From Porphyromonas circumdentaria (lineage in GTDB: Bacteria > Bacteroidota > Bacteroidia > Bacteroidales > Porphyromonadaceae), in assembly GCF_900167105.1 (NCBI RefSeq), contig NZ_FUXE01000003.1, forward strand, positions 62,001 through 126,000: DNA of 64,000 bases, in the 5' to 3' direction. Positions 1 to 64,000 of the stretch are shown in pieces (within the stretch, counting starts at the first letter, position 1; each line of letters begins with the position of its first letter). Below the pieces are notes generated by a model that was not told the origin of the DNA, ran no database searches, and saw only the letters and a program-made list of their open reading frames with translations. The translations under genes and the position numbers were made by a program.

Positions 1-261
1 TCCTCTCTGACTGTACGCAATCTCCAACGAAAAAGCGGTGTATTCGCTATTGGCCAAGGTGGTTACCAACCCCACTCTTATCCCTTGTGCCATAGATTGT
101 GCCACCGAGGGCATAAAGAGAACTTGGGAAGCTGTAGCACCCACAGAAGCTCCTATTTGCAGAGAGGGGTGGGAGAGGGAAGGGACTTGTTCTTTATACT
201 GCGCCCTAACCAGAGAGGGGAAGCATAAAAAGAGGAGTAGGATTATATTTTTATGGAGCAT
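1..261 (-). CDS. Outer-membrane beta-barrel protein, PorT-like (partial, 5' end only)
   Basis: Only the first 87 codons lie in the window; the gene runs off the left edge. The ATG is at 259-261. Residues 1-20 look like a signal peptide: a Lys near the start, a Leu/Ile/Phe core and an Arg-Ala-Gln end. The mature part opens with alternating Gly-rich strands (LQIGASVGATAS, IRVGLVTTLA, FSLEIAYSQRG), as at the start of PorT-type small outer-membrane barrels. It begins 33 bases after the LysM gene and is probably co-transcribed with it. The family call rests on the N-terminus only; another porin-like barrel is possible. Confidence 0.55.
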   Translation of the reverse strand, partial: MLHKNIILLLFLCFPSLVRAQYKEQVPSLSHPSLQIGASVGATASQVLFMPSVAQSMAQGIRVGLVTTLANSEYTAFSLEIAYSQRG

Positions 262-294
262 AAATAGAGCCTATTGTAAAGTACATCGCACGGA

Positions 295-1827
295 TTAGTA
301 GGTTACTCCCTCACGATTAGCCTTGCCTGTAGCATCAAACGTAATAAAAAATAGACCTACACTGGTGTAATGCTCATCTCCCTCGTGGCGTTTGAATACA
401 AAATTCATTTGTAAACCATCTGAGGGTAGTTGAGGGAAAGAGTCGGCAAAATTGGCTCCATAGATAGCCAACGCACGGATAAAATATCGAGAAATATCGT
501 ACCCCAAGACATTATATTTAGGGAAACTCTCATTAGCCTTGCGATTAAACCATTGGTTGTAGTTTTTCAAGAAGCTGACACTCTCTTTCATCGCACGATC
601 AAAGAAGAAAGAGGAGTATATAGTACCATTATAGGCACCCAAAAGGGCGAGAGTTCCTTTGTGGAACGACTGCCACTCGGGATAACCAAAGATAGTAAGG
701 CCATGAGTTAAAGAGTAGTGACTCTCTAGAGCCGTTAAAATACCTTGTAGATATTTTTGTGCACTATGATTGGGTACCAAAACGGTGTTGGGGCTAAGAG
801 TGGAGGAGGCGGCACCAGAGATAAACGCTGCATAGGTGCAAGTCTCGTAGTTTCTGCCCATAGTTCGTAGCTGTTTTTTTAGAGCCGCCACCAACTCTTT
901 GTGGTTGCCCTGTGCATCTTCTATGAAGAGCACTTTTTTGTTCCCATAACGAGCCGTAAAATTTTGGGCCACGTAGGGATATAGCTCCTTTTGGGGAGTA
1001 TTGATGCGAAATATAGACTGAGATGAGTCTTTTATATCGTTCTGGGCGATGAAAGGAGATACGTAAGGTATTCCTTCGCGAGAAGAATACCGAGACAGAA
1101 GATTAACCGTTTGCTCTGTATGCCCCCCTACTATAAGATTGGAAGACTGGAGCTTTTTGTCCCTAATCAAACTCTCTATTTCTTTTTCGTTCTGAGCTTG
1201 GTAGACGTTTAAATTAACGGATATTCCATTCCTTTTAAGTTGATAAAGACCAAGAAGGAAGCCCTCATAAAATTGAATATATCGAGAGGGACCATTGGCT
1301 CCTACGGGTAACAAAAGAGCTACATCTACTTTGTTTATACCATCGGGAGAAACGACCACAATCTTATTGCCCGAGGAAGAGTTACTATTGCTTCCCGAGA
1401 GCGATACTCTTAACTCTGCCCCAGCTTGTAAGTATTCTGGTGTTATGTCGGGGTTGTATTGTAGCAAGATAGCTACCGTTACACCATATTGTTTCGCTAT
1501 GGAGTAGAGAGTTTCTCCATGCTGTACTATGTGAAACCCTTCTTTGCTCGAAGGAGTAAAACGAGGTTTTTGCACACTCTTGGTTGTAGGTATGCGCAAC
1601 TCCTGTCCTATGCGGATGCCCATTTCCGAACCTGGGTTTAATTTGTATATATCCTCCTCAGAAACGCCATTCCTTCGTGCTATCGAGTAGACTGTCTCTT
1701 GGGGTTGTACTACGTGTATCTTGTAAGGAGGAGATTGAAGTATTGTAGATGCTTCTGCTCTCAAAGCAAAACTTAGAAGAATATAAAGGAGTATTAGCAG
1801 TCTGTTGGTTTTTAGTATTCGTTCCAT
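295..1827 (-). CDS. LysM-repeat protein with type 1 periplasmic-binding fold
   Basis: 510 residues. A signal peptide (about 1-26, ending Ala-Glu-Ala-Ser) sends it out of the cytoplasm. Two LysM modules follow at about 36-80 (QPQETVYSIARRNG) and 98-142 (QHGETLYSIAKQYG); LysM modules bind N-acetylglucosamine-containing glycan such as peptidoglycan. Residues about 165-505 resemble the periplasmic-binding-protein type 1 fold (LLPVGANGPSRYIQFYEGFL, then IVGGHTEQTVN), a combination common in Bacteroidota. A cell-wall role is inferred; the ligand of the binding fold is not known. No TAnnTTTG promoter was seen immediately upstream. Confidence 0.8.
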   Translation of the reverse strand: MERILKTNRLLILLYILLSFALRAEASTILQSPPYKIHVVQPQETVYSIARRNGVSEEDIYKLNPGSEMGIRIGQELRIPTTKSVQKPRFTPSSKEGFHIVQHGETLYSIAKQYGVTVAILLQYNPDITPEYLQAGAELRVSLSGSNSNSSSGNKIVVVSPDGINKVDVALLLPVGANGPSRYIQFYEGFLLGLYQLKRNGISVNLNVYQAQNEKEIESLIRDKKLQSSNLIVGGHTEQTVNLLSRYSSREGIPYVSPFIAQNDIKDSSQSIFRINTPQKELYPYVAQNFTARYGNKKVLFIEDAQGNHKELVAALKKQLRTMGRNYETCTYAAFISGAASSTLSPNTVLVPNHSAQKYLQGILTALESHYSLTHGLTIFGYPEWQSFHKGTLALLGAYNGTIYSSFFFDRAMKESVSFLKNYNQWFNRKANESFPKYNVLGYDISRYFIRALAIYGANFADSFPQLPSDGLQMNFVFKRHEGDEHYTSVGLFFITFDATGKANREGVTY

Positions 1828-2176
1828 TTATACATTTGCTTTGTTGTGAATACGCCTAAAAATATAGCTATATTATAGCTATGGCGACAAAGGTACTACA
1901 AAAAGAGCTATAACCTGTATAGAAACAGTTCTGTACTCCCAGAGAGTTTCTGACTTTCGCCTTTCCCAAGTCTCCTTTTGAGGGTTTTCAAGTTTAAGCA
2001 TCAACACCTTGTTGCAAACAATACAACCAAGTAAAAGAGGAGCGAGAACAATACTCTTGAGATTTTTTTCTAAAGGATAGGGAGCGTTTCGTCCCAAAGA
2101 GAAAGCTATTCCCTTGCGTGATAAAACTTGTTGATTAACGTGCTAAAAACAAATTGCTTATAAGACAATCTTTATA

Positions 2177-2260
2177 TTCAATCTAAATATACATATTTTC
2201 AAGTTGAATATATGTATATTTAATCTGAATATATATATCTTCAAGTTGAATATAAACTTT
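2177..2260. repeat. Four 21-bp AT-rich tandem repeats
   Basis: Four consecutive 21-bp units start at 2177, 2198, 2219 and 2240. Each begins TTCAA or TTTAA, followed by TCTGAATATATATATC-like or GTTGAATATATGTATA-like sequence. Odd and even units differ slightly (AATCT versus AAGTT). The same unit recurs on the other strand at 58492-58574. The 21-bp period is two DNA helical turns, so equivalent bases face the same side of the helix. Function unknown. Confidence 0.75.
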
Positions 2261-2410
2261 TACTCCATGGTTTTTGATTTTATACGTGGGCTCTTTGAGG
2301 TTTTAGTTCCAGAGGAAAGAGTTTATACTTTATGGGTTACTCTCTTTTTTTACCCCTTTTAGCTCTTTTTAGGGGAGATAGCCATCCCTCTTACGTATCT
2401 CTTTTTCTCC

Positions 2411-2419
2411 TACCTTTGC
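2411..2419 (+). promoter_or_regulatory. Promoter -7 box for the TrmH-like gene
   Basis: TACCTTTGC matches the Bacteroidota -7 consensus TAnnTTTG and lies 43 bases before the ATG at 2462. No good upstream TTG is seen at the usual 19-21 base spacing. Confidence 0.5.
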
Positions 2420-2461
2420 GGGAAGAATACGGATATTCGATTACAGTTTTATCGGGCTTTT

Positions 2462-3253
2462 ATGATACAAGAGCAGACCTCTCTATCGCACCAAGAGAGA
2501 AAACTAATCCTTAGTTTGCATAAAGCAAAGGGAAGAAAGGAACATAATTTATTCGTGGCAGAAGGGCCTAAGTTGGTAAAAGAGCTTTTGGTGGCTTTCT
2601 CCTGTCGTTTTCTTATTACCATTCCCTCTCTTTGGCATTCATTGCCGAAACCTTATACTATAGAAAAGGTGATATTACTCCCCGAATCGTACGATTTCTC
2701 GCCCATCAGTTCTTTACAAACCCCTCGTCCGATGATTGGGATTTTCAAATTGCCAGAAATCGAAGAGGAGATACCAACGATTGCTCAAATGGCTCTTTTG
2801 CTTGATAATGTACAAGACCCTGGAAACGTTGGTTCTATTCTCCGCACTTGCGACTGGTTTGGTATCCGTCAAGTATTTGTAACGCAGGGTACGGCAGATG
2901 TTTTCTCCCCTAAAGTCGTGCAGGCTACAATGGGAGGCTTGGCTCGTGTTAAAGTTTATCCGATTGCCGATATTGATGCCTTTATGCAGAGGGTAGAGAG
3001 AGAAAATATCCCTATTTGGGGCACTTTTCTGGAAGGCGAAAATCTGTTAGATCTGCAATCTTCATTACCACACCCTTGTGAACCCTCCTTGTGGGTTATG
3101 GGAAACGAGGGTAAGGGGATAAGTGAGCAAGTGGCAAAATACGTTACAAACTTGGTAACAATTCCCCCACAAAGCCCAGATGGTGTACACTCAGAATCGC
3201 TCAATGTAGCGGTTGCAACGGCTATTGTTATAGCACGCTGCTTTCTTTCTTAG
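2462..3253 (+). CDS. TrmH/SpoU-family RNA 2'-O-methyltransferase
   Basis: 263 residues, the usual length for this family. It should transfer a methyl group from S-adenosylmethionine to a ribose 2'-OH in rRNA or tRNA. An N-terminal substrate-binding part (KAKGRKEHNLFVAEGPKLV, about 21-39) precedes the SPOUT knot motifs: motif 1 DNVQDPGNVGSILR at about 115-128, motif 2 MGNEGKGIS at 213-221, and motif 3 SLNVAVATAI at 246-255. The order is standard and complete. The exact target nucleotide cannot be told from sequence. Its stop abuts an IS remnant, so the downstream neighbourhood was rearranged while the gene stayed intact. Confidence 0.9.
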   Translation: MIQEQTSLSHQERKLILSLHKAKGRKEHNLFVAEGPKLVKELLVAFSCRFLITIPSLWHSLPKPYTIEKVILLPESYDFSPISSLQTPRPMIGIFKLPEIEEEIPTIAQMALLLDNVQDPGNVGSILRTCDWFGIRQVFVTQGTADVFSPKVVQATMGGLARVKVYPIADIDAFMQRVERENIPIWGTFLEGENLLDLQSSLPHPCEPSLWVMGNEGKGISEQVAKYVTNLVTIPPQSPDGVHSESLNVAVATAIVIARCFLS

Positions 3254-3379
3254 ACAAGATAAACTATATGTTTCGTAACCCTTGCAAAGTTTGTCTGTAC
3301 CTGACTGGCGAATAATCTTTCTAATTCTTTCTTTCGGTAGTTTACCGATGGCTTGCGCAAAGAGTGTTATATTTGTCAT
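3254..3379 (-). pseudogene. 5' remnant of an IS4-type transposase gene
   Basis: Reading from ATG 3377-3379 on the minus strand gives MTNITLFAQAIGKLPKERI, then IRKIIRQSGTDKLCKGY. This is the typical N-terminus (DUF4372-like) of IS4-group transposases common in Porphyromonas and related genera. About 40 codons survive; after KGYETYS the frame runs into the antisense of the methyltransferase 3' end, so the rest of the element is gone. The element's non-coding left end continues to about 3483. Recognition is from memory of the family, not from a search. Confidence 0.7.
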
Positions 3380-3483
3380 AAAGGAAGTGGAGGAGTGGGA
3401 CTCTCTTTACTAAGGTGACATTTTGTTCTTTAGCTCTGCTTCTTTTTTCTTATGACCTCCAAAATGTTTAGGACCACATTGAC
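3362..3483 (-). mobile_element. IS left-end copy 1 (122-bp direct repeat)
   Basis: This 122-bp segment recurs at 4394-4515 with a constant offset of 1032 bases and, by my alignment, five mismatches. It holds the first codons of the transposase remnant and about 100 bases of non-coding IS left end. With copy 2 it brackets the alkC-like gene. The terminal inverted repeat cannot be defined because no right end is present. Confidence 0.8.
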
Positions 3484-3510
3484 AGATGACTGATATACTT
3501 ACGTAAAGAT

Positions 3511-4281
3511 ATGGGTACAAGTTATAGTATTACAGATATGTTTGGCAGGGAGTTGGCCGAACTCTTGACAGACAAGATCATGACGGTTTACAAGGACTTT
3601 GATGCAGGAGGATTTATCTATGATGCGGAGCATGAAGTCGTCGGGAAGACCTATACGCAGCGCATTGCCGTCCTTGCCGAACTGCTTAGGAAATTTCTCC
3701 CCGAACGGTACGAAGAGGCTTTGTCTATATTGCTCTCTATCCTGGGTGACGAAAACCCGAATCAGACAGGGATGTTTACCAATTATTATTGGGTCATGCC
3801 CATTGGAAAATTTGTCCAAGAGTATGGGCTCGAACACTTTGAGGCTTCGATAGCAGCGATCTCCGAGATCACAAAGAGGAACACAGGTGAGTATGCCATT
3901 CGCCCGTACCTCCGAAAATATCCGACGGAGACTTTGCAGGTGATGAAACAGTGGGCAGTATCGCCAGACTTTCACCTGAGACGGTTGGCGAGTGAAGGGT
4001 TGCGTCCTAAACTTCCTTGGGCTCCCAAGTTGGACACATTTGTCGATGATCCAGAGCCCGTTTTTCAAGTCCTGGAGATTTTGAAAGAGGACGAAATAAT
4101 GTTCGTCAAGAAGTCGGTTGCCAATCACCTCACCGATTGGCTCAAGGTCAATAAAGATGCTGTGATCCCTCTGCTCTGGAGGTGGCAAACTTCTCACAAT
4201 CCTCATACGCAGTGGATCGTCAAGAGGGCTACGAGAAAAATAAGCATCGACTCGGGTGATTCCAATATCAGTACTCAATAA
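3511..4281 (+). CDS. AlkC-like DNA alkylation repair protein (HEAT-like fold)
   Basis: 256 residues. It resembles the AlkC/AlkD superfamily of HEAT-repeat DNA glycosylases that remove N3- and N7-alkylated purines. The strongest segment is the C-terminal half: HLRRLASEGLRPKLPWAPKL, DPEPVFQVLEILKEDE, FVKKSVANHLTDWLK, WIVKRATRK, which follows the AlkC pattern. The gene lies alone between two IS left-end copies. By eye it is richer in G+C and uses more C/G-ending codons than its neighbours, suggesting recent acquisition. A hairpin terminator follows. A 259-codon antisense frame over the same bases is a by-product of this codon usage. Confidence 0.75.
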   Translation: MGTSYSITDMFGRELAELLTDKIMTVYKDFDAGGFIYDAEHEVVGKTYTQRIAVLAELLRKFLPERYEEALSILLSILGDENPNQTGMFTNYYWVMPIGKFVQEYGLEHFEASIAAISEITKRNTGEYAIRPYLRKYPTETLQVMKQWAVSPDFHLRRLASEGLRPKLPWAPKLDTFVDDPEPVFQVLEILKEDEIMFVKKSVANHLTDWLKVNKDAVIPLLWRWQTSHNPHTQWIVKRATRKISIDSGDSNISTQ

Positions 4282-4314
4282 GGCGTTGATACAAGAATAG
4301 ATACATTAAAAAGG

Positions 4315-4351
4315 TCGTTAAGATGATTTTTTTCGATCTTAACGATTTTTT
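4315..4351 (+). terminator. Rho-independent terminator after the alkC-like gene
   Basis: A 10-bp perfect stem (TCGTTAAGAT / ATCTTAACGA) with an 11-base loop is followed by a T-rich tract, 33 bases after the stop codon. Confidence 0.8.
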
Positions 4352-4393
4352 ATCTCCCCTTTAGTCACCCCGAGAGAGTGATTGGGGAAGGGC

Positions 4394-4515
4394 GAGTGTT
4401 ATATTTGTCATAAAGGAAGCGGAGGAGTTGGGTTCTCTTTACTAAGGTGACATTTTCTTCTTTAGCTCTGCTTCTTTTTTCTTATGACCTCCAAAATGTT
4501 TAGGACCACATTGAC
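4394..4515 (-). mobile_element. IS left-end copy 2 (122-bp direct repeat)
   Basis: Second copy of the repeat at 3362-3483, same orientation. Only six transposase codons (MTNITL, ATG at 4409-4411) remain before similarity stops at 4394. Its outer end lies 25 bases before the TTG element of the ribB promoter, so the island boundary is immediately upstream of ribB. Confidence 0.8.
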
Positions 4516-4540
4516 TCTAAATATTTTATTTCATATCCTT

Positions 4541-4575
4541 TTGATGATTATATCAAAGGATATGGTTACCTTTGC
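4541..4575 (+). promoter_or_regulatory. Promoter of the FMN riboswitch-ribB transcript
   Basis: TACCTTTGC at 4567-4575 is a perfect -7 box; a TTG at 4541-4543 is 23 bases upstream, slightly wide of the usual 19-21. The TTG lies inside an imperfect inverted repeat (CCTTTTGAT / ATATCAAAGG). Transcription should start a few bases before the riboswitch. Confidence 0.65.
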
Positions 4576-4578
4576 ACA

Positions 4579-4705
4579 GCGATTTGTAGAGGCAGGGTGT
4601 AACTCCCTACCGGTGGTAATAGTCCACAACTCTCTACGTAAGAGTAGAGACTGATAAGGTGTAACTCCTTAACCGACGGTATAGTCCGGATGAGATATGA
4701 ATCGG
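4579..4705 (+). promoter_or_regulatory. FMN riboswitch (RFN element)
   Basis: The conserved RFN blocks are all present in order: AGGCAGGGTGTAACTCCCTA, CCGGTGGTAATAGTCCAC, a variable arm (CTCTACGTAAGAGTAGAG), GATAAGGTGTAACTCCTTA, then ACCGACGGTATAGTCCGGAT. The closing stem pairs CGATT (4580-4584) with AATCG (4700-4704), and a run of T follows at once. FMN binding is expected to reduce expression of the ribB gene 120 bases downstream. The element type is well established upstream of riboflavin genes; the mode of control here is inferred. Confidence 0.95.
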
Positions 4706-4824
4706 TTTTTTCGTTTCTTCCCCTTGTATCTATGGGGGATGTTGCGCGATGCCCTCCTTATCTTACCTCTACTGGCTAAAAACTTTTGTTTGTAGAGATT
4801 AAACATAGTAATTAGGATATAACG

Positions 4825-5463
4825 ATGGCAACACAAACTCCAGCAACACTTTTAGAAGAGCGTATTCAACAGGCTGTTACAGCCCTGAAAGAGGGTAGAG
4901 GTATCCTTTTGGTCGATGATGAGAACCGAGAAAATGAAGGAGATATTATATATCCTACCTCCAATCTTACTACCCAAAATATAGCTTTGATGATTAGAGA
5001 ATGTAGCGGTATTATATGTCTCTGTCTCAAAGACTACAAGTGTGAGGAGTTGAATCTCCCCCCTATGGTGCAGAATAACACTTGTAAAAATCAAACAGCC
5101 TTTACTATATCTATCGAGGCAAGAGAGGGAGTTACAACAGGTGTTTCTGCTGCAGACCGCCTCTGTACTATACAGACTGCAGCAAGAGAGGGTGCAAAAG
5201 CCGAAGACTTGGTACACCCTGGGCACGTTTTTCCTTTGAGAGCAAGAAATGGGGGAGTACTTGAGCGTCGTGGTCATACGGAAGGAAGTATTGACATCGT
5301 TTCTATTGCAGGACTGGGTGATACAGCGGTGCTCTGCGAGTTAACCAATGAAGATGGCACCATGGCCCGCATGCCCGAAATAGAGGTATTCAGTGCAAAG
5401 CACAATATGCCTATCCTTTCCATCGAGGATATCGCATCGTACAGAAAGATACATTCTATCTAA
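4825..5463 (+). CDS. ribB: 3,4-dihydroxy-2-butanone-4-phosphate synthase
   Basis: 212 residues. It converts ribulose 5-phosphate to 3,4-dihydroxy-2-butanone 4-phosphate plus formate, the four-carbon precursor in riboflavin synthesis. Signatures include the acidic metal/substrate loop [10 protein letters not shown] at 31-40, [18 protein letters not shown], and the substrate-binding segment [12 protein letters not shown] followed by [10 protein letters not shown]. It is a stand-alone RibB; many Bacteroidota carry a fused RibBA of about 400 residues, and no GTP cyclohydrolase II domain follows here. Control by the upstream FMN riboswitch supports the assignment. The frame stays open for 50 codons past the TAA without resembling RibA. 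Confidence 0.95.
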
Positions 5464-5760
5464 AACCCAAATATCTTCTTTTCTCTCTCCTGCGAGTTGT
5501 CGCAGAAAGTAATTGCTCAGGCGTTAGAGGAAGAAAGTAATACCGCAGAAATCACATCTCTGGAGGGAGTATTATCCCAAAAGAGGTGTGAGTTTTTATG
5601 CTTATGTAGGGAGTAATCTTTTTTCGGTCTCTTTTTTAGTTTGTTATCTATTGCAAAGAGTTATAATATTACCCTCTGTCTGTATCGTTACAACGCGCTA
5701 TATTTCTGATGTAATAGTGTCGAAAGTTGTTAGAGTAGGAACAAAAGTGCTATCTTTGTA
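5464..5760. other. Intergenic region between ribB and the corA leader
   Basis: About 300 bases. A small hairpin CTGCGA / TCGCAG lies at 5490-5505 without a T tract. The ribB reading frame continues open from 5464 to a TAA at 5614-5616 but encodes nothing recognised. The 3' end holds the corA promoter. Confidence 0.5.
5727..5758 (+). promoter_or_regulatory. Promoter of the corA leader
   Basis: TTG at 5727-5729, 21 bases, then TATCTTTG at 5751-5758: a full match to the Bacteroidota TTG-N19-21-TAnnTTTG promoter. Transcription would begin near 5765, leaving a leader of about 240 bases before corA. Confidence 0.75.
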
Positions 5761-5764
5761 ACTG

Positions 5765-6002
5765 TTTCAATCAAATAATTCTAATTAACAAGAACTATGG
5801 TGGACGATTCTTTACCTCCGAGTAGGTGCCAGAGTGTGTTGCAGAGAGAGCATAGGGCTCTACCTTACAACGTCGACACTTGGGGGTATTGTGTCCCTTG
5901 GTGTTGTACTACGTAGAGGCTTTTCCCCAGCCTTGTGGCTTCTCTCCTTATTTAAGAAAGAACTAAAAAAAACAGTTTTAACTGTGCAAAGAGAAGCAAG
6001 TT
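5765..6002 (+). ncRNA. Long structured 5' leader of the corA operon (candidate regulatory RNA)
   Basis: A three-part helix can be drawn: CTCTAC (5858-5863) with GTAGAG (5913-5918), TACAAC (5866-5871) with GTTGTA (5903-5908), and GACAC (5875-5879) with GTGTC (5891-5895). A 14-base palindrome ACAGTTTTAACTGT lies at 5972-5985, close to the start codon. It does not match the M-box or other leader classes I can recall. Being upstream of a CorA-type divalent-metal transporter, a metal-sensing role is a guess. Confidence 0.4.
5797..5916 (+). CDS. Possible 39-codon leader peptide in the corA leader
   Basis: ATG 5797-5799 opens a 39-codon frame ending at TAG 5914-5916, inside the 3' arm of the leader helix. 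The product starts MVDDSLPPSR and ends GYCVPWCCTT, with prolines near both ends. Short upstream frames control corA and mgtA in enterobacteria, so a translated leader is conceivable; nothing in the sequence proves translation. Confidence 0.25.
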   Translation: MVDDSLPPSRCQSVLQREHRALPYNVDTWGYCVPWCCTT

Positions 6003-6932
6003 ATGCGTAGATTTATTTATCCAGAGAAAGGTTTTATTGAGTCTAATAAAGTGGAAGCAGGTTGCTGGATAAAAGTAGTTTGTCCAACGACGGAAGATTT
6101 AGATTTCCTTGTAGATGAAATTGCTATTCCAGATTCTTTTTTGGCCGATATTGCCGATACGGACGAGCGTCCTCGTATTGAGGAGGAGGATGGTTGGGAG
6201 CTAACCATAATCCGCATACCTGTGGCCGTTTCAGACTCGCCCACACCCTATACTACGATCCCTGTCGGGGTTATCTACTCTCCAGAACGTCATATAACAG
6301 TTACCGTGTGTTATAGAAGAACGCAGCTTATGCCCGATTTTATAGATCACTGTAAGAGGAAAAAAGTTTGTGTTACCAATGAAGTCGATTTTATATTTCG
6401 TTTGGTGCATAGTTCGGCCGTGTGGTTTCTTAAATATCTAAAACAGATCAGTTCTTTGATTATGGAAGCGGAAGAGGCTTTAGAAAGCAGCATCCGTAAC
6501 GAAGACCTTTTGCAATTGATGAAGTTGCAGAAGTGCTTTGTCTATTTTAGTACCTCCATTCGAGGCAACGAAGCTGTAATTAACAAACTGCAGGCTATAC
6601 GACGCTCTATACCATACGATGAAGATTTGGCAGAAGATGTGAGGATCGAGCTTAGCCAGGCCTATAATACGGTAACGATTCACAGTGAAATTTTAACGGG
6701 AACGATGGATGCATTTGCAAGCGTTATTTCTAACAATGTGAACACTATAATGAAACGCATGACAAGCATCTCCATTATCCTCATGTTGCCCACTCTAATC
6801 GCAAGTATGTATGGAATGAACGTCCCCAATGGTTGGGAAGCCAAAGGGTGGGCTTTCTGGCTTATCTTCGTGGTCGCCATCGGACTTTCGGCAGGAGCCT
6901 TTGTTTTATTGAAACGGATAAAATGGTTTTAG
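6003..6932 (+). CDS. corA: CorA-family magnesium/divalent cation transporter
   Basis: 309 residues. CorA proteins are pentameric inner-membrane channels for Mg2+ (sometimes Co2+ or Ni2+). A long cytoplasmic alpha/beta N-terminus and a stalk helix (about 140-245) precede two C-terminal membrane helices. The signature GMN is at 271-273 (MYGMNVP) at the end of the first helix, and the second helix (FWLIFVVAIGLSAGAFVLL) ends in the positively charged tail KRIKWF. The ABC-F gene follows after 29 bases, so the two and the next peptidase gene are probably one transcript started at 5765. Ion preference cannot be read from sequence. Confidence 0.9.
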   Translation: MRRFIYPEKGFIESNKVEAGCWIKVVCPTTEDLDFLVDEIAIPDSFLADIADTDERPRIEEEDGWELTIIRIPVAVSDSPTPYTTIPVGVIYSPERHITVTVCYRRTQLMPDFIDHCKRKKVCVTNEVDFIFRLVHSSAVWFLKYLKQISSLIMEAEEALESSIRNEDLLQLMKLQKCFVYFSTSIRGNEAVINKLQAIRRSIPYDEDLAEDVRIELSQAYNTVTIHSEILTGTMDAFASVISNNVNTIMKRMTSISIILMLPTLIASMYGMNVPNGWEAKGWAFWLIFVVAIGLSAGAFVLLKRIKWF

Positions 6933-6955
6933 TGAGATACTTTATTTTTACATAG

Positions 6956-8578
<1,623 letters not shown>

Positions 8579-8580
8579 TT

Positions 8581-10647
8581 ATGAAAAAGACATTTTTATC
8601 TCTACTGATGCTTCTTCCCTGTTTTACAGGTGCATCACATGTGGCTATAGCACAGAAGAATAATTTAGAAATGATACAATCTGATAAACAACAGCTAACT
8701 CCCGAGAAACTTCTCACCATGGCACGAGTAGGAGATTTTTCTCTCTCGTCCAACGGAGCAAGAGTCGTTTATGCTGTTAGTTTCCCCGACATAAAAGAGA
8801 ACAAGGCAAAGAGTAAAATCTTTGTCATGAGCAGTGATGGTCAGCAACGCCAAGAGATAGGGGAGGGATATGCTCCCAAATGGATGGATGGAGACAAGCG
8901 CATTGCTTTTATGAGTACAAAGGAAGGAGCCATGCAACTATATACGATGACTCCAGAGGGAAAAGAGATAAAGGCCGTTACTAACATTGAGGGAGGAATT
9001 ACTGGGTATCTCTATTCGCCCGATGAGAAACAACTTCTCTATACGGCAGACATAAAGATTCAACCAGAGAGAGAAAAACGCCATCCCGATTTAGATAAGG
9101 CTACAGGTGTTATTATCACTGATTTGATGTATAAACACTGGGACGAGTGGGTAACCACAATACCTCATCCCTTTATTGCTCTCGTAGGCAATACTCCCAT
9201 AACGCAAGGAAAAGACCTGCTTGAGGGAGAACCCTATGAAGCTCCTATGAAACCCCATAGTGATGTTACAGATATCGCTTTTACCCCCGATGGTAAGGGA
9301 ATAGCCTATGCTTGTCGTAAAAAAACAGGTTTAGAGTACAGTATCTCAACAAACTCCGATATTTACTATTACGACATTGTTTCGGGTAAAACTCGTAACC
9401 TCACAGAAGGAATGTTGGGATACGATACGCACCCAACATTCTCTCCAGATGGAAAATACATAGCTTGGGTGAGTATGGAGAGAGATGGCTACGAGTCTGA
9501 CTTGAAGCGTTTGTTCATTATGGATGTAAAAACAGGCAAGAAAACATATTTAACAGAAGGTTTTGAGTGCGATGTCGAGAGCCCTGTTTGGTCAGAAGAT
9601 AGTCGTTCTATCTACTTCATTTCTTGTGTAAAGGCCGAAACACATCTTTTTGAAATCCCACTAAAGACAAGAAAGATTCGTCGTATAACAGAGGGACAGG
9701 TAGACTATAAAGCCTTTGACCTGAAAAAAGGAACTCTCATTGCTGCTCGGCAATCAATGCTCGTTCCCACAGATCTGTACAATGTAGATTTGAAAAACGG
9801 GAAAGCACAAGCGATTACGGCAGAAAACAAATCACTCTTGGATAGATTGGGAGACGTTCGCTGTGAAAAACGTTGGATGACAACTACCTCCAATGAGCAA
9901 ATGTTAGTATGGGTTGTTTATCCAGCCAATTTTGATCCGACAAAAAAATACCCCTCTATTCTTTACTGTCAGGGAGGACCTCAGAGTACCATCAGTCAAT
10001 TCTGGTCTTACAGATGGAATCCACGTATTATGGCAGAGCATGGGTATATTGTAATCTTACCTAATCGTCATGGAGTACCCAGTTTCGGGAAAGCTTGGAA
10101 TGAACAGATTAGTAAAGATTACGGCGGTCAAAATATGCAAGATTATTTGACAGCTGCCGATGAAATGAAAAAAGAGCCTTTTATAGATCCCAATGGTATG
10201 GGGTGTGTGGGAGCAAGCTATGGCGGTTTTTCTGTGTACTGGCTGGCAGGACATCACGAAAAGCGTTTTAACTGCTTTATAGCTCACGCAGGTATTTTCA
10301 ATATAGAATCTCAATATTTCGAAACAGAGGAAAAATGGTTTGCCAACTGGGATATGGGAGGTGCTCCCTGGGAAAAGGATAATGCCATAGCTCAACGTAC
10401 GTTTGCCAACTCTCCTCATAAGTTTGTCGATAAGTGGGATACTCCTATTTTGGTTATTCACGGTGAGTACGATTTCAGAATTCTTGCCTCTCAAGGCATG
10501 ATGGCTTTTGATGCGGCCCGTATGCGAGGTATCCCTACCGAAATGTTGCTTTACCCAGATGAGACACACTGGGTAGTGAAGCCACAAAACGCGATTCTAT
10601 GGCAGAGAACGTTCTTCTCTTGGCTTGACAAATGGCTCAAGAAGTAA
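8581..10647 (+). CDS. dpp5: S9 prolyl-oligopeptidase-family dipeptidyl peptidase, DPP5-like
   Basis: 688 residues. A signal peptide (about 1-25, ending in SHVAIAQ) targets the periplasm. A beta-propeller (about 45-400; repeated SPDGKYIAW-type blades) precedes an alpha/beta-hydrolase domain. The catalytic triad is visible: Ser546 in GASYGG, Asp631 in GEYDFR, His663 in ETHW. Length and spacing closely resemble the DPP5 of Porphyromonas gingivalis, which removes N-terminal dipeptides with Ala or hydrophobic second residues and feeds this asaccharolytic lifestyle. It starts two bases after the ABC-F stop and ends at a strong terminator. Another S9 acyl-aminoacyl peptidase is the alternative. Confidence 0.85.
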   Translation: MKKTFLSLLMLLPCFTGASHVAIAQKNNLEMIQSDKQQLTPEKLLTMARVGDFSLSSNGARVVYAVSFPDIKENKAKSKIFVMSSDGQQRQEIGEGYAPKWMDGDKRIAFMSTKEGAMQLYTMTPEGKEIKAVTNIEGGITGYLYSPDEKQLLYTADIKIQPEREKRHPDLDKATGVIITDLMYKHWDEWVTTIPHPFIALVGNTPITQGKDLLEGEPYEAPMKPHSDVTDIAFTPDGKGIAYACRKKTGLEYSISTNSDIYYYDIVSGKTRNLTEGMLGYDTHPTFSPDGKYIAWVSMERDGYESDLKRLFIMDVKTGKKTYLTEGFECDVESPVWSEDSRSIYFISCVKAETHLFEIPLKTRKIRRITEGQVDYKAFDLKKGTLIAARQSMLVPTDLYNVDLKNGKAQAITAENKSLLDRLGDVRCEKRWMTTTSNEQMLVWVVYPANFDPTKKYPSILYCQGGPQSTISQFWSYRWNPRIMAEHGYIVILPNRHGVPSFGKAWNEQISKDYGGQNMQDYLTAADEMKKEPFIDPNGMGCVGASYGGFSVYWLAGHHEKRFNCFIAHAGIFNIESQYFETEEKWFANWDMGGAPWEKDNAIAQRTFANSPHKFVDKWDTPILVIHGEYDFRILASQGMMAFDAARMRGIPTEMLLYPDETHWVVKPQNAILWQRTFFSWLDKWLKK

Positions 10648-10651
10648 AAAT

Positions 10652-10690
10652 AAAGTAGTGTGTAAGAGAGTCTTACACACTACTTTTTTG
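10652..10690 (+). terminator. Strong terminator of the corA-ABC-F-dpp5 operon
   Basis: A perfect 16-bp stem (arms 10652-10667 and 10671-10686, core GTAGTGTGTAAGA) with a three-base loop, followed by T residues, begins four bases after the stop codon. Confidence 0.9.
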
Positions 10691-10968
10691 CCTTTACGAC
10701 AGGATTTGTAATTGTAGAAGAAACCTGCACCAGAACCTTAATGGTTGAAATAGTTTTCGTTTACTTCTCTTGTATATTCTCTTTGAAAGCGCAGATATAC
10801 TCTGCTTTTCAAGAGATTTAATTTACTTTGCACTTAAAGAAAGCTCTCTTTAGAGGGTTTGAGTATGAGTATGTAGGTGGGGCAGATTTAAAATGGCTTT
10901 TTCCTTTAGATTTATACTCGAAAAGAGAGAGTTCTACCACTGTAAAACCAATAACCTAATAGACCAAT
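10691..10968. other. Intergenic region before the ICMT-like gene
   Basis: About 280 bases after the terminator. An imperfect hairpin (TTGAAAGC...CTGCTTTTCAA) lies near 10792-10825. No clear TAnnTTTG promoter and no gene were found. Confidence 0.4.
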
Positions 10969-11487
10969 ATGCAGTACATTATTATTACATTTTTCATTTT
11001 CTTTTTTCTTCGTTTAGTTTCCCTTGCTTATTCTATTCGTAATGAAAAGCGTATACAGAAAAAAGGAGCGGTACAGTATGGTAAGTTAAATTCTCTCTTT
11101 CTTGCATTGGCACATATAGCCTTCTATTTTTCCTCTCTGTACGAAGCCTATGCTTTGGATAAAGAGTTTAACACTTTCTCTGGTTGGGGGTTTGCTCTTA
11201 TGTCTTTTGCTTACCTTATCTTATTCTATGTGATTTATAAACTAAAAGATGTATGGACACTAAAAGTCTACATTGTTCCTAACCACCGTATCGAAAAGAG
11301 TTTTCTTTTTAGGACAGTACGTCATCCTAACTATTATCTAAATATTATCCCAGAGCTTATTGGCGTAGCCATGCTTTGCAATGCATGGATTACGCTTAGT
11401 GTAGGGCTTCCTGTTTATATCGTCTTGTTGGTTATTCGTGTTCGCCAAGAAGAGAAGGCGATGAAAGGGCTGTGGTTAGCATCGTAA
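10969..11487 (+). CDS. Isoprenylcysteine carboxyl methyltransferase (ICMT)-family membrane protein
   Basis: 172 residues with about five hydrophobic segments, including the N-terminus (IIITFFIFFFLRL) and a C-terminal pair around residues 125-155. The conserved ICMT/PEMT-type block FRTVRHPNYYLNIIPELIG (about 114-132) and the late RVRQEEKAM box (about 157-165) are present; in the family they help bind S-adenosylmethionine. Bacteria do not prenylate CAAX proteins in the eukaryotic way, so the substrate is unknown. It stands alone between two intergenic regions. Confidence 0.7.
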   Translation: MQYIIITFFIFFFLRLVSLAYSIRNEKRIQKKGAVQYGKLNSLFLALAHIAFYFSSLYEAYALDKEFNTFSGWGFALMSFAYLILFYVIYKLKDVWTLKVYIVPNHRIEKSFLFRTVRHPNYYLNIIPELIGVAMLCNAWITLSVGLPVYIVLLVIRVRQEEKAMKGLWLAS

Positions 11488-11621
11488 CGCTCTTTTTCCC
11501 AAGAGAGGCTTATAGCACTCTTTCCATACTTCCATACCATAATTCAAACTGGTATAAAGTATTCGAGTTGCAAGAAAAGATGTTTTTCTTTGAAAATCGA
11601 TACTCTTTTGGAGTTTTTCCG

Positions 11622-11630
11622 TAAGTTTGC
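11622..11630 (+). promoter_or_regulatory. Promoter -7 box for yajC
   Basis: TAAGTTTGC matches TAnnTTTGC and lies 29 bases before the yajC ATG. No TTG sits at the expected spacing. Confidence 0.45.
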
Positions 11631-11659
11631 AAAAGAAACTATATTAATACATACACGAG

Positions 11660-11989
11660 ATGAATTTATTTTTCTTAGACGCAGCAGCGGCAGCAGCTCC
11701 ACAAGGAGGTTTGTTCGGAGGTTCTATAGGCACTATCATCATGATGGTAGTGCTCATTCTTATCTTCTGGTTGTTTTTTATCCGTCCTCAAAGTAAACGT
11801 CAAAAAGAGCTTCAAAGAAAGCGCGACGCTATGCAGGCAGGAGATAAAGTGGTTACAGCAGGAGGAATACATGGTAAAATCTGCGAGGTAAACGAACGTG
11901 ATTTCCTTATAGAAGTAGCAAGAGACGTACGTATACGAGTAGAAAAAACTTCGGTTTATGCCGCTGTTGAAGATGTAGCAAAGCAGTAA
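11660..11989 (+). CDS. yajC: Preprotein translocase accessory subunit YajC
   Basis: 109 residues. YajC associates with SecDF in the inner membrane and assists Sec protein export. The short N-terminus (AAAAAAPQGG) is followed by one membrane helix (IGTIIMMVVLILIFWLFFI, about 23-41) and the family box RPQSKRQKELQ, then the small soluble domain with GDKVVTAGGIHGKI. A hairpin terminator starts about 20 bases after the stop. The order yajC-YbbR-coaE is a familiar Bacteroidota arrangement and supports the call. Confidence 0.95.
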   Translation: MNLFFLDAAAAAAPQGGLFGGSIGTIIMMVVLILIFWLFFIRPQSKRQKELQRKRDAMQAGDKVVTAGGIHGKICEVNERDFLIEVARDVRIRVEKTSVYAAVEDVAKQ

Positions 11990-12010
11990 TAAACACAAAG
12001 CAAGAAAAGG

Positions 12011-12049
12011 GAGTCTAAAGTACATTGGAGTATTTTAGGCTCTTTTTTG
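12011..12049 (+). terminator. Terminator between yajC and the YbbR gene
   Basis: A 13-bp stem (GAGTCTAAAGTAC with GTATTTTAGGCTC, two G-U pairs) followed by TTTTTT. It covers 12047, the first in-frame ATG of the next gene, which argues for the later ATG at 12074. Confidence 0.75.
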
Positions 12050-12073
12050 TTAGGATGTTTTAGAAAGCTCCCT

Positions 12074-13099
12074 ATGAAACTTCAGTTATTCACTCAAAAG
12101 ACTACGACGAAAAGAAAAAAAGAGAATGTGCCTTTCTCCTTAAAACCTCAATCGAAAAAAGGGAAAAAATTCGTAACCTTTCTCTTCTTTTTATTGGTTT
12201 CTTCTATCTGGTGGGCTATAACCAGCTTGCAGATGACTTACACCAAAAGTCTAAAAATGCCACTGAATTACACCTCTTTGAAAGAATATTCTATACAAGG
12301 AGTACTCCCAGAATTTCTTGAAGTGGAAATTGAGGGAACTGGTTTTGATTTGCTTTTTAACTATACCTTTCGAGCTATACAACCCATTGAAATAAAGGCC
12401 TTCTCCCTCTCTGGAACTTCCAAAAATCATTTCTATATATCCTATGCCACACTGGAACAATGGGTACAGAAACAGTTGGAGCAGGGGACTAAAATACAAG
12501 CCATATACCCCAGAGAAATATCCGTAGAGTTGGCAAAACTACATACAAAAGAAGTACCTATAAAGTCGGAATTGCAGATATTGCACCAAGATGGATTCCT
12601 TATCACAAAAGTGGACTTAAAACCTTCTAAGATTAAGCTATATGGCAGCAAGATGTGTATAGATACAATCAATCTTGTACACACTGAAGCAGTTGAAGTA
12701 AGACAACTTGAGGGAAAAAATCATATTTCCACAGTTGTCTCGTTAAAAGAGATCCCTAATGTTCGCTTTTCCCGAAATGAGATTGACGCATCTATAACCT
12801 TTGAAGAGCTTACGGAAAAGAACTTTGATTTGGATATAAATGTCAAAAATCTTCCCGTAGGGTATCGCTTACGATTACTTCCTTCGAAAGCCAATTTACG
12901 TATTACGCTTCCCAAATCTCTTTATACCTCTATCTCAGAAAAGGACTTTAAGCTCCTTGTAGATTACTCTCAAATACACAATGGCAGTAGAGAAACAAAA
13001 GAACAGTTACTTCCCATCGGTGTAGAAGAATCTCCCGTGGGGGTAACAAAATATTCTCTGACGCCAGCGCGTGTACAGTACATATTAGAAAAAGAGTAG
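12074..13099 (+). CDS. YbbR-domain (CdaR-like) membrane protein
   Basis: 341 residues from ATG 12074 (MKLQLFTQ); an in-frame ATG at 12047 lies in the terminator of yajC and is less likely. A basic N-terminus precedes one membrane helix (FVTFLFFLLVSSIWWAI, about 39-55), and the rest is extracytoplasmic beta-rich YbbR-like repeats. In Firmicutes YbbR proteins regulate a diadenylate cyclase; in Bacteroidota the role is unproven. The coaE ATG follows after 11 bases, so the two genes are probably translated from one message. Confidence 0.75.
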   Translation: MKLQLFTQKTTTKRKKENVPFSLKPQSKKGKKFVTFLFFLLVSSIWWAITSLQMTYTKSLKMPLNYTSLKEYSIQGVLPEFLEVEIEGTGFDLLFNYTFRAIQPIEIKAFSLSGTSKNHFYISYATLEQWVQKQLEQGTKIQAIYPREISVELAKLHTKEVPIKSELQILHQDGFLITKVDLKPSKIKLYGSKMCIDTINLVHTEAVEVRQLEGKNHISTVVSLKEIPNVRFSRNEIDASITFEELTEKNFDLDINVKNLPVGYRLRLLPSKANLRITLPKSLYTSISEKDFKLLVDYSQIHNGSRETKEQLLPIGVEESPVGVTKYSLTPARVQYILEKE

Positions 13100-13110
13100 A
13101 GAGATTGACT

Positions 13111-13731
13111 ATGGTTACAAAGAATCATACACGACCTCGGGTATTGGGGATTAGTGGAGGTATGGGAAGTGGTAAATCTGTTTTTTCTCGCATCTTATCT
13201 TCTTTGGCCATACCTGTTTTTGATTCCGATAGCGAAGCAAAACTTTTATATGAGGAGAGTAAAGAGGTAAAAAGTTTTATATGTGAGCATTTCGGTAAAG
13301 ATTTGTACAACACTCCAGATAGCTCATTGAACCGTAAGGCATTGGCAAAGATTCTTTTTTCCAATCAAGAAGCCCTCTCTTTGGTAGAGCGTCTTATACA
13401 TCCTCTACTAAAAGAACGTTTTGAACATTGGTGTATCCGTCAAGAAACAAACTGGGTCGCTCTGGAGAGTGCAATTCTATTTCCAAGTGATTTTTACCTT
13501 TTTTGCGATGCTGTGGTCTGGATAGAAGCCCCTTTAGAAGAAAGATTGATGCGGATAGCCAAAAGAGATAATGCCACGCAAGAAGAGATTACAAGGCGTA
13601 TAGAAGCTCAAAAAGAGATATACCCAAAAGAGATGGAAGTACCACTCTTTCGAGTAAATAATTCTTTTTTTGTTCCACTACTGCCTCAAGTACGAGCGAT
13701 AATAGAAGAGCTTGAGAGAAAAACCTGCTAA
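13111..13731 (+). CDS. coaE: Dephospho-CoA kinase
   Basis: 206 residues from ATG 13111; a TTG two codons upstream (13105) is an alternative. The enzyme phosphorylates the 3'-OH of dephospho-CoA, the last step of coenzyme A synthesis. The P-loop GGMGSGKS lies near residue 18, followed by the family segment FDSDSEAKLLYE and, later, VVWIEAPLEERLMRIAKRD, which is the lid/base region. Length is normal. Its place after YbbR matches other Bacteroidota. Confidence 0.93.
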   Translation: MVTKNHTRPRVLGISGGMGSGKSVFSRILSSLAIPVFDSDSEAKLLYEESKEVKSFICEHFGKDLYNTPDSSLNRKALAKILFSNQEALSLVERLIHPLLKERFEHWCIRQETNWVALESAILFPSDFYLFCDAVVWIEAPLEERLMRIAKRDNATQEEITRRIEAQKEIYPKEMEVPLFRVNNSFFVPLLPQVRAIIEELERKTC

Positions 13732-13790
13732 ATAAGCCATATAAACCTGTTATGAAAAGGCTTTTGTAAAGGTATGTCGTCTAAAATAGC

Positions 13791-13798
13791 TACTTTTG
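13791..13798 (+). promoter_or_regulatory. Promoter -7 box for the FHA-gmd-fcl run
   Basis: TACTTTTG fits TAnnTTTG, 47 bases before the TTG start codon. A TTG at 13764-13766 is 24 bases upstream, a little wide. Confidence 0.4.
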
Positions 13799-13844
13799 AT
13801 GTAGTCTAGAGGTTTCTACAAGCAAAAATAAGGAGGATTTCTAA

Positions 13845-14399
13845 TTGGCAAAGTACATAGTTTGTCCCTACTGTAAGAAAAAAGTAGAGTATGGAGTAAT
13901 TCGTTCAGTGATGGATAAAAAGGGGCATGTAGATATGCCTTGTCCTGGATGTAAAAGGCGATTGGCTTTTTCTCTAACGTCAACACAAGAAAAGCAAAAA
14001 GAGGATGATTTTTCCGCTAGAGAGGCCCTCTCCTCTTCCCGAGAAGTTTTGGCGGAACTACAGGTTATAGAAAATATCTTTGGTTATGCCGCTATTTTCC
14101 CCTTATATGAGGGGTTGAATCGTGTCGGGAGGTACAATGACAGACACACCGATTTAGAGGTAGCTATTCGTTCATTTGACCCAAGTTTAGACCGCAATCA
14201 CACACTCATAACAATGAGCGTTACTCCAAATGGTGTCACCGCTATTATTATGGATAATGACAGTATGACGGGAACATTCATCAACACCAGAGAGTTAGAT
14301 CCTGGAGAACGCTATTCTTTGGAAAACGGAGATGTTATAACTTTGGGTGCGACGACTGTTATTTACCATCAAAAGCAGAATAAAAGAAGAGATGAATAA
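13845..14399 (+). CDS. Zinc-ribbon plus FHA-domain protein
   Basis: 184 residues. The start is TTG at 13845, chosen because a full AGGAGG ribosome-binding site sits at 13831-13836, eight bases upstream; such sites are rare in Bacteroidota and none of the neighbours has one. Two CxxC pairs (C7/C10 and C33/C36) make a small zinc ribbon. An FHA domain occupies about 85-180, with VGRYNDRH, the HTLIT segment and [13 protein letters not shown] domains bind phosphothreonine peptides. No signal peptide. The last eight bases overlap the start of gmd. The partner is unknown. Confidence 0.8.
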
Positions 14400-15552
14400 T
14401 CAGCGGAAAGTAGCCCTAATAACGGGAGTTACGGGGCAAGACGGTGCCTATTTAAGTGAATATCTCCTGAAAAAGGGATATGAGGTGCACGGACTGAAGC
14501 GTCGCTCTTCGCTATTCAATACCGAGCGCATTGATCATCTCTACCAAGACCCACATGTAGAGCATCAAAACTATTATTTGCACTATGCAGATCTCACCGA
14601 CTCTTCATGTCTTGTGCGTTTGATGGATCAAATCAAACCTCAGGAGGTTTACAATTTAGGAGCTCAAAGCCACGTAAAGGTTAGTTTTGAACTGCCAGAG
14701 TATACAGCGGATGTTGTGGGATTGGGGGCTTTGCGTTTGCTCGAAGCTATTCATCTGTTAGGCATGGAAAAGTCTGTACGTTACTACCAAGCCTCTACAA
14801 GCGAATTATATGGTTTGGTTCAAGAGATTCCTCAAAAGGAGACTACTCCTTTTTATCCCCGTAGCCCTTATGCCTGTGCTAAACTTTTTGCCTATTGGAT
14901 TACAGTAAACTATCGAGAGGCTTATGGAATCCATGCCAGCAATGGCATTCTTTTTAACCATGAGTCCCCTTTGAGAGGCGAAACGTTTGTAACTCGTAAA
15001 GTGACACGCTCTGTAAGTCGTATCGTAACGGGGCTTCAGGATAAACTCTTCTTGGGAAACCTCTCGGCACAAAGAGATTGGGGACATGCCAAGGATTATG
15101 TGCGTTCAATGCATCTAATTTTGCAGCAGGAGCAACCCGATGACTATGTTATTGCTACGGGTAAAACTACAGAGGTTCGGGAGTTTGTTCGCCTTTCTTT
15201 TGCAGAGATTGGTCTAACAATAGAGTTTAAGGGTAAAGGAATAGAAGAGCAAGGAGTACTTACGGCTTGTGATCCGTCCATTTTTATTAAGAAAGTAGGA
15301 GAGGAATATCTTCCTATAGTAAACCTCTTGATTGGAAAAGCCTTGGTTTTTGTTGACCCAGCCTATTTCCGCCCCACAGAGGTAGAACTTCTTCTCGGAG
15401 ATGCAACTAAAGCCAGAGAAAAACTTTCGTGGCAACCGCAATATACATTGGAAGACATAGTATCAGATATGATGGTTCATGACATCCAATTAATGAAAAG
15501 AGAAGCTTACCTGCATCAAGGGGGCTTTAGGATATGTAACTTCTTTGAATAG
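14392..15552 (+). CDS. gmd: GDP-mannose 4,6-dehydratase
   Basis: 386 residues from ATG 14392, which overlaps the stop of the FHA gene by eight bases. It converts GDP-mannose to GDP-4-keto-6-deoxymannose with bound NADP. The Rossmann motif [15 protein letters not shown] is at the start, the catalytic STSELYG and the YxxxK pair in SPYACAKL are intact, and the substrate segment [19 protein letters not shown] is typical. Fcl follows after 21 bases, giving a complete two-step route to GDP-L-fucose, a donor for capsule, O-antigen or glycoprotein glycans. Confidence 0.95.
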
Positions 15553-15573
15553 GGTGCCTCAGAGACCAAAACT

Positions 15574-16662
15574 ATGAATTTAGATGCTCGGATATATATA
15601 GCAGGACATACAGGCCTTGTAGGCGGTGCCATATATAGACTACTAAAGAAGAGGGGATATACTCATCTCATCACCCGTACCCACGGCGAACTGGACTTAT
15701 TGGATGCCCTTGCAGTACGTTGTTTCTTTGAAGAAGAGCGTCCTGAATATGTTTTCTTAGCGGCAGCTTTCGTGGGAGGGATTGGCGCAAACAATCGCTA
15801 TAGAGCTGACTTTATCTATAACAATCTTGGTATACAGCAGAATGTAATTGGAGAGAGTTATCGTTATGGAGTAAAAAAGCTTCTGTTTTTGGGGAGTACT
15901 TGTATTTATCCGAGGGAGGCTCCTCAGCCCATTAAGGAGGAGTATCTGCTTACAGATAGTTTGGAATACACCAATGAACCCTACGCGATAGCTAAGATAG
16001 CAGGTCTAAAGATGTGCGAGAGCTTCAATATACAGCATGGATGCAACTACATAGCTATTATGCCCACGAACCTCTATGGCAGGGGGGATAATTTTGATCT
16101 GGAAAATAGTCATGTATTGCCCGCTATTATGCGCAAAATCTATTTGGCACATCTTCTCTATAAAAAAGATATAGAAAGTCTGCAAAAGGACTTAAACAAT
16201 CGCCCTGTGTCTGGATTTTGTAAGGGAAAAAGCTATTCCATCGAAGATTTTGAGAAAATACTTTCTCTGTTTGGCATTGGGCCTAATAAAGTAGTTCTCT
16301 GGGGAACAGGTAAACCTCTTCGAGACTTTATGTGGAGCGAAGACTTAGCCGAAGCTTCATTGTTTATTATGGACAAAATATCTTTTCAAGACCTAATTCC
16401 CAAAAATTCCTCTGGTATTATCCGCAATACTCACATAAATGTGGCAACAGGTGTGGAATATTCTATTAGAGATATTGCCCAAATTATCGCCAATACTATA
16501 GGTTTCACAGGAATTATTCAGTTTGATAGTATACATCCCGATGGAACCTTAAGAAAACTGGTGGATACAACCCGAATAAACAATTTTGGGTGGTCTTATA
16601 AAACCTCTTTACAAGAGGGAATACCTCAACTATACAAATGGTATAGAGAAACAACAACTTGA
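15574..16662 (+). CDS. fcl: GDP-L-fucose synthase
   Basis: 362 residues, slightly longer than the E. coli enzyme (about 320). It epimerises and reduces GDP-4-keto-6-deoxymannose to GDP-L-fucose. The NADP motif GHTGLVGGAIYRLL, the catalytic segment FLGSTCIYP, YAIAKIAGLKMCE (YxxxK) and LYGRGDNFDLENSHVLPA are present. A stretch around 190-225 (KDLNNRPVSGFCKGKSY) is an insertion relative to the short form. It is paired with gmd. Confidence 0.93.
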   Translation: MNLDARIYIAGHTGLVGGAIYRLLKKRGYTHLITRTHGELDLLDALAVRCFFEEERPEYVFLAAAFVGGIGANNRYRADFIYNNLGIQQNVIGESYRYGVKKLLFLGSTCIYPREAPQPIKEEYLLTDSLEYTNEPYAIAKIAGLKMCESFNIQHGCNYIAIMPTNLYGRGDNFDLENSHVLPAIMRKIYLAHLLYKKDIESLQKDLNNRPVSGFCKGKSYSIEDFEKILSLFGIGPNKVVLWGTGKPLRDFMWSEDLAEASLFIMDKISFQDLIPKNSSGIIRNTHINVATGVEYSIRDIAQIIANTIGFTGIIQFDSIHPDGTLRKLVDTTRINNFGWSYKTSLQEGIPQLYKWYRETTT

Positions 16663-16707
16663 ATTGTATTTGACACGTTAGGAATAAAATCGATTTAGAG
16701 AAAAATA

Positions 16708-18006
16708 ATGGACATATCAATAGAACAACAGTGCATTAATTTAATAAAGAGTGAAGTGATACCAGCAACAGGATGTACAGAGCCCGTTGCAGTAGCCCTG
16801 GCTGCAGCTAAGGCTTCACATGTTTTGGGAGAAGAACCCAAAGAAATAGAGGTGTTGCTTAGTGCTAATATGCTAAAGAATGCAATGGGAGTAGGAATTC
16901 CAGGAACGGGTATGATCGGACTACCCATTGCAATAGCACTTGGTATTGTAATTGCTCAACCAGAAAAAGAGTTAACTGTATTAGAAGACTTTTCCGAAGA
17001 ACACCTGAATGCAGCGAAGCTGCTCGTGGAGAAAAAAATTATCTCAATCAAACTAAAGGAAGGAGAGGTTGATAAGCTCTATATAGAAGTTAATTTGAGG
17101 GGAGAGGATCACACCTCTTCTGTGATTATCCTATCTAATCACCGAAACATCATTTTTGTGGAGAGAGATAACAAGGTGCTTTTTGGCCAAAGAGCTACCG
17201 TACCCTCTGCTTCCAATAAAGAAGAAGAGAAAGAACAATTACAACTAACTTTCGGCATTGTTTACGATTTTGCCACAACCACTCCATTAGAAAAAATAGA
17301 GTTTATAATGGAGGCGGCTCGTCTTAATCAAGCTGCAAGCGAGTACTCGCTTAAAAGCACCTATGGACACGCTGTGGGAAGAATGATACAAGGGGAGTTA
17401 GGAAAGAAATATCTGGGAACTTCCTCGCTTACAGAGATGTTAACTTACACGAGTGCGGCTTGTGATGCTCGTATGGACGGAGCTCCCGTTACCGTAATGA
17501 GTAACTCTGGTAGTGGTAACCAGGGTATAACGGCGACTTTGCCTGTATTGACTTTTGCTCGAAAAGAGAATAAATCTCACGAAGAAACAGTCAGAGCTTT
17601 GGTACTGAGCAATTTAATGGTCATCTATGTAAAGCAAAAACTGGGACGTCTATCGGCACTATGTGGATGCGTTGTCGCTGCAACGGGGTCTAGCTGTGGA
17701 CTTACCTATTTAATGGGGGGAACCAGAGATCAGGTGGGATTTGCTATTAAAAATATGGTCGGAAATATAACGGGAATGCTCTGTGATGGAGCCAAACCCA
17801 GCTGCAGTATGAAAGTTTCGAGTGGAGTATCCACGGCAATGTTTTCTGCCCTTTTGGCTATGGAACATAAGGTCGTAACAAGCAATGAAGGTATTGTAGA
17901 TGACGATGTAGACCGTACTGTAGATAATCTTACAGGTATAGGAAGAGTTGGCATGAACGAAACGGATAAGCTCGTTTTGGATATCATGACCAAAAAACAA
18001 CAATAA
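16708..18006 (+). CDS. L-cysteine desulfidase family protein (CyuA/UPF0597)
   Basis: 432 residues, standard length. Members use a [4Fe-4S] cluster to split L-cysteine into pyruvate, ammonia and sulfide. Likely cluster cysteines are visible in PATGCTEPVAVALAAA near the N-terminus, and in CGCVVAATGSSCGLTYLMGG and CDGAKPSC in the C-terminal half. The NSGSGNQGI and HAVGRMIQGELG segments are typical of the family. It begins 45 bases after fcl. Sulfide production from cysteine would suit an anaerobic oral-type organism. Confidence 0.88.
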   Translation: MDISIEQQCINLIKSEVIPATGCTEPVAVALAAAKASHVLGEEPKEIEVLLSANMLKNAMGVGIPGTGMIGLPIAIALGIVIAQPEKELTVLEDFSEEHLNAAKLLVEKKIISIKLKEGEVDKLYIEVNLRGEDHTSSVIILSNHRNIIFVERDNKVLFGQRATVPSASNKEEEKEQLQLTFGIVYDFATTTPLEKIEFIMEAARLNQAASEYSLKSTYGHAVGRMIQGELGKKYLGTSSLTEMLTYTSAACDARMDGAPVTVMSNSGSGNQGITATLPVLTFARKENKSHEETVRALVLSNLMVIYVKQKLGRLSALCGCVVAATGSSCGLTYLMGGTRDQVGFAIKNMVGNITGMLCDGAKPSCSMKVSSGVSTAMFSALLAMEHKVVTSNEGIVDDDVDRTVDNLTGIGRVGMNETDKLVLDIMTKKQQ

Positions 18007-18045
18007 TAAAGGCCTTAACCACGTTTTGCTCTAAAAAGAAAATCA

Positions 18046-19755
18046 ATGAAACAAAACACAACACCCCAGATGTCTTTGATGGCTTTTGTGCGACTTATGC
18101 TCCACAAATGGCCCCTGTTTTTATGTTCTATAATCTTCTTTTTGGGAGTTATCTTCGTTTTAAAGAAGAGGGCCGTTGTTGGAGATTCGGAGTACAAGAT
18201 CGGTCTTATGACCCGTTTCTTTGAAGGATCTAAAGAAAGTGTCTTGACGGAGAAAAACGAACCTCTTCTTATTTGGCGTATGGCTCCAGCTTATACTCCG
18301 TCTCAACTATACGGATGGTTAGTATCTGCAGATATCATATATCGTTGTGGAATGAGAGAGGGTTTTGATGTCGAATACTACCAAGACAACATTTGGGGAA
18401 AATTTGATGTATACAACAATATGCCGATTCGTCTCTTTTTTCTCGATGCCAAAGAGATGGATACCTTCACTTTAGACTGCTTCTACTCAGAAGGAAAAGC
18501 CTATCTATCAAACTTTAGGGGAACATTTAGAGGAGAAGAGATAGAGAAACAGCAAGAATACACGATAGAGGGAGTAGGACAATCTGTTGAGACGCCTTTT
18601 GGACGAGTACTAATGGCGGATAATCCTGGATGGGACGAATATGAAAAAACACCTCTTGACTTAAATAAAAAAATCAATATTCGCAGGTTAAAAGGAATTG
18701 ATATAAGGGCCAAATACGACTGGGATATGAATTTATCCCTTAACCAAGGTACCGTTTTTACGCTTAAGGTAAAAACATCTGGTTCGTCTCGTAGATCTCT
18801 TCAGGTGTTGAACGCGATGTTAGAAGAGTGTAATGAAGTGGTTCGTTATCATGTTTTAGAAGACTTGGCTAAAGAGCGAGAACTGTTACAGGCCTCTATA
18901 GACTCTATTTCTTCACCAACGCTAACTTCCCTTTCTCCCGAAGTTAAGAGAGAGCAATTAAAATTCTTGGAGCAATATTTAGCTCAAAATATAACCAATA
19001 GCGGAATCTCTATGTATAAACGTATGATAGAGATAACAGACCCTCCTATGATACAACCTGCACCCTCGGGAAGTCTTTATGTACGACTAATTCTCCTTCT
19101 TTTGGCAATTGTCATTCCCATGGGCATTGTGTACATCATTTGGTTCTATAAAGGGGCTATTTTGGAGAGAAAACAGCTATCAGAGTTCTGGCAAAGCACA
19201 TCTCCATTGAAGATAAAAGGGAGAAAAAAAACTCTTCCCTCTTCATCTTTCGATGCTCTTTTACATCGCATCAAAGGAGATTTTGGGCCTCAACAACAGG
19301 ACTCTAAGGCGCAACGTCTGCCCGCTAAAAGCATTCTTTTAACAACACCCACCTCTACAAAAGAAGCGAACTATTGGATAAGACAAATTATAGAAGCTTT
19401 CAAAAAGGCAGGGCACACAATACGAGTAGTGGAATTACAAAATTCGTCGGCAGACAAGATATACTCTGAAAGCCATGTTGTCAAATTAAAGACAGGCTAC
19501 CTACTTTCTGAAGCTTTTGCCAAAGATATGGCTCTTTCTGCCGAGGAAGCATCTCAAAATGTAATATCCATATTTATAGTTCCTGCAGATAAGCTCGCTA
19601 TTCTACAAAACGAAGTTACCTCTACCGTTGTACTATTACTACCAGAAAAAACAAGGGTAGAAGATCTTACTACAGTAGAAGAAGGCTTGACCCATACATC
19701 AACCTCTCTAAATACAGTACACACATTGTGGATTGAGAGAGGTCTGTTTTTTTAG
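18046..19755 (+). CDS. Wzz/Wzc-like polysaccharide chain-length protein with degenerate kinase domain
   Basis: 569 residues. Two membrane helices (about 22-40, LFLCSIIFFLGVIFVL, and about 348-366, LILLLLAIVIPMGIVYII) enclose a periplasmic Wzz-like domain, the architecture of polysaccharide co-polymerases. The cytoplasmic C-terminus (from about 425) has the alpha/beta layout of a BY-kinase (SILLTTPTSTKEANYW, VVELQNSSADK) but lacks the Walker A GxxGxGKT and a tyrosine cluster, so it is not expected to be an active kinase. The adjacent GDP-fucose genes fit a surface-glycan role. Assignment is by architecture, with weak sequence similarity. Confidence 0.6.
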   Translation: MKQNTTPQMSLMAFVRLMLHKWPLFLCSIIFFLGVIFVLKKRAVVGDSEYKIGLMTRFFEGSKESVLTEKNEPLLIWRMAPAYTPSQLYGWLVSADIIYRCGMREGFDVEYYQDNIWGKFDVYNNMPIRLFFLDAKEMDTFTLDCFYSEGKAYLSNFRGTFRGEEIEKQQEYTIEGVGQSVETPFGRVLMADNPGWDEYEKTPLDLNKKINIRRLKGIDIRAKYDWDMNLSLNQGTVFTLKVKTSGSSRRSLQVLNAMLEECNEVVRYHVLEDLAKERELLQASIDSISSPTLTSLSPEVKREQLKFLEQYLAQNITNSGISMYKRMIEITDPPMIQPAPSGSLYVRLILLLLAIVIPMGIVYIIWFYKGAILERKQLSEFWQSTSPLKIKGRKKTLPSSSFDALLHRIKGDFGPQQQDSKAQRLPAKSILLTTPTSTKEANYWIRQIIEAFKKAGHTIRVVELQNSSADKIYSESHVVKLKTGYLLSEAFAKDMALSAEEASQNVISIFIVPADKLAILQNEVTSTVVLLLPEKTRVEDLTTVEEGLTHTSTSLNTVHTLWIERGLFF

Positions 19756-19769
19756 ACCCGCTACTTCTT

Positions 19770-20951
19770 ATGCCTATCATCAATAGTCTTCTGGATACAG
19801 ATCTCTATAAGTTTACCACGGGATACGCTTATGCCAAGCTATTTCCTTATGCTTTTGGGCACTTCAAGTTTATAGATCGTAACAGACGTGTCTATCCTGA
19901 GGGCTTTGATGTATTGTTGCGCCGAGAGATTGAGAGTATGTCTCAAATTACTCTTTCAGAAGATGAGGCTTCTTTCATTTCTTCGCGAATGCCCTATATT
20001 CCTCCAACACATATAGATATGTTGAGAGGTTTTCGCTTTCATCCCGACGAACTATCCATCAGATTAGACGAGGAGGGGCATTTAGAAATAGATGCCATAG
20101 GGCCTCTTTATAGAGTAACACTTTGGGAGACGCCTATTCTTGCGTTGGTTAGCCAGTTGTATTATAACCAGCAGGGCATACAACCAGACGGTGAAACACG
20201 ACAAAGAGCTATTGAAAAGGCTAAGAGGCTTGAAGCAGAGGGGCTAAACTTCTCGCTTTTTGGTATGAGACGTCGCTTCAGTTACGATGTAGAAGACGAG
20301 ATAACACGCATCATGCAAGAGTATGCTCCTCAACACTTTTTTGGTACGAGCAATGTGCATTTTGCACATAAGTATGGGTTAAATGTTTCGGGCACACATC
20401 CCCATGAATGGATTCAGTTTCATGGAGCCACTTATGGCTACAAAATGGCTAACTATATGGCAATGGAAAATTGGATCAATGTTTACGATGGAGACTTGGG
20501 TACCGTGCTTACCGACACCTATACTACCGATGTTTTCTTTAGCAATTTTAGTAAGAAGTATGCCCTTTTGTATACCAGTTTGCGCCATGATAGTGGAAGC
20601 CCTTTTGAGTTTGTAGAAAAGGCTATCACACGTTATAAGGAACTAAAAGTAGACCCTAAGATTAAGTACATTATTTTCTCTGATGGTTTGGATGTAGAGA
20701 GAGCTATAGAAATAAAGAATTATTGCTCCGATCGTATTCGTTGTTCCTTTGGAATAGGTACTAATCTTACCAACGATACGGGGGCTGAGCCTGCTAATAT
20801 CGTCATGAAACTATGGCGTTGTAAAATGACGGAAAAAGAACCTTGGAGAGCGTGTGTTAAACTGAGTGATGCAATGGGTAAATACACGGGAGATGTTAGT
20901 GAGATAGACTTAGCATGTCGTACACTAGGGATTAACACAAACAATCGATAA
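19770..20951 (+). CDS. pncB: Nicotinate phosphoribosyltransferase
   Basis: 393 residues, the PncB class length. It joins nicotinate to PRPP using ATP, the entry step of the Preiss-Handler NAD route. N-terminal LLDTDLYKFTTGYAYAKLFP, the mid-protein GTHPHEWIQFH and the later TDTYTTDVFF and LRHDSGSPFEF are typical PncB segments. nadD starts one base after its stop, so two consecutive steps of NAD synthesis are translationally coupled. It follows the Wzc-like gene by 14 bases. Confidence 0.95.
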   Translation: MPIINSLLDTDLYKFTTGYAYAKLFPYAFGHFKFIDRNRRVYPEGFDVLLRREIESMSQITLSEDEASFISSRMPYIPPTHIDMLRGFRFHPDELSIRLDEEGHLEIDAIGPLYRVTLWETPILALVSQLYYNQQGIQPDGETRQRAIEKAKRLEAEGLNFSLFGMRRRFSYDVEDEITRIMQEYAPQHFFGTSNVHFAHKYGLNVSGTHPHEWIQFHGATYGYKMANYMAMENWINVYDGDLGTVLTDTYTTDVFFSNFSKKYALLYTSLRHDSGSPFEFVEKAITRYKELKVDPKIKYIIFSDGLDVERAIEIKNYCSDRIRCSFGIGTNLTNDTGAEPANIVMKLWRCKMTEKEPWRACVKLSDAMGKYTGDVSEIDLACRTLGINTNNR

Positions 20952-20952
20952 G

Positions 20953-21591
20953 ATGGGAGTTAGTACTATAAATAATGCTTCGACACGGGGGATGTATGCG
21001 CAAGAGAATCTTACTTCTGTAGCTGTTTTTGCTGGTACTTTCGACCCTATTCATATAGGTCATATGGCACTGGCCAACTATCTCCTGACCGAAGATTATG
21101 GCTTTGATGAACTTTGGTTTGTTCCCGCCATGCAAAATCCCCTGAAAGAACATCACTCGTTATTGGATTTTGACACCCGTTGTCGTCTGATACAAGCGAC
21201 TATAAAAGGAGATACCCGCTTCCGTTGTTGTCCAATAGAGGAAACACTACCTCCTCCTTTCTACACGATACACACTATTGTAGCCCTTCAAAAGCAATAT
21301 CCAGACCAACGCTTTACTCTTTTGATAGGAGCCGATAATTGGGCTTGTTTTAATCGGTGGTACCGCTGGGAAGCTCTCTTAGATTTACTCCCAATAGTTG
21401 TCTATCCACGTCAGGGATTTACTTTTGACCACTCTCTGTCTGAAAAAGTAACTTACGCCTCTCATGCTCCTATTATAGAGATTTCTTCTACTCAAATTAG
21501 AGAGGCTCTTCTGAGTGGTAAGGATCTTCGTTATTGGATGTCTCGTCCAGAGCTTTTTGACGAACTCAAACAAAATATGATCAAAAAGTAA
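20953..21591 (+). CDS. nadD: Nicotinate-nucleotide adenylyltransferase
   Basis: 212 residues from ATG 20953; an in-frame ATG at 20992 would trim 13 residues lacking family similarity, so the true start is uncertain. It adenylates nicotinate mononucleotide to deamido-NAD. The nucleotidyltransferase motif GTFDPIHIGHM is at 28-38, and the C-terminal ISSTQIREAL carries the second nucleotide-binding motif. Placement straight after pncB supports the assignment. Confidence 0.95.
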   Translation: MGVSTINNASTRGMYAQENLTSVAVFAGTFDPIHIGHMALANYLLTEDYGFDELWFVPAMQNPLKEHHSLLDFDTRCRLIQATIKGDTRFRCCPIEETLPPPFYTIHTIVALQKQYPDQRFTLLIGADNWACFNRWYRWEALLDLLPIVVYPRQGFTFDHSLSEKVTYASHAPIIEISSTQIREALLSGKDLRYWMSRPELFDELKQNMIKK

Positions 21592-21613
21592 CCCCTCTTA
21601 TTGCTATTATTTT

Positions 21614-21793
21614 ATGCGCCCTCCCCGAAAAAAACTCTCTACCTCTCAAATCGTAGCCCTCTCTTTCTGCTGGGCTATACTTGTCGTTTTGGTGCTTCTT
21701 TACGCAAAGATTGACTTCTTTTCCATTTTTTCTATTATTGCCTCGGGCATTCTTGTCTTTGTACCCATCTATAAACAACGCCGAAAGCCTTAA
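21614..21793 (+). CDS. Small two-helix membrane protein
   Basis: 59 residues, ATG 21614 to TAA 21791-21793. A basic N-terminus (MRPPRKKLSTS) is followed by two hydrophobic segments (IVALSFCWAILVVLVLLY and FFSIFSIIASGILVFVPIY) and a basic tail KQRRKP, so both ends should face the cytoplasm. It fits exactly between nadD (22-base gap) and tgt (45-base gap) in the same orientation. I do not recognise a family and assign no function. Confidence 0.6.
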   Translation: MRPPRKKLSTSQIVALSFCWAILVVLVLLYAKIDFFSIFSIIASGILVFVPIYKQRRKP

Positions 21794-21825
21794 CTTGGGC
21801 TATATCTATTTCATGCGAAAAGCGG

Positions 21826-21834
21826 TAACTTTGC
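21826..21834 (+). promoter_or_regulatory. Possible promoter box directly at the tgt start
   Basis: TAACTTTGC matches the -7 consensus and ends five bases before the tgt ATG. If used, transcription would begin at or within the start codon, giving a leaderless message. No TTG at normal spacing. Confidence 0.35.
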
Positions 21835-21838
21835 GCTC

Positions 21839-22966
21839 ATGAAATACGAAATACTCTCCCAAGATCCTCTATCTTCTGCACGTACAGGTATCATTACTAC
21901 AGACCATGGTACTGTAGAAACGCCCATATTTATGCCCGTTGGTACGGCTGGGGCAGTAAAAGCTCTCACAATGGAGCAGGTAGAAGCAACCCAAGCACAA
22001 ATCATTTTGGGAAATACTTACCATCTATACTTACGCCCAGGGCTTGACATTTTGCACCAAGCAGGAGGGCTGCACAAGTTTGGTACTTGGAAAAAGCCTA
22101 TTCTCACCGATAGTGGCGGATTTCAGGTGTATTCACTGGCACACCGCCGTAAGATTACGGAAGAAGGGGTACTCTTTGCCTCGCACATAGATGGCTCTCG
22201 ACATCTATTTACCCCCGAGAGGGTGATGGAGATAGAGCGTATTATTGGAGCGGATATTATAATGGCTTTTGATGAGTGCTGTCCAGGCGATGCCTCGTAT
22301 AAATATGCTCTAAACTCCTTGAATATCACAGAACGATGGTTAAAGCGTTGTTGGGATTATTTTTCCCAATCGAAGCCGCTTTATGGCTACCATCAATCTC
22401 TATTCCCAATAGTACAGGGGTGTGTATATCCCGAGCTTCGTCGCAGAGCCGCAGAAAACATAGCCTCATTGGGTGCAGATGGCAATGCTATAGGAGGCTT
22501 GGCAGTAGGAGAACCAACTGAAAAGATGTACGAAATGATTGAGGTTACCAATGAAATCTTACCCAAAAATAAACCTCGCTACTTGATGGGAGTGGGCACA
22601 CCAGCCAATTTATTGGAAGCTATTGAGAGGGGAGTCGACATGTTTGACTGCATTATGCCTACTCGCAATGGACGTAATGGACAGCTATTTACCCGCAATG
22701 GGGTTATAAACATCAAGAATGCAAAGTGGAAAGATTGCTTTGAACCCATTGATGCAGGCGGTGCTTCTCCCATTGACGAACGCTATACGCTTGCCTACCT
22801 CCACCACCTCTTTAAGGCGGAGGAGTTAACGGGATTAACTTTAGCCTCTATACATAATGTGTCTTTCTACCTCTGGTTAATGGAAGAGGCTCGCAAGGCT
22901 ATAAGAGAGGAACGTTTTACCCAGTGGAAAGCCTCTATTCTACCTCAGCTACAAAAACGTTTATAA
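21839..22966 (+). CDS. tgt: Queuine/preQ1 tRNA-guanine transglycosylase
   Basis: 375 residues. It exchanges guanine 34 of GUN-anticodon tRNAs for preQ1 in queuosine synthesis. Asp91 in LTDSGGFQVY (general acid/base) and the nucleophile region GVDMFDCIMPTRNGR are intact. The zinc site is not: the usual CxCxxC plus His near the C-terminus is replaced by PIDAGGASPIDERYTLAYLHHL, which has none of the three cysteines. I recall that other Bacteroidota Tgt proteins share this. The gene is last in the run from 13845 and is followed by a terminator. Confidence 0.93.
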   Translation: MKYEILSQDPLSSARTGIITTDHGTVETPIFMPVGTAGAVKALTMEQVEATQAQIILGNTYHLYLRPGLDILHQAGGLHKFGTWKKPILTDSGGFQVYSLAHRRKITEEGVLFASHIDGSRHLFTPERVMEIERIIGADIIMAFDECCPGDASYKYALNSLNITERWLKRCWDYFSQSKPLYGYHQSLFPIVQGCVYPELRRRAAENIASLGADGNAIGGLAVGEPTEKMYEMIEVTNEILPKNKPRYLMGVGTPANLLEAIERGVDMFDCIMPTRNGRNGQLFTRNGVINIKNAKWKDCFEPIDAGGASPIDERYTLAYLHHLFKAEELTGLTLASIHNVSFYLWLMEEARKAIREERFTQWKASILPQLQKRL

Positions 22967-23052
22967 AAGGACATATCTTCTTGCACAAGGAGTGCAAGTT
23001 CCACAAAAGAGGATTCCCGATTCTTCTTCCCTTTTGTAAAAGGCAATAAGGG

Positions 23053-23103
23053 AAAAAGTGTATCAATATAGTCTCTCATTTGAGGGAGAAATACACACTT
23101 TTT
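23053..23103 (+). terminator. Terminator after tgt
   Basis: AAAAAGTGTAT pairs with ATACACACTTTTT (two-base bulge) and an inner TCTC/GAGA stem extends the hairpin; it ends in TTTTT. Confidence 0.65.
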
Positions 23104-23136
23104 CGCACACTACCATTGTTAGTATTCATATGTACA

Positions 23137-23201
23137 AACTTGGGTTATCATAGGAGGGAACTAAAGTTCTCTCGGGAGGGAACTTGAGTTTGGACCTATG
23201 G
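23137..23201 (+). repeat. Three degenerate 22-bp tandem repeats
   Basis: Units begin at 23137, 23159 and 23181. The first two end in GGAGGG, and all start AACT(T/A). A related unit set is at 43225-43306, where one copy reads AGTTGAGTTTGCATAGGAGG. Short 20-odd-base tandem repeats of this kind are known in Porphyromonas chromosomes; the function is unknown. Confidence 0.55.
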
Positions 23202-23294
23202 AAACTTTCAGCAGTTTTTATTCCTTTTTGAGAGTAGCTACAATCGCCTTATAATCACACGGTTTCTTTTCTCCAGCGACAAAATACTTCACGA

Positions 23295-23327
23295 TGTACG
23301 TTAAGCGTACAGCTATCTGTATCTTTG
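23295..23327 (+). promoter_or_regulatory. uvrD promoter box with upstream palindrome
   Basis: TATCTTTG at 23320-23327 is a -7 box 40 bases before the ATG. Just upstream TGTACG (23295-23300) and CGTACA (23306-23311) form a palindrome with a five-base spacer across the -33 region, a plausible repressor site. Confidence 0.45.
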
Positions 23328-23367
23328 TGATGCCATTTGCTTTATTGGCATAGCACCATAATCGAAG

Positions 23368-25734
23368 ATGATTGACTATACACAAGAACTTAACCCCGCC
23401 CAAGCCGAAGCCGTTCTCTACGACGAGGGACCTGCCTTGGTCATTGCGGGGGCAGGCTCGGGCAAAACCCGTGTCCTAACCTACAAATTGGCTCATTTGA
23501 TCGAGTGTGGCTATGCCCCCGAAAAGTTAATGGCACTGACTTTTACCAATAAAGCAGCCCAAGAGATGCAACATAGGGTTGCCCAGATGGTCTCTGCCCG
23601 AGAGGCTGCAAAGATGAGAGTAGGTACTTTTCACTCTGTTTTTGCCCGTATTCTCAGACGCTTTGCCCCGTTGTTGGGTTTTACGCCCAATTTTTCTATC
23701 TATGACACTTCGGATTCGAAGAGTTTGGTCAAAAAGATAGTCAAGGAGCTCAATCTTGATAACCGCCTCTATACGCCCAAATTGATTCTTAATCGCATAT
23801 CGACCTCCAAGAACCGACTTATAACACCTCAGGCTTACAATTCGCAGGTAGATATGGTTGCTTACGACCGCTCTAATGGTATTACGCTGATAAACTCTAT
23901 CTATGACTTGTATACACGGCGGTGCAAAGAGGCTAATGCCATGGACTTTGACGATTTGCTCTTTCTTTTTAATGTGTTACTACGAGACTTTCCCGAGGTG
24001 TTGCGAGAGATACAAGAGAGCATCGACTACTTACTAATCGATGAGTTTCAAGACACTAATCCCTCTCAGTACCTTATCGTGCGACGCTTGGTAGAGGGAA
24101 AACAGCGGGTATTTGCCGTAGGGGATGATGCGCAAAGTATTTATTCTTTCCGAGGAGCAAGTATGCAAAATATACTCTCTTTTACTCAACTTTTCCCCCG
24201 AGCACGGCTTTTCAAGTTGGAAGAGAATTATCGCTCCTCTCAAAATATAGTCGATCTTGCCAATAGCCTTATAGAGCATAACAGAGAGCGTATCCCCAAA
24301 AAGGTATTTTCTCGTCGCCCTAAGGGGACAAAAACCCTACTAAGTGGCGTAGATAGTGGCTATGAAGAGGCACAAAATGTGGCAACTTCGATACAACACT
24401 ATAAGAAGCAAAATCCGCATCTTTCGTACAGCTCTTTTGCCATACTCTACAGAACCAACGCACAGAGCCGTCTTTTCGAGGAGCAACTGCGTTTAGCTGG
24501 TATTCCCTATAAGATCTATGGAGGATTAGCTTTCTATGGGAGAGCAGAGATTAAAAATATCCTTGCCTACCTGCAGTTAATTCTCAATAAAGACAATAAC
24601 GAGGCTTTTGAGCGTGCCGCCAAATATCCCAAAAAGGGTATTGGGGATAAAACCTTGCAAGCCATCTATGATAGAGCGCACTGGGAGGGCATATCTCTCT
24701 ATAGAGCTGCCCGTAAGTTGTTGGAAGAGAATACCAAGCTACCCAAGGCTGGGGCTAAACATTTGGCTCTCTATCTCGAAACATTAGAGGCCATTTCTAC
24801 GCCTCCCGACGGCAATTTTGCAGATTGGATTAAACGAGTTGTAGAGCGTTCGGGCATTGTCGAAGCTCTTAAAATGGAGCATACCGAGGAGAGTGAAGCT
24901 CGTCTTGACAATGTAGAAGAGTTTATTAGCAGCGTAGAAGAGTTCTTAACCGCTACGTTGCAGAGCGAACTGCTTTTTGACCCTAATCATTCTACTCCTC
25001 AAGATTTGTTGGCTCTTTTTTTACAAGGTATCTCTCTTGCTTCTGATAGAGATGATGAAGAGCAAGATGAGGATAGAGATGCCGTGCATTTGATGACGGT
25101 TCATGCCTCCAAGGGGTTGGAGTATGACTACATCTACATCGTGGGGTTGGAAGAGGGGCTTTTCCCCTCATTACGCAGTGAAATGGACGATAATATTGAA
25201 GAGGAGCGTCGATTGCTGTACGTGGCTATTACCCGAGCCAAAGAACATTGTAATCTCTACTTCTCTCGCTATCGCATCATCAATGGCAGTGGAACCCCTA
25301 TGTTGCCGAGCCGATTTTTAAAAGAATTAGATGCTGCATTGCTTTCCAAAGAGGGTATTCGCCCCGAAGAGTACAGTTTTCTCTCTGTGCTTTCTAAGCA
25401 ACCCTTTAAAACCTTTACACCACCTTCGAATTCACAAAAAGCAACCGTAAAAAGACAGCCCTCTTTAACTTTTCCATCTAAAAGAGGTGTTGCCGAGAAG
25501 TTACACCCTTGCCCCTCACAAGAGCAAGAAAATAGCGAGGCCCGTCCTACCATAGCAGTGAAAAGTGCCGAAGAAATCTCTTTGGGGGATAGAGTTTTTC
25601 ATAACCTCTTTGGAGAGGGGGTTGTAAAAAGTATCGAGGGGGTAGCAGGAAATGCAATTGCGACGATAGACTTTGTTAAGGCTGGAGAAAAACAGATATT
25701 CCTCCGTTTTGCTGCTTTGAAGAAGTTTCTTTAA
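23368..25734 (+). CDS. uvrD: UvrD/PcrA-type superfamily 1 DNA helicase
   Basis: 788 residues, normal for UvrD/PcrA. It unwinds DNA 3' to 5' in excision and mismatch repair and removes recombination filaments. Motif I AGAGSGKTRVL (about 27-37), Ia LTFTNKAAQEM, II DEFQDTNPSQY, III VGDDAQSIYSFRGA, IV LEENYRSSQNIV, V VHLMTVHASKGLEYDYI and VI LLYVAITRAKEHCNLY are all intact. The last 60 residues form a Tudor-like domain (LGDRVFHNLFGEGVV). Its last 59 bases overlap the end of the convergent phosphopantetheinyl transferase gene. Confidence 0.95.
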   Translation: MIDYTQELNPAQAEAVLYDEGPALVIAGAGSGKTRVLTYKLAHLIECGYAPEKLMALTFTNKAAQEMQHRVAQMVSAREAAKMRVGTFHSVFARILRRFAPLLGFTPNFSIYDTSDSKSLVKKIVKELNLDNRLYTPKLILNRISTSKNRLITPQAYNSQVDMVAYDRSNGITLINSIYDLYTRRCKEANAMDFDDLLFLFNVLLRDFPEVLREIQESIDYLLIDEFQDTNPSQYLIVRRLVEGKQRVFAVGDDAQSIYSFRGASMQNILSFTQLFPRARLFKLEENYRSSQNIVDLANSLIEHNRERIPKKVFSRRPKGTKTLLSGVDSGYEEAQNVATSIQHYKKQNPHLSYSSFAILYRTNAQSRLFEEQLRLAGIPYKIYGGLAFYGRAEIKNILAYLQLILNKDNNEAFERAAKYPKKGIGDKTLQAIYDRAHWEGISLYRAARKLLEENTKLPKAGAKHLALYLETLEAISTPPDGNFADWIKRVVERSGIVEALKMEHTEESEARLDNVEEFISSVEEFLTATLQSELLFDPNHSTPQDLLALFLQGISLASDRDDEEQDEDRDAVHLMTVHASKGLEYDYIYIVGLEEGLFPSLRSEMDDNIEEERRLLYVAITRAKEHCNLYFSRYRIINGSGTPMLPSRFLKELDAALLSKEGIRPEEYSFLSVLSKQPFKTFTPPSNSQKATVKRQPSLTFPSKRGVAEKLHPCPSQEQENSEARPTIAVKSAEEISLGDRVFHNLFGEGVVKSIEGVAGNAIATIDFVKAGEKQIFLRFAALKKFL

Positions 25735-26323
25735 GTCCGCTATCTGCTACGTATGCGAGTGTATAGAGTGGATGTTGCTCCACGGTTATGTGGAGAGATT
25801 CTATATGTGATGGATGCAAATAACTAAGCTGTAGTACCTGAGTTAGAGGTTCGTGAGTGAAAGGTAGAATCGTAGTAGGGTGGAGGAGGTGATAATAAGC
25901 CCGAAAATCGGGATGGGCTGTTCTAAAATATTTGAATGTTGCCTCTTTGGCACACCAAAGAAGGGTAGCAAAACGCTCTCGCTCAGAGAGAGAAGAGATA
26001 GCAGACAATGCCTGCAATTCATCTGCATCCATAAATCGGGGTGCAACACGCAAAACTTTAGCAAATTTTGTTTCTAAATCAAGCCCAATACGACTTGCCG
26101 TAGGGGAGAGATAGAGAGCAAAAAGATCTGTAGAATGGCTAATGCTAATGGCTCCACCATAACCCTCTAAAATAGGAGCTCCCTCTAAGGAATGTGTTAG
26201 GAACGTATCGGGAAGGAAATGTGCGAGGAGGTGTTCGACGGCTTTTTTTTCCCTCTCCCTTTGAGAAAGAGGTAATACCTCTGGGACGAAATCTACTATT
26301 CGAGCAACGAAAATACCCTCCAT
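25676..26323 (-). CDS. 4'-phosphopantetheinyl transferase superfamily protein
   Basis: 215 residues, Sfp-type length. It attaches the CoA-derived phosphopantetheine arm to a carrier protein. The Mg2+-binding GLDLE motif (about 79-83) and the WCAKEATFKYF motif (about 123-133) are present, preceded by the SISHS segment. It is the third gene after ssb and gldE (11-base gap). In gliding Bacteroidota a similar transferase lies beside gldE. The 3' end overlaps uvrD on the other strand. Confidence 0.9.
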   Translation of the reverse strand: MEGIFVARIVDFVPEVLPLSQREREKKAVEHLLAHFLPDTFLTHSLEGAPILEGYGGAISISHSTDLFALYLSPTASRIGLDLETKFAKVLRVAPRFMDADELQALSAISSLSERERFATLLWCAKEATFKYFRTAHPDFRAYYHLLHPTTILPFTHEPLTQVLQLSYLHPSHIESLHITVEQHPLYTLAYVADSGLKETSSKQQNGGISVFLQP

Positions 26324-26334
26324 AGAAGTATTTA

Positions 26335-27687
26335 TTATTGAGGAGGGGCTGCGTACTCTTTAGGCAGGGTTATGCGCATCTGCATGATACGATATTTTTC
26401 CAACTTCGTAACCTCAAATCGAAATCCTGCATACTCTGCAAAAGAACCCATACGGGGTAACTCCTGTTTTACCTCTAAATATATCCCACTTAGGGTATCC
26501 ACTTCTTGAGAAATCTCTTCAAATATTTTAGGGTCTATGTCAAGCAATCTACAGAAATCATTTATGGGAGTTTTCCCCTCAAAGAGTAGAGAGCCATCTG
26601 GTAGACGTGTGTAGAGAAGCTCTTCCTCGTCGTATTCATCGGTAATTTCGCCTACTATTTCCTCCAAAATATCTTCCAACGTTATCAATCCCGAGGTACC
26701 TCCATACTCATCTACTACGATAGATATATGGATGTGTTGAGAGCGAAACTCTTCCAACAAATCGTCTATTTTCTTGTTTTCGGGTACGAAATAGGCCTCT
26801 CTAATGAGGCGGTGCCAGTTAAAATCTTCGGTTTCATGCGCATAAGGGATACAGTCTTTAATGTAGAGAATCCCCTTTATATCGTCTTGCGTTCCTTGAA
26901 AAACGGGTATGCGAGAGTAGCCAGCCTCCAATATAAAGGCTAATACTTCGGTAAAATTCCAGCTATAATCCACGCTTACCATATCTACTCGAGGGATCAT
27001 TATTTCACTGGCAGTCTTGGCATGGAACTTGATAATCTCACCAATAAGTTTGCTCTCCTCTTCTGTTTGGTCAATCGTGAGTTCTACAGCTTTAGAGAGG
27101 TCGTCTACCGAGAGACTGTAGGGCTTATTCGTCCTCCTATCGAGAGTAGAAGAGAGCTTTATTAAAAGTCTTGATAATGGAGAGAGAAAGCGGTGTATAG
27201 GATACATTATGCGCGAAGAAAATCGGCTAAATGCCAAAGGGTTGTTCTGTGCATAAACCTTGGGTATAATCTCTCCAAACAGCAGAAGGATAAAAGTCAA
27301 GGCAATGGTTTGGATTATAAAACGTACCGACTCTGCCTCGCCGAAGTTAAAAGTCAAGCGTACCCAATAGTTACTCAATAGGACAATGCTGATGTTGACG
27401 ATATTATTACCTATCAATATTGTTGCCAATAGCTTTTCCGACTCACTTAAGAGAGATAGAAGTTTTTGGTCATTGGGAGTATTCCCATTACGAACTTCGT
27501 GTATGTCCTGTGGAGAGAGAGAAAAAAAAGCTACCTCCGAAGAAGACATATAACCCGACAAAACAAGTAATATAATTATGAGAATAAGGGTTACGACTGC
27601 TCCTATGGTGAAAGGAAGTACCTCTATTTCGGGAAAGCGTAAGGAGAGAAATGAAGAAAAAAAAGATGATACTGTGGTATCCATCAA
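26335..27687 (-). CDS. gldE: GldE: DUF21/CBS-pair/CorC-domain membrane protein
   Basis: 450 residues. A DUF21 (CNNM) membrane domain with about four helices (starting TLILIIILLVLSGYMSSSEV) is followed by a CBS pair (about 205-330; EIMIPRVDMVSVDY, SRIPVFQGTQDDIKGILYIKD, ISIVVDEYGGTSGLITLEDI) and a CorC/HlyC domain at the C-terminus (about 345-440). In Flavobacterium GldE supports gliding and type IX secretion with GldD; in this family ion transport is also discussed. The location between ssb and a phosphopantetheinyl transferase matches the gldE locus of other Bacteroidota. A generic hemolysin-C family transporter is the alternative. Confidence 0.88.
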   Translation of the reverse strand: MMDTTVSSFFSSFLSLRFPEIEVLPFTIGAVVTLILIIILLVLSGYMSSSEVAFFSLSPQDIHEVRNGNTPNDQKLLSLLSESEKLLATILIGNNIVNISIVLLSNYWVRLTFNFGEAESVRFIIQTIALTFILLLFGEIIPKVYAQNNPLAFSRFSSRIMYPIHRFLSPLSRLLIKLSSTLDRRTNKPYSLSVDDLSKAVELTIDQTEEESKLIGEIIKFHAKTASEIMIPRVDMVSVDYSWNFTEVLAFILEAGYSRIPVFQGTQDDIKGILYIKDCIPYAHETEDFNWHRLIREAYFVPENKKIDDLLEEFRSQHIHISIVVDEYGGTSGLITLEDILEEIVGEITDEYDEEELLYTRLPDGSLLFEGKTPINDFCRLLDIDPKIFEEISQEVDTLSGIYLEVKQELPRMGSFAEYAGFRFEVTKLEKYRIMQMRITLPKEYAAPPQ

Positions 27688-27704
27688 GATAAAGTCTTTA
27701 TAAT

Positions 27705-28070
27705 TTAACTTCTCAGATTATTATTCTGCTCTTGCGGGTGATTACCCACATAGCCCACACGCTCGGTAACTATCTCTGTGATAGAGTGCATCACACTGTT
27801 TTTATCGGAGTATTTTCTATAACTAATCCTCCCCTCAACCATAATCAGGTGTCCTTTGCGTACGAACTTTTCACAAAAAAGAGCCTGTTCGCCATAAGAA
27901 ACTACGCGGTGCCAATCTGTATGCTCGGGACTCATGCTGCCGTTACGCAGACGGTAACTTGGTTGGGTCGTAGCCAGAGAAAAAGTAGCTGTAGCCATAT
28001 TCTCTCTGATGTAGCGCACCTCGGGATCCATCCCTACGTATCCTATCAGAATAACTTTATTCAAAAACAT
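27705..28070 (-). CDS. ssb: Single-stranded DNA-binding protein
   Basis: 121 residues. The OB fold starts with MFLNKVILIGYVGMDPEVRY and includes FSLATTQ, DWHRVVSYGEQA and VRKGHLIMVEGRISYR, the normal SSB order. The acidic C-terminal tip (usually DDDIPF) that recruits partner proteins is missing; the protein ends PQEQNNNLRS. A short SSB without the tip occurs in several Bacteroidota and may be one of two paralogues. gldE follows after 17 bases. A TACCTTTGC box lies at 28092-28100. Confidence 0.9.
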   Translation of the reverse strand: MFLNKVILIGYVGMDPEVRYIRENMATATFSLATTQPSYRLRNGSMSPEHTDWHRVVSYGEQALFCEKFVRKGHLIMVEGRISYRKYSDKNSVMHSITEIVTERVGYVGNHPQEQNNNLRS

Positions 28071-28091
28071 CGATTTAATCTAATAGCCCCA

Positions 28092-28100
28092 GCAAAGGTA
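28092..28100 (-). promoter_or_regulatory. Promoter -7 box for ssb-gldE-PPTase
   Basis: On the minus strand TACCTTTGC, a perfect -7 box, lies 21 bases before the ssb start. No TTG at the usual distance was found. Confidence 0.5.
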
Positions 28101-28135
28101 GTGTTCTGGATTAAAATAACGATAAAATAAACCTT

Positions 28136-28849
28136 TTATTCAGTGCCGTTGGAGTTCGAAGACAACTCTATTGCATCTCGTATATAAGAGGAAAGTTCTC
28201 GTAGCACTTCGTTGGAACAAGTCTGCCACTCCGAGAGGCAAGCGCGAAACAAATCTGTAAAGTCGGGGTGAAGAGCAAGGCGTTCTAAGAAAGAAATTTC
28301 TATGGGAGTGATTTTTTTTTGCTGTTGTGCATTTACTAAGACCTTTTCTAATACTCTATGAGTAAAAACACTATCCAAAGGTAGTTGTAGCAAGAGCTTG
28401 CGAGTTAAAGCTGCAATAACCTCTTCACGAGCAGTTCCCTCCTCCCAAACAGTAGCCCAGACGGGAGAGTCGGCCTCTAAATAACTAAGAAAATGGTGAG
28501 CGTATATATCCCTCAGCTCCTGTGTAGAGAGTTGCTGTCGCAAACTAATGGCCCTTTCTGCCGTTAGTTTCTTGATGGGGTATAGTATAAGTCCCAATAT
28601 GTTTAACTCTCTCGAGCGAGTAGCAAGAAGGTATTCTGCAAAAGAGAGGGTAGTAGGTAATCCTTGCGATAATTCTCTTATTTGAGGAATCGAGAGTCCA
28701 AAGTTGTAGGGATAATTTACTCCCTTTTCTCTCATAGAGGATGCCATAACCCCATCCATACGAGAGCGAATTCTCTTTCTTAATTGGAGGAGTATTTCTC
28801 TTTCCTCTTCCGATAGAGAAGAGCTACTGGAAAGGGTTATGTCATCCAT
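28136..28849 (-). CDS. AlkD-like HEAT-repeat family protein
   Basis: 237 residues, mostly predicted alpha-helical. The block SMREKGVNYPYNFGLSIPQI followed by RELSQ near residues 37-62, and the helices after it, match a Bacteroidota protein family annotated as AlkD-like DNA alkylation repair. Whether this branch keeps glycosylase activity is uncertain. It is the last gene of an operon behind punA (24-base gap), so a link to nucleobase metabolism is possible. It is not closely similar to the AlkC-like protein at 3511-4281. Confidence 0.55.
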   Translation of the reverse strand: MDDITLSSSSSLSEEEREILLQLRKRIRSRMDGVMASSMREKGVNYPYNFGLSIPQIRELSQGLPTTLSFAEYLLATRSRELNILGLILYPIKKLTAERAISLRQQLSTQELRDIYAHHFLSYLEADSPVWATVWEEGTAREEVIAALTRKLLLQLPLDSVFTHRVLEKVLVNAQQQKKITPIEISFLERLALHPDFTDLFRACLSEWQTCSNEVLRELSSYIRDAIELSSNSNGTE

Positions 28850-28873
28850 AACAAATCCTTTTTTCTATTCGTT

Positions 28874-29692
28874 TTATATTATTTCTTGTATCAAACGAGT
28901 AAATATTTTACCCATTCTCTCTGAAGCTTTATTGGCCGCGTCTATAACCTCTTGGGCATCGTTGGTATAATCGCCTTCGAAATGCCATCCTTCATTGGTA
29001 ATAACAGACATCCCAAAGACCCTAATACCTGCATGACGTGCAACCAACACTTCGGGTACAGTGCTCATACCGATAGCATCTCCTCCGCCCAGTTGATAAA
29101 ATCGGTACTCGGCTGGCGTTTCGTAAGAAGGGCCCGTAAGGCCTACATAAACCCCTTTTTTTACCTCTATGTTTTCCTCTTGAGCTATGCGCTCTGCGGA
29201 AGCAATCAGTGCTCTATCATAAGCACGTGTCATATCGGGAAAACGTACTCCAAACTCCTCTTTATTGGGCCCTATGAGAGGATTGGGTAGGTTATTTATA
29301 TGATCTCGAATTATCATCAAATCTCCCACTCTAAAATTGTTATTGATGCCTCCAGCTGCGTTGGAAACAAAAAGAGTTTCTACCCCGATGAGTTTCATCA
29401 CACGTACAGGAAATGTCACCTGTTCCATAGAGTACCCTTCGTAGTAATGGAAACGCCCTTGCATAGCTATTACAGGTATGTTGGCCAGTTTACCGCAAAT
29501 GAAATTACCTTTATGCCCAATAGCCGTAGAGTGCGCAAAGTGCGGTATCTCACTATAAGGAATAATGGTAGCCTCTTCAATCTTGTCGGCTAAAGCTCCC
29601 AGACCACTACCTAATATAATTCCTATTTTAGCCCGAAACGGAAGTTTCTTTTGAAGAAAGTCGGCAGACTCTCTGTACATTTTCATTTCCAT
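28874..29692 (-). CDS. punA: Purine-nucleoside phosphorylase
   Basis: 272 residues, the trimeric class II type. It splits purine nucleosides with phosphate to base and ribose 1-phosphate. N-terminal [14 protein letters not shown] (phosphate loop), [29 protein letters not shown] and [14 protein letters not shown] are intact, as is [19 protein letters not shown] close to the C-terminus. It lies four bases after mtaD, giving a salvage operon: deaminase, phosphorylase and an upstream dipeptidase. Confidence 0.95.
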
Positions 29693-29696
29693 AGTT

Positions 29697-30977
29697 TTAC
29701 TTTTGTTTTATACCATAATTAGCTATTAAGTTATAGGCTCTTTGTGCTGCTTTCATAATAACCTCTTCCTCTCCTGGTATGGTCCCTTCTCGCATTAGAA
29801 TGCATCCGTTTACAATTGTCGTGTCTACAACAGAGCCATCTGCTGAGTACACAAGATTGGATACTAAATTGTGCATCGGCACCATTGTTGGTATCTTTGT
29901 TTTTAGCAGACACAAGTCCGCCAGTGCACCCTCTTTCAATACGCCTCCCTCTAATCCTAAAATGTTATAGCCCGCTTCTGTAGCCGCTTGGTAAATATCT
30001 TTTGCCGATGTTGCTGTTGGATCATACCTCCAAACCTTACCCAATAGTGCAGCTAAGCGCATGGCTATAAACATATCTAAATTGTTGGAGGAAGAGCATC
30101 CATCTGTACCGATACCTATGGGAATACCTCGTTTCTTCATCTCTTCAAATCGGAAAGAGTACCCTGAGGCTAACTTCATATTAGAAGCCGGGTTATGAAC
30201 TGTGGCAGCTCCTGATTTTGCAATAATGTCGAGTTCATCGTCCTCTAACCAGAGGCTGTGAGCCAATATGAAACGGTCGCTTATAGCTCCTATCTTTTCG
30301 AGATAGTGAGCGGGGCGTAGCCCATACTGTTTGATAGCATCCTCTACTTCTTTCTGGGTTTCTGAAAGATGAAGGTGTACGAAGACACCCGTTTCATCGG
30401 CAAATTTGCGGCAAAACTGCAATTGCTCCCCACTAACTGTATAGATGGCATGAGGCGCAACAGAGTAAATAACTCTATCGGAGAATTGCTCAAAATCTTT
30501 GAGATATTTATAGCAGTTCTCTCGATCAATTTTAGCTCGAGTTTCATCTCCTCTATCAAATAGGGTACAACCGACTACGGCTCTTATCCCAGAGTCTTCT
30601 ACGGCTTGAGCTGTAGCTAAGGGGGAGGCATACATATCGAGAAAAACCGTAGTCCCTGTACGGATCATTTCGAGACAAGCCAAACGCACACCCCAATAAA
30701 TATCCTCGTCAGTTAGATGTGCTTCTACAGGCCAAATATAATCTTCTAACCAAGGCATGAGAGGTAAATCGTCTCCATAGCCTCTGAATAGGGTCATAGC
30801 AGCATGGGTATGCGTATTAGCCATGCCTGGTACTACTACACGATTAGCCCCCTCTAAGACATCGTATCCCTCTTTCTGAGGAATAAAGGGAGCTATGCGT
30901 TCAATTCTGTTACCCTTAATGAGAAGATCTTGGGTAATTCCATTTATTTGTGCTCCAGATATTAAAATCGGCTTCAT
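29697..30977 (-). CDS. mtaD: Amidohydrolase, 5-methylthioadenosine/S-adenosylhomocysteine deaminase type
   Basis: 426 residues. The metal ligands of the subtype are visible: [20 protein letters not shown] near 55-74, [20 protein letters not shown] and [14 protein letters not shown]. Family members deaminate adenosine-type nucleosides such as methylthioadenosine, S-adenosylhomocysteine or adenosine; the exact substrate cannot be told from sequence. Being directly before punA, which could split the resulting inosine-type product, fits a purine salvage role. Confidence 0.88.
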
Positions 30978-30981
30978 GTAC

Positions 30982-32337
30982 TTATCTATAGAAACGATAG
31001 AATTCTGCCACAGCTTCTATACCAATGCGGAATAAGTCTAATGGAAAGTTTTCGTTGGGTGAATGGATAGCGTTACTCTCCAACCCGAAGCCCATTAAAA
31101 CACTCTTTACTCCCAATATCTTCTCAAATTGTGCAATGATAGGGATACTTCCTCCTCGACGAATTGCCAAAGGGCGTTTTCCAAAAGCGACCTCACAAGC
31201 CTGCTCAGCTGCCTTGTATGCGGGAAGATCTATAGGACAGAGATAGGCTTCTCCGCCGTGCATAGGAGTAACTTTAACTCGTACATAGGGGGGGGCTATC
31301 TGCTTTACATAATCGACAAATAGCTGTGATATTTTAGAGTGATCTTGGTTGGCTACCAAACGTGTAGACACCTTGGCATACGCTTTTGATGGTAGTACGG
31401 TTTTGGCACCTTCTCCTGTATAACCACCCCAAATGCCACAAACGTCAAAGCTGGGGCGACAACTGTTCCGCTCCAACGTACTATACCCTGTCTCTCCAAA
31501 CAGAGCATCTACATCGATTGCCTCTTTATATTTCTCTTCCGAGAAAGGAATCTGAGCAATCATTTCTCGTTCCTCTGTACTTAAGGGTACTATATCATCG
31601 TAGAAGTGGGGTATCGTAATACGTCCCTCTTGATCGACCATTTGAGCTATAATTTTTGAGAGTTCGTTGATAGGGTTAGCAACGGCTCCTCCAAAATGTC
31701 CCGAGTGAAGGTCTCTATTAGGTCCTGTAATTTCTATTTCCCAGTAAGCCAACCCTCTCAATCCAGTTGTCAATGTGGGAGTTTCTCTACTTACCATACT
31801 GGTGTCAGATACTAATATAGCATCGGCCTTGAGCATATCTTTGTACTTTTCGCAAAAAGTGCCCAAGTGAGTAGAGCCAATTTCTTCTTCTCCCTCGAAG
31901 ATAATCTTCACATTACACTTCACTAAATCAAGTGCCAACGCCGTTTGCAAACCAGCCACCTGTATCATTGTTTGTCCCTTATCGTCATCAGCTCCGCGCG
32001 CCCAGATATGACCGTCACGAATAACAGGATCAAAAGGCTCGCTATTCCACAGCTCAAGAGGCTCAGCTGGCATTACATCATAATGTCCGTAGATGAGAAT
32101 TGTTTTAGCTGTAGGACTGATCATTCGCTCTGCATATACAACAGGATTACCTGCAGTGGGATAGACCTCCGAACGATCCATACCTATTTTTTTAAAGTAT
32201 TGGCACCAATGCTGAGCCATCCGCTCCATATCGGGTTTATGCTCGGTCTTAGAACTGATGCTGGGGATGCGAATAATCTCGAAAAGATCTTCTAAGAATC
32301 TTTGCTCGTTGGTCTGGATATATTCTTTAATTGTCAT
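30982..32337 (-). CDS. M20-family metallodipeptidase
   Basis: 451 residues, the PepV/CNDP-like size. It should hydrolyse dipeptides with two zinc ions. Metal and catalytic residues are visible in IYGHYDVMPAEP (His85, Asp87), RGADDDKGQ, and FEGEEEIGS (about 148-156); the lid domain carries DLHSGHFGGAVANP. No signal peptide, so cytoplasmic. It heads the operon with mtaD and punA (four-base gaps). Together with the DPP5-like peptidase this fits growth on peptides. Confidence 0.92.
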   Translation of the reverse strand: MTIKEYIQTNEQRFLEDLFEIIRIPSISSKTEHKPDMERMAQHWCQYFKKIGMDRSEVYPTAGNPVVYAERMISPTAKTILIYGHYDVMPAEPLELWNSEPFDPVIRDGHIWARGADDDKGQTMIQVAGLQTALALDLVKCNVKIIFEGEEEIGSTHLGTFCEKYKDMLKADAILVSDTSMVSRETPTLTTGLRGLAYWEIEITGPNRDLHSGHFGGAVANPINELSKIIAQMVDQEGRITIPHFYDDIVPLSTEEREMIAQIPFSEEKYKEAIDVDALFGETGYSTLERNSCRPSFDVCGIWGGYTGEGAKTVLPSKAYAKVSTRLVANQDHSKISQLFVDYVKQIAPPYVRVKVTPMHGGEAYLCPIDLPAYKAAEQACEVAFGKRPLAIRRGGSIPIIAQFEKILGVKSVLMGFGLESNAIHSPNENFPLDLFRIGIEAVAEFYRFYR

Positions 32338-32371
32338 TTTGTATATAGATGTTTTTGTATTGCTTGCTTGT

Positions 32372-32379
32372 CAAAGATA
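32372..32379 (-). promoter_or_regulatory. Promoter -7 box for the dipeptidase-mtaD-punA operon
   Basis: TATCTTTG on the minus strand, 34 bases before the dipeptidase ATG; no correctly spaced TTG. Confidence 0.45.
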
Positions 32380-32396
32380 ACACATTATATTGGCTA

Positions 32397-35300
32397 TTAA
32401 TCTCTTTTTACAAAAGATATGAAAGAGCTTTTTTCTTCGAAATACCATAAGTACCCTTTTACATTTTTATATCCCATATTTTCCAATAAGGATATATATC
32501 GGGATACTTGCCTATTGTACTTCTTCTGTTGTTCTCCAAATTTGTAGTCTACAACTATAACCTCTTCATTGGGGAGTATGATAATACGGTCAGGACGATA
32601 GAAATTAATCTTTTGTGGAAGTAGTATATCCTGTTCATTAAGAATAGTAGTCTCGGGAGAAAACCATTGAGAAACCTCGGGTTTAGAGAGCTCTTCTTTT
32701 AAGCGACACTCCAACTCGTTGAGTTCTTTATCCAACAGTTTACCCTCATTAAGCATTTTCTTTAGAGCTTTGTCAATATTGTCTATTGTTTCTATACTAC
32801 TTAGCACTTCGTGCATAATGGCTCCGTGTCGAATTGCTTCTGTCTCTCTAAAAGTATTTTTTGCCTTTAGGCGAACTGTTATGTAATTAGCTTGCCCCGT
32901 CTCTGTGCTTCTATGCGGATAAGATAACTGTTTTTCATTGAAAGAATGTTCCTCTTTTTTTTCTTGTACTGGTATAGGCATCAAAAACTCTTTTAAGTCG
33001 TAATGCTTAAAAACATGATTGAGTAAACTATCTAAAGAGTCTGAAACAATCTCTTTTTTATCCTCTTTTTCTTCGGGCAACCATAGTAGAAGACCTTTTT
33101 TAGCACGAGTCATTGCTACATAAAAGAGGTTGAGTTTATCAATTATCTCATCTGTTAGCTCTTGAAAATAGTTTCTAGCAAATAGGCTGTCAGACAATTG
33201 AGTAGAGCTTTTCTCTAGCGGGACTAATGATAAGTTAATGCCTAATTCGTTACGAATATCCTCGGGAATGGATGCCCAAATGAAAGAAAAAGAGTTGCGC
33301 ATACCCGATAGAGACCAAGTAGGATAGGGTAGTAAAACGATGGGGAAACCAAGCCCCTTGGATTGGTGAATTGTAAGAAGCGTTATTGCCTCTACACCTT
33401 GCTCTTCGGGCAACTGGCTTTTACATCCTTTAGTATCCCACCAAGTTATAAATCCCGATATATCCGTTGGTTCTTCACAATGGAAATTATATACAAGGTC
33501 TAAAAAGTGAGTGATGTAGGGGGCCTCTTCGGGCGTTGTGATACCCTCTAAGAAATCAATAATTGTTACTACAAGATCGTATATAGTCAAGTAGGGCATG
33601 CGATTAAGTAGCTCTTGTACCATGTTTCTATAATCCTCCTCTGCAACTTCTCCCTTAGAAGAAAAACAGAGAGAGTAATAGTGCTCTCTTGTCAACTTGT
33701 ACTGCTGTAAATTTTTAGAATTGGCAAGAGAGCGAAGAAGATTGACAACAAGCCGAACGGAACTTGAATTGGTCGTTAATAAAGCCCTGGCAGAAATAAA
33801 TTTGAGTTTTTGCTCCTTTTCTGGATGTTGGTCTATATACTTTAATAAGCATTCGGCTACTTGGGCGATCTCGTCATTCTTGTTGGCAAGAATAGCAATA
33901 TCTTTGGGGGCATACCCTTTCTCCTCTATGAGGGAGAGCACTACTTCGGGGATACTTCGTTTGTCTTCACAATCAGTTGGAGTCTCTTCTTTTTTGTTAT
34001 AAAAAAGCACCTCTACTCCCCCCTGAAAAGAGCAGTTTTTGGGAGGAATTAATTGTTGGGTAGTAGCATAACAATCCGTTATATTGGTCGTTACATCATC
34101 GGCAGGAGCATAGTTTTCATAGTCTGACTTCTCAAAGATCAATTTACTGTGCTCTACTTTTTCTTTTAAGAAGTTTGAAACAATTTTAGGTAGTAGGTCA
34201 AATAGTCTATTATTAAAAAGGACGATCTCTTGACAACTACGCCAATTGTACTCGAGTACGTGACTTTTGAAGTAGGAAGGGAAGTCTCTTTGCAGATCTT
34301 GCCCTAAAATGGAACGATCGCAGTTGCGAAACTTGTAAATACTCTGCTTTATATCCCCAACGATAAGGTTGTCTTTGCCCGAAGCGAGAGTATTCTCGAG
34401 TAGAGGGCGCAAATTTTCGTATTGCAAGCGAGCCGTATCTTGAAACTCATCAAGCATAAGGTGGTGCAAGGCATTACCCAATCTTTCATAGATAAAAGGC
34501 GCAGAAGCTCCCTCTATGATACGATGAATAAAGTGCTGGGAGTTGCCCAATAGCATTGTATTTTGCTCTTGTCCCAACTGGTACATAGTCTGATTTATAT
34601 CACTCAGCGTACCGAGTTTAGAGAGATGTTTTAGAATAATACTTGCTGTTCGTCGCTGTACATGAAGCCTTATGAGGGATTGGTTGCACTCTCTCAATCC
34701 TCCCTCGATAATACGACAGTAGGATGCATAAAGGGCTTCATTTTTACGAATCGCATCTGTTATGTATTCGGCATAATCTTCCGAAGTATCTATTCTAAGA
34801 AAAGTGTCGGTTAGAGAAGGGACTACGTCGGGACGGCTTACAATCTTGGTATATATAGAGAGTGGGGAGCGACCTTTTCCCTTAAAAGAAGTAGGGTCGA
34901 GACCCTCTTGTTGCATAATAGCGATCGCTTCTTGGGCGATGTGTAGCCGTTTTTGATCGCACAGAGATAGGAAGAGGGATAGAGCTTTTCGAGCCTCTCG
35001 TATCTGTGCTTTCGTCGGAAAGCCTTCTGTATTTATTGCTCTGAGGGGCATCTCCTTAAAAAGTTCCCTTCCCAAACGCATCAAGGTTTTGGTCAAATCG
35101 TGCCCCTGCCCTTCTTCGATTGTCTCTTCGGAGAGTTCGGTTATCCAATGCCTTAGGTCTTCATATCCTGCTGCATGGAGGCTATGTAATAGGAGTAGTA
35201 TAGATTGATAGAGCCACAACTCTGCGTCCATCTCTATCTTGTAATTGCCTGAGTAGTTGAGTTCGTAGGCAAATGTGCGGATTATCTCTTGAAAAAAAGA

Positions 35301-35642
35301 ATCGATTGTTTTCACCTTAAAAGAAGAATAATCTCCCAATAAGGCTAAAAGCATTTTCCAAGACTTCGCACGTATATCCTCCTCGCTAAGCTCTAATTCG
35401 GCCGATAATTCGACCAACAACCCCTGCTCTTGATTTCCAAAACAAAGTTGAAAGAGAGCCTCTACGATGCGTTCTTTCATTTCGTTGGTAGCTTTATTGG
35501 TAAAAGTCATAGCGACAATGCGCTTAAACTCTTCCTCGGGAGCTACAAGAGCAAAGGCGAGATACTCACGTGTCAGTGTGTAGGTTTTGCCAGCTCCAGC
35601 AGAAGCTGTATACACATTTAAAAGAGGGAACTCTTTAGACAC
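32397..35642 (-). CDS. RecB/AddA-like UvrD-family helicase-nuclease
   Basis: 1081 residues. An SF1 helicase core holds Walker A TASAGAGKTYTLTREY at the N-terminus, the TFTNKATNEMKERI motif, DEFQDTARLQ, VGDIKQSIYKFRNCD, LLTIHQSKGLGFPIVLLP and FYVAMTRAKKGLLLW. The C-terminus has a PD-(D/E)xK nuclease segment, PDRIIILPNEEVIVVDYKFG (near 1020-1040). This is the layout of the AddA/RecB subunit of double-strand-break resection enzymes. The AddB-type partner, often next to it, is not in this window. It is 13 bases after pdxA and co-oriented with it. Confidence 0.88.
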   Translation of the reverse strand: MSKEFPLLNVYTASAGAGKTYTLTREYLAFALVAPEEEFKRIVAMTFTNKATNEMKERIVEALFQLCFGNQEQGLLVELSAELELSEEDIRAKSWKMLLALLGDYSSFKVKTIDSFFQEIIRTFAYELNYSGNYKIEMDAELWLYQSILLLLHSLHAAGYEDLRHWITELSEETIEEGQGHDLTKTLMRLGRELFKEMPLRAINTEGFPTKAQIREARKALSLFLSLCDQKRLHIAQEAIAIMQQEGLDPTSFKGKGRSPLSIYTKIVSRPDVVPSLTDTFLRIDTSEDYAEYITDAIRKNEALYASYCRIIEGGLRECNQSLIRLHVQRRTASIILKHLSKLGTLSDINQTMYQLGQEQNTMLLGNSQHFIHRIIEGASAPFIYERLGNALHHLMLDEFQDTARLQYENLRPLLENTLASGKDNLIVGDIKQSIYKFRNCDRSILGQDLQRDFPSYFKSHVLEYNWRSCQEIVLFNNRLFDLLPKIVSNFLKEKVEHSKLIFEKSDYENYAPADDVTTNITDCYATTQQLIPPKNCSFQGGVEVLFYNKKEETPTDCEDKRSIPEVVLSLIEEKGYAPKDIAILANKNDEIAQVAECLLKYIDQHPEKEQKLKFISARALLTTNSSSVRLVVNLLRSLANSKNLQQYKLTREHYYSLCFSSKGEVAEEDYRNMVQELLNRMPYLTIYDLVVTIIDFLEGITTPEEAPYITHFLDLVYNFHCEEPTDISGFITWWDTKGCKSQLPEEQGVEAITLLTIHQSKGLGFPIVLLPYPTWSLSGMRNSFSFIWASIPEDIRNELGINLSLVPLEKSSTQLSDSLFARNYFQELTDEIIDKLNLFYVAMTRAKKGLLLWLPEEKEDKKEIVSDSLDSLLNHVFKHYDLKEFLMPIPVQEKKEEHSFNEKQLSYPHRSTETGQANYITVRLKAKNTFRETEAIRHGAIMHEVLSSIETIDNIDKALKKMLNEGKLLDKELNELECRLKEELSKPEVSQWFSPETTILNEQDILLPQKINFYRPDRIIILPNEEVIVVDYKFGEQQKKYNRQVSRYISLLENMGYKNVKGYLWYFEEKSSFISFVKRD

Positions 35643-35655
35643 TTTGATATACCTT

Positions 35656-36765
35656 CTAATCTTGATGTTCGATTGCCTCTATGCTTTCATTGTCTTGTCC
35701 TCGCTCTGAATAGAGTTTGCGCAGAGGATTACGACGAGCATAGTCAAATCTATGTCGGTTGCGTATTGTGTCGATAGCTACATAAATGGCTTGGCGTAAA
35801 GATTCTTCAGAGGCTTTCCCCTGACCCGCAATGTCAAATCCAGTGCCATGGTCGGGAGAAGTGCGAACAATGGGAAGACCAGCCGTAAAATTCACGCCTT
35901 CATCCATAAATAGAGCTTTGAAAGGAGCCAATCCCTGGTCATGGTACAAAGAGAGGATGGCATCGTACTTAGAAAGCTCCGCTGAACCCCAAAAACCATC
36001 TGCAGCAAAGGGACCAAAGGCCAATAATCTCTCTTCTTCCAGAGCTCTCCTGATAGCGGGGGCTATTATCTCTTCCTCCTCTTTTCCAATAAGTCCATTA
36101 TCGCCACAGTGAGGGTTTAATCCCAAAACAGCAATCCTCGGTTTAGAGATATTGAAATCTCTCTGCAAAGATTGCTCTATATCTTTTAGTTTGGAAATAA
36201 TCAAATCTTGATTAATATTCTCGGGGACCTCTTTAATGGGCAAATGCGTGGTAGCTAAGGCAACTCGCACCTCGTCTTTCATTAAAATCATGAGAGGCTT
36301 TTTTCCCTCTTCAAGCCCACAACGGTCTCCCAAAAAGTCCGTATGTCCTTTATAAGGGAAGAGTTCTTGAGGCATGACAGACTTATTAATGGGGGCTGTT
36401 ACAAGAGCATCAATCCTTTTCTCCAATGCATGTTTTGTAGCCAGATCTAAAGCCTGATAGGCGGAATTTCCAGCCACCTCGGAGGGCACTCCAATATCTA
36501 CCTTAACTTCGTCCGAAACGCACGAAAGTATGTTAACCTCTCCCTCCACGGCCTCCTCGGGTAGAGATATTCTATTCCAGGGAGTAGTGTCCATCTTTAA
36601 TACTTTACGCCAGTAGCTTGCTACTTTCGGAGAGCCGTATATGATGGGAGTATAAAACTCGCACATATCGCTATTGGCAAAAATGCGGAGTAATAATTCG
36701 TAGTTAATACCATTGATATCCCCATGGGTAATACCAATGCGAGGTCTATATGTCTTTTTTTCCAT
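35656..36765 (-). CDS. pdxA: 4-hydroxythreonine-4-phosphate dehydrogenase
   Basis: 369 residues. It oxidises 4-phosphohydroxy-L-threonine on the way to pyridoxal phosphate. IGITHGDINGINYELLLRIF at the N-terminus, the metal-site histidines in PYKGHTDFLGDRCG and SLYHDQGLAPFKALF, and the C-terminal RTSPDHGTGFDIAGQGKA are all standard. It sits between a DUF4837 lipoprotein (16 bases) and the RecB-like gene (13 bases), an operon without obvious shared function. Confidence 0.95.
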   Translation of the reverse strand: MEKKTYRPRIGITHGDINGINYELLLRIFANSDMCEFYTPIIYGSPKVASYWRKVLKMDTTPWNRISLPEEAVEGEVNILSCVSDEVKVDIGVPSEVAGNSAYQALDLATKHALEKRIDALVTAPINKSVMPQELFPYKGHTDFLGDRCGLEEGKKPLMILMKDEVRVALATTHLPIKEVPENINQDLIISKLKDIEQSLQRDFNISKPRIAVLGLNPHCGDNGLIGKEEEEIIAPAIRRALEEERLLAFGPFAADGFWGSAELSKYDAILSLYHDQGLAPFKALFMDEGVNFTAGLPIVRTSPDHGTGFDIAGQGKASEESLRQAIYVAIDTIRNRHRFDYARRNPLRKLYSERGQDNESIEAIEHQD

Positions 36766-36781
36766 TTTATCTAAAGTCTCT

Positions 36782-37855
36782 TTACTCTGCTTCTGACCAC
36801 CAAATACCCTTGATAGCTTCTATATCAAACGCTTCCTGACTTACAGGTCTAAAAGAGAAAAGCGTAGCTTGTATACGGCGTATCAACTCCCGTTTGTTTT
36901 CGTTGGGATGATATACAAATCCCTCGATGTAATACATAGCTTTTTCCTCTGGTACCGTTAGTACATGAGCGACGAAAGGACCCGCCATAGCCGAAGAACC
37001 GCTTGTTTCCCATAATCCCTTTAGCTCTCTAATGATGGTGCCATTAGGCATTTTTATGAGACGATGCTTGGTGCTCCCCTCTGTGGTGGTCATATAGCTG
37101 TCTGGGGTTGCTCCTGGGATGTTTTTGCCTAATACACTGTCTCGTATTTGTAGCAGTCTCTCCTTTGAAAAATCTTCCCCTCCATTATAAGGATGCTTAT
37201 ATATGACTACATCTGTACGCTTAGAATAGGCATTATTGGAAAGCCACAAGAAATTCTCTCCCTTTTTGTAAGATTGAATATCCTCGGGCAAGTTGATATG
37301 GTAACCAAATAATTCCTTGCTGTAAGAGTCTGCTTTGGTACTGAAAGATTTTTTCCAAAGCTCGGCATACCTATATAGTTCATGACGCAGTAGTAAGTTG
37401 CGTACCATACCGCCCTTATGCTCTGCTAATGTTTTTAAGGAGTCCTTAGAGGGCACTTGTATAACGATTACCAATTGCCCTTTGGCCCACTCGTCATAAC
37501 TGTATTTCACGGCATTGTGAGAATATATTGCCCCATCATTTTGTACAATTACAATATTGCGAGTATTGCGCAGAAAATCTTCAAAATTGTGCGTGGCAAC
37601 GGTTTGTACTTTCATCCACGGCTCTATCTGGGGTAGGGCAGTAACCTCTTCCTGTAGCATTTCTTTTACTATTTCGCCCGATATAGAGGAGAGCAAATCT
37701 TCGTCCATAACGAGAAGCAACTCCCCAGGACTTCCACTTGCAGAGTTAAAGGTATTACTCCCCCCCTTACAAGAAAAGAAAAGTGATGAGAAGAGCCCAA
37801 GAAATAGGGCGTAGAGCACTGTGTTTCTTTTTGTTATATGTAATTTCACATTCAT
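36782..37855 (-). CDS. DUF4837-family lipoprotein
   Basis: 357 residues. The N-terminus is a lipoprotein signal: basic KLHITKR, a hydrophobic stretch, then the lipobox LFFSC with Cys29. The rest matches the DUF4837 pattern of Bacteroidota (SGSPGELLLVMDEDLL, then IVKEMLQEEVTALPQIEP, and later FVYHPNENKRELIRRIQA). It should be anchored to a membrane in the periplasm. Function is unknown. It is first in the operon with pdxA and the RecB-like gene. Confidence 0.85.
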   Translation of the reverse strand: MNVKLHITKRNTVLYALFLGLFSSLFFSCKGGSNTFNSASGSPGELLLVMDEDLLSSISGEIVKEMLQEEVTALPQIEPWMKVQTVATHNFEDFLRNTRNIVIVQNDGAIYSHNAVKYSYDEWAKGQLVIVIQVPSKDSLKTLAEHKGGMVRNLLLRHELYRYAELWKKSFSTKADSYSKELFGYHINLPEDIQSYKKGENFLWLSNNAYSKRTDVVIYKHPYNGGEDFSKERLLQIRDSVLGKNIPGATPDSYMTTTEGSTKHRLIKMPNGTIIRELKGLWETSGSSAMAGPFVAHVLTVPEEKAMYYIEGFVYHPNENKRELIRRIQATLFSFRPVSQEAFDIEAIKGIWWSEAE

Positions 37856-37893
37856 ACGATATAGATTTATACAAAAGATTTATCCTTTTCCTC

Positions 37894-37901
37894 CAAAGTT
37901 A
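37894..37901 (-). promoter_or_regulatory. Promoter -7 box for the DUF4837-pdxA-recB-like operon
   Basis: TAACTTTG on the minus strand, 38 bases before the DUF4837 ATG; no clear TTG upstream. Confidence 0.4.
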
Positions 37902-37951
37902 GCACTTTTATCTATTGTACTATACGCTTTGGAACTCTAAAATGTCGAACT

Positions 37952-39343
37952 CTAAACGACCTCAAGCACTAATATCTGAGTTGTTGTTTCCTTAACTAGC
38001 AGAGCATCTGTACGAGTATAGGGCATTAGCCATAGAGGAATAGCCTCGAGTGTCAAAAGAGGAACTCTCTTTCTTTCTCTCTCGGTTAGTTTCTGCTCTC
38101 GGAGTATTTTTTTTATCTCTTTCTGTCCTCGCAGTCCTAAGGGTCTTATCTTACTACTCAACTCGGGAAGAGCCAAGTGCAAAGAGAGTGTACCCTGCGG
38201 AGGAAAGCTATACGCACTAACGTCAATTAGGGCTATGTTTTTACCTTTTTGAACAGGAGCTTGCTCACAAAAAGTGTATCGTATTGTTCCATAGGGTGTA
38301 TTGCACTCTCCAGAACGCTCTGTCAGTTCCAGTGTTAAAGGAGGAATGCTTTGAAAAGTATCCTCTCTTGAGGATATAAAGATCCTTCCATAGGAGCGGG
38401 TTACCTGATGAGTAGGCGAGTAGATCGTTGCCGACTCTTTTTCTGTAAGTCGATAGGCAAATTTCTCTAATTCGTTACGGGTAAATCCCTTTGAGGAGAG
38501 TATTTCGTGTAAAATAGCAAGAGGAGCTTGAGAGGTGGCTATAGGTTCGCACAAATATACTTCTGTAGTCTCATCTTTGCTCGCTATGTACGCCTCTTGT
38601 AGGATGCTCTCTACTCTCTGAATATATAGCTCTTGTACCTCTCGCAGATTTTCAAAAAGGCGTTGAGTCGCCTCTAAAAAGTTGGGGTTTAGATGGTCAA
38701 AGTGGGGTAGGATAGAGTGCCTTATATAGTTGCGACGAATAGAGGTATCTTGATTGGTGTGATCTATGCAATACTTTTCTCCCAATACTTCGAGGAAGCT
38801 GTATATGTGTTTGGGATCAATTTCCAAAAAAGGTCTGATGATATTGTCTCTTCTAATTGGAATCCCTTTTAATCCTTTGATGCCCGACCCAAGGGCTATA
38901 TTGCCCAGTAATGTCTCTACATTATCCTGTAAGTGATGTGCTACGGCAATTTTCTTAATGGAATGCTTTTTTATCTCCTCTTGGAAAGCAGTATACCGAA
39001 GATTACGAGCGGCCATCTCTATGGAGATTTTTTCTCGCTCTGCATGGAGCTTAGTGTCGAAACTACACACAGAGAGCGGGATAGAGTAGCGCGCACAAAG
39101 AGCTTTACAAAAAGAGGCATCTTGATTGCTATCTTCTCCACGTAAGTGAAAGTTACAATGCAAGGCCACACATGGGTAGCCACATATAGATAGGGAGATT
39201 AATAGAGCGACCGAGTCGGCTCCTCCACTTAGCCCAACAAGCACCTTTTCGTTGGGTGTAAGTAAAGAGTGTTTTTCTATGGTCTCTTTTACCTTCTTAA
39301 TAAGAGGGTGGTGATAAACAGTAGTGTCTACTCTTCGTATCAT
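37952..39343 (-). CDS. tilS: tRNA(Ile)-lysidine synthase
   Basis: 463 residues. It adds lysine to C34 of the tRNA-Ile that reads AUA, an essential step. The PP-loop ATP motif SGGADS is at 39-44, followed by HCNFHLRGEDSNQDASFC, AVAHHLQDNVETLL (HxxxD) and the FLEIDPKHIYSFL segment. The C-terminal tRNA-binding part has SSKIRPLGLRGQKEIKKIL. Length is in the normal range. A terminator lies between it and the upstream zinc-ribbon gene, so it probably has its own promoter, which I could not place. Confidence 0.93.
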   Translation of the reverse strand: MIRRVDTTVYHHPLIKKVKETIEKHSLLTPNEKVLVGLSGGADSVALLISLSICGYPCVALHCNFHLRGEDSNQDASFCKALCARYSIPLSVCSFDTKLHAEREKISIEMAARNLRYTAFQEEIKKHSIKKIAVAHHLQDNVETLLGNIALGSGIKGLKGIPIRRDNIIRPFLEIDPKHIYSFLEVLGEKYCIDHTNQDTSIRRNYIRHSILPHFDHLNPNFLEATQRLFENLREVQELYIQRVESILQEAYIASKDETTEVYLCEPIATSQAPLAILHEILSSKGFTRNELEKFAYRLTEKESATIYSPTHQVTRSYGRIFISSREDTFQSIPPLTLELTERSGECNTPYGTIRYTFCEQAPVQKGKNIALIDVSAYSFPPQGTLSLHLALPELSSKIRPLGLRGQKEIKKILREQKLTERERKRVPLLTLEAIPLWLMPYTRTDALLVKETTTQILVLEVV

Positions 39344-39373
39344 TACTCAGGAATAATATTCTGCCTAAAAAGA

Positions 39374-39416
39374 AAAATTCTTTGCAGTTGGGACCTCCCA
39401 GCATACAAAGAATTTT
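39374..39416 (-). terminator. Terminator of the aspS-NIF3-zinc-ribbon operon
   Basis: Read on the minus strand, AAAATTCTTTG pairs perfectly with CAAAGAATTTT, with an inner CTGGG/CCCA stem, and is followed by TTTTTCTTTTT. It lies 32 bases after the zinc-ribbon stop and before tilS. Confidence 0.8.
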
Positions 39417-39447
39417 ATGTAGATAGTAATAAACTGCAACGAATCTA

Positions 39448-40215
39448 TTAAGCGTTTTCCATCAAATCTGGATCAATAATAATGCGACCACAATACTCGC
39501 AGATAGTAATCTTTTTACAGAGCTTTATCTCTAATTGGTGCTGGGGAGGAATACGGTTAAAGCAACCACCACAGGCATCTCTGTCAATAGGTACTACGGC
39601 AAGACCATTGCGAGCTCCACTACGAATACGCATAAAACCAGAAAGCAAGCGAGGGTCGTCAATATCCTTTTCAAGCTCTGCAGCTTGGGCGCGAAGTCTT
39701 TCCTCCTCCTCATGTGTTTCTTTGATGATATCGTCAAGCTCGGCTTTCTTTGCTTTTAAGTCTTCCGAACGCAAATCATACAACTCCTTCAATGCGTTTA
39801 TATCTGCCTTGCGTGTTTGTAACTCAGCTGTATACTCACGTATTTTCTTTTCGGAATACTCAACCTCCAACTCTTGATACTCGATCTCTTTTGATAAGTT
39901 GTCGTACTCTCTATTGTTACGTACTCTATCCAACTGCGCACGATACTTCTCTAAAAGCTCTCGAGATTGAGCAATCTTTGTTTTTTCTGCCGTAACAGAT
40001 TGTGTTAAACTTTTAGCAGAAGCTGTATAGTTTTCAAGTCTTGTATGAATACCTACCAGTTCATCTTCTATGTGTTGTACCTCTATAGGAAGCTCCCCTC
40101 GCAAGGTTTCTATCTTATCTATACGGGAGAGGGTCATTTGTAAACGGGCTACTGCTTTCAGTCTTTCTGCAATCTGTTGCTCTTCGTTTTGAGGTGTCGT
40201 CTGTTTATTAGGCAT
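39448..40215 (-). CDS. Coiled-coil zinc-ribbon protein (C4-type, DUF164-like)
   Basis: 255 residues from ATG 40215 (MPNKQTTPQNEEQ); an upstream ATG at 40254 overlaps the NIF3 gene and adds a non-conserved tail. Residues about 15-185 form a long coiled coil, rich in Glu, Lys, Arg and Leu. The C-terminus has a C4 zinc ribbon, CGGCFNRIPP and CEYCGRIII. This is the family found across bacteria beside the NIF3-like gene, as here (10-base gap). The molecular function is not settled. Confidence 0.85.
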   Translation of the reverse strand: MPNKQTTPQNEEQQIAERLKAVARLQMTLSRIDKIETLRGELPIEVQHIEDELVGIHTRLENYTASAKSLTQSVTAEKTKIAQSRELLEKYRAQLDRVRNNREYDNLSKEIEYQELEVEYSEKKIREYTAELQTRKADINALKELYDLRSEDLKAKKAELDDIIKETHEEEERLRAQAAELEKDIDDPRLLSGFMRIRSGARNGLAVVPIDRDACGGCFNRIPPQHQLEIKLCKKITICEYCGRIIIDPDLMENA

Positions 40216-40225
40216 ATCTAAATGG

Positions 40226-41323
40226 TTATAAGTAGTTAACCGGATTAAAATCACTCTTTGCTATCCGAACTACAAAGTTAGCAAAATTCGCCAATATGTT
40301 CTCTTCACAAAAAGAACAAAATATGGATTCACTCTCAAAATGCCCTATGGTGGCCAGTAGAATCTGCCCTTGAGCATCGAGAAAATCGTTATACTTAGCC
40401 TCTCCCGTAATATAGGCATCTGCTCCAGAGGCTATGGCATTGGAGAGGAAACTACCGCCGCTTCCCCCACACAGGGCTATTCTTTTTATCTTTTTGCATA
40501 AAGGTTGGGAATAAGCAACACGCTCTACTTTTTCAAAATCTTTCAAGCAAGCCAGTAAATCCTTTTCACTGATGGGTTCAATAAGTTCTCCTACGATACC
40601 CGTACCCACGTGTGGATTTTTATTAGCAAGAGGTATGATGTCAAAAGCAGGCTCTTCGTAGGGATGAGCCTCGTATAGTGCCTTGAGAACGGCAGATAGA
40701 TGCTCTTGAGGCACAAGTACTTGGAGGGCAAATTCATCGCTTCGATGAATTTCGCCTACTATTCCCGAATAGGGGTTGGCTCCCTCTAAGGGGCGAAAAC
40801 TTCCAATTCCCGAGGTCCTGAAAGAACAGTGGTCATAGGCCCCCAAACGACCCGCTCCCGAGAGCGAAAGTGCTCTTTCTACCCCCTCCAAAGCCTCTGG
40901 AGGAAGCATCACAACCAATTTATACAACTGTCCTGACAAAGGGACCAAAGAACGTGTGTGTTGTAACCCTAATCGATCGGCTAAAAGTCGGTTGATACCC
41001 AAGGAGGCGTTATCCACACTGGTATGAGCGGCGTAAATGGCAATATCATGCTTGATGGCCAAGGCTACTACCCGCTCTTGATAGGTGTGTGTAGATACTC
41101 TCTTTAGTGGATGAAACAGAATAGGATGATGCGTAATCAAAAGATTAGCCCCGCAGGCTATTGCCTCTTGGACCGTACTCTCTGTTGTTTCTACCGCCAA
41201 CAAGACTCCTTGACACTCCTTCTCGGGGTCTCCTACCTGCCAACCACTATTGTCCCACCTCTCTTGTAAGGAAAGAGGGGCTACACGCTCAATAGAGGCA
41301 ATGATATCTCTATGTAAAGGCAT
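40226..41323 (-). CDS. NIF3-like dinuclear metal-centre protein
   Basis: 365 residues from ATG 41323 (MPLHRDIIASIE), 10 bases after the aspS stop; an ATG at 41389 lies within aspS and is unlikely. Members form hexamers with a two-metal site; LLITHHPILFHPLK gives the His pair and ATIGHFESE the C-terminal ligands. A central insert (about 135-240; ILVPQEHLSAVLKAL and AHPYEEPAFDIIPL) is the extra PII-like domain of the long YqfO form. Annotated in databases as GTP cyclohydrolase I type 2, but the physiological role is uncertain. Confidence 0.9.
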   Translation of the reverse strand: MPLHRDIIASIERVAPLSLQERWDNSGWQVGDPEKECQGVLLAVETTESTVQEAIACGANLLITHHPILFHPLKRVSTHTYQERVVALAIKHDIAIYAAHTSVDNASLGINRLLADRLGLQHTRSLVPLSGQLYKLVVMLPPEALEGVERALSLSGAGRLGAYDHCSFRTSGIGSFRPLEGANPYSGIVGEIHRSDEFALQVLVPQEHLSAVLKALYEAHPYEEPAFDIIPLANKNPHVGTGIVGELIEPISEKDLLACLKDFEKVERVAYSQPLCKKIKRIALCGGSGGSFLSNAIASGADAYITGEAKYNDFLDAQGQILLATIGHFESESIFCSFCEENILANFANFVVRIAKSDFNPVNYL

Positions 41324-41333
41324 CCGAAAAGGA

Positions 41334-43088
41334 TTATTGAGTAATAGGTTTAATTTGAATGCTAAGCTCGTCCAATTGCTCTTGGTCAATCTTAGAAGGT
41401 GCCTCTATCATAACATCACGCCCTGCGTTGTTTTTAGGGAAGGCAATACAGTCTCTAATGGAGTCTAACCCTGCCATAATAGCGACCCACCTGTCCAGTC
41501 CGAAAGCAACACCTCCATGAGGGGGAGCTCCGTACTTAAAGGCATTCATAAGGAAGCCAAATTGTTCCTCGGCTTTCTCTGGGGTAAAGCCCAAGACTTC
41601 AAACATTTTGTGTTGTAGCTCCGAATCGTGAATACGAATAGAGCCGCCGCCGACTTCCACACCATTGATAACCATATCGTAAGCATTGGCACGAACCGAC
41701 TTGGGATCTTTATCCAAGAGGGCAATATCCTCTTCCTTGGGAGAAGTGAAAGGGTGGTGCATAGCGTAAAAACGTTGGGTCTCTTCGTCCCACTCCAAGA
41801 GAGGGAAGTCCACCACCCATAGACACTCAAATCGATTAGGGTCTCTCAAATTCAGCTCGTCTCCCATATGTAGACGCAGTGTACCGAGCTGCTTTTGAGT
41901 AGTTTCTCGCTCTCCCATTAGCACAAGTAGCATATCTCCGGCTTCTGCCTTTGTAGAGAGGGCTATCGCTTTCAAATCTTCGGGTGTAAAAAACTTGTCA
42001 ATACTACTCTTGAAAGAGCCATCGGCATTGTACTTTATCCATACCAACCCTTTGGCACCGACTTGCGGACGCTTAACAAAATCCGTAAGGGCATCGATTT
42101 GCTTACGAGTATATTCGCTTGCTTGGGGTACAACAATCGCTCCCACGTAAGGAGCTTCTTCCATCAAAGACATACCCTTACCGTGGCAAAGGTCTGTTAT
42201 TTCATTGATTTCCATCCCGAAGCGAATGTCTGGCTTATCGCATCCGTATTTGCTCATGGCCTCATGCCAAGTCATGCGTCTAAAGGGAGTGGGAATAGAT
42301 ATGTTTCTGATTTTACTGAAAAGCTCCACGGCAAGCCCCTCGAAAACCTCAAGTACGTCATTTTGTTTGACGAAGCTCATTTCGCAGTCTATCTGAGTAA
42401 ACTCGGGTTGTCTGTCGGCTCTCAAGTCTTCGTCGCGAAAGCATTTCACAATCTGAAAGTATCGATCCATGCCTGCTACCATAAGGAGCTGTTTGAATGT
42501 TTGAGGAGACTGAGGGAGGGCATAAAACTCTCCTTGATTCATACGAGAGGGGACCACAAAGTCTCTCGCACCCTCAGGGGTAGACTTTATGAGCATGGGA
42601 GTTTCTATCTCTAAGAAGTTCAAACTATCGAGATAGTTACGAGTTATGAGAGCCATACGATGGCGCAACTCTATATTGCTTCTTACAGGGGTACGACGCA
42701 GGTCGAGATAACGATATTTCATGCGAAGCTCATCTCCTCCATCAGAAACATCTTCTATGGTAAAAGGAGGGGTCTCTGATGGGTTCAATAAAGAGCAATC
42801 GGTTACTTCTATTTCGATATCACCCGTAGGGATACGATTGTTTTTGGAGGATCGCTCACGTACAACGCCAGTAGCCTGCAATACGCACTCTCGTCCCAAT
42901 TGATCCACAACCTTATCCAACTCGGGGTGGTTGGAGTCGAAAACAAGTTGGGTAATACCATACCTGTCACGAAGATCGATGAAAGTCATAGCCCCCATAC
43001 GACGAATTTTACTCACCCATCCTGCAAGAGTGACCTTTTTGTCAATATCCTTAATTCGGAGTTCTCCGCATGTATTTGTTCTGTACAT
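41334..43088 (-). CDS. aspS: Aspartyl-tRNA synthetase
   Basis: 584 residues from ATG 43088 ([11 protein letters not shown]); an ATG at 43184 adds 32 non-conserved residues that overlap a repeat region. It charges tRNA-Asp. An N-terminal OB-fold anticodon domain ([20 protein letters not shown]) is followed by the class II core with motif 2 [18 protein letters not shown], the bacterial insert domain (about 280-420), and motif 3 [13 protein letters not shown]. Length is normal for the bacterial type. First gene of a three-gene operon. Confidence 0.95.
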
Positions 43089-43117
43089 TGTCAATTTGTT
43101 TTTGATATTTATAGTTA

Positions 43118-43125
43118 CAAAAGTA
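43118..43125 (-). promoter_or_regulatory. Promoter -7 box for aspS
   Basis: TACTTTTG on the minus strand, 29 bases before the chosen aspS ATG; a TTG is 17 bases upstream, a little close. It supports the start at 43088. Confidence 0.45.
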
Positions 43126-43224
43126 CACAAAGAATGGTTACGCAAGGGAGGCATACCCTCAAAGTATTTATTATTTCTTTTCATCTTGTACTATCGGGTG
43201 TATCTTGGGCTTTTGAAAGGAGAA

Positions 43225-43306
43225 AAGTTTGCATATAAGCAGATGGAAGTTTACACAGAAGGAAAGTTGAGTTTGCATAGGAGGGAATGAAAGTTTAGAC
43301 AGGACC
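43225..43306 (+). repeat. Four degenerate 22-bp repeat units
   Basis: Units begin at 43225 (AAGTTTGCATATAAGCAGAT), 43247 (shortened to 16-17 bases), 43264 (AAGTTGAGTTTGCATAGGAG) and 43286. They share AAGTT, TTTGCATA and a GGAGGG-like end with the units at 23137-23201. Confidence 0.5.
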
Positions 43307-43524
43307 TTTTTAGACCTTTGTCAAACCTTTGTCTCCATATAAAATGTAATTAGCTATTCTATACGCCCTTGTGATATATTTTCATCTGCTCTTTTCGGAA
43401 GTTCTATTCAACTTCGAGAGTATGAAGCTACAGCGAGAGAAGATCATTTCTATTAAGAGGGGATGAAAAGAGTGCTTAAAACGAGGATACTGCTTCTACA
43501 AAGAATGTTTTTGCAAGAAGCATA

Positions 43525-43555
43525 TTGCATTTTACAGAATAATAGCTACCTTTGC
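43525..43555 (+). promoter_or_regulatory. Promoter of metK
   Basis: TTG at 43525-43527, 19 bases, then TACCTTTGC at 43547-43555: a full Bacteroidota promoter. Transcription should start near 43561, some 20 bases before the riboswitch. Confidence 0.8.
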
Positions 43556-43582
43556 GGTGAACAGTTCAGAGAAGAATTGTTA

Positions 43583-43638
43583 CTGTGGACGGATTTGTAA
43601 AGCTTGCAACCACAAGAAAAAATGCTAAAACTTTCTCC
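43583..43638 (+). promoter_or_regulatory. SAM-II riboswitch upstream of metK
   Basis: The compact SAM-II pattern is present: stem GTGG (43585-43588) with CCAC, enclosing GGATTTG and the invariant CTTGCA, then after an A-rich linker the pseudoknot strand ATGCTAAAA followed by CTTT. It resembles the alphaproteobacterial SAM-II form (GTGG, GATTTG, GCTTGCA, CCAC, GCTAAAA). Sensing S-adenosylmethionine ahead of SAM synthetase would give feedback repression. It is about 190 bases from the ATG, so it does not directly cover the ribosome site. Confidence 0.85.
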
Positions 43639-43824
43639 CTAACAGCAGAAAGCAATGCACTTGCCTTTCTTCCATTAAAGGCTTATTCTTGAAACGGTGC
43701 TCTCGTTAACCCGAGCTTGTTCTTTACAACTTCTACAAATGTTCTCTCTGATGTTGCCTCCTCTTCTTTGAAAGAAAGTGGAGTCTACTGTTCCTTATAA
43801 ACATTAGATTGATAGAAGTTATTT

Positions 43825-45117
43825 ATGAGTTATTTATTTACATCTGAATCTGTTTCAGAAGGGCACCCAGACAAAGTGTGCGATCAAATTTCGGATGCAG
43901 TAGTAGACTATCTTTTAGCTGCAGACCCCCACTCAAAGGTAGCTTGTGAGTCTCTTGCAACTCGTGGGCAAGTTGTAGTTGCAGGGGAGGTAAGAAGTAA
44001 TGCATTCGTCGATATTGATTCTGTAGTGCGCGATGTAGTACGTCGTATAGGATATACAAAGTCGAACTATGGATTTGATGCCGAGAGTTGCGGTGTTTTA
44101 TCTGCTATTCACGATCAAAGTCAGGATATTAACCGAGGAGTAGATCGTACCTCTCCCGAGGAGCAGGGGGCGGGAGATCAAGGTATGATGTTTGGTTATG
44201 CTACCAATGAAACACCTGATTATATGCCTCTTCCCGTAGCTCTTTCGCACTCTATTTTGAAAGAGTTGTCCAATATACGGAAGAGCACTCCCTCTTTGAT
44301 GCCTTATTTGCGTCCTGATGCCAAGAGCCAAGTAACAGTCGAGTATAGCGATGACCACAAACCCCTCAAGGTGCATACAATAGTCGTATCTACGCAACAC
44401 GACGAATTTATTACGCCATCTACAGGCTCTTTTGCTACTCAAGAAGAGGCCGACGAGGCGATGAGAAGCAAGATAGAGCAGGATATCCGCACCATTGTTT
44501 TGCCACGTATAGAGGCAATGTATGGAGAGCAATATAAATCTCTCTTTGCCGATGGCTATCGTCTTTTTGTGAATCCGACTGGAAAATTTGTTATCGGAGG
44601 GCCTGCAGGAGATACAGGACTAACGGGACGCAAGATTATAGTAGACACCTACGGGGGACGTAGTAGTCATGGGGGAGGAGCTTTCTCGGGTAAAGACCCT
44701 TCAAAGGTAGACCGTTCCGCAGCCTATGCTGCTCGCCATATCGCAAAGAACTTAGTCGCAGCAGGAGTGGCAGAAGAGGTGAAAGTACAAATTGCTTATG
44801 CTATCGGGGTGGCAGAGCCTGTTAGTGTCAATATAGATACCAACGGAACTTCTCATGTATCCCTTCCCGATGGAGAAATTGCACAAAAGGTAGCAGAGAT
44901 TTTTGACCTGCGCCCCTATGCTATCGAGCAACGATTAGGTTTACGACAACCCATCTATCAAGAGACTGCTTCGTATGGACACTTTGGGCGTACGCCAGAG
45001 AAAGTAACCAAGCGATTTGACTATTTCCATAACAAAACTGTAGAAGTAGAGGTGGAACTCTTTACTTGGGAAAAGCTCGACTATGTAGAGCGAGTGAAAG
45101 AGGCTTTTGGCTTATAA
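43825..45117 (+). CDS. metK: S-adenosylmethionine synthetase
   Basis: 430 residues, the longer Bacteroidota form (E. coli has about 384). It makes S-adenosylmethionine from methionine and ATP. SEGHPDKVCD (11-20), GAGDQGMMFGYA and GGRSSHGGGAFSGKD followed by PSKVDRSAAYAAR are the substrate and metal signatures. A strong promoter and a SAM-II riboswitch lie upstream. A hairpin terminator shared with the convergent glycerate kinase gene follows. Confidence 0.97.
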   Translation: MSYLFTSESVSEGHPDKVCDQISDAVVDYLLAADPHSKVACESLATRGQVVVAGEVRSNAFVDIDSVVRDVVRRIGYTKSNYGFDAESCGVLSAIHDQSQDINRGVDRTSPEEQGAGDQGMMFGYATNETPDYMPLPVALSHSILKELSNIRKSTPSLMPYLRPDAKSQVTVEYSDDHKPLKVHTIVVSTQHDEFITPSTGSFATQEEADEAMRSKIEQDIRTIVLPRIEAMYGEQYKSLFADGYRLFVNPTGKFVIGGPAGDTGLTGRKIIVDTYGGRSSHGGGAFSGKDPSKVDRSAAYAARHIAKNLVAAGVAEEVKVQIAYAIGVAEPVSVNIDTNGTSHVSLPDGEIAQKVAEIFDLRPYAIEQRLGLRQPIYQETASYGHFGRTPEKVTKRFDYFHNKTVEVEVELFTWEKLDYVERVKEAFGL

Positions 45118-45140
45118 TAGCCCCCTAATAGAGTATCAAA

Positions 45141-45178
45141 AAAGAACCTCTCCTATTGCGTTAGGGGAGGTTCTTTCG
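45141..45178. terminator. Bidirectional terminator metK / glycerate kinase
   Basis: A 15-bp stem (AAAGAACCTCTCCTA with TAGGGGAGGTTCTTT, one G-U pair) around a six-base loop. A and T runs on both flanks allow it to work for both convergent genes. Confidence 0.85.
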
Positions 45179-45207
45179 TATAAAGTGGTTTTGTGAAATA
45201 ATCTCTT

Positions 45208-46371
45208 TTAATGCTTTTGGGTGGTGTTAAAACTTAATAGACGGCATACTTGCTCTGCTGTACGTCGGAGATTATCTCGTGTGTAGATGGGATTTATCGC
45301 CTGCTTTAAGTCAACAGGAGAGGGAAGTATCGAAAAAACTCCGAGAAATCCAGCTCTGTTTAGTTCTTCTGTCGCTTCTATACTTCCCGCCAATAGTACC
45401 ACGGGGATTTGCTGCTTCATACTTTCATAGAGTACCCCCAAGGGAACCTTGCCCATGAGAGTTTGCCGATCGGCCTTTCCCTCACCCGTGAGAATTAAGT
45501 CGGCATCTTGTATCTTTTCCGAGAAGTGCAATGCATCTAATAGGAGATCTATACCTGGTTTAAGTTCTGCTTTGAGAAATGCCAGTAGTGCTCCACCCAT
45601 TCCCCCTGCAGCACCAGCACCAGGAACCGAAGCAATATCCTTGCCGCTATATTGGCGTATTACCTTAACCAGATGTTGCATAGAAGCCTCTAATTGAGTT
45701 ACCATATCTTGATTTGCTCCTTTCTGAGGGGCAAAGGCATGTGTAGCACCTTCTGGACCGCAGAAAGGATTGCGCACATCGCAAGCAACGGTAAAACGCG
45801 AATTACTTAGAGCTGAGTGTACCAAAGAACAGTCGATATGATAAACCTCAGAGAGCAAAGCTCCGCATAAAGGCGAGGAGCCTCCAACTTCTTTTCCCTC
45901 CCGATTATAGAACCGAAAGCCCAATGCTTGTAGCATTCCTAAACCTGCATCGTTGGTAGCACTTCCGCCAAGCCCGATGATAAACTTCCGACATCCTTGC
46001 GTCAAGGCGTCTTTAATCAGCTCTCCTGTGCCGAAAGAAGTCGTTTGCATCGGGTTTCTTCTCCCCTCAGGCACTAAGGGAAGCCCACTGATACTTGCCA
46101 TTTCGATGAAAGCTGTCTCTCCATCTCCCGATATACCATAAGACGTTTCTTGCAGTTCCATTAAAGGAGAGTAAGCTTTCAAAACGATACGTTGCCCGTG
46201 AGTAGCGGTTATGAGTACATCTTGCATACCTTCACCCCCATCGGCAATGGGCATTACAACGATTTCTGCGTTCGGTAGGAAGTTACGAACGCCCGCTGCC
46301 ACCGCCTCTCCTGCATCTATGGAAGAGAGACAACCCTTGAAAGAGTCAATAGCTATAACCACTTTCTTCAT
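45208..46371 (-). CDS. Glycerate kinase (GlxK/GarK family)
   Basis: 387 residues. It phosphorylates glycerate, usually to 2-phosphoglycerate in this family. AIDSFKGCLSSIDAGEAVAAG at the N-terminus (in parts), ADGGEGMQDVL, GLGGSATNDAGLGMLQALG, GPEGATHAFAPQKGA and ILTGEGKADRQTLMGKVP are family blocks, all present. It stands alone with a 110-base gap to the PAP2 gene, and no other glycerate or glyoxylate gene lies nearby. Confidence 0.92.
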   Translation of the reverse strand: MKKVVIAIDSFKGCLSSIDAGEAVAAGVRNFLPNAEIVVMPIADGGEGMQDVLITATHGQRIVLKAYSPLMELQETSYGISGDGETAFIEMASISGLPLVPEGRRNPMQTTSFGTGELIKDALTQGCRKFIIGLGGSATNDAGLGMLQALGFRFYNREGKEVGGSSPLCGALLSEVYHIDCSLVHSALSNSRFTVACDVRNPFCGPEGATHAFAPQKGANQDMVTQLEASMQHLVKVIRQYSGKDIASVPGAGAAGGMGGALLAFLKAELKPGIDLLLDALHFSEKIQDADLILTGEGKADRQTLMGKVPLGVLYESMKQQIPVVLLAGSIEATEELNRAGFLGVFSILPSPVDLKQAINPIYTRDNLRRTAEQVCRLLSFNTTQKH

Positions 46372-46481
46372 ACCATTTCTAATTATTTATGGCAGATAGC
46401 CGAGAAAGCAACAATGCTGCAAGTGATAAAGCAGACTCTTAATGTAATAAAGAGGGAGCTGCATTCACAATTTTATCCTCC

Positions 46482-47189
46482 TCACCCATAATACCCAATC
46501 CGAATAAGTGCCTTGCTCATCTCCAATGAAAAGGCGACCATAAAAAATAGGTACCCCAATACAATGGTGCGCCAAACAGCAATGTTATTTTGAAAAACTT
46601 TGTGGGGTAGACTTGCCTTTGACTTGCCCAAAACTTTAGAGCGAGAGAAGATATAAAGACGATAAAAGAGATAGCCCAATAGCAGGCCGATTATAGCCCC
46701 TGGTATAATGTCCGATAGGAAGTGAACTCCTAAATAAACACGACTGTAAGCCACCAATGTTGCCAATAGGAATACTATAAGCGTGTACCATCTATCCCTA
46801 AAAGAAAGTGCCGTAAATAGCGCAATAGCAAAGAAATTGGCGGCGTGCCCCGACACAAAGCTGAATCCCCATCCTAAATCTTTATAAACATTCATAACAG
46901 CCTCTTTTGTGTAAGGATGATAGGCTGGACGAAGACGCCCAAATAGAGGCTTGATAAAGGAGGAGACCATTTGGTCACAAACTATGTGCATCAATACCGC
47001 AACAATAATGAATAAAATAGCTTCTTTGGGAGATCGCTTATAGAATACCCACAATATGAGTGCTATAACCACCGCTGTCCATGTCCATCGAGCAGAAATG
47101 AGGTACATGAAGGCATCCAAAAAAGGAGTGTGAAAGTTGTTTAGGGACAAAAAGAGTTCTCTTTCCCACAAGATTAATTGATCCAACAT
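46482..47189 (-). CDS. PAP2-family membrane phosphatase
   Basis: 235 residues from ATG 47189 (MLDQLILWERELF), seven bases after the batE stop; the longer frame to 47261 overlaps batE. Five or so membrane helices. The lipid-phosphatase signature is complete: KPLFGRLRP (KxxxxxxRP), FVSGHAANFFAIA (PSGH-like, SGH kept) and SRVYLGVHFLSDIIPG (SRxxxxxHxxxD). It may dephosphorylate undecaprenyl pyrophosphate or lipid A. It is the last gene of the Bat operon, a common arrangement in Bacteroidota. Confidence 0.9.
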   Translation of the reverse strand: MLDQLILWERELFLSLNNFHTPFLDAFMYLISARWTWTAVVIALILWVFYKRSPKEAILFIIVAVLMHIVCDQMVSSFIKPLFGRLRPAYHPYTKEAVMNVYKDLGWGFSFVSGHAANFFAIALFTALSFRDRWYTLIVFLLATLVAYSRVYLGVHFLSDIIPGAIIGLLLGYLFYRLYIFSRSKVLGKSKASLPHKVFQNNIAVWRTIVLGYLFFMVAFSLEMSKALIRIGYYG

Positions 47190-47196
47190 ATAGAAA

Positions 47197-47979
47197 CTAT
47201 TTAATGGTAAAAGGATAAACCGTTTCGATAGACGCTCTTTTAAGCCATCCCAATTTATCATCGGGCAGTAGTATAGCTATCCACTTTTGGTCAGAAGAAG
47301 TATCTACAATATTTATTTTAGTTCCCTCATAAAGGGTATTCAACAAGGGGCTTTCTTCATTCGGAGAAGTTTTTACAGCCACCTTCCCCTCTAATACAAT
47401 TGCCTCATAAGGGTCTTTATACTGCTTGTATATAGTATACAGCAAAGTCTGAGCAGTAATAAAAAGGCATAAAGAGACAAGTGCTGTATAGAATCCGATT
47501 TGTCGATGGAGGCGTTGGGGAGCTAATAGGAAAAAAGCTCCGCCCGCCAAACACAAAGTCGCAAGAAGGAAAGATAGTATGATGAATAATTGTACCGGAA
47601 AGACTTGAAATATATTGTCCCTTATGGACTGGAGGTAGGGAGTGGAGTAGTCTATAGATTTTACGACTTGGTTATTGGCTACTTTCAGGCTATGCCTTGT
47701 CTCTTTGTTTTGGGGAGCAATCCGTACTGCTCTTTCGTAGTTAAGTATGGCACGTCCCAGCTCTCCTTGGCGATAATACGTATTGGCAATGTTGTAAAAA
47801 AGAGTGGCATCACTTATCGATGGCTCGCTCGAAAGGATCTTTTTATAGCACTCCATAGCCAAAGTATACTCTTTGTTATCGTAATGCTGCTGTGCCTTTT
47901 GCATTAAATTTTCCGTTCCCTTTACTCCGTAAAAAGGCAAGAAAAAAAGAAGGGCAGTAATTAAAAAGGTCTGTTTCAT
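47197..47979 (-). CDS. batE: BatE: TPR and SH3-like protein of the Bat operon
   Basis: 260 residues. Signal peptide (about 1-21), then two to three TPR units (about 28-105; YTLAMECYKKILS, AILNYERAVRIAP), two membrane helices (about 130-175) and a C-terminal SH3-like domain (about 193-255; VKTSPNEESPLLNTLYEG). Its start overlaps batD by four bases. The Bat complex is linked to aerotolerance in Bacteroides, but its biochemical function is unresolved. Confidence 0.9.
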   Translation of the reverse strand: MKQTFLITALLFFLPFYGVKGTENLMQKAQQHYDNKEYTLAMECYKKILSSEPSISDATLFYNIANTYYRQGELGRAILNYERAVRIAPQNKETRHSLKVANNQVVKSIDYSTPYLQSIRDNIFQVFPVQLFIILSFLLATLCLAGGAFFLLAPQRLHRQIGFYTALVSLCLFITAQTLLYTIYKQYKDPYEAIVLEGKVAVKTSPNEESPLLNTLYEGTKINIVDTSSDQKWIAILLPDDKLGWLKRASIETVYPFTIK

Positions 47980-49730
47980 TTCTTTGACTCTATGGTTTCT
48001 ATCACAGTCTTCGTACGCTCAAGTAGCGAAGAGGGTGAGAGGTCTATCCCTGTGGGAGCATAGCGACTGTATTCCACCTGTTGTATAACCTCTAAAAATT
48101 CTTCAATAACCTCTTCGGAACAATTGGTCGCCTTAAGCTTCTCTCGGATGTTTATGGTACTCAAATGACTGGTGGGGATCTGAAATTTGTCGGAGAGATA
48201 GGTGTGTACGCTCGATAATAAAGAAGCATAGAAGCTACTATTCTCTTCTTTTCCTATCTCTTTTTCCAAGTTTCTCAGGCGTTGCATCGTACTTTTTGCA
48301 GCTTTTCTACATTTTGTGCCTGCGACGTCTTCAAGCGATTTACGATACCGCTTGTAGCCCCAACCCCCTATAAAAGCTATGGAGAGTGGTATCAAATAGA
48401 AAAGCCAGTAGAATGGAGAGTAGAGAAATTGTGTCAAGCTCTTATTGTAAAAAGGCTTCTTCTGGAGAGGAGCAATATCTTTTTCCAAAGAGAGAGAGAG
48501 AGAGCTTTCTTTTTCTTCGTAGGCAAGGGCAGAGCCTTTTTTCACGGAAAAAGATATTTCTTGGGTTTGTTCTGTAACATATCTCTTTTTCGCAGGGTCA
48601 AAATAAACCAATGAAAGGGATGGGATAGAGTAGTTACCCGTATTACGAGGGTTTATTTGGTACTCTATAACTCTTTGCCCTTTTATTCCATCAGTTGAGG
48701 CCGCAATATCGTACTGAGAAGATTGGTCTAAGATTTCAAAACTTTCGGGGAGCTTTAGCGTAGGAGGGGTTAATAGCTTCAAATTACCTTTTCCCGCTAT
48801 TGTTACTCTCATTCTAAAGGGTTCATCTGTTTTTACCTTATCTCCATCGGGAAGTTCTGCTTTGATAGAGAAAGAGCCAACACCTCCACCAAAGTTTTCT
48901 GGTGTAGGTTGTGGTAAATCAAGTACCTTGATTTTGACCTTTGGAGTTAACATCTTCTTACGGTCGGTAGGGGTAGAGGAGGTATCAAAGAACTCATCTT
49001 CGTTTTCAATACTCTTTTCTAAAGCTACTATCAAATTTATCTCTCCCTCTGGAATGGTTAGCTCGCCTGAACGTTGAGGCATAATCACAGACTGTCTAAT
49101 GATAGCTGTATAGTAGTTTTGACCATTATAATGCTCCATAGCAAGTTGGCTTTGAAGTGGAGTTTTTATCTCTTCCTCTACAAAACCATCATACTCGGGA
49201 AACTTAGACTGCTCAAACTCAAAGCGATTGCTTCGAGCATATATTTTATAAGAAACCAATATGCCCTCTTGTAGATAAACTGTTGTATGGCCAGGAATAG
49301 TTCTAATAAAAAAAGAAGATGAGGAGCGGGACTGCTTCTTTAACTCCTTCTCTTGAGGTAAGACTTTAATAAAAAGGGGAGAGGTTTTATAGACTTTCCC
49401 TTTTGCCTGTACTTGTGCGCTACCTATATGAATAGTGCCGACTTTCTCTGCAAGATAGGTGCCTGTATAGATGGTAGAGGGTTTGCCATTGAACTCTCTC
49501 TCTGTCATTGCTTTTGACGGAGGGTATAGAGTGGACACTCCCTCGACTTCTGGATCTTTGAAGTTACTCCCTTTAGCATTGGTTAGTACGAATCGTACGG
49601 TTATCTTATCAGAGAGGGTTACACTGTTTGGAGCCTCTATTTTGAAAGCTATTTGCCCCCAAGAAAAAGAGGGCAAGGAGTGTAAGAGAAACATAGAGAA
49701 GAGTACGATAAGGAGTATTTGTAATCTCAT
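47976..49730 (-). CDS. batD: BatD: BatD/oxygen-tolerance domain membrane protein
   Basis: 584 residues from ATG 49730, chosen because MRLQILLIVLFSMFLLHSLP gives a clean signal peptide; in-frame ATGs at 49766 and 49784 (38 bases after batC) are alternatives. A long periplasmic region of beta-sandwich BatD repeats (from about 30 to 420; SVTLSDKITVRF, TIHIGSAQVQAKG) is followed by a membrane helix (FYWLFYLIPLSIAFIGGWGY) and a cytoplasmic helical tail. It overlaps batE by four bases. Confidence 0.9.
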   Translation of the reverse strand: MRLQILLIVLFSMFLLHSLPSFSWGQIAFKIEAPNSVTLSDKITVRFVLTNAKGSNFKDPEVEGVSTLYPPSKAMTEREFNGKPSTIYTGTYLAEKVGTIHIGSAQVQAKGKVYKTSPLFIKVLPQEKELKKQSRSSSSFFIRTIPGHTTVYLQEGILVSYKIYARSNRFEFEQSKFPEYDGFVEEEIKTPLQSQLAMEHYNGQNYYTAIIRQSVIMPQRSGELTIPEGEINLIVALEKSIENEDEFFDTSSTPTDRKKMLTPKVKIKVLDLPQPTPENFGGGVGSFSIKAELPDGDKVKTDEPFRMRVTIAGKGNLKLLTPPTLKLPESFEILDQSSQYDIAASTDGIKGQRVIEYQINPRNTGNYSIPSLSLVYFDPAKKRYVTEQTQEISFSVKKGSALAYEEKESSLSLSLEKDIAPLQKKPFYNKSLTQFLYSPFYWLFYLIPLSIAFIGGWGYKRYRKSLEDVAGTKCRKAAKSTMQRLRNLEKEIGKEENSSFYASLLSSVHTYLSDKFQIPTSHLSTINIREKLKATNCSEEVIEEFLEVIQQVEYSRYAPTGIDLSPSSLLERTKTVIETIESKK

Positions 49731-49822
49731 CTTTTTACAAACGGACGGAGAGGTAAAAACATACATAACAGACTTTTTACTCATACTATACTTGAAGCTT
49801 TTTCCCAACGAGGTAAAAAATA

Positions 49823-50509
49823 TCACCAACGCTTTTTATCCTTATCGTCTTCTGATTCTTGCTGAGAGCGTTGAAGTTCTTCATATTTCCGGCGCGTATT
49901 CTCCTCGTCACTTTGGTACGAATCTAATATTTTCTTCGCGGTTTCAGCATCTATTGTCTCTCTTTTCTTGGGTTTTTCTTCGGAGTTTTTCTTTTCTTCT
50001 TGCTTGTTTTTCTGCTCACTATTAGACTGATTACTGGATTGCAAAACATCGTTTTGGGTGCTTTGCGACTGATTTTTCGGTAGCTGTTTAAGAGCTAAAG
50101 TAAGATTGTAACGTGTCTCGTTATCGGTAGGATTTAATCGAAGGGATTGTTTGTAGCTCTCTACCGCTGGGGCATATTGTTTGAGTTTTAATTGAGCATT
50201 ACCAATGTTGTGGAATAACTGAGAGGTTTCCAGTTGACTTTCAATATTTTTAGGATTAATGGATCCATATACTTCCAAAGCATCTTTATATTTTCCCTGT
50301 TCATATAGAGCATTACCCAATCCGTATCGAATAGCGACTTCGGAAGAATCTTGTATAAAGGCCTTTCGAAAAAAACTCTCTGCTTGTGCATATTCCTTTC
50401 TTTCCATAGCCTTATACCCTTTTCTAAGAAGTATACGAGAGGTCTCTTGTCCATGGAGGAGAAAAGGAACAAGCAAAAGAATTACTAAGAAGAACGATTT
50501 AATATGCAT
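49823..50509 (-). CDS. batC: BatC: TPR protein of the Bat operon
   Basis: 228 residues. Signal peptide (FFLVILLLVPFLLHGQ), then four TPR-like units at about 25-145 (AESFFRKAFIQDSSEVAIRY, YAPAVESYKQSLRLNPTDNE). The last 80 residues are a charged low-complexity tail of Gln, Asn, Glu, Lys and Ser. It shares one base with the end of batB. TPRs suggest a scaffolding role in the Bat complex. Confidence 0.9.
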   Translation of the reverse strand: MHIKSFFLVILLLVPFLLHGQETSRILLRKGYKAMERKEYAQAESFFRKAFIQDSSEVAIRYGLGNALYEQGKYKDALEVYGSINPKNIESQLETSQLFHNIGNAQLKLKQYAPAVESYKQSLRLNPTDNETRYNLTLALKQLPKNQSQSTQNDVLQSSNQSNSEQKNKQEEKKNSEEKPKKRETIDAETAKKILDSYQSDEENTRRKYEELQRSQQESEDDKDKKRW

Positions 50510-51525
50510 CAGTTAAATAACTTGATTCGTCCAAAGAAACGATTTTTACGAGGTAATATAACCTCCATAATAACCAAGAAGAGTAGGGCGGCAAAAGCAA
50601 ACCACCCGAAAAGTTCGTGTTTGTTTTCTGTATAATTCGTAACCACTGCTTGAGGTAGTTTCTTAAGCTCTTCGTGTATTTTCGACGCAAGTGCCGAAGC
50701 ATTACTACCCTGTACAAAAGCTCCCTCTCCTGCGGTTGCTAACTCTTGACACATTTTGAAGTTTGCTTTTGTTATTACCTGTTCTCCCGTTTCATCCAGT
50801 ATGTATTCATTGGCTTTAGGGAGGGGGATGGAAGCCCCTTCAGACGATCCTATGGCTGATACATATACTTTTATTCCCTGAGATGCTGCCTTTTGAGCCA
50901 TTTCAAGAGCATTAGTATCATGAGTTTCTCCATCTGTAAGGATAATAATAGCTTTACCAACATCTTTGCGACTTGAGAAAGAGGGTATTGCTATATCTAT
51001 AGCGGAGCCTATGGCGGTACCTTGATTGGAGATTATTTCTGTATCTGCATCTTGAATGAAAGATTTGATCATGCTCAAATCAGAGGTCAGAGGGAGTTGA
51101 GTATATGCCGAGCCCGCAAAAACAATCAATCCTATTTTGCTTTTATTTAGTTTGTCGGCAAGTTTTACACAACTTGTTTTGGCAAAAGAGAGACGATTGG
51201 GGGCAATATCTTCTGCAAGCATAGAGTTTGATATGTCGAGAGCAATAATCGCTTCTATACCTCTTTCCTCTAAAGGCTTTTCACTCTTCTCTATCTGTTG
51301 CGGACGAGCCAACATCATGATTGTGGAGGTTATGGAGAGCAACAATAATAGGTGGCGTACCCATATCCTTTTAACAGAAGCGTCTGGCTTAACAAGAGCC
51401 CAAAAGGCTCTCTCGGCATAGCGTTGTTGCTGCCTCTTACGGATATATTTATCCATAACCTCAACTCCCAAAAGAAGTAGAAAGAGCAGCAAAAGCCAAA
51501 GATATTCTGGAGCAGCGAAGTACAT
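50509..51525 (-). CDS. batB: BatB: von Willebrand factor A membrane protein
   Basis: 338 residues. Two N-terminal membrane helices (LWLLLLFLLLLGVEVM and HLLLLLSITSTIMMLA), a VWA domain (about 90-285) with an intact MIDAS (DISNS at 97-101, TDGE later) and a C-terminal membrane helix (FGWFAFAALLFLVIMEVILP). It follows batA after 18 bases. VWA domains bind protein partners through a metal ion. Confidence 0.93.
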   Translation of the reverse strand: MYFAAPEYLWLLLLFLLLLGVEVMDKYIRKRQQQRYAERAFWALVKPDASVKRIWVRHLLLLLSITSTIMMLARPQQIEKSEKPLEERGIEAIIALDISNSMLAEDIAPNRLSFAKTSCVKLADKLNKSKIGLIVFAGSAYTQLPLTSDLSMIKSFIQDADTEIISNQGTAIGSAIDIAIPSFSSRKDVGKAIIILTDGETHDTNALEMAQKAASQGIKVYVSAIGSSEGASIPLPKANEYILDETGEQVITKANFKMCQELATAGEGAFVQGSNASALASKIHEELKKLPQAVVTNYTENKHELFGWFAFAALLFLVIMEVILPRKNRFFGRIKLFN

Positions 51526-51543
51526 ACTTTATTACAACAGAGA

Positions 51544-52521
51544 TTATGGATTAATTCTTAAAAGCGTATTGCGCAGTACAAGTGAGATTATAAGGGTTAT
51601 GAGAGCCAGTATACCCCAGATTTGATATAGCTCCTCATAAGCTTTGAAATTCATTGTCATCAACCGACTTTTTTCGAGACGATCAATCTCTTTATAGATA
51701 TTCTCAAGCCCCTCGTTATCCTGAGCTCTAAAAAAGTTTCCTCCTGTGATTTCTGCAATCTCTTTGAGAGAATTTTCATCAATATCGACTTTTACATAGT
51801 CGGTGACGACGCCAAAGTTCGTTTGTCGAGGATAGGGAGCTTCTCCTTTTGTCCCGACAGCAACGGTGTATATACGTATACCCAAAGTTTTAGCAATCGA
51901 TGCTGCCATTTGAGGTGCAATCCCTCCTCGGTTATTCGTTCCATCTGTAAGAAGAACTATAATTTGACTTTTTGTGGGGCTTGCTTTGAGGCGATTACAA
52001 GCTGTGGATATCCCCAATCCTATTGCCGTACCATCCTCTAATATCCCCATGCGTACACTTTCTAACCTTTTCAATAGGGTTGCATGATCCGTAGTAAGAG
52101 GGCATTGAGTAAAACTCTCCCCCGCAAATACGACCAATCCTATATTGTCGTTGGGACGATTGGCAATGAATTTTTTGGCCACCTCTATGGCTGCCGTAAA
52201 TCGATTCGGTTGCAAATCCATTGCAAGCATACTGCCAGATGCATCTATAGAGAGAACTATATCTATCCCCTCTATGGAGTCTTTTTGCCAATTATTCGTG
52301 TTTTGTGGACGAGCAAAGGCTATAACCAAAAATAGTAAAGCAAGCATGTTGAGAGCAAAAGGGAGATGTCTTAAATAGGAAATCAAACCTCCTCCCTCCA
52401 ATCTGTAATATGCCGATAGTCTTAAACTGGGGTACCGCTTTTTATGAGTTAAAACATAAAAAAGGATGAGTACAGGTATAAGAAGGAGTAACCATAGTAA
52501 ACGTGGATAGAGAAAGTTCAT
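51544..52521 (-). CDS. batA: BatA: von Willebrand factor A membrane protein
   Basis: 325 residues. N-terminal helices (LLWLLLLIPVLILFYVLT and NMLALLFLVIAFA), a VWA domain with MIDAS DASGS at 93-97 and TDGTNNRGG, and a C-terminal helix (IWGILALITLIISLVL). It overlaps the previous gene by four bases. BatA and BatB are paralogues; both keep the metal-binding residues. Confidence 0.93.
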   Translation of the reverse strand: MNFLYPRLLWLLLLIPVLILFYVLTHKKRYPSLRLSAYYRLEGGGLISYLRHLPFALNMLALLFLVIAFARPQNTNNWQKDSIEGIDIVLSIDASGSMLAMDLQPNRFTAAIEVAKKFIANRPNDNIGLVVFAGESFTQCPLTTDHATLLKRLESVRMGILEDGTAIGLGISTACNRLKASPTKSQIIVLLTDGTNNRGGIAPQMAASIAKTLGIRIYTVAVGTKGEAPYPRQTNFGVVTDYVKVDIDENSLKEIAEITGGNFFRAQDNEGLENIYKEIDRLEKSRLMTMNFKAYEELYQIWGILALITLIISLVLRNTLLRINP

Positions 52522-53495
52522 TGATCAGCCCCCCTTTTCTTTTCAGTCTCTTTTCTTCTCTCTTCTTGACTATAAAGAGCCTCCATAAAATGTAATACTC
52601 TTTCATAATCATCATAACACTCTGTAAGTTCTATGCTCTCGTTGGCAAACTTTCCCAAGTTACTATGTTCTATGAACTTATACAATTCATATTCTTTTAG
52701 TAAAGTGTCATAAGGCTTCTCTTGAAGTGTCTTTAAGAGAAGCTGAGAGGTCATTTCCATAGAATTTATCTGTAGTAAGTCAAATAGGAAAGCTCTCAGT
52801 AGCATATTCAACTCTGTGTAATAACGCTCTATAAAACCCTTGCTGGGCAACTCCTTTTCTTTGAGTACTTCCATCTTTTTACGGAAATGCTCTATAATAG
52901 TTACGGCAGGAAGAGGCTCTTTTTTCTTTTGAATATTACGCCGTTGGATATAATATCGGTATAGGAAAAAGCTGGTTACAAGCAGCCCTAAAATGGCGAT
53001 TGCTAATATCCAAAAACGTAGTAAAATAAAAATATCCCACAATGTATAGGAGCGTGACCACTCTTTTTTTAGTCCGAAAAATTCTTCAGGATGCTCCATA
53101 TCCACTTCTGGCAAATTGACTTTTAGGTAGAGTGGAGTGGAGTAGATTTCTTGCTCGCCGACACGTACCCCAAAGGTAGGAAGAGCAATGAGGGTTGAGT
53201 CAAAGGAGGTAAGCACCATCTCTGCCGACAACTCTTTAAGTGTTCCTTCTAAATGAACTGTATCGATAACTCTAAACGAAAGAGCTTCTGCCCTGTGAAT
53301 AGCGCTGTCTGGAGGAATAATGAGATAGGTGTTGTCTATATCGTCTGTTCGGATTTTCAATCGTACCAAAGCCTGCTCTCCAATTTGAATTTCGGCTGGT
53401 TCGATACGAGTTGTTATACCGATGTTTTGCCCATGAAGAACACAAGCAGAGAGAAAAAAAGCAATTGACAATACAAATTGGCAATATGTTTGCAT
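52518..53495 (-). CDS. Membrane protein between DUF58 and batA (BatX-type)
   Basis: 325 residues from ATG 53495 (MQTYCQFVLSIAFFLSA), four bases after the DUF58 stop; the longer frame to 53564 overlaps that gene. Signal peptide, a periplasmic beta-rich part (about 25-155; RIEPAEIQIGEQALVRLKIR), one membrane helix (about 165-185; LLRFWILAIAILGLLVTSFF) and a cytoplasmic helical tail with a DUF4381-like look. Such a protein is routinely found at this place in Bat operons. Function unknown. Confidence 0.8.
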   Translation of the reverse strand: MQTYCQFVLSIAFFLSACVLHGQNIGITTRIEPAEIQIGEQALVRLKIRTDDIDNTYLIIPPDSAIHRAEALSFRVIDTVHLEGTLKELSAEMVLTSFDSTLIALPTFGVRVGEQEIYSTPLYLKVNLPEVDMEHPEEFFGLKKEWSRSYTLWDIFILLRFWILAIAILGLLVTSFFLYRYYIQRRNIQKKKEPLPAVTIIEHFRKKMEVLKEKELPSKGFIERYYTELNMLLRAFLFDLLQINSMEMTSQLLLKTLQEKPYDTLLKEYELYKFIEHSNLGKFANESIELTECYDDYERVLHFMEALYSQEERRKETEKKRGADQ

Positions 53496-53499
53496 ATCT

Positions 53500-54381
53500 C
53501 TAACGATGCGAAAATATTCTAAGAAGAGGCTTAACAAAATCTTCTCCCGTAAAGACCTCTGCATAAGTTATACCATAGAGCTTCATCATATTACGACGTT
53601 CTTCACGCACTTTTATATATTGCTCTTCGTAGGATTGTCTAACCTTACGAGAAGAAGTATTTACCCATATCTTTTGGGCTGTTTCTGTGTCTCTAAACTG
53701 TACCAATCCCATTCGGGGAAGTGTTTGCTCTCTTCTGTCTGTAACAACTATAGCTATGAGGTCATGTCGGCGAGCTGTTAGACGTAATTCATTACGATAC
53801 AATTCGCTGTCTCCATTGGTCATAAAGTCACTTATAAAAAATGTGGTAGCTCTTTTTTTTAATAGCTTGTTGAGTACAGATAGAGCCTCTTCTATCTTTG
53901 TTGTACTACCTGTCGGTGTAAAGTGTAGTATCTCCCTTATTATATAAAGGATATGCTTCTTTCCCTTTCCTGGGGGGATATATTTTTCTACGGTATCTGT
54001 AAAAAGCAATACACCAACCTTGTCATTATTTTCGATAGCAGAGAATGCCAGTGTGGCAGCGATCTCAGCAACTAATTCTTTTTTTGTTTCTCCGATAGTA
54101 CCGAAGCCAATGCTGCCGGACATGTCAATGGCAAGCATAACGGTAAGTTCTCTTTCTTCCTCAAAAATCTTTACGTAGGGAGTGTTGTAGCGAGCTGTTA
54201 CATTCCAATCAATATCTCTGACATCATCTCCTATGGCATAGCTACGTACTTCACTAAAGGTCATTCCTTTCCCCTTAAAAGCGGTATGGTATTCTCCCGC
54301 AAAGAGTTCTTGGCTCAAACCACGAGCTTTTATCTCTATGCGTCGTACTTGAGAAAGTATACCACTTGTATTAAGAAGCAT
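53500..54381 (-). CDS. DUF58-domain protein with VWA-like fold
   Basis: 293 residues. Standard DUF58 opening (RIEIKARGLSQELFAGEYHT, GMTFSEVRSYAIGDDVRDID, WNVTARYNTPYVKIFEEERE), followed by a VWA-like domain with MIDAS-type DMSGS at 86-90. No membrane helix. DUF58 proteins regularly pair with a MoxR ATPase, which lies immediately upstream (33 bases), as a chaperone-like module. Confidence 0.92.
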   Translation of the reverse strand: MLLNTSGILSQVRRIEIKARGLSQELFAGEYHTAFKGKGMTFSEVRSYAIGDDVRDIDWNVTARYNTPYVKIFEEERELTVMLAIDMSGSIGFGTIGETKKELVAEIAATLAFSAIENNDKVGVLLFTDTVEKYIPPGKGKKHILYIIREILHFTPTGSTTKIEEALSVLNKLLKKRATTFFISDFMTNGDSELYRNELRLTARRHDLIAIVVTDRREQTLPRMGLVQFRDTETAQKIWVNTSSRKVRQSYEEQYIKVREERRNMMKLYGITYAEVFTGEDFVKPLLRIFSHR

Positions 54382-54414
54382 CGAATAATAATACTTTTAG
54401 GTTAGCAATTATTG

Positions 54415-55410
54415 CTAAGGAACGAATACCTTATTGAGAATTTCGGTGATAATTTGGTCTGTGGTCAAATCATTTGCCTCTGCTTCATAGCTCAGACTGA
54501 TACGATGGCGTAAGACATCGTAGCACACAGCTCGGATATCCTCGGGTAATACATAGCCCCTTCCTTCTATAAAAGCGTAGGCACGAGCTGCTAAAGTCAA
54601 ATTGATAGAGGCTCTCGGCGATGCGCCACATTGAATCATCGGTTTGAGATTCTCCAATCCGATTCCTTCAGGAAATCTGGTGGCATGAACGATATCCACA
54701 GCGTACTGAAGAATCTTTTTATCAACATAAATCTTTTGAACAATCTCTCTCGCTTTTTGTATCTCTTCGATAGAAGTAACGGGAGTAGGAGAGGGCAGAG
54801 AGCCCTTCATATTGAGGGTAATGATATCACACTCCTCCTCTTTTGAGGGATACCCAATGCGCACTTTTAGCATGAAGCGGTCTACTTGAGCCTCGGGTAA
54901 TGGATAGGTTCCCTCCTGTTCAATAGGATTTTGGGTTGCCATCACCAAGAATGGAGAGGGGAGAGTATAAGTCGTATCTCCTATCGTAACCTGATGTTCT
55001 TGCATAGCCTCAAGAAGGGCACTCTGTACTTTTGCTGGAGCTCGATTTATTTCGTCTGCCAGAATAAAGTTTGCAAAAATAGGTCCTTTCTTAACTATAA
55101 ACTCCTCAGTCTTTAGGCTGTAGATGAGAGTCCCGATGACATCGGCAGGGAGAAGGTCGGGAGTAAACTGTATACGACTATAATCCGATTTGATTAGCTG
55201 GGAAAGCGTTTTAATGGCAAGTGTCTTGGCCAAGCCAGGTACTCCCTCTAAAAGTATATGTCCATCTGCAAGTAATCCAATTAATAAGGAGCGGATTAAA
55301 TGCTCTTGACCTATAATAGCATGCCCCATGCCAGAGAGTATCTTTTGAACGAACTCACTCTCCTGAGTAATCTCGGCATTAAGTTCCCTAAGGTCTTTAT
55401 GCTGTTCCAT
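54415..55410 (-). CDS. MoxR-type AAA+ ATPase, head of the Bat operon
   Basis: 331 residues. Walker A GVPGLAKT (56-63) with the Ala-Lys-Thr form usual for MoxR, Walker B FILADEINRAP, sensor 1 ATQNPIEQEGTYPLPEAQVD and a C-terminal lid with CGASPRASINL. It probably remodels or matures the VWA proteins encoded downstream. First gene of a nine-gene co-directional run to the PAP2 gene, with gaps of 0-33 bases or small overlaps, apart from about 92 bases before the chosen batD start. Confidence 0.95.
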   Translation of the reverse strand: MEQHKDLRELNAEITQESEFVQKILSGMGHAIIGQEHLIRSLLIGLLADGHILLEGVPGLAKTLAIKTLSQLIKSDYSRIQFTPDLLPADVIGTLIYSLKTEEFIVKKGPIFANFILADEINRAPAKVQSALLEAMQEHQVTIGDTTYTLPSPFLVMATQNPIEQEGTYPLPEAQVDRFMLKVRIGYPSKEEECDIITLNMKGSLPSPTPVTSIEEIQKAREIVQKIYVDKKILQYAVDIVHATRFPEGIGLENLKPMIQCGASPRASINLTLAARAYAFIEGRGYVLPEDIRAVCYDVLRHRISLSYEAEANDLTTDQIITEILNKVFVP

Positions 55411-55438
55411 TTTTCTTTTAATATTCTTCTACCTCCCA

Positions 55439-55446
55439 CAAAAGTA
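55439..55446 (-). promoter_or_regulatory. Promoter -7 box for the Bat operon
   Basis: TACTTTTG on the minus strand, 28 bases before the MoxR ATG; no TTG at consensus spacing. Confidence 0.45.
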
Positions 55447-55574
55447 CGAATAATCACCGATTGACATTAAACGTAGAAAAAAGTTGTACACTAAGGTCAG
55501 GAGTCAAAAACCTTGAAACACTTTTTTTACTCAAATTAAACATAATATCCATTATGGGTATTAATGTGTGTTGA

Positions 55575-56495
55575 TTAGGTCGTTTCGAGAGCTCCGATAA
55601 TATCGTCTATAGAGTTTATATTGCGAGAGGTCATATATGTTTGCAGCCCTTTAACTAAAGAACCCGATATGGAAGGATCTATGAAATTGTAGCATCCAAC
55701 TTGTATAGCCGAAGCTCCTGCAAGTAGAAATTCTATGACATCTGATATGGTTGCTATGCCTCCCATACCTACTACGGGAATATTTACTTTTTGAGCTACC
55801 TGCCAAACCATACGAAGAGCTATCGGTTTGATACATGGTCCCGATAAGCCTCCTGTTATAGTAGACAAGATGGGACGGCGTTTTTCGGCATCAATAGCCA
55901 TTCCTAACAGTGTATTTATCAAAGAGATGCTGTCTGCTCCCGCTTCTTGTACGGCAAGGGCTATTTCCGTTATATCTGTAACATTGGGAGAAAGCTTTAC
56001 CATTAAGTGTTTGGGATAGACTTCTCTGACATGTTTTACTACCTCATAAGCACCTTTTGCTGTCACTCCAAAAGACATTCCTCCTTCCTTTACATTGGGA
56101 CAAGATATATTTAATTCAATCCCTGGTATTGCATCAAGTTCTGCTACTTTACGGGCTGTTTCCTTGTAGTCTTCAATCTGAGAGCCACTCACATTTACCA
56201 ATATAGCTGTTTGGTAATTTTTTATTCGAGGGTAAATGTGCGAAATAAAATAATCTACTCCTTTATTTTGCAATCCAACAGCATTAAGCATACCCGAGGG
56301 TGTCTCTGCCATACGAGGATAAGGATTACCCTCTCGATGATGAATCGTCGTGCCTTTAACAACGATTCCTCCTAACGAATTAATGTCTAAAAAGTCTGCG
56401 TACTCCTCTCCATAGCCAAAAGTACCAGAGGCCGTCATTATGGGATTATTAAGGAATAATCCTTTTCCTAAATCAACAGATAACTTTAATTCCAT
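55575..56495 (-). CDS. pyrD: Dihydroorotate dehydrogenase B, catalytic subunit
   Basis: 306 residues, class 1B size. It oxidises dihydroorotate to orotate with FMN, and passes electrons to Pyr[51 protein letters not shown] (with the catalytic Cys in ISCPNV), [11 protein letters not shown] and [19 protein letters not shown] are typical. Its ATG overlaps the pyrK stop by 10 bases, so the two subunits are translationally coupled. Cytoplasmic. Confidence 0.95.
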
Positions 56496-57268
56496 AATAG
56501 TTTTTCCATATTAAAAACAGGCCCCTCTGTACAAGTGCACACATTGCCCTCTGTTGTTTTCTCCACACAGCAGAGACAAGCTCCTATACCACAAGCCATT
56601 TTATTCTCTAAAGAGACCTCGCATGGACAATTAGCCTTTCGCGCCAAGTGAACTACAGCTTTCATCATAGGGAGGGGACCACATGTAAAAACAGAAGAGG
56701 GTGTTTTCTGCCAAATAGAATGCTCTGTAACGAAGCCTTTTTCTCCCTGAGAACCGTCTTCGGTGGTATAGAAAAGATTGCCATACTGCGAAAAGTGTTC
56801 CTCCAAAACAAGTAAAGAACTATTTCTTGCACCTAATAATATATTAGGAGTGATATTCAACTGAGAAAGCCTTTTAGAAAGGTATAATAAGGGGGCTACT
56901 CCAACTCCACCACCGACCAACAGAGGAGAGGTGCCGATCCACGAAGGCTCTAAGCAAAATCCCCTCCCTAAGGGGGCTATGAGATCTATAAGCTCTCCTT
57001 TTGTATAAAAAGCCCATTTATTAGTAGCTAACCCCACCTTTTGGACAAGGAGGTCTAAAATACCTGTTTCCTCATCGAAATCACATACAGAAATAGGTCT
57101 TCTAAGAAAAGCCCCCGAAATATTGGAGTCCACTTGAACAAATTGCCCTGGTAGGGGTAAAAACCCTTGGTTTATTACCTCTCTCTCTATAGCAACTCGC
57201 AGAAGATAATAGCTATCATTGAGGATTCTATTTTCTACGACAGTCCCTTTTAGAATAAACTTTTTCAT
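56486..57268 (-). CDS. pyrK: Dihydroorotate dehydrogenase B, electron transfer subunit
   Basis: 260 residues from ATG 57268 ([14 protein letters not shown]). It carries FAD and a [2Fe-2S] cluster and links PyrD to NAD. FAD segment [15 protein letters not shown] region [19 protein letters not shown], and the C-terminal cluster cysteines in [14 protein letters not shown] and CTCTEGP are all present. It sits between an XRE-type regulator (57 bases upstream) and pyrD. Confidence 0.94.
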
Positions 57269-57325
57269 CTGAATAACAAATTCCCTTTTCGTATGGTACA
57301 AAGGTACAACAAGCTTTGTGTAAGA

Positions 57326-57811
57326 TTATTCTTTTCGCACAAAAGATTCGAAACTTCCGTCCGTGTAGAAAATCTTTATTTCTTCAATTCTTTTCTGCTC
57401 TTTTTCCTTAGAGCATTTCAAAGCCTCTTCTACAATAGAGGATATCTGTTCTGGGGTTATTAGAGAGTAGTTTCGAGAGGAAAATTCTTGTTCTGTGTCT
57501 TCTCTTCTTACCTCTTGATCGTTTATTGCAAAAGAGTCAGATGAGAATAAACTGCCTGAAAAATCGTTTTTTTGACCCGAAGAAATAGTTTCTCCGAAAA
57601 AAAGCCAATTTCTATCCCACTCTGGAAATGCTTCATATATGCGATTAAGTATTTCCAGAGATGGATTTGTCTTGCCCGATAAAATTTGACTCAAAGTACT
57701 TCTTTGAATATTTGCTTTGTCTGCAAAGGCGGCTGAAGGAATATCAAGCTTTTCAATCATCTGTTTTATTCGAGCAATAATTTGATCGAATTGAGTTATA
57801 GATTCTGCCAT
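57326..57811 (-). CDS. XRE-family helix-turn-helix protein next to pyrKD
   Basis: 161 residues from ATG 57811 (MAESITQFDQIIARIK). An earlier TTG frame opening at 57847 would start inside the promoter box, so it is rejected. A lambda-repressor-like HTH covers about 8-62 (PSAAFADKANIQRSTLSQIL, SGKTNPSLEILNRIYEAFPE). The C-terminal half is Ser/Glu-rich, with a helical segment (PEQISSIVEEALKCSKEKEQ) and no recognised effector domain. Head gene of a group with pyrK and pyrD; pyrimidine control is possible but unproven. Confidence 0.8.
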   Translation of the reverse strand: MAESITQFDQIIARIKQMIEKLDIPSAAFADKANIQRSTLSQILSGKTNPSLEILNRIYEAFPEWDRNWLFFGETISSGQKNDFSGSLFSSDSFAINDQEVRREDTEQEFSSRNYSLITPEQISSIVEEALKCSKEKEQKRIEEIKIFYTDGSFESFVRKE

Positions 57812-57843
57812 AATGTCCTTTATAGAAAGAGTGTTTATTGATT

Positions 57844-57874
57844 GCAAATATACAATTCTAAATCAGAAACACAA
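57844..57874 (-). promoter_or_regulatory. Promoter of the XRE regulator-pyrK-pyrD group
   Basis: On the minus strand TTG (57874-57872), 19 bases, then TATATTTGC (57852-57844): a full consensus promoter. Transcription should begin near 57837, 26 bases before the chosen ATG. Confidence 0.75.
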
Positions 57875-58486
57875 ACGATTTTGATTTGTGTTTCCAAAAC
57901 AAACAGACCCTCTTCCATGCATCAGATTTCTTTTTGACAATTGTGTAAATGCGCCTTTTAAATCTGTAGCGATTTTCTATACTTATATGTATCTATCTAT
58001 TTATAAGCTATTTATATATTTATAATGAGGTTCTTGCCTACAAAAAAGAGGTTTTTTCTCGATATACACTACCCTACATCTTTATTCTTATATAGAATAT
58101 GTTTATAAATATCTGTTTTAGAGATAGTATTATGGGATTATAATATGTATTGATGCCATACTATTCTTATCTATGAATGTCTGTTTTTAGCAATTCTCCT
58201 ACCTGAATTTTAGCAAAACAAAAACTCTGGAGCAGTATTTTTAAAGAGAAATATTTTTATTCGCGAATCAAAACAGAGCCTTTTCTTCGACCTCTTTCAT
58301 TTGTGGTTCATGAATTAGAATTGATTTGTTTTCGTTGATTTTGCAAAAAAGACATTTTGTCACTGCTAAAAAGAAATGAAAGATGATCTGTTAGATTACT
58401 CGCTAAAAAAGATGGGAATGATGGAAAAGAATTGAGGTATGTATAGAAAAAATAGTTTTCTCTCTACCAGAAGTTTAAAATATAAG

Positions 58487-58590
58487 ATATAATTCTCTAT
58501 TTGCAGATTGAATATATGTATATTCAACTTGAAGATATATATATTTAGATTGCATATATATATCTCCAATCTGCAAATAGAGAATTATAT
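58487..58590. repeat. Perfect 24-bp inverted repeat enclosing an AT-rich 21-bp array
   Basis: The arms are 58487-58510 and 58567-58590; each contains AATTCTCTATTTGCAGATTG or its complement. They are identical over 24 bases, with a 56-base spacer. The outer flanks also match in inverted form (TAGTTTTCTCT at left, AGAGAAAACTA at right), interrupted by about 23 extra bases on the left. The array has four 20-21-bp units (58492-58574, minus-strand sense) like those at 2177-2260. It could be a MITE, a protein-binding site or a large RNA hairpin. Confidence 0.75.
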
Positions 58591-58855
58591 AAGAGAAAAC
58601 TACTTTTTGCAGGGAGATTTAGAACTATTACTCAAAGGGTTAAGAGATTAGGTAGATCAATCTTCTTCTGCGCCTGAATAGAGAAATTACCTGAAAAGGC
58701 TTGTTGCCTACCTGCAAACTTGCTAACTCAAGCCTGTGCAAGACTTTCGCATACTAAATCATTCTCTTAGATGATATGTTTGCCCATCGCTCTGGCGATA
58801 TCTGACAAACAAACTTCCCCACTTGGAAGATGAAAGCTATACGTGTGAAAACTGC

Positions 58856-58864
58856 TATCTTTGC
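58856..58864 (+). promoter_or_regulatory. Promoter -7 box for the LptF-like gene
   Basis: TATCTTTGC matches the -7 consensus exactly and lies 32 bases before the ATG. The nearest TTG is too far upstream. Confidence 0.5.
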
Positions 58865-58896
58865 CTCAATAAGAAATAGAGGTTTAGTAAACAATA

Positions 58897-59982
58897 ATGA
58901 AACCCGTATTTAACACTTTAGATCGTTACATAATCAAACAGTTTTTGGGGACATTCTTCTTCTCGATTTTACTAATTCTTTCTATTGCCGTCGTCTTTGA
59001 TATAAACGAAAAGATTTCTCACTTTCTGAAACCAGATTGTACCCTATACGAGATAATATTTCATTACTATATCAATTTCGTTCCCTACTACGCTAATCTG
59101 TTCAGCTCTCTTTTTGTCTTTTTGGCTGTCATATTCTTTACGACCAAGCTGGCAGAGAAAACAGAGATTATTGCTATTCTTTCGAGTGGAGTAAGTTTTA
59201 ATCGACTACTCAGGCCCTATATGTTTTCGGCTGCTGTTATAGCCGTTTTTTCTTTTCTCCTAAGTAGCTTTATCATTCCACCTGGCAATGCGATAAGAAC
59301 TAAGTTTCAAGACAAATACATAAAAAACAAGTTGGTAAAGGAGGCATCGAGCATCCAATTGGAAGTAGAGCCCGATATTTACGCCTATATCCACTACTAT
59401 AACAATGACCGAAAGAGGGGAAATAATCTTGTTTTAGACCATTTCCAAGATAATACTCTACGAAGTAGACTTACGGCAAAAGAGATAGAGTACGATACCC
59501 TTTATCAATGGCGTTTGAGAGACTATACCATTACTCATTATGGCAAAGTGCGAGACACTTTAGAGCGTGGAGAAACTATTGATACGATGATACATCTGCA
59601 ACCAAGGGACTTTCTTATATCCTCCATCGGAGCAGAAACCTACACTACTCCCGAGCTACACAGCCACATTAAAGAGTTGAAACAAAGAGGAGCTTCTAAT
59701 ATAAAACTATTGGAGATAGAGCTGCACAAACGCTATGCAACAATTCCTGCCGCTTTTATACTGACCTTGATAGGGGTATCACTCTCTTCTCGTAAACGAA
59801 GAGGGGGGATGGGGCTCTCTTTAGCATTGGGAATAGCCTTGAGTGTTTCTTACATTCTCTTTATGACCATTGCATCTACCTTTTCGGCTTCTGGGTCGCT
59901 TCCCCCCGTGGTTGCCGCCCAATTGCCCAACGCAATTTATGCTTTGATTGCTCTTTATTTATATACAAAAGCTCCAAGGTAA
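58897..59982 (+). CDS. LptF/LptG-family (YjgP/YjgQ) permease
   Basis: 361 residues. Inner-membrane subunit of the ABC exporter that moves lipopolysaccharide to the outer membrane. N-terminal LDRYIIKQFLGTFFFSILLI is the family opening. Three N-terminal membrane helices, a periplasmic jellyroll-like part (about 135-265) and three C-terminal helices (from IPAAFILTLIGVSLSSRKRR) fit the YjgP/YjgQ layout. Whether it is LptF or LptG cannot be told. The ATPase LptB and the partner permease are not in this window. Confidence 0.88.
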   Translation: MKPVFNTLDRYIIKQFLGTFFFSILLILSIAVVFDINEKISHFLKPDCTLYEIIFHYYINFVPYYANLFSSLFVFLAVIFFTTKLAEKTEIIAILSSGVSFNRLLRPYMFSAAVIAVFSFLLSSFIIPPGNAIRTKFQDKYIKNKLVKEASSIQLEVEPDIYAYIHYYNNDRKRGNNLVLDHFQDNTLRSRLTAKEIEYDTLYQWRLRDYTITHYGKVRDTLERGETIDTMIHLQPRDFLISSIGAETYTTPELHSHIKELKQRGASNIKLLEIELHKRYATIPAAFILTLIGVSLSSRKRRGGMGLSLALGIALSVSYILFMTIASTFSASGSLPPVVAAQLPNAIYALIALYLYTKAPR

Positions 59983-60052
59983 AACGTTGGAGAGAAATAG
60001 ATTTACACCTTTAATTACAGATACTCCCACAAACATTTATCACAAAACATTT

Positions 60053-60826
60053 ATGAAATACAGAGAATTAAAAGATGTCAGTAGTTTTCTTGCAGAATAT
60101 GCAGCTTGTCTTTTGGGTTCTGGTGTGCATACATCTCGAACGGAGAGGAATACCAAGCGTATAGGCCACTCTTTAGGAACGGATGTTTACCTCAATCTAT
60201 CGATGAAAACGATGACCCTAACAGTACGTAATATAGAAACAGGAGAGTCTATGACCGAAGTTATAGATGTGCCTCATAAACCTATTAAGTTTTTCTTAAA
60301 TTCTGAGCTAAGTGCTTTAAGTTGGGAAGTACACGACCGTGCTTTGACCATAGATGAAACTAAACAACGCTATGAAGAGATTCTCTTAAGATCTAATCGA
60401 CAACCTTTTTGGGTGGCTTGGTTGCTTATCTCTCTATCGAATGCCTGTTTTTGCCGTCTCTTTGAGGGAGACTATATCTCGATGTTAATCGTGGCGATAG
60501 CTACGGCAATGGGTTTTTATACTCGTCATTTTGTAGTCAAAAATCAGATTAACCTTTACATCGCTATCACATTGGCGGCTACGGTTTCTTCGGGCATGGC
60601 CGTTTTAGGGGGGCACTTACTCCCTACTCTAACCAGTGCAACGGCGGTTGCGACGTCTGTGCTTTATCTCATTCCTGGCGTACCTCTAATCAATGGGATT
60701 ATTGATATTGTAGAGGGGCATATGCTCTCTGGCTTATCTCGTCTCATACAAGCAGCTCTTATCATCTTGAGTATATCTTCTGGAATGGCTATAACGCTTT
60801 TATTAACGACAGGGTCTGTTTCTTAA
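60053..60826 (+). CDS. Split ThrE-type exporter, large subunit (YjjP-like)
   Basis: 257 residues from ATG 60053 (MKYRELKDVSSFLAEYAACL), 70 bases after the LptF-like gene. Residues 1-110 form the soluble DUF1212 part (LLGSGVHTSRTERNTKRIGH, then YLNLSMKTMTLTV). Five membrane segments follow, including LIPGVPLINGIIDIVEGHML, the conserved PGxPL loop. With the next gene it corresponds to the two-gene YjjP/YjjB form of threonine/serine exporter; E. coli YjjPB exports succinate, so the substrate is open. Confidence 0.88.
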   Translation: MKYRELKDVSSFLAEYAACLLGSGVHTSRTERNTKRIGHSLGTDVYLNLSMKTMTLTVRNIETGESMTEVIDVPHKPIKFFLNSELSALSWEVHDRALTIDETKQRYEEILLRSNRQPFWVAWLLISLSNACFCRLFEGDYISMLIVAIATAMGFYTRHFVVKNQINLYIAITLAATVSSGMAVLGGHLLPTLTSATAVATSVLYLIPGVPLINGIIDIVEGHMLSGLSRLIQAALIILSISSGMAITLLLTTGSVS

Positions 60827-60835
60827 TTTGATGCG

Positions 60836-61345
60836 ATGATTACTATGGATATTTTGACTGGATTTCTTTCGGATGCCTTTTTTGCAGGAATGGCCGCTGT
60901 GGGGTTTGCTGCTGTTTCGGTACCTCCCCGTAGAGCTTTCCCTCCTATTGTAGTATTGGCTGCCTTGGGACATGCTATACGTTGGTACATGATGCACCAC
61001 CTGAATGTAGATATAGTAGGAGCCTCTCTCATAGCAGCTCTTCTGATTGGTTTTGGGAGTTATATTTTCGGTCGATGGTGGGTGCATTGCCCTATGACTG
61101 TACTTTATATTCCTGCCCTTCTCCCCATGATACCAGGTATGTATGCCTATAATGCGGTACTTAGCCTGGTGCGCTTTGTGATTCATCATAAGAACCCCAC
61201 GCTTTCTGTACAATATATGCAGGCCTATCTCACAAACTTTACAATAGCCCTTACAGTACTATTAGTTTTGGGGATTGGTTCTATACTTCCCGTTTTTCTT
61301 CTACATAAATCTTCTTATACCCTCTCTCGTAGGAAAAAGTATTAG
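60836..61345 (+). CDS. Split ThrE-type exporter, small subunit (YjjB-like)
   Basis: 169 residues; an ATG at 60845 is a possible start too. About five membrane segments. AVSVPPRRAFPPIVVLAALG, and later IGFGSYIFGRWWVHCPMTVL and YIPALLPMIPGMYAYNAV, correspond to the ThrE_2/YjjB block. It starts nine bases after the large subunit. Both are needed for export in characterised systems. Confidence 0.88.
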   Translation: MITMDILTGFLSDAFFAGMAAVGFAAVSVPPRRAFPPIVVLAALGHAIRWYMMHHLNVDIVGASLIAALLIGFGSYIFGRWWVHCPMTVLYIPALLPMIPGMYAYNAVLSLVRFVIHHKNPTLSVQYMQAYLTNFTIALTVLLVLGIGSILPVFLLHKSSYTLSRRKKY

Positions 61346-61375
61346 TATCACCGTTTTTAATCTCTCTGTAAACCG

Positions 61376-62707
61376 ATGAAAAAATGGAGTAAAAAATTGA
61401 TCTTTATAGCCCTTGTTGCTCTTTTATGTGAAGGGCATAGCTATGCCCAAGTAGCATTCGAAGGGGCTTCTTTTGCCAAAGTAGAGTTAACCTCACCTCT
61501 GGCTTTGAAAGTCTATATGGTGCATCCTAAGGGGGAGAATTTTACACTTCGTATTGAGGGAAAGCAGACGGATAAAATTAAAACTTATAAACAGCAAGCA
61601 AGCGAATGGGAGTTTGTAACAAATGCGGTCTACAACAATGGAGTTTGGGTTATTCCCAATGCCCCATTGGATAGAGGGTATATTGTAGAGGGTGGTTCTC
61701 TCGCTGAATCCTCGTTCTATTGGTTGGTGGATTACCGTCGCTACCCTATTCCTAAAGAGGGACTTTCCGTTTTTCATGCTCCCGAAGCTCCTTGCCAGCA
61801 AGTGCAGATAACAGCTTCTACGCCTTTCCAAACCTTTCACTGTTTTTCTCCCGAGGGGGAATTACTTCCTATAGCTCGTAAATTTACCGTTCGCTTTGAC
61901 GATCTTTTTTACGATGCTGCTAAGCAAGAGTTTATCCCTAAGGAAACCACCCTTCAAGTAGAGCCTAAAAACGGAGAATTGCTATTTACCTCGTCTCTCA
62001 AAACTACTGATTATAAGGTGGTAGGCGATGAGTACACTACCCCTCTTTCCATACAGCAAAAAGAGGTAGCCACAAATGTGCTCGTGCCTAACCGTTTGGA
62101 AGTACACCCACGCTACAAGCTGAATGGAGAGGAAGTACAGAGCTTTGGTAAGGAACTCTCTGCCCCTGCCGAAGTACAGATGGAAGCCATCGTAAATAAC
62201 CCATCGACTACTTTGGTTTCTTGGCGAATTATTTCTGGCAATCAAGTAACAGAGGCCGCACCTATCATTATGCAGTATAACGGTACGGGGACGACATTCC
62301 GTTTCGAACAGGCTGGAGGGTATACTATTATTCTCGAAGCCTCTTCTCAAACAGGCACATGTAGAGTATCGGCAGAGCCTGTAACTCTTTACATACAGAC
62401 CTCTCAGCTGGAAGTTCCCAATGCTTTCAGTCCCAACTCTTCTCCTGGGATAAACGATGTTTTCCGTGTGGTACACAAATCTATTGTAAAGTTTGAAGCA
62501 AGCATTTTTAATGAATGGGGCAATCTTTTGTATCGCTGGAACGATCCCAATGGCGGTTGGGATGGCACTTACAATGGCCGTTGGGTAGAAGGAGGCGTTT
62601 ATTACTATGTTATTCGAGCCGAAGGAGCAGATGGCAAAAAGTATGACCTCAAAGGACATATAAATATTTTGCAGACCGATTTGCAAGAGCAAATAACACC
62701 TCTATAA
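61376..62707 (+). CDS. Secreted protein with type IX secretion type-B sorting domain
   Basis: 443 residues. Signal peptide (about 1-25, ending SYAQ). The middle (about 26-330) is beta-rich with no recognised catalytic motif; a PKD-like fold is likely at about 250-340 (GYTIILEASSQTGTCRVSAE). The C-terminal 100 residues match the gliding-motility/type-B C-terminal domain: LEVPNAFSPNSSPGINDVFR, FEASIFNEWGNLLYRW, GWDGTYNGRWVEGGVYYYVI and KGHINIL. That signal exports proteins through the type IX secretion system. It follows the ThrE pair by 30 bases. Confidence 0.88.
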   Translation: MKKWSKKLIFIALVALLCEGHSYAQVAFEGASFAKVELTSPLALKVYMVHPKGENFTLRIEGKQTDKIKTYKQQASEWEFVTNAVYNNGVWVIPNAPLDRGYIVEGGSLAESSFYWLVDYRRYPIPKEGLSVFHAPEAPCQQVQITASTPFQTFHCFSPEGELLPIARKFTVRFDDLFYDAAKQEFIPKETTLQVEPKNGELLFTSSLKTTDYKVVGDEYTTPLSIQQKEVATNVLVPNRLEVHPRYKLNGEEVQSFGKELSAPAEVQMEAIVNNPSTTLVSWRIISGNQVTEAAPIIMQYNGTGTTFRFEQAGGYTIILEASSQTGTCRVSAEPVTLYIQTSQLEVPNAFSPNSSPGINDVFRVVHKSIVKFEASIFNEWGNLLYRWNDPNGGWDGTYNGRWVEGGVYYYVIRAEGADGKKYDLKGHINILQTDLQEQITPL

Positions 62708-62806
62708 CTAAGACCTTTATAATTTGAGTGTAACGAATCCTAAACTCATAGAAGAGGCAGGAGGTTATAAGCATTTCCCCCCTTACAGCGTAGATTCACA
62801 ATACAA

Positions 62807-62862
62807 TTAGCCCATAAGGAATGTGTACGTCTTCTTGTACATCCTCCTTATGGGCTAAATCT
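62807..62862. terminator. Hairpin terminator between the T9SS cargo and SDR genes
   Basis: A 14-bp perfect stem (TTAGCCCATAAGGA with TCCTTATGGGCTAA, extended inward by GTGTAC/TGTACA-type pairs), about 100 bases after the T9SS-cargo stop and 40 bases from the convergent SDR stop. T and A residues flank both sides, so it may serve both directions. Confidence 0.6.
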
Positions 62863-62902
62863 TTATGTTGGGAATTGAAAGCCCAACTATCTCCCGAAAG
62901 TA

Positions 62903-63673
62903 TTACTGCTTAAAGAAGTCTCTGCTTGAGCCTTGTGCTTTGGGTAGTACCAACATGTCTGCTAAGCACACATGATCGGGTAGATTCAAAGCTGCTGCAA
63001 TACAATCTGCAATATCTTCTCCCGTTAGCGGAGTATAGCCTTTATATACGTTTTCTGCACGACCTGCATCTTGGTGAAAACGTACTAAAGAGAACTCTGT
63101 TTCTACCGCCCCTGGAGCTATCTGAGTAACCTTTATACCGTACTGATGCATATCTATTCGCATAGCTTTAGAAAGAGCATCTACGGCATGCTTAGTAGCA
63201 CAATAAACATTGCCATTGGGGTAAACTTCTCTTCCAGCAATCGAACCGATATTAAAAATATGCCCCTTTTTGCGCTCTATCATAGAAGGAGCGACTACCC
63301 GAGTTACATAGAGTAGTCCCTTGATATTGGTATCTATCATCTGCTCCCAGTCCTCCAACAAACCCTCTTGGATAGGCTCTAAACCTGCAGCTAAACCTGC
63401 GTTATTTATCAATACTTCTATGGCTTGCCACTCCTCGGGAAGATGAAGCAAATTCTTCTCTACTTCGTCATTCTTGCGCACATCGAAATTCAAAGAAAGG
63501 ACTTCTGTATTACACTCTTTTCGGAGCTCTTGGGCAATCTCATCCAAACGTTCTTTTCTACGTCCTGTTATGATTACTCTATACCCCATTTTTGCCAGTT
63601 TGCAGGCTGTGGCCTTTCCTATACCCGACGTAGCCCCTGTTACAAGAGCTATAGGACCTTTTGTAGTACTCAT
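62903..63673 (-). CDS. Short-chain dehydrogenase/reductase, YdfG-like
   Basis: 256 residues from ATG 63673 (MSTTKGPIALVTG); a longer frame to 63730 overlaps the upstream glucokinase gene. NAD(P) motif GATSGIGKA (13-21), NNAG, and the catalytic Ser144, Tyr157 and Lys161 (YCATK) are intact. The C-terminus (APGAVETEFSLVRF, then GEDIADCIAAALNLPDHV) resembles YdfG-type NADP-dependent 3-hydroxy-acid or serine dehydrogenases. Substrate is uncertain. It lies 37 bases after the ROK gene on the minus strand. Confidence 0.88.
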   Translation of the reverse strand: MSTTKGPIALVTGATSGIGKATACKLAKMGYRVIITGRRKERLDEIAQELRKECNTEVLSLNFDVRKNDEVEKNLLHLPEEWQAIEVLINNAGLAAGLEPIQEGLLEDWEQMIDTNIKGLLYVTRVVAPSMIERKKGHIFNIGSIAGREVYPNGNVYCATKHAVDALSKAMRIDMHQYGIKVTQIAPGAVETEFSLVRFHQDAGRAENVYKGYTPLTGEDIADCIAAALNLPDHVCLADMLVLPKAQGSSRDFFKQ

Positions 63674-63710
63674 AAAAAATAGTATGCTAATATTGATTTT
63701 GGCTTTGGTA

Positions 63711-64000
63711 TTATTTTGCTTCCCAAGCAATTGCAGCTGCCCCCAATATGGCAGAGTCGGCAGCTGGTAGCGAAGAGAAAAGTAACTTAGGAGGCGTGTA
63801 CACCTTCAACAAATTGGCATAGAAAGCTCCCTTTAACGGGTTCATTAAAAGATCTCCTGCAGCAGCAAGACCTCCAAAGAGAACAAAGGCCTCAGGACTG
63901 GAAAAGGTTACAAAATCGGCCAACGTTTCTCCCAAGATTTTACCCGTAAAGTTAAAGATATCGATAGCCGTAACATCTCCCCTTGATGCGGCTTCAAAAA
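63711..64000 (-). CDS. ROK-family glucokinase-like protein (partial, 3' end)
   Basis: Only the last 96 codons are in the window; the gene continues past the right edge. The fragment FVLFGGLAAAGDLLMNPLKG and later PAADSAILGAAAIAWEAK match the C-terminal lobe of ROK sugar kinases (GG-A-AGD-L motif). A glucokinase or N-acetylhexosamine kinase role fits; the zinc motif and substrate residues are outside the window. Confidence 0.8.
   Translation of the reverse strand, partial: FEAASRGDVTAIDIFNFTGKILGETLADFVTFSSPEAFVLFGGLAAAGDLLMNPLKGAFYANLLKVYTPPKLLFSSLPAADSAILGAAAIAWEAK

Follow-up and report, generated by a model that had tools for sequence, protein, structure and literature searches.

The window analysed here, a stretch of 64,000 nucleotides from the genome of Porphyromonas circumdentaria, raises the question of how a single alkC-like DNA-repair gene came to lie between two truncated copies of one insertion sequence (IS) in the interval between trmH and ribB. 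The reading favoured here, at a probability of roughly 0.57, is that this island represents the remnant of an IS-borne acquisition which would have moved as a unit and thereafter been left stranded. The relevant features, in window coordinates, are as follows.

2462–3253, plus strand: SpoU/TrmH-type RNA methyltransferase gene (trmH), the left host flank (Pfam PF00588, E 7.3e-34)
3263–3481, minus strand: relic of IS copy 1, with the left terminus at 3481, the 5' leader and roughly 39 codons from the transposase start; the rest and the right end are gone
3482–3504, no strand: 23-base stretch from the IS terminus to the start of homology with genome G034 at 3505 (upstream sequences compared by eye)
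3505–4393, plus strand: segment taken to be imported, comprising alkC and its 3' noncoding flank (blastn against L076 3791–2898 of G034, 87%)
3511–4281, plus strand: alkC-like gene of 256 aa, open throughout (phmmer, Pfam)
4309–4351, plus strand: terminator-like hairpin after alkC (inverted repeat 4309–4324 / 4336–4351; T run by eye)
4394–4513, minus strand: relic of IS copy 2, with the left terminus at 4513, the leader and the first six transposase codons
4579–4705, plus strand: FMN riboswitch upstream of ribB, in the right host flank (Rfam RF00050, 103.5 bits)
4825–5463, plus strand: ribB (DHBP synthase), in the right host flank (Pfam PF00926, E 1.9e-77; TIGR00506, 236 bits, above cut-off)

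The gene had been described in a first-pass annotation, made from the sequence alone, as a DNA-repair gene of AlkC type, and phmmer searches bore this out: residues 7–246 of the 256-aa product aligned with the AlkC chain 5vhv_A of the PDB at E 1.7e-37 (5vi0 likewise at about 1.7e-37), whereas the E value against the AlkD2 chain 6m9m was only 1.5e-06. The Pfam family DNA_alkylation was detected above its cut-off, and no NCBIfam match was recorded at E 0.001. The homology to 5vhv and 5vi0 is that of the glycosylase domain, and whereas the window protein has 256 aa the 5vhv chain has 361 residues, of which the match extends to residue 234; the remainder we take to be an Ig-like domain. The window product and the AlkC of the PDB have in common the segments RRLASEG-RP-LPW and KSVANHL-D, which may have a catalytic role. 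As judged from this resemblance, removal of alkylated purines in the course of base excision repair is the most likely function of the product, and the gene returned a dN/dS of 0.12 against its counterpart in G034, a genome of a sister genus in which a similar hairpin is visible by eye in the alignment 3' of alkC. The interval 3441–3515 holds no TAnnTTTG box, a promoter motif, even with one mismatch allowed. An IS-borne promoter for alkC was considered and rejected, the sole exact upstream TAnnTTTG being located at 3368, inside IS copy 1.

The odd codon usage noted by eye in the first-pass annotation was confirmed by computation against the other window reading frames of at least 150 codons (the longest non-overlapping frames, mechanically chosen). 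The third-position GC content (GC3) of alkC was 0.56, whereas the 50 other frames averaged 0.38 (z +5.1); this was the highest value of the 51, and its codon adaptation index was the lowest (z −4.6). Matches to alkC were recorded in 22 of 100 genomes, that of P. circumdentaria included, with identities of at least 64% in five others: G034 (88%), G010 (74%), G024 (73%), G031 (68%) and G025 (64%, partial). At the DNA level the match to G034 was 87% for alkC and 71% for a core ABC gene; the corresponding dS and dN values for alkC were 0.50 and 0.059, while the synonymous difference of the ABC gene, the one core gene compared (pS 0.86), was saturated and beyond correction. The alkC genes of G010 and G024, which belong to the same genus as the window, showed synonymous differences of 0.86 and 0.84, similar to the 0.83 of the ABC gene of G010. 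Homology with G034 takes in the 3' noncoding flank together with the hairpin, and extends as far as 4393, where IS copy 2 adjoins. On such comparisons of sequence, alkC is foreign to its present genome and derives from another bacterial lineage.

With regard to the direction of transfer, the GC3 of the G034 alkC gene (0.60) is nearer to that of its surroundings (0.46–0.55 in four nearby genes) than is the case in the window, which favours transfer from a G034-like lineage to the window genome; it is also the highest of the five G034 genes measured, so that the gene may have entered G034 by transfer as well. G034 cannot have been the immediate source, since the two window IS copies differ by only about 4%, far below the synonymous difference between the two alkC genes. 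No IS left end was found near alkC in the five other close loci (L076–L080), and the 21 named alkC loci (L082–L102) yielded two sequences weakly resembling the left end, one lying 1.8 kb and the other 3.6 kb away from alkC. Carriage by a plasmid was rejected, positions 3254–4520 having no DNA match in 72,556 plasmids and the alkC homologues in 46 plasmid records all being below 60% identity; so was carriage by a phage, 50,697 phage records containing no alkC homologue. Full-text literature searches on the horizontal movement of DNA-alkylation repair genes in Porphyromonas, and on alkC and transposons, found no account of a mobile alkC. As a separate observation, alkC in G034 is preceded by a DUF1706 gene (L076:3867–4478; PF08020, E 2.7e-55), presumably of ClbS type, which was rejected as a partner of alkC: of the 21 named loci, which include several short ones, L082, itself from G034, was the only one in which it was found.

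The sequences that bracket alkC had been reported as a 122-bp direct repeat with a constant offset of 1032 and five mismatches, and a repeat search recovered exactly this: a 122-nt family of two copies only (3362–3483 and 4394–4515) in the same orientation, spaced by 1032 bases and 96% alike, with 117 of 122 positions identical. By way of contrast, no more than 58 of 122 positions matched in 100 mononucleotide shuffles of 3254–4520. Alignment with copies elsewhere placed the outer two bases of each repeat (3482–3483 and 4514–4515) outside the IS, whose termini in the window are 3481 and 4513, both left ends there reading CAATGTGGT. Copy 1 extends to 3270 as judged by DNA and to 3263 as judged by protein similarity; its DNA (3270–3481) is 92% identical to a copy on contig C11 of the same genome and 91–92% identical to three copies in G010. 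The reported continuation into about 40 codons of an IS4-type transposase corresponds to 39 aligned residues on the minus strand (3379–3263), 72% identical to the intact transposase of genome G023, and the DUF4372 domain was detectable there at E 3.4e-4 (21.2 bits, below the Pfam cut-off of 25). Copy 2 breaks off at 4394 after six codons, as had also been stated, and in IS coordinates it is wholly contained in copy 1. The transposase strand runs leftward in both, and each left terminus therefore faces ribB. The statement that no right ends survive likewise held good: with the G023 right end as the sole yardstick (the G023 left end being 79% like copy 1), the island yielded no right end, and the best candidates elsewhere in the window agreed at 14 of 18 bases, or had three mismatches in 15. 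No target duplication was recoverable around the island.

That the repeats are the left ends of an IS, as the first-pass annotation proposed, was established from intact relatives. The left-end sequence is CAATGTTGTCC, and the intact copy in G023 (L069 2789–4124) is 1,336 bp long, has the inverted ends CAATGTTGTCCTAAA, and carries the 9-bp flank GGTGAATAG at both sides. Its transposase is a 417-residue open frame with the first methionine at residue 26, and contains both PF01609 (DDE_Tnp_1, E 3.1e-28) and PF14294 (DUF4372, E 5.8e-23). A YREK motif, the spacing of which is Y-2-R-3-E-6-K, was identified by eye as YKQRWQIEIFFRNLK in a region lost from the window copies, and 9-bp duplications were also seen by eye around the copies in genome G018. 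The IS4Sa subgroup, in the description given in PMC2266710, has ends of the form CA------T, a length of 1150–1750 bp and direct repeats of 8–10 bp; the G023 ends CAATGTTGT, together with the length and duplication of that copy, fit this description, and on those published features of the intact relatives the element is assigned to the IS4 family, subgroup IS4Sa.

Within the draft genome of P. circumdentaria (2.03 Mb in 35 contigs), a search with the intact G023 transposase found no intact copy; three left ends are present, namely the two in the window and that on C11, which retains a 90-residue reading frame with the DUF4372 domain. A short right-part transposase relic on contig C17 was rejected as the missing part of copy 1 after comparison with window positions 1–8000 and with L076, L081, L136, L138 and L139, there being no shared flank and a sole match to a transposase stretch in L136. 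Among 61 genomes (the genome itself, 25 of the same genus, 11 of the same family and 24 of the same order), DNA matches to the repeat were recorded in nine, again including its own, the weakest two (G017 and G034) extending over only 29 bases. The family is multi-copy, with nine transposase matches in G010 and nine in G018. When 11 left ends were placed on a tree, those of the window came out as sisters (ultrafast bootstrap 94), and three bases common to them occur in none of the nine other ends, that of C11 included.

A model of the left end, built on sequence only, found counterparts in 14 of the 38 family genomes; chance may account for the weakest of these. One of these ends, in genome G011 (L009:1501–1619), is a solo left end whose break coincides, in IS coordinates, with that of window copy 2, and lies at an unrelated locus, after an open reading frame that we take to be RtcB-like; its interpretation as an inserted MITE was rejected, inspection of the flanks by eye having revealed no clean 9-bp duplication. 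Left ends broken off near the transposase start codon were also recognised by eye in G005 and G019, and G021 contains a MITE-like element of 210 bp (L163:1360–1569) with inverted IS ends, no room for a transposase and no clean duplication by eye. In G031, a left end (L144:1501–1590) is interrupted at about base 72, where ACGTCAGTTCGA begins, the left end of ISPg3 as given in PMC4596501; the interruption is probably due to another element. The same genome has a right-part relic of the IS (L136:3075–3332) some 5.3 kb from its alkC gene and not adjacent to it, a proximity that is perhaps fortuitous. Three direct copies of a related IS lie head to tail in G018 (L162, L164 and L165; C1:565663–569294), spaced by 1192 bases. 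Duplications of 9 bp are present at both inner and outer positions, a pattern suggestive of the insertion of copies close to another copy's right end. It is conceivable, and in our estimation very improbable, that a left end of about 120 bp cut near the start codon is a recurrent solo unit, with which one full IS could mobilise a neighbouring gene; the odds are lowered by the G031 end, which is cut far earlier. The truncated left ends elsewhere may reflect ordinary decay together with MITE formation.

Comparison of the trmH–ribB interval in relatives, as the first-pass annotation advised, found one genome lacking the island. In G011, the closest relative found (82% over 5464–10650, the closest of seven genomes compared), trmH adjoins ribB with neither alkC nor the repeats between them. 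Homology with G011 resumes at 4518, five bases past the IS terminus base 4513, so that the right boundary of the island lies close to an IS terminus; some 95 bases separate the G011 trmH stop from the point of resumption. The G011 assembly is 88% complete and 6% contaminated, and its trmH (L039:2541–3328) matches in two frames, which suggests a frameshift or an assembly error. Among the 14 ribB-orthologue loci from other genomes (L039–L052), trmH stands beside ribB in G011 only, the other 13 having no trmH there, and G011 is thus the sole empty-site genome; neither alkC nor the repeat was found in the flanks of the 14 loci, two of which are cut by contig ends. The DNA downstream of ribB in the window has its counterpart about 9 kb away in G011, in the opposite orientation relative to ribB.

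On the left side, no more than 16 bases intervene between the trmH stop and IS copy 1, and as these lack any match to G011, host DNA and most of copy 1 were presumably deleted there. At 4393/4394 the imported segment directly abuts copy 2, and the alkC 3' flank thereby meets the interior of the IS and not one of its termini. Downstream of the insertion, the FMN riboswitch and a promoter-like TACCTTTG at 4567, which resembles a known promoter motif, have both been spared. As side observations, the 212-residue ribB product has a longer homologue, 40% identical, on contig C32; close homologues (at least 76%) of the window ribB occur in 15 of 38 family genomes, its own included; and a SAM-II riboswitch is present at 43579–43638 (54.8 bits).

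It is probable that alkC was carried in by an IS element. In a donor lineage related to the sister genus, and as yet unsampled, an IS4Sa-type element would have inserted about 25 bases upstream of alkC, and a second copy of the same subtype, whole or as a left end only, would have come to lie in the same orientation on the 3' side. A unit with the left end of copy 2 (4513) as one boundary and the right end of copy 1, now lost, as the other could then have entered between trmH and ribB, immediately before the promoter-like box and riboswitch of the latter. On the trmH side, copy 1 would later have lost its right part by deletion, while copy 2 may have been cut back to codon 6 either before or after insertion; the two deletions together would leave alkC stranded. 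The earlier proposal of a passenger gene carried between two IS copies and then stranded thus stands with respect to its parts and to the foreign origin of the gene, and neither of the contrary outcomes envisaged with it (alkC in place in all relatives without IS ends, or repeats absent from any IS) was encountered. Movement as one unit is unproven because the right ends and target duplications are gone, and the single empty-site genome, the lack of an IS left end in L076–L080 and the possibility that G034 is a recipient also count against it.

An arrangement of this kind need not have transposed as a unit. Were an IS with its left end toward ribB already resident between trmH and ribB, incoming alkC DNA bearing the same IS could have recombined with it homologously, the other side being joined illegitimately or the DNA arriving as a circle, and alkC would then come to lie between direct left ends. 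The containment of copy 2 within copy 1, their common subtype and the internal junction of the alkC 3' flank with the IS all accord with such an event, as does the exchange of chromosomal DNA by natural competence described for P. gingivalis in PMC5907639. Such recombination requires an IS at exactly this site, however, and G011 has none, as well as a donor IS within about 25 bases of alkC, which is not seen in L076–L080; we consider it unlikely, if by no means implausible. The multi-copy nature of the family in relatives would allow alkC to have arrived by some other route and two IS copies to have inserted independently on either side of it. The position of copy 2, which exactly fills the edge between the imported flank (to 4393) and host DNA (from 4518), makes this less likely, and the sister relationship of the window copies, apart from the third copy of the genome, also tells against it; independent insertion is accordingly regarded as improbable.

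The alternative offered by the first-pass annotation, in which a resident gene acquired one IS insertion on either flank, is disfavoured by the foreign character of alkC and by its absence from the site in G011. The reading of alkC as an old resident of the locus, with the IS ends incidental, could appeal to the intact frame and low dN/dS of the gene. Set against this are the lack of alkC between trmH and ribB in G011, its absence from beside ribB in the 13 other loci (where trmH is not adjacent, and of which two are cut short), its extreme codon usage, and its closer relationship to the gene of another genus than to the alkC genes of its own. Long residence is largely contradicted by these data and is scarcely credible.

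IS-borne acquisition followed by stranding, the reading preferred here, would provide a small and well-resolved case of a single accessory repair gene moving between related genera on a common IS, in which donor-like homology, the empty site of the recipient and an IS terminus meet within a few bases. The island is an ordinary relic of IS-associated gene transfer, of a known kind, and does not change the general picture. With regard to IS4Sa as described in PMC2266710, the CA ends with T at position 9, the length of 1150–1750 bp, the YREK motif, the 9-bp duplications and DDE_Tnp_1 are all seen in intact relatives, whereas the window carries two truncated left ends only. The composite transposons of the IS4 family named in the same source are Tn5 and Tn10, and the window gene likewise lies between two copies of one IS, here sisters, 96% identical and both partial; by way of contrast, the window copies are direct and truncated, with no right ends or target duplication, and the passenger is a repair gene. 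Of the outer ends of such a composite, that on the ribB side is present (4513) and that on the trmH side was not found. Read from 4513, a left end is followed by alkC, and alkC by the leader and the beginning of the transposase of copy 1, an order that also resembles that of the passenger-carrying elements of the IS231 subgroup, although in the window the left end occurs twice and the right end is missing. PMC2266710 does describe IS4-family elements with passenger genes between the left end and the transposase, but the window ends fit IS4Sa rather than the CAT start given there for IS231.
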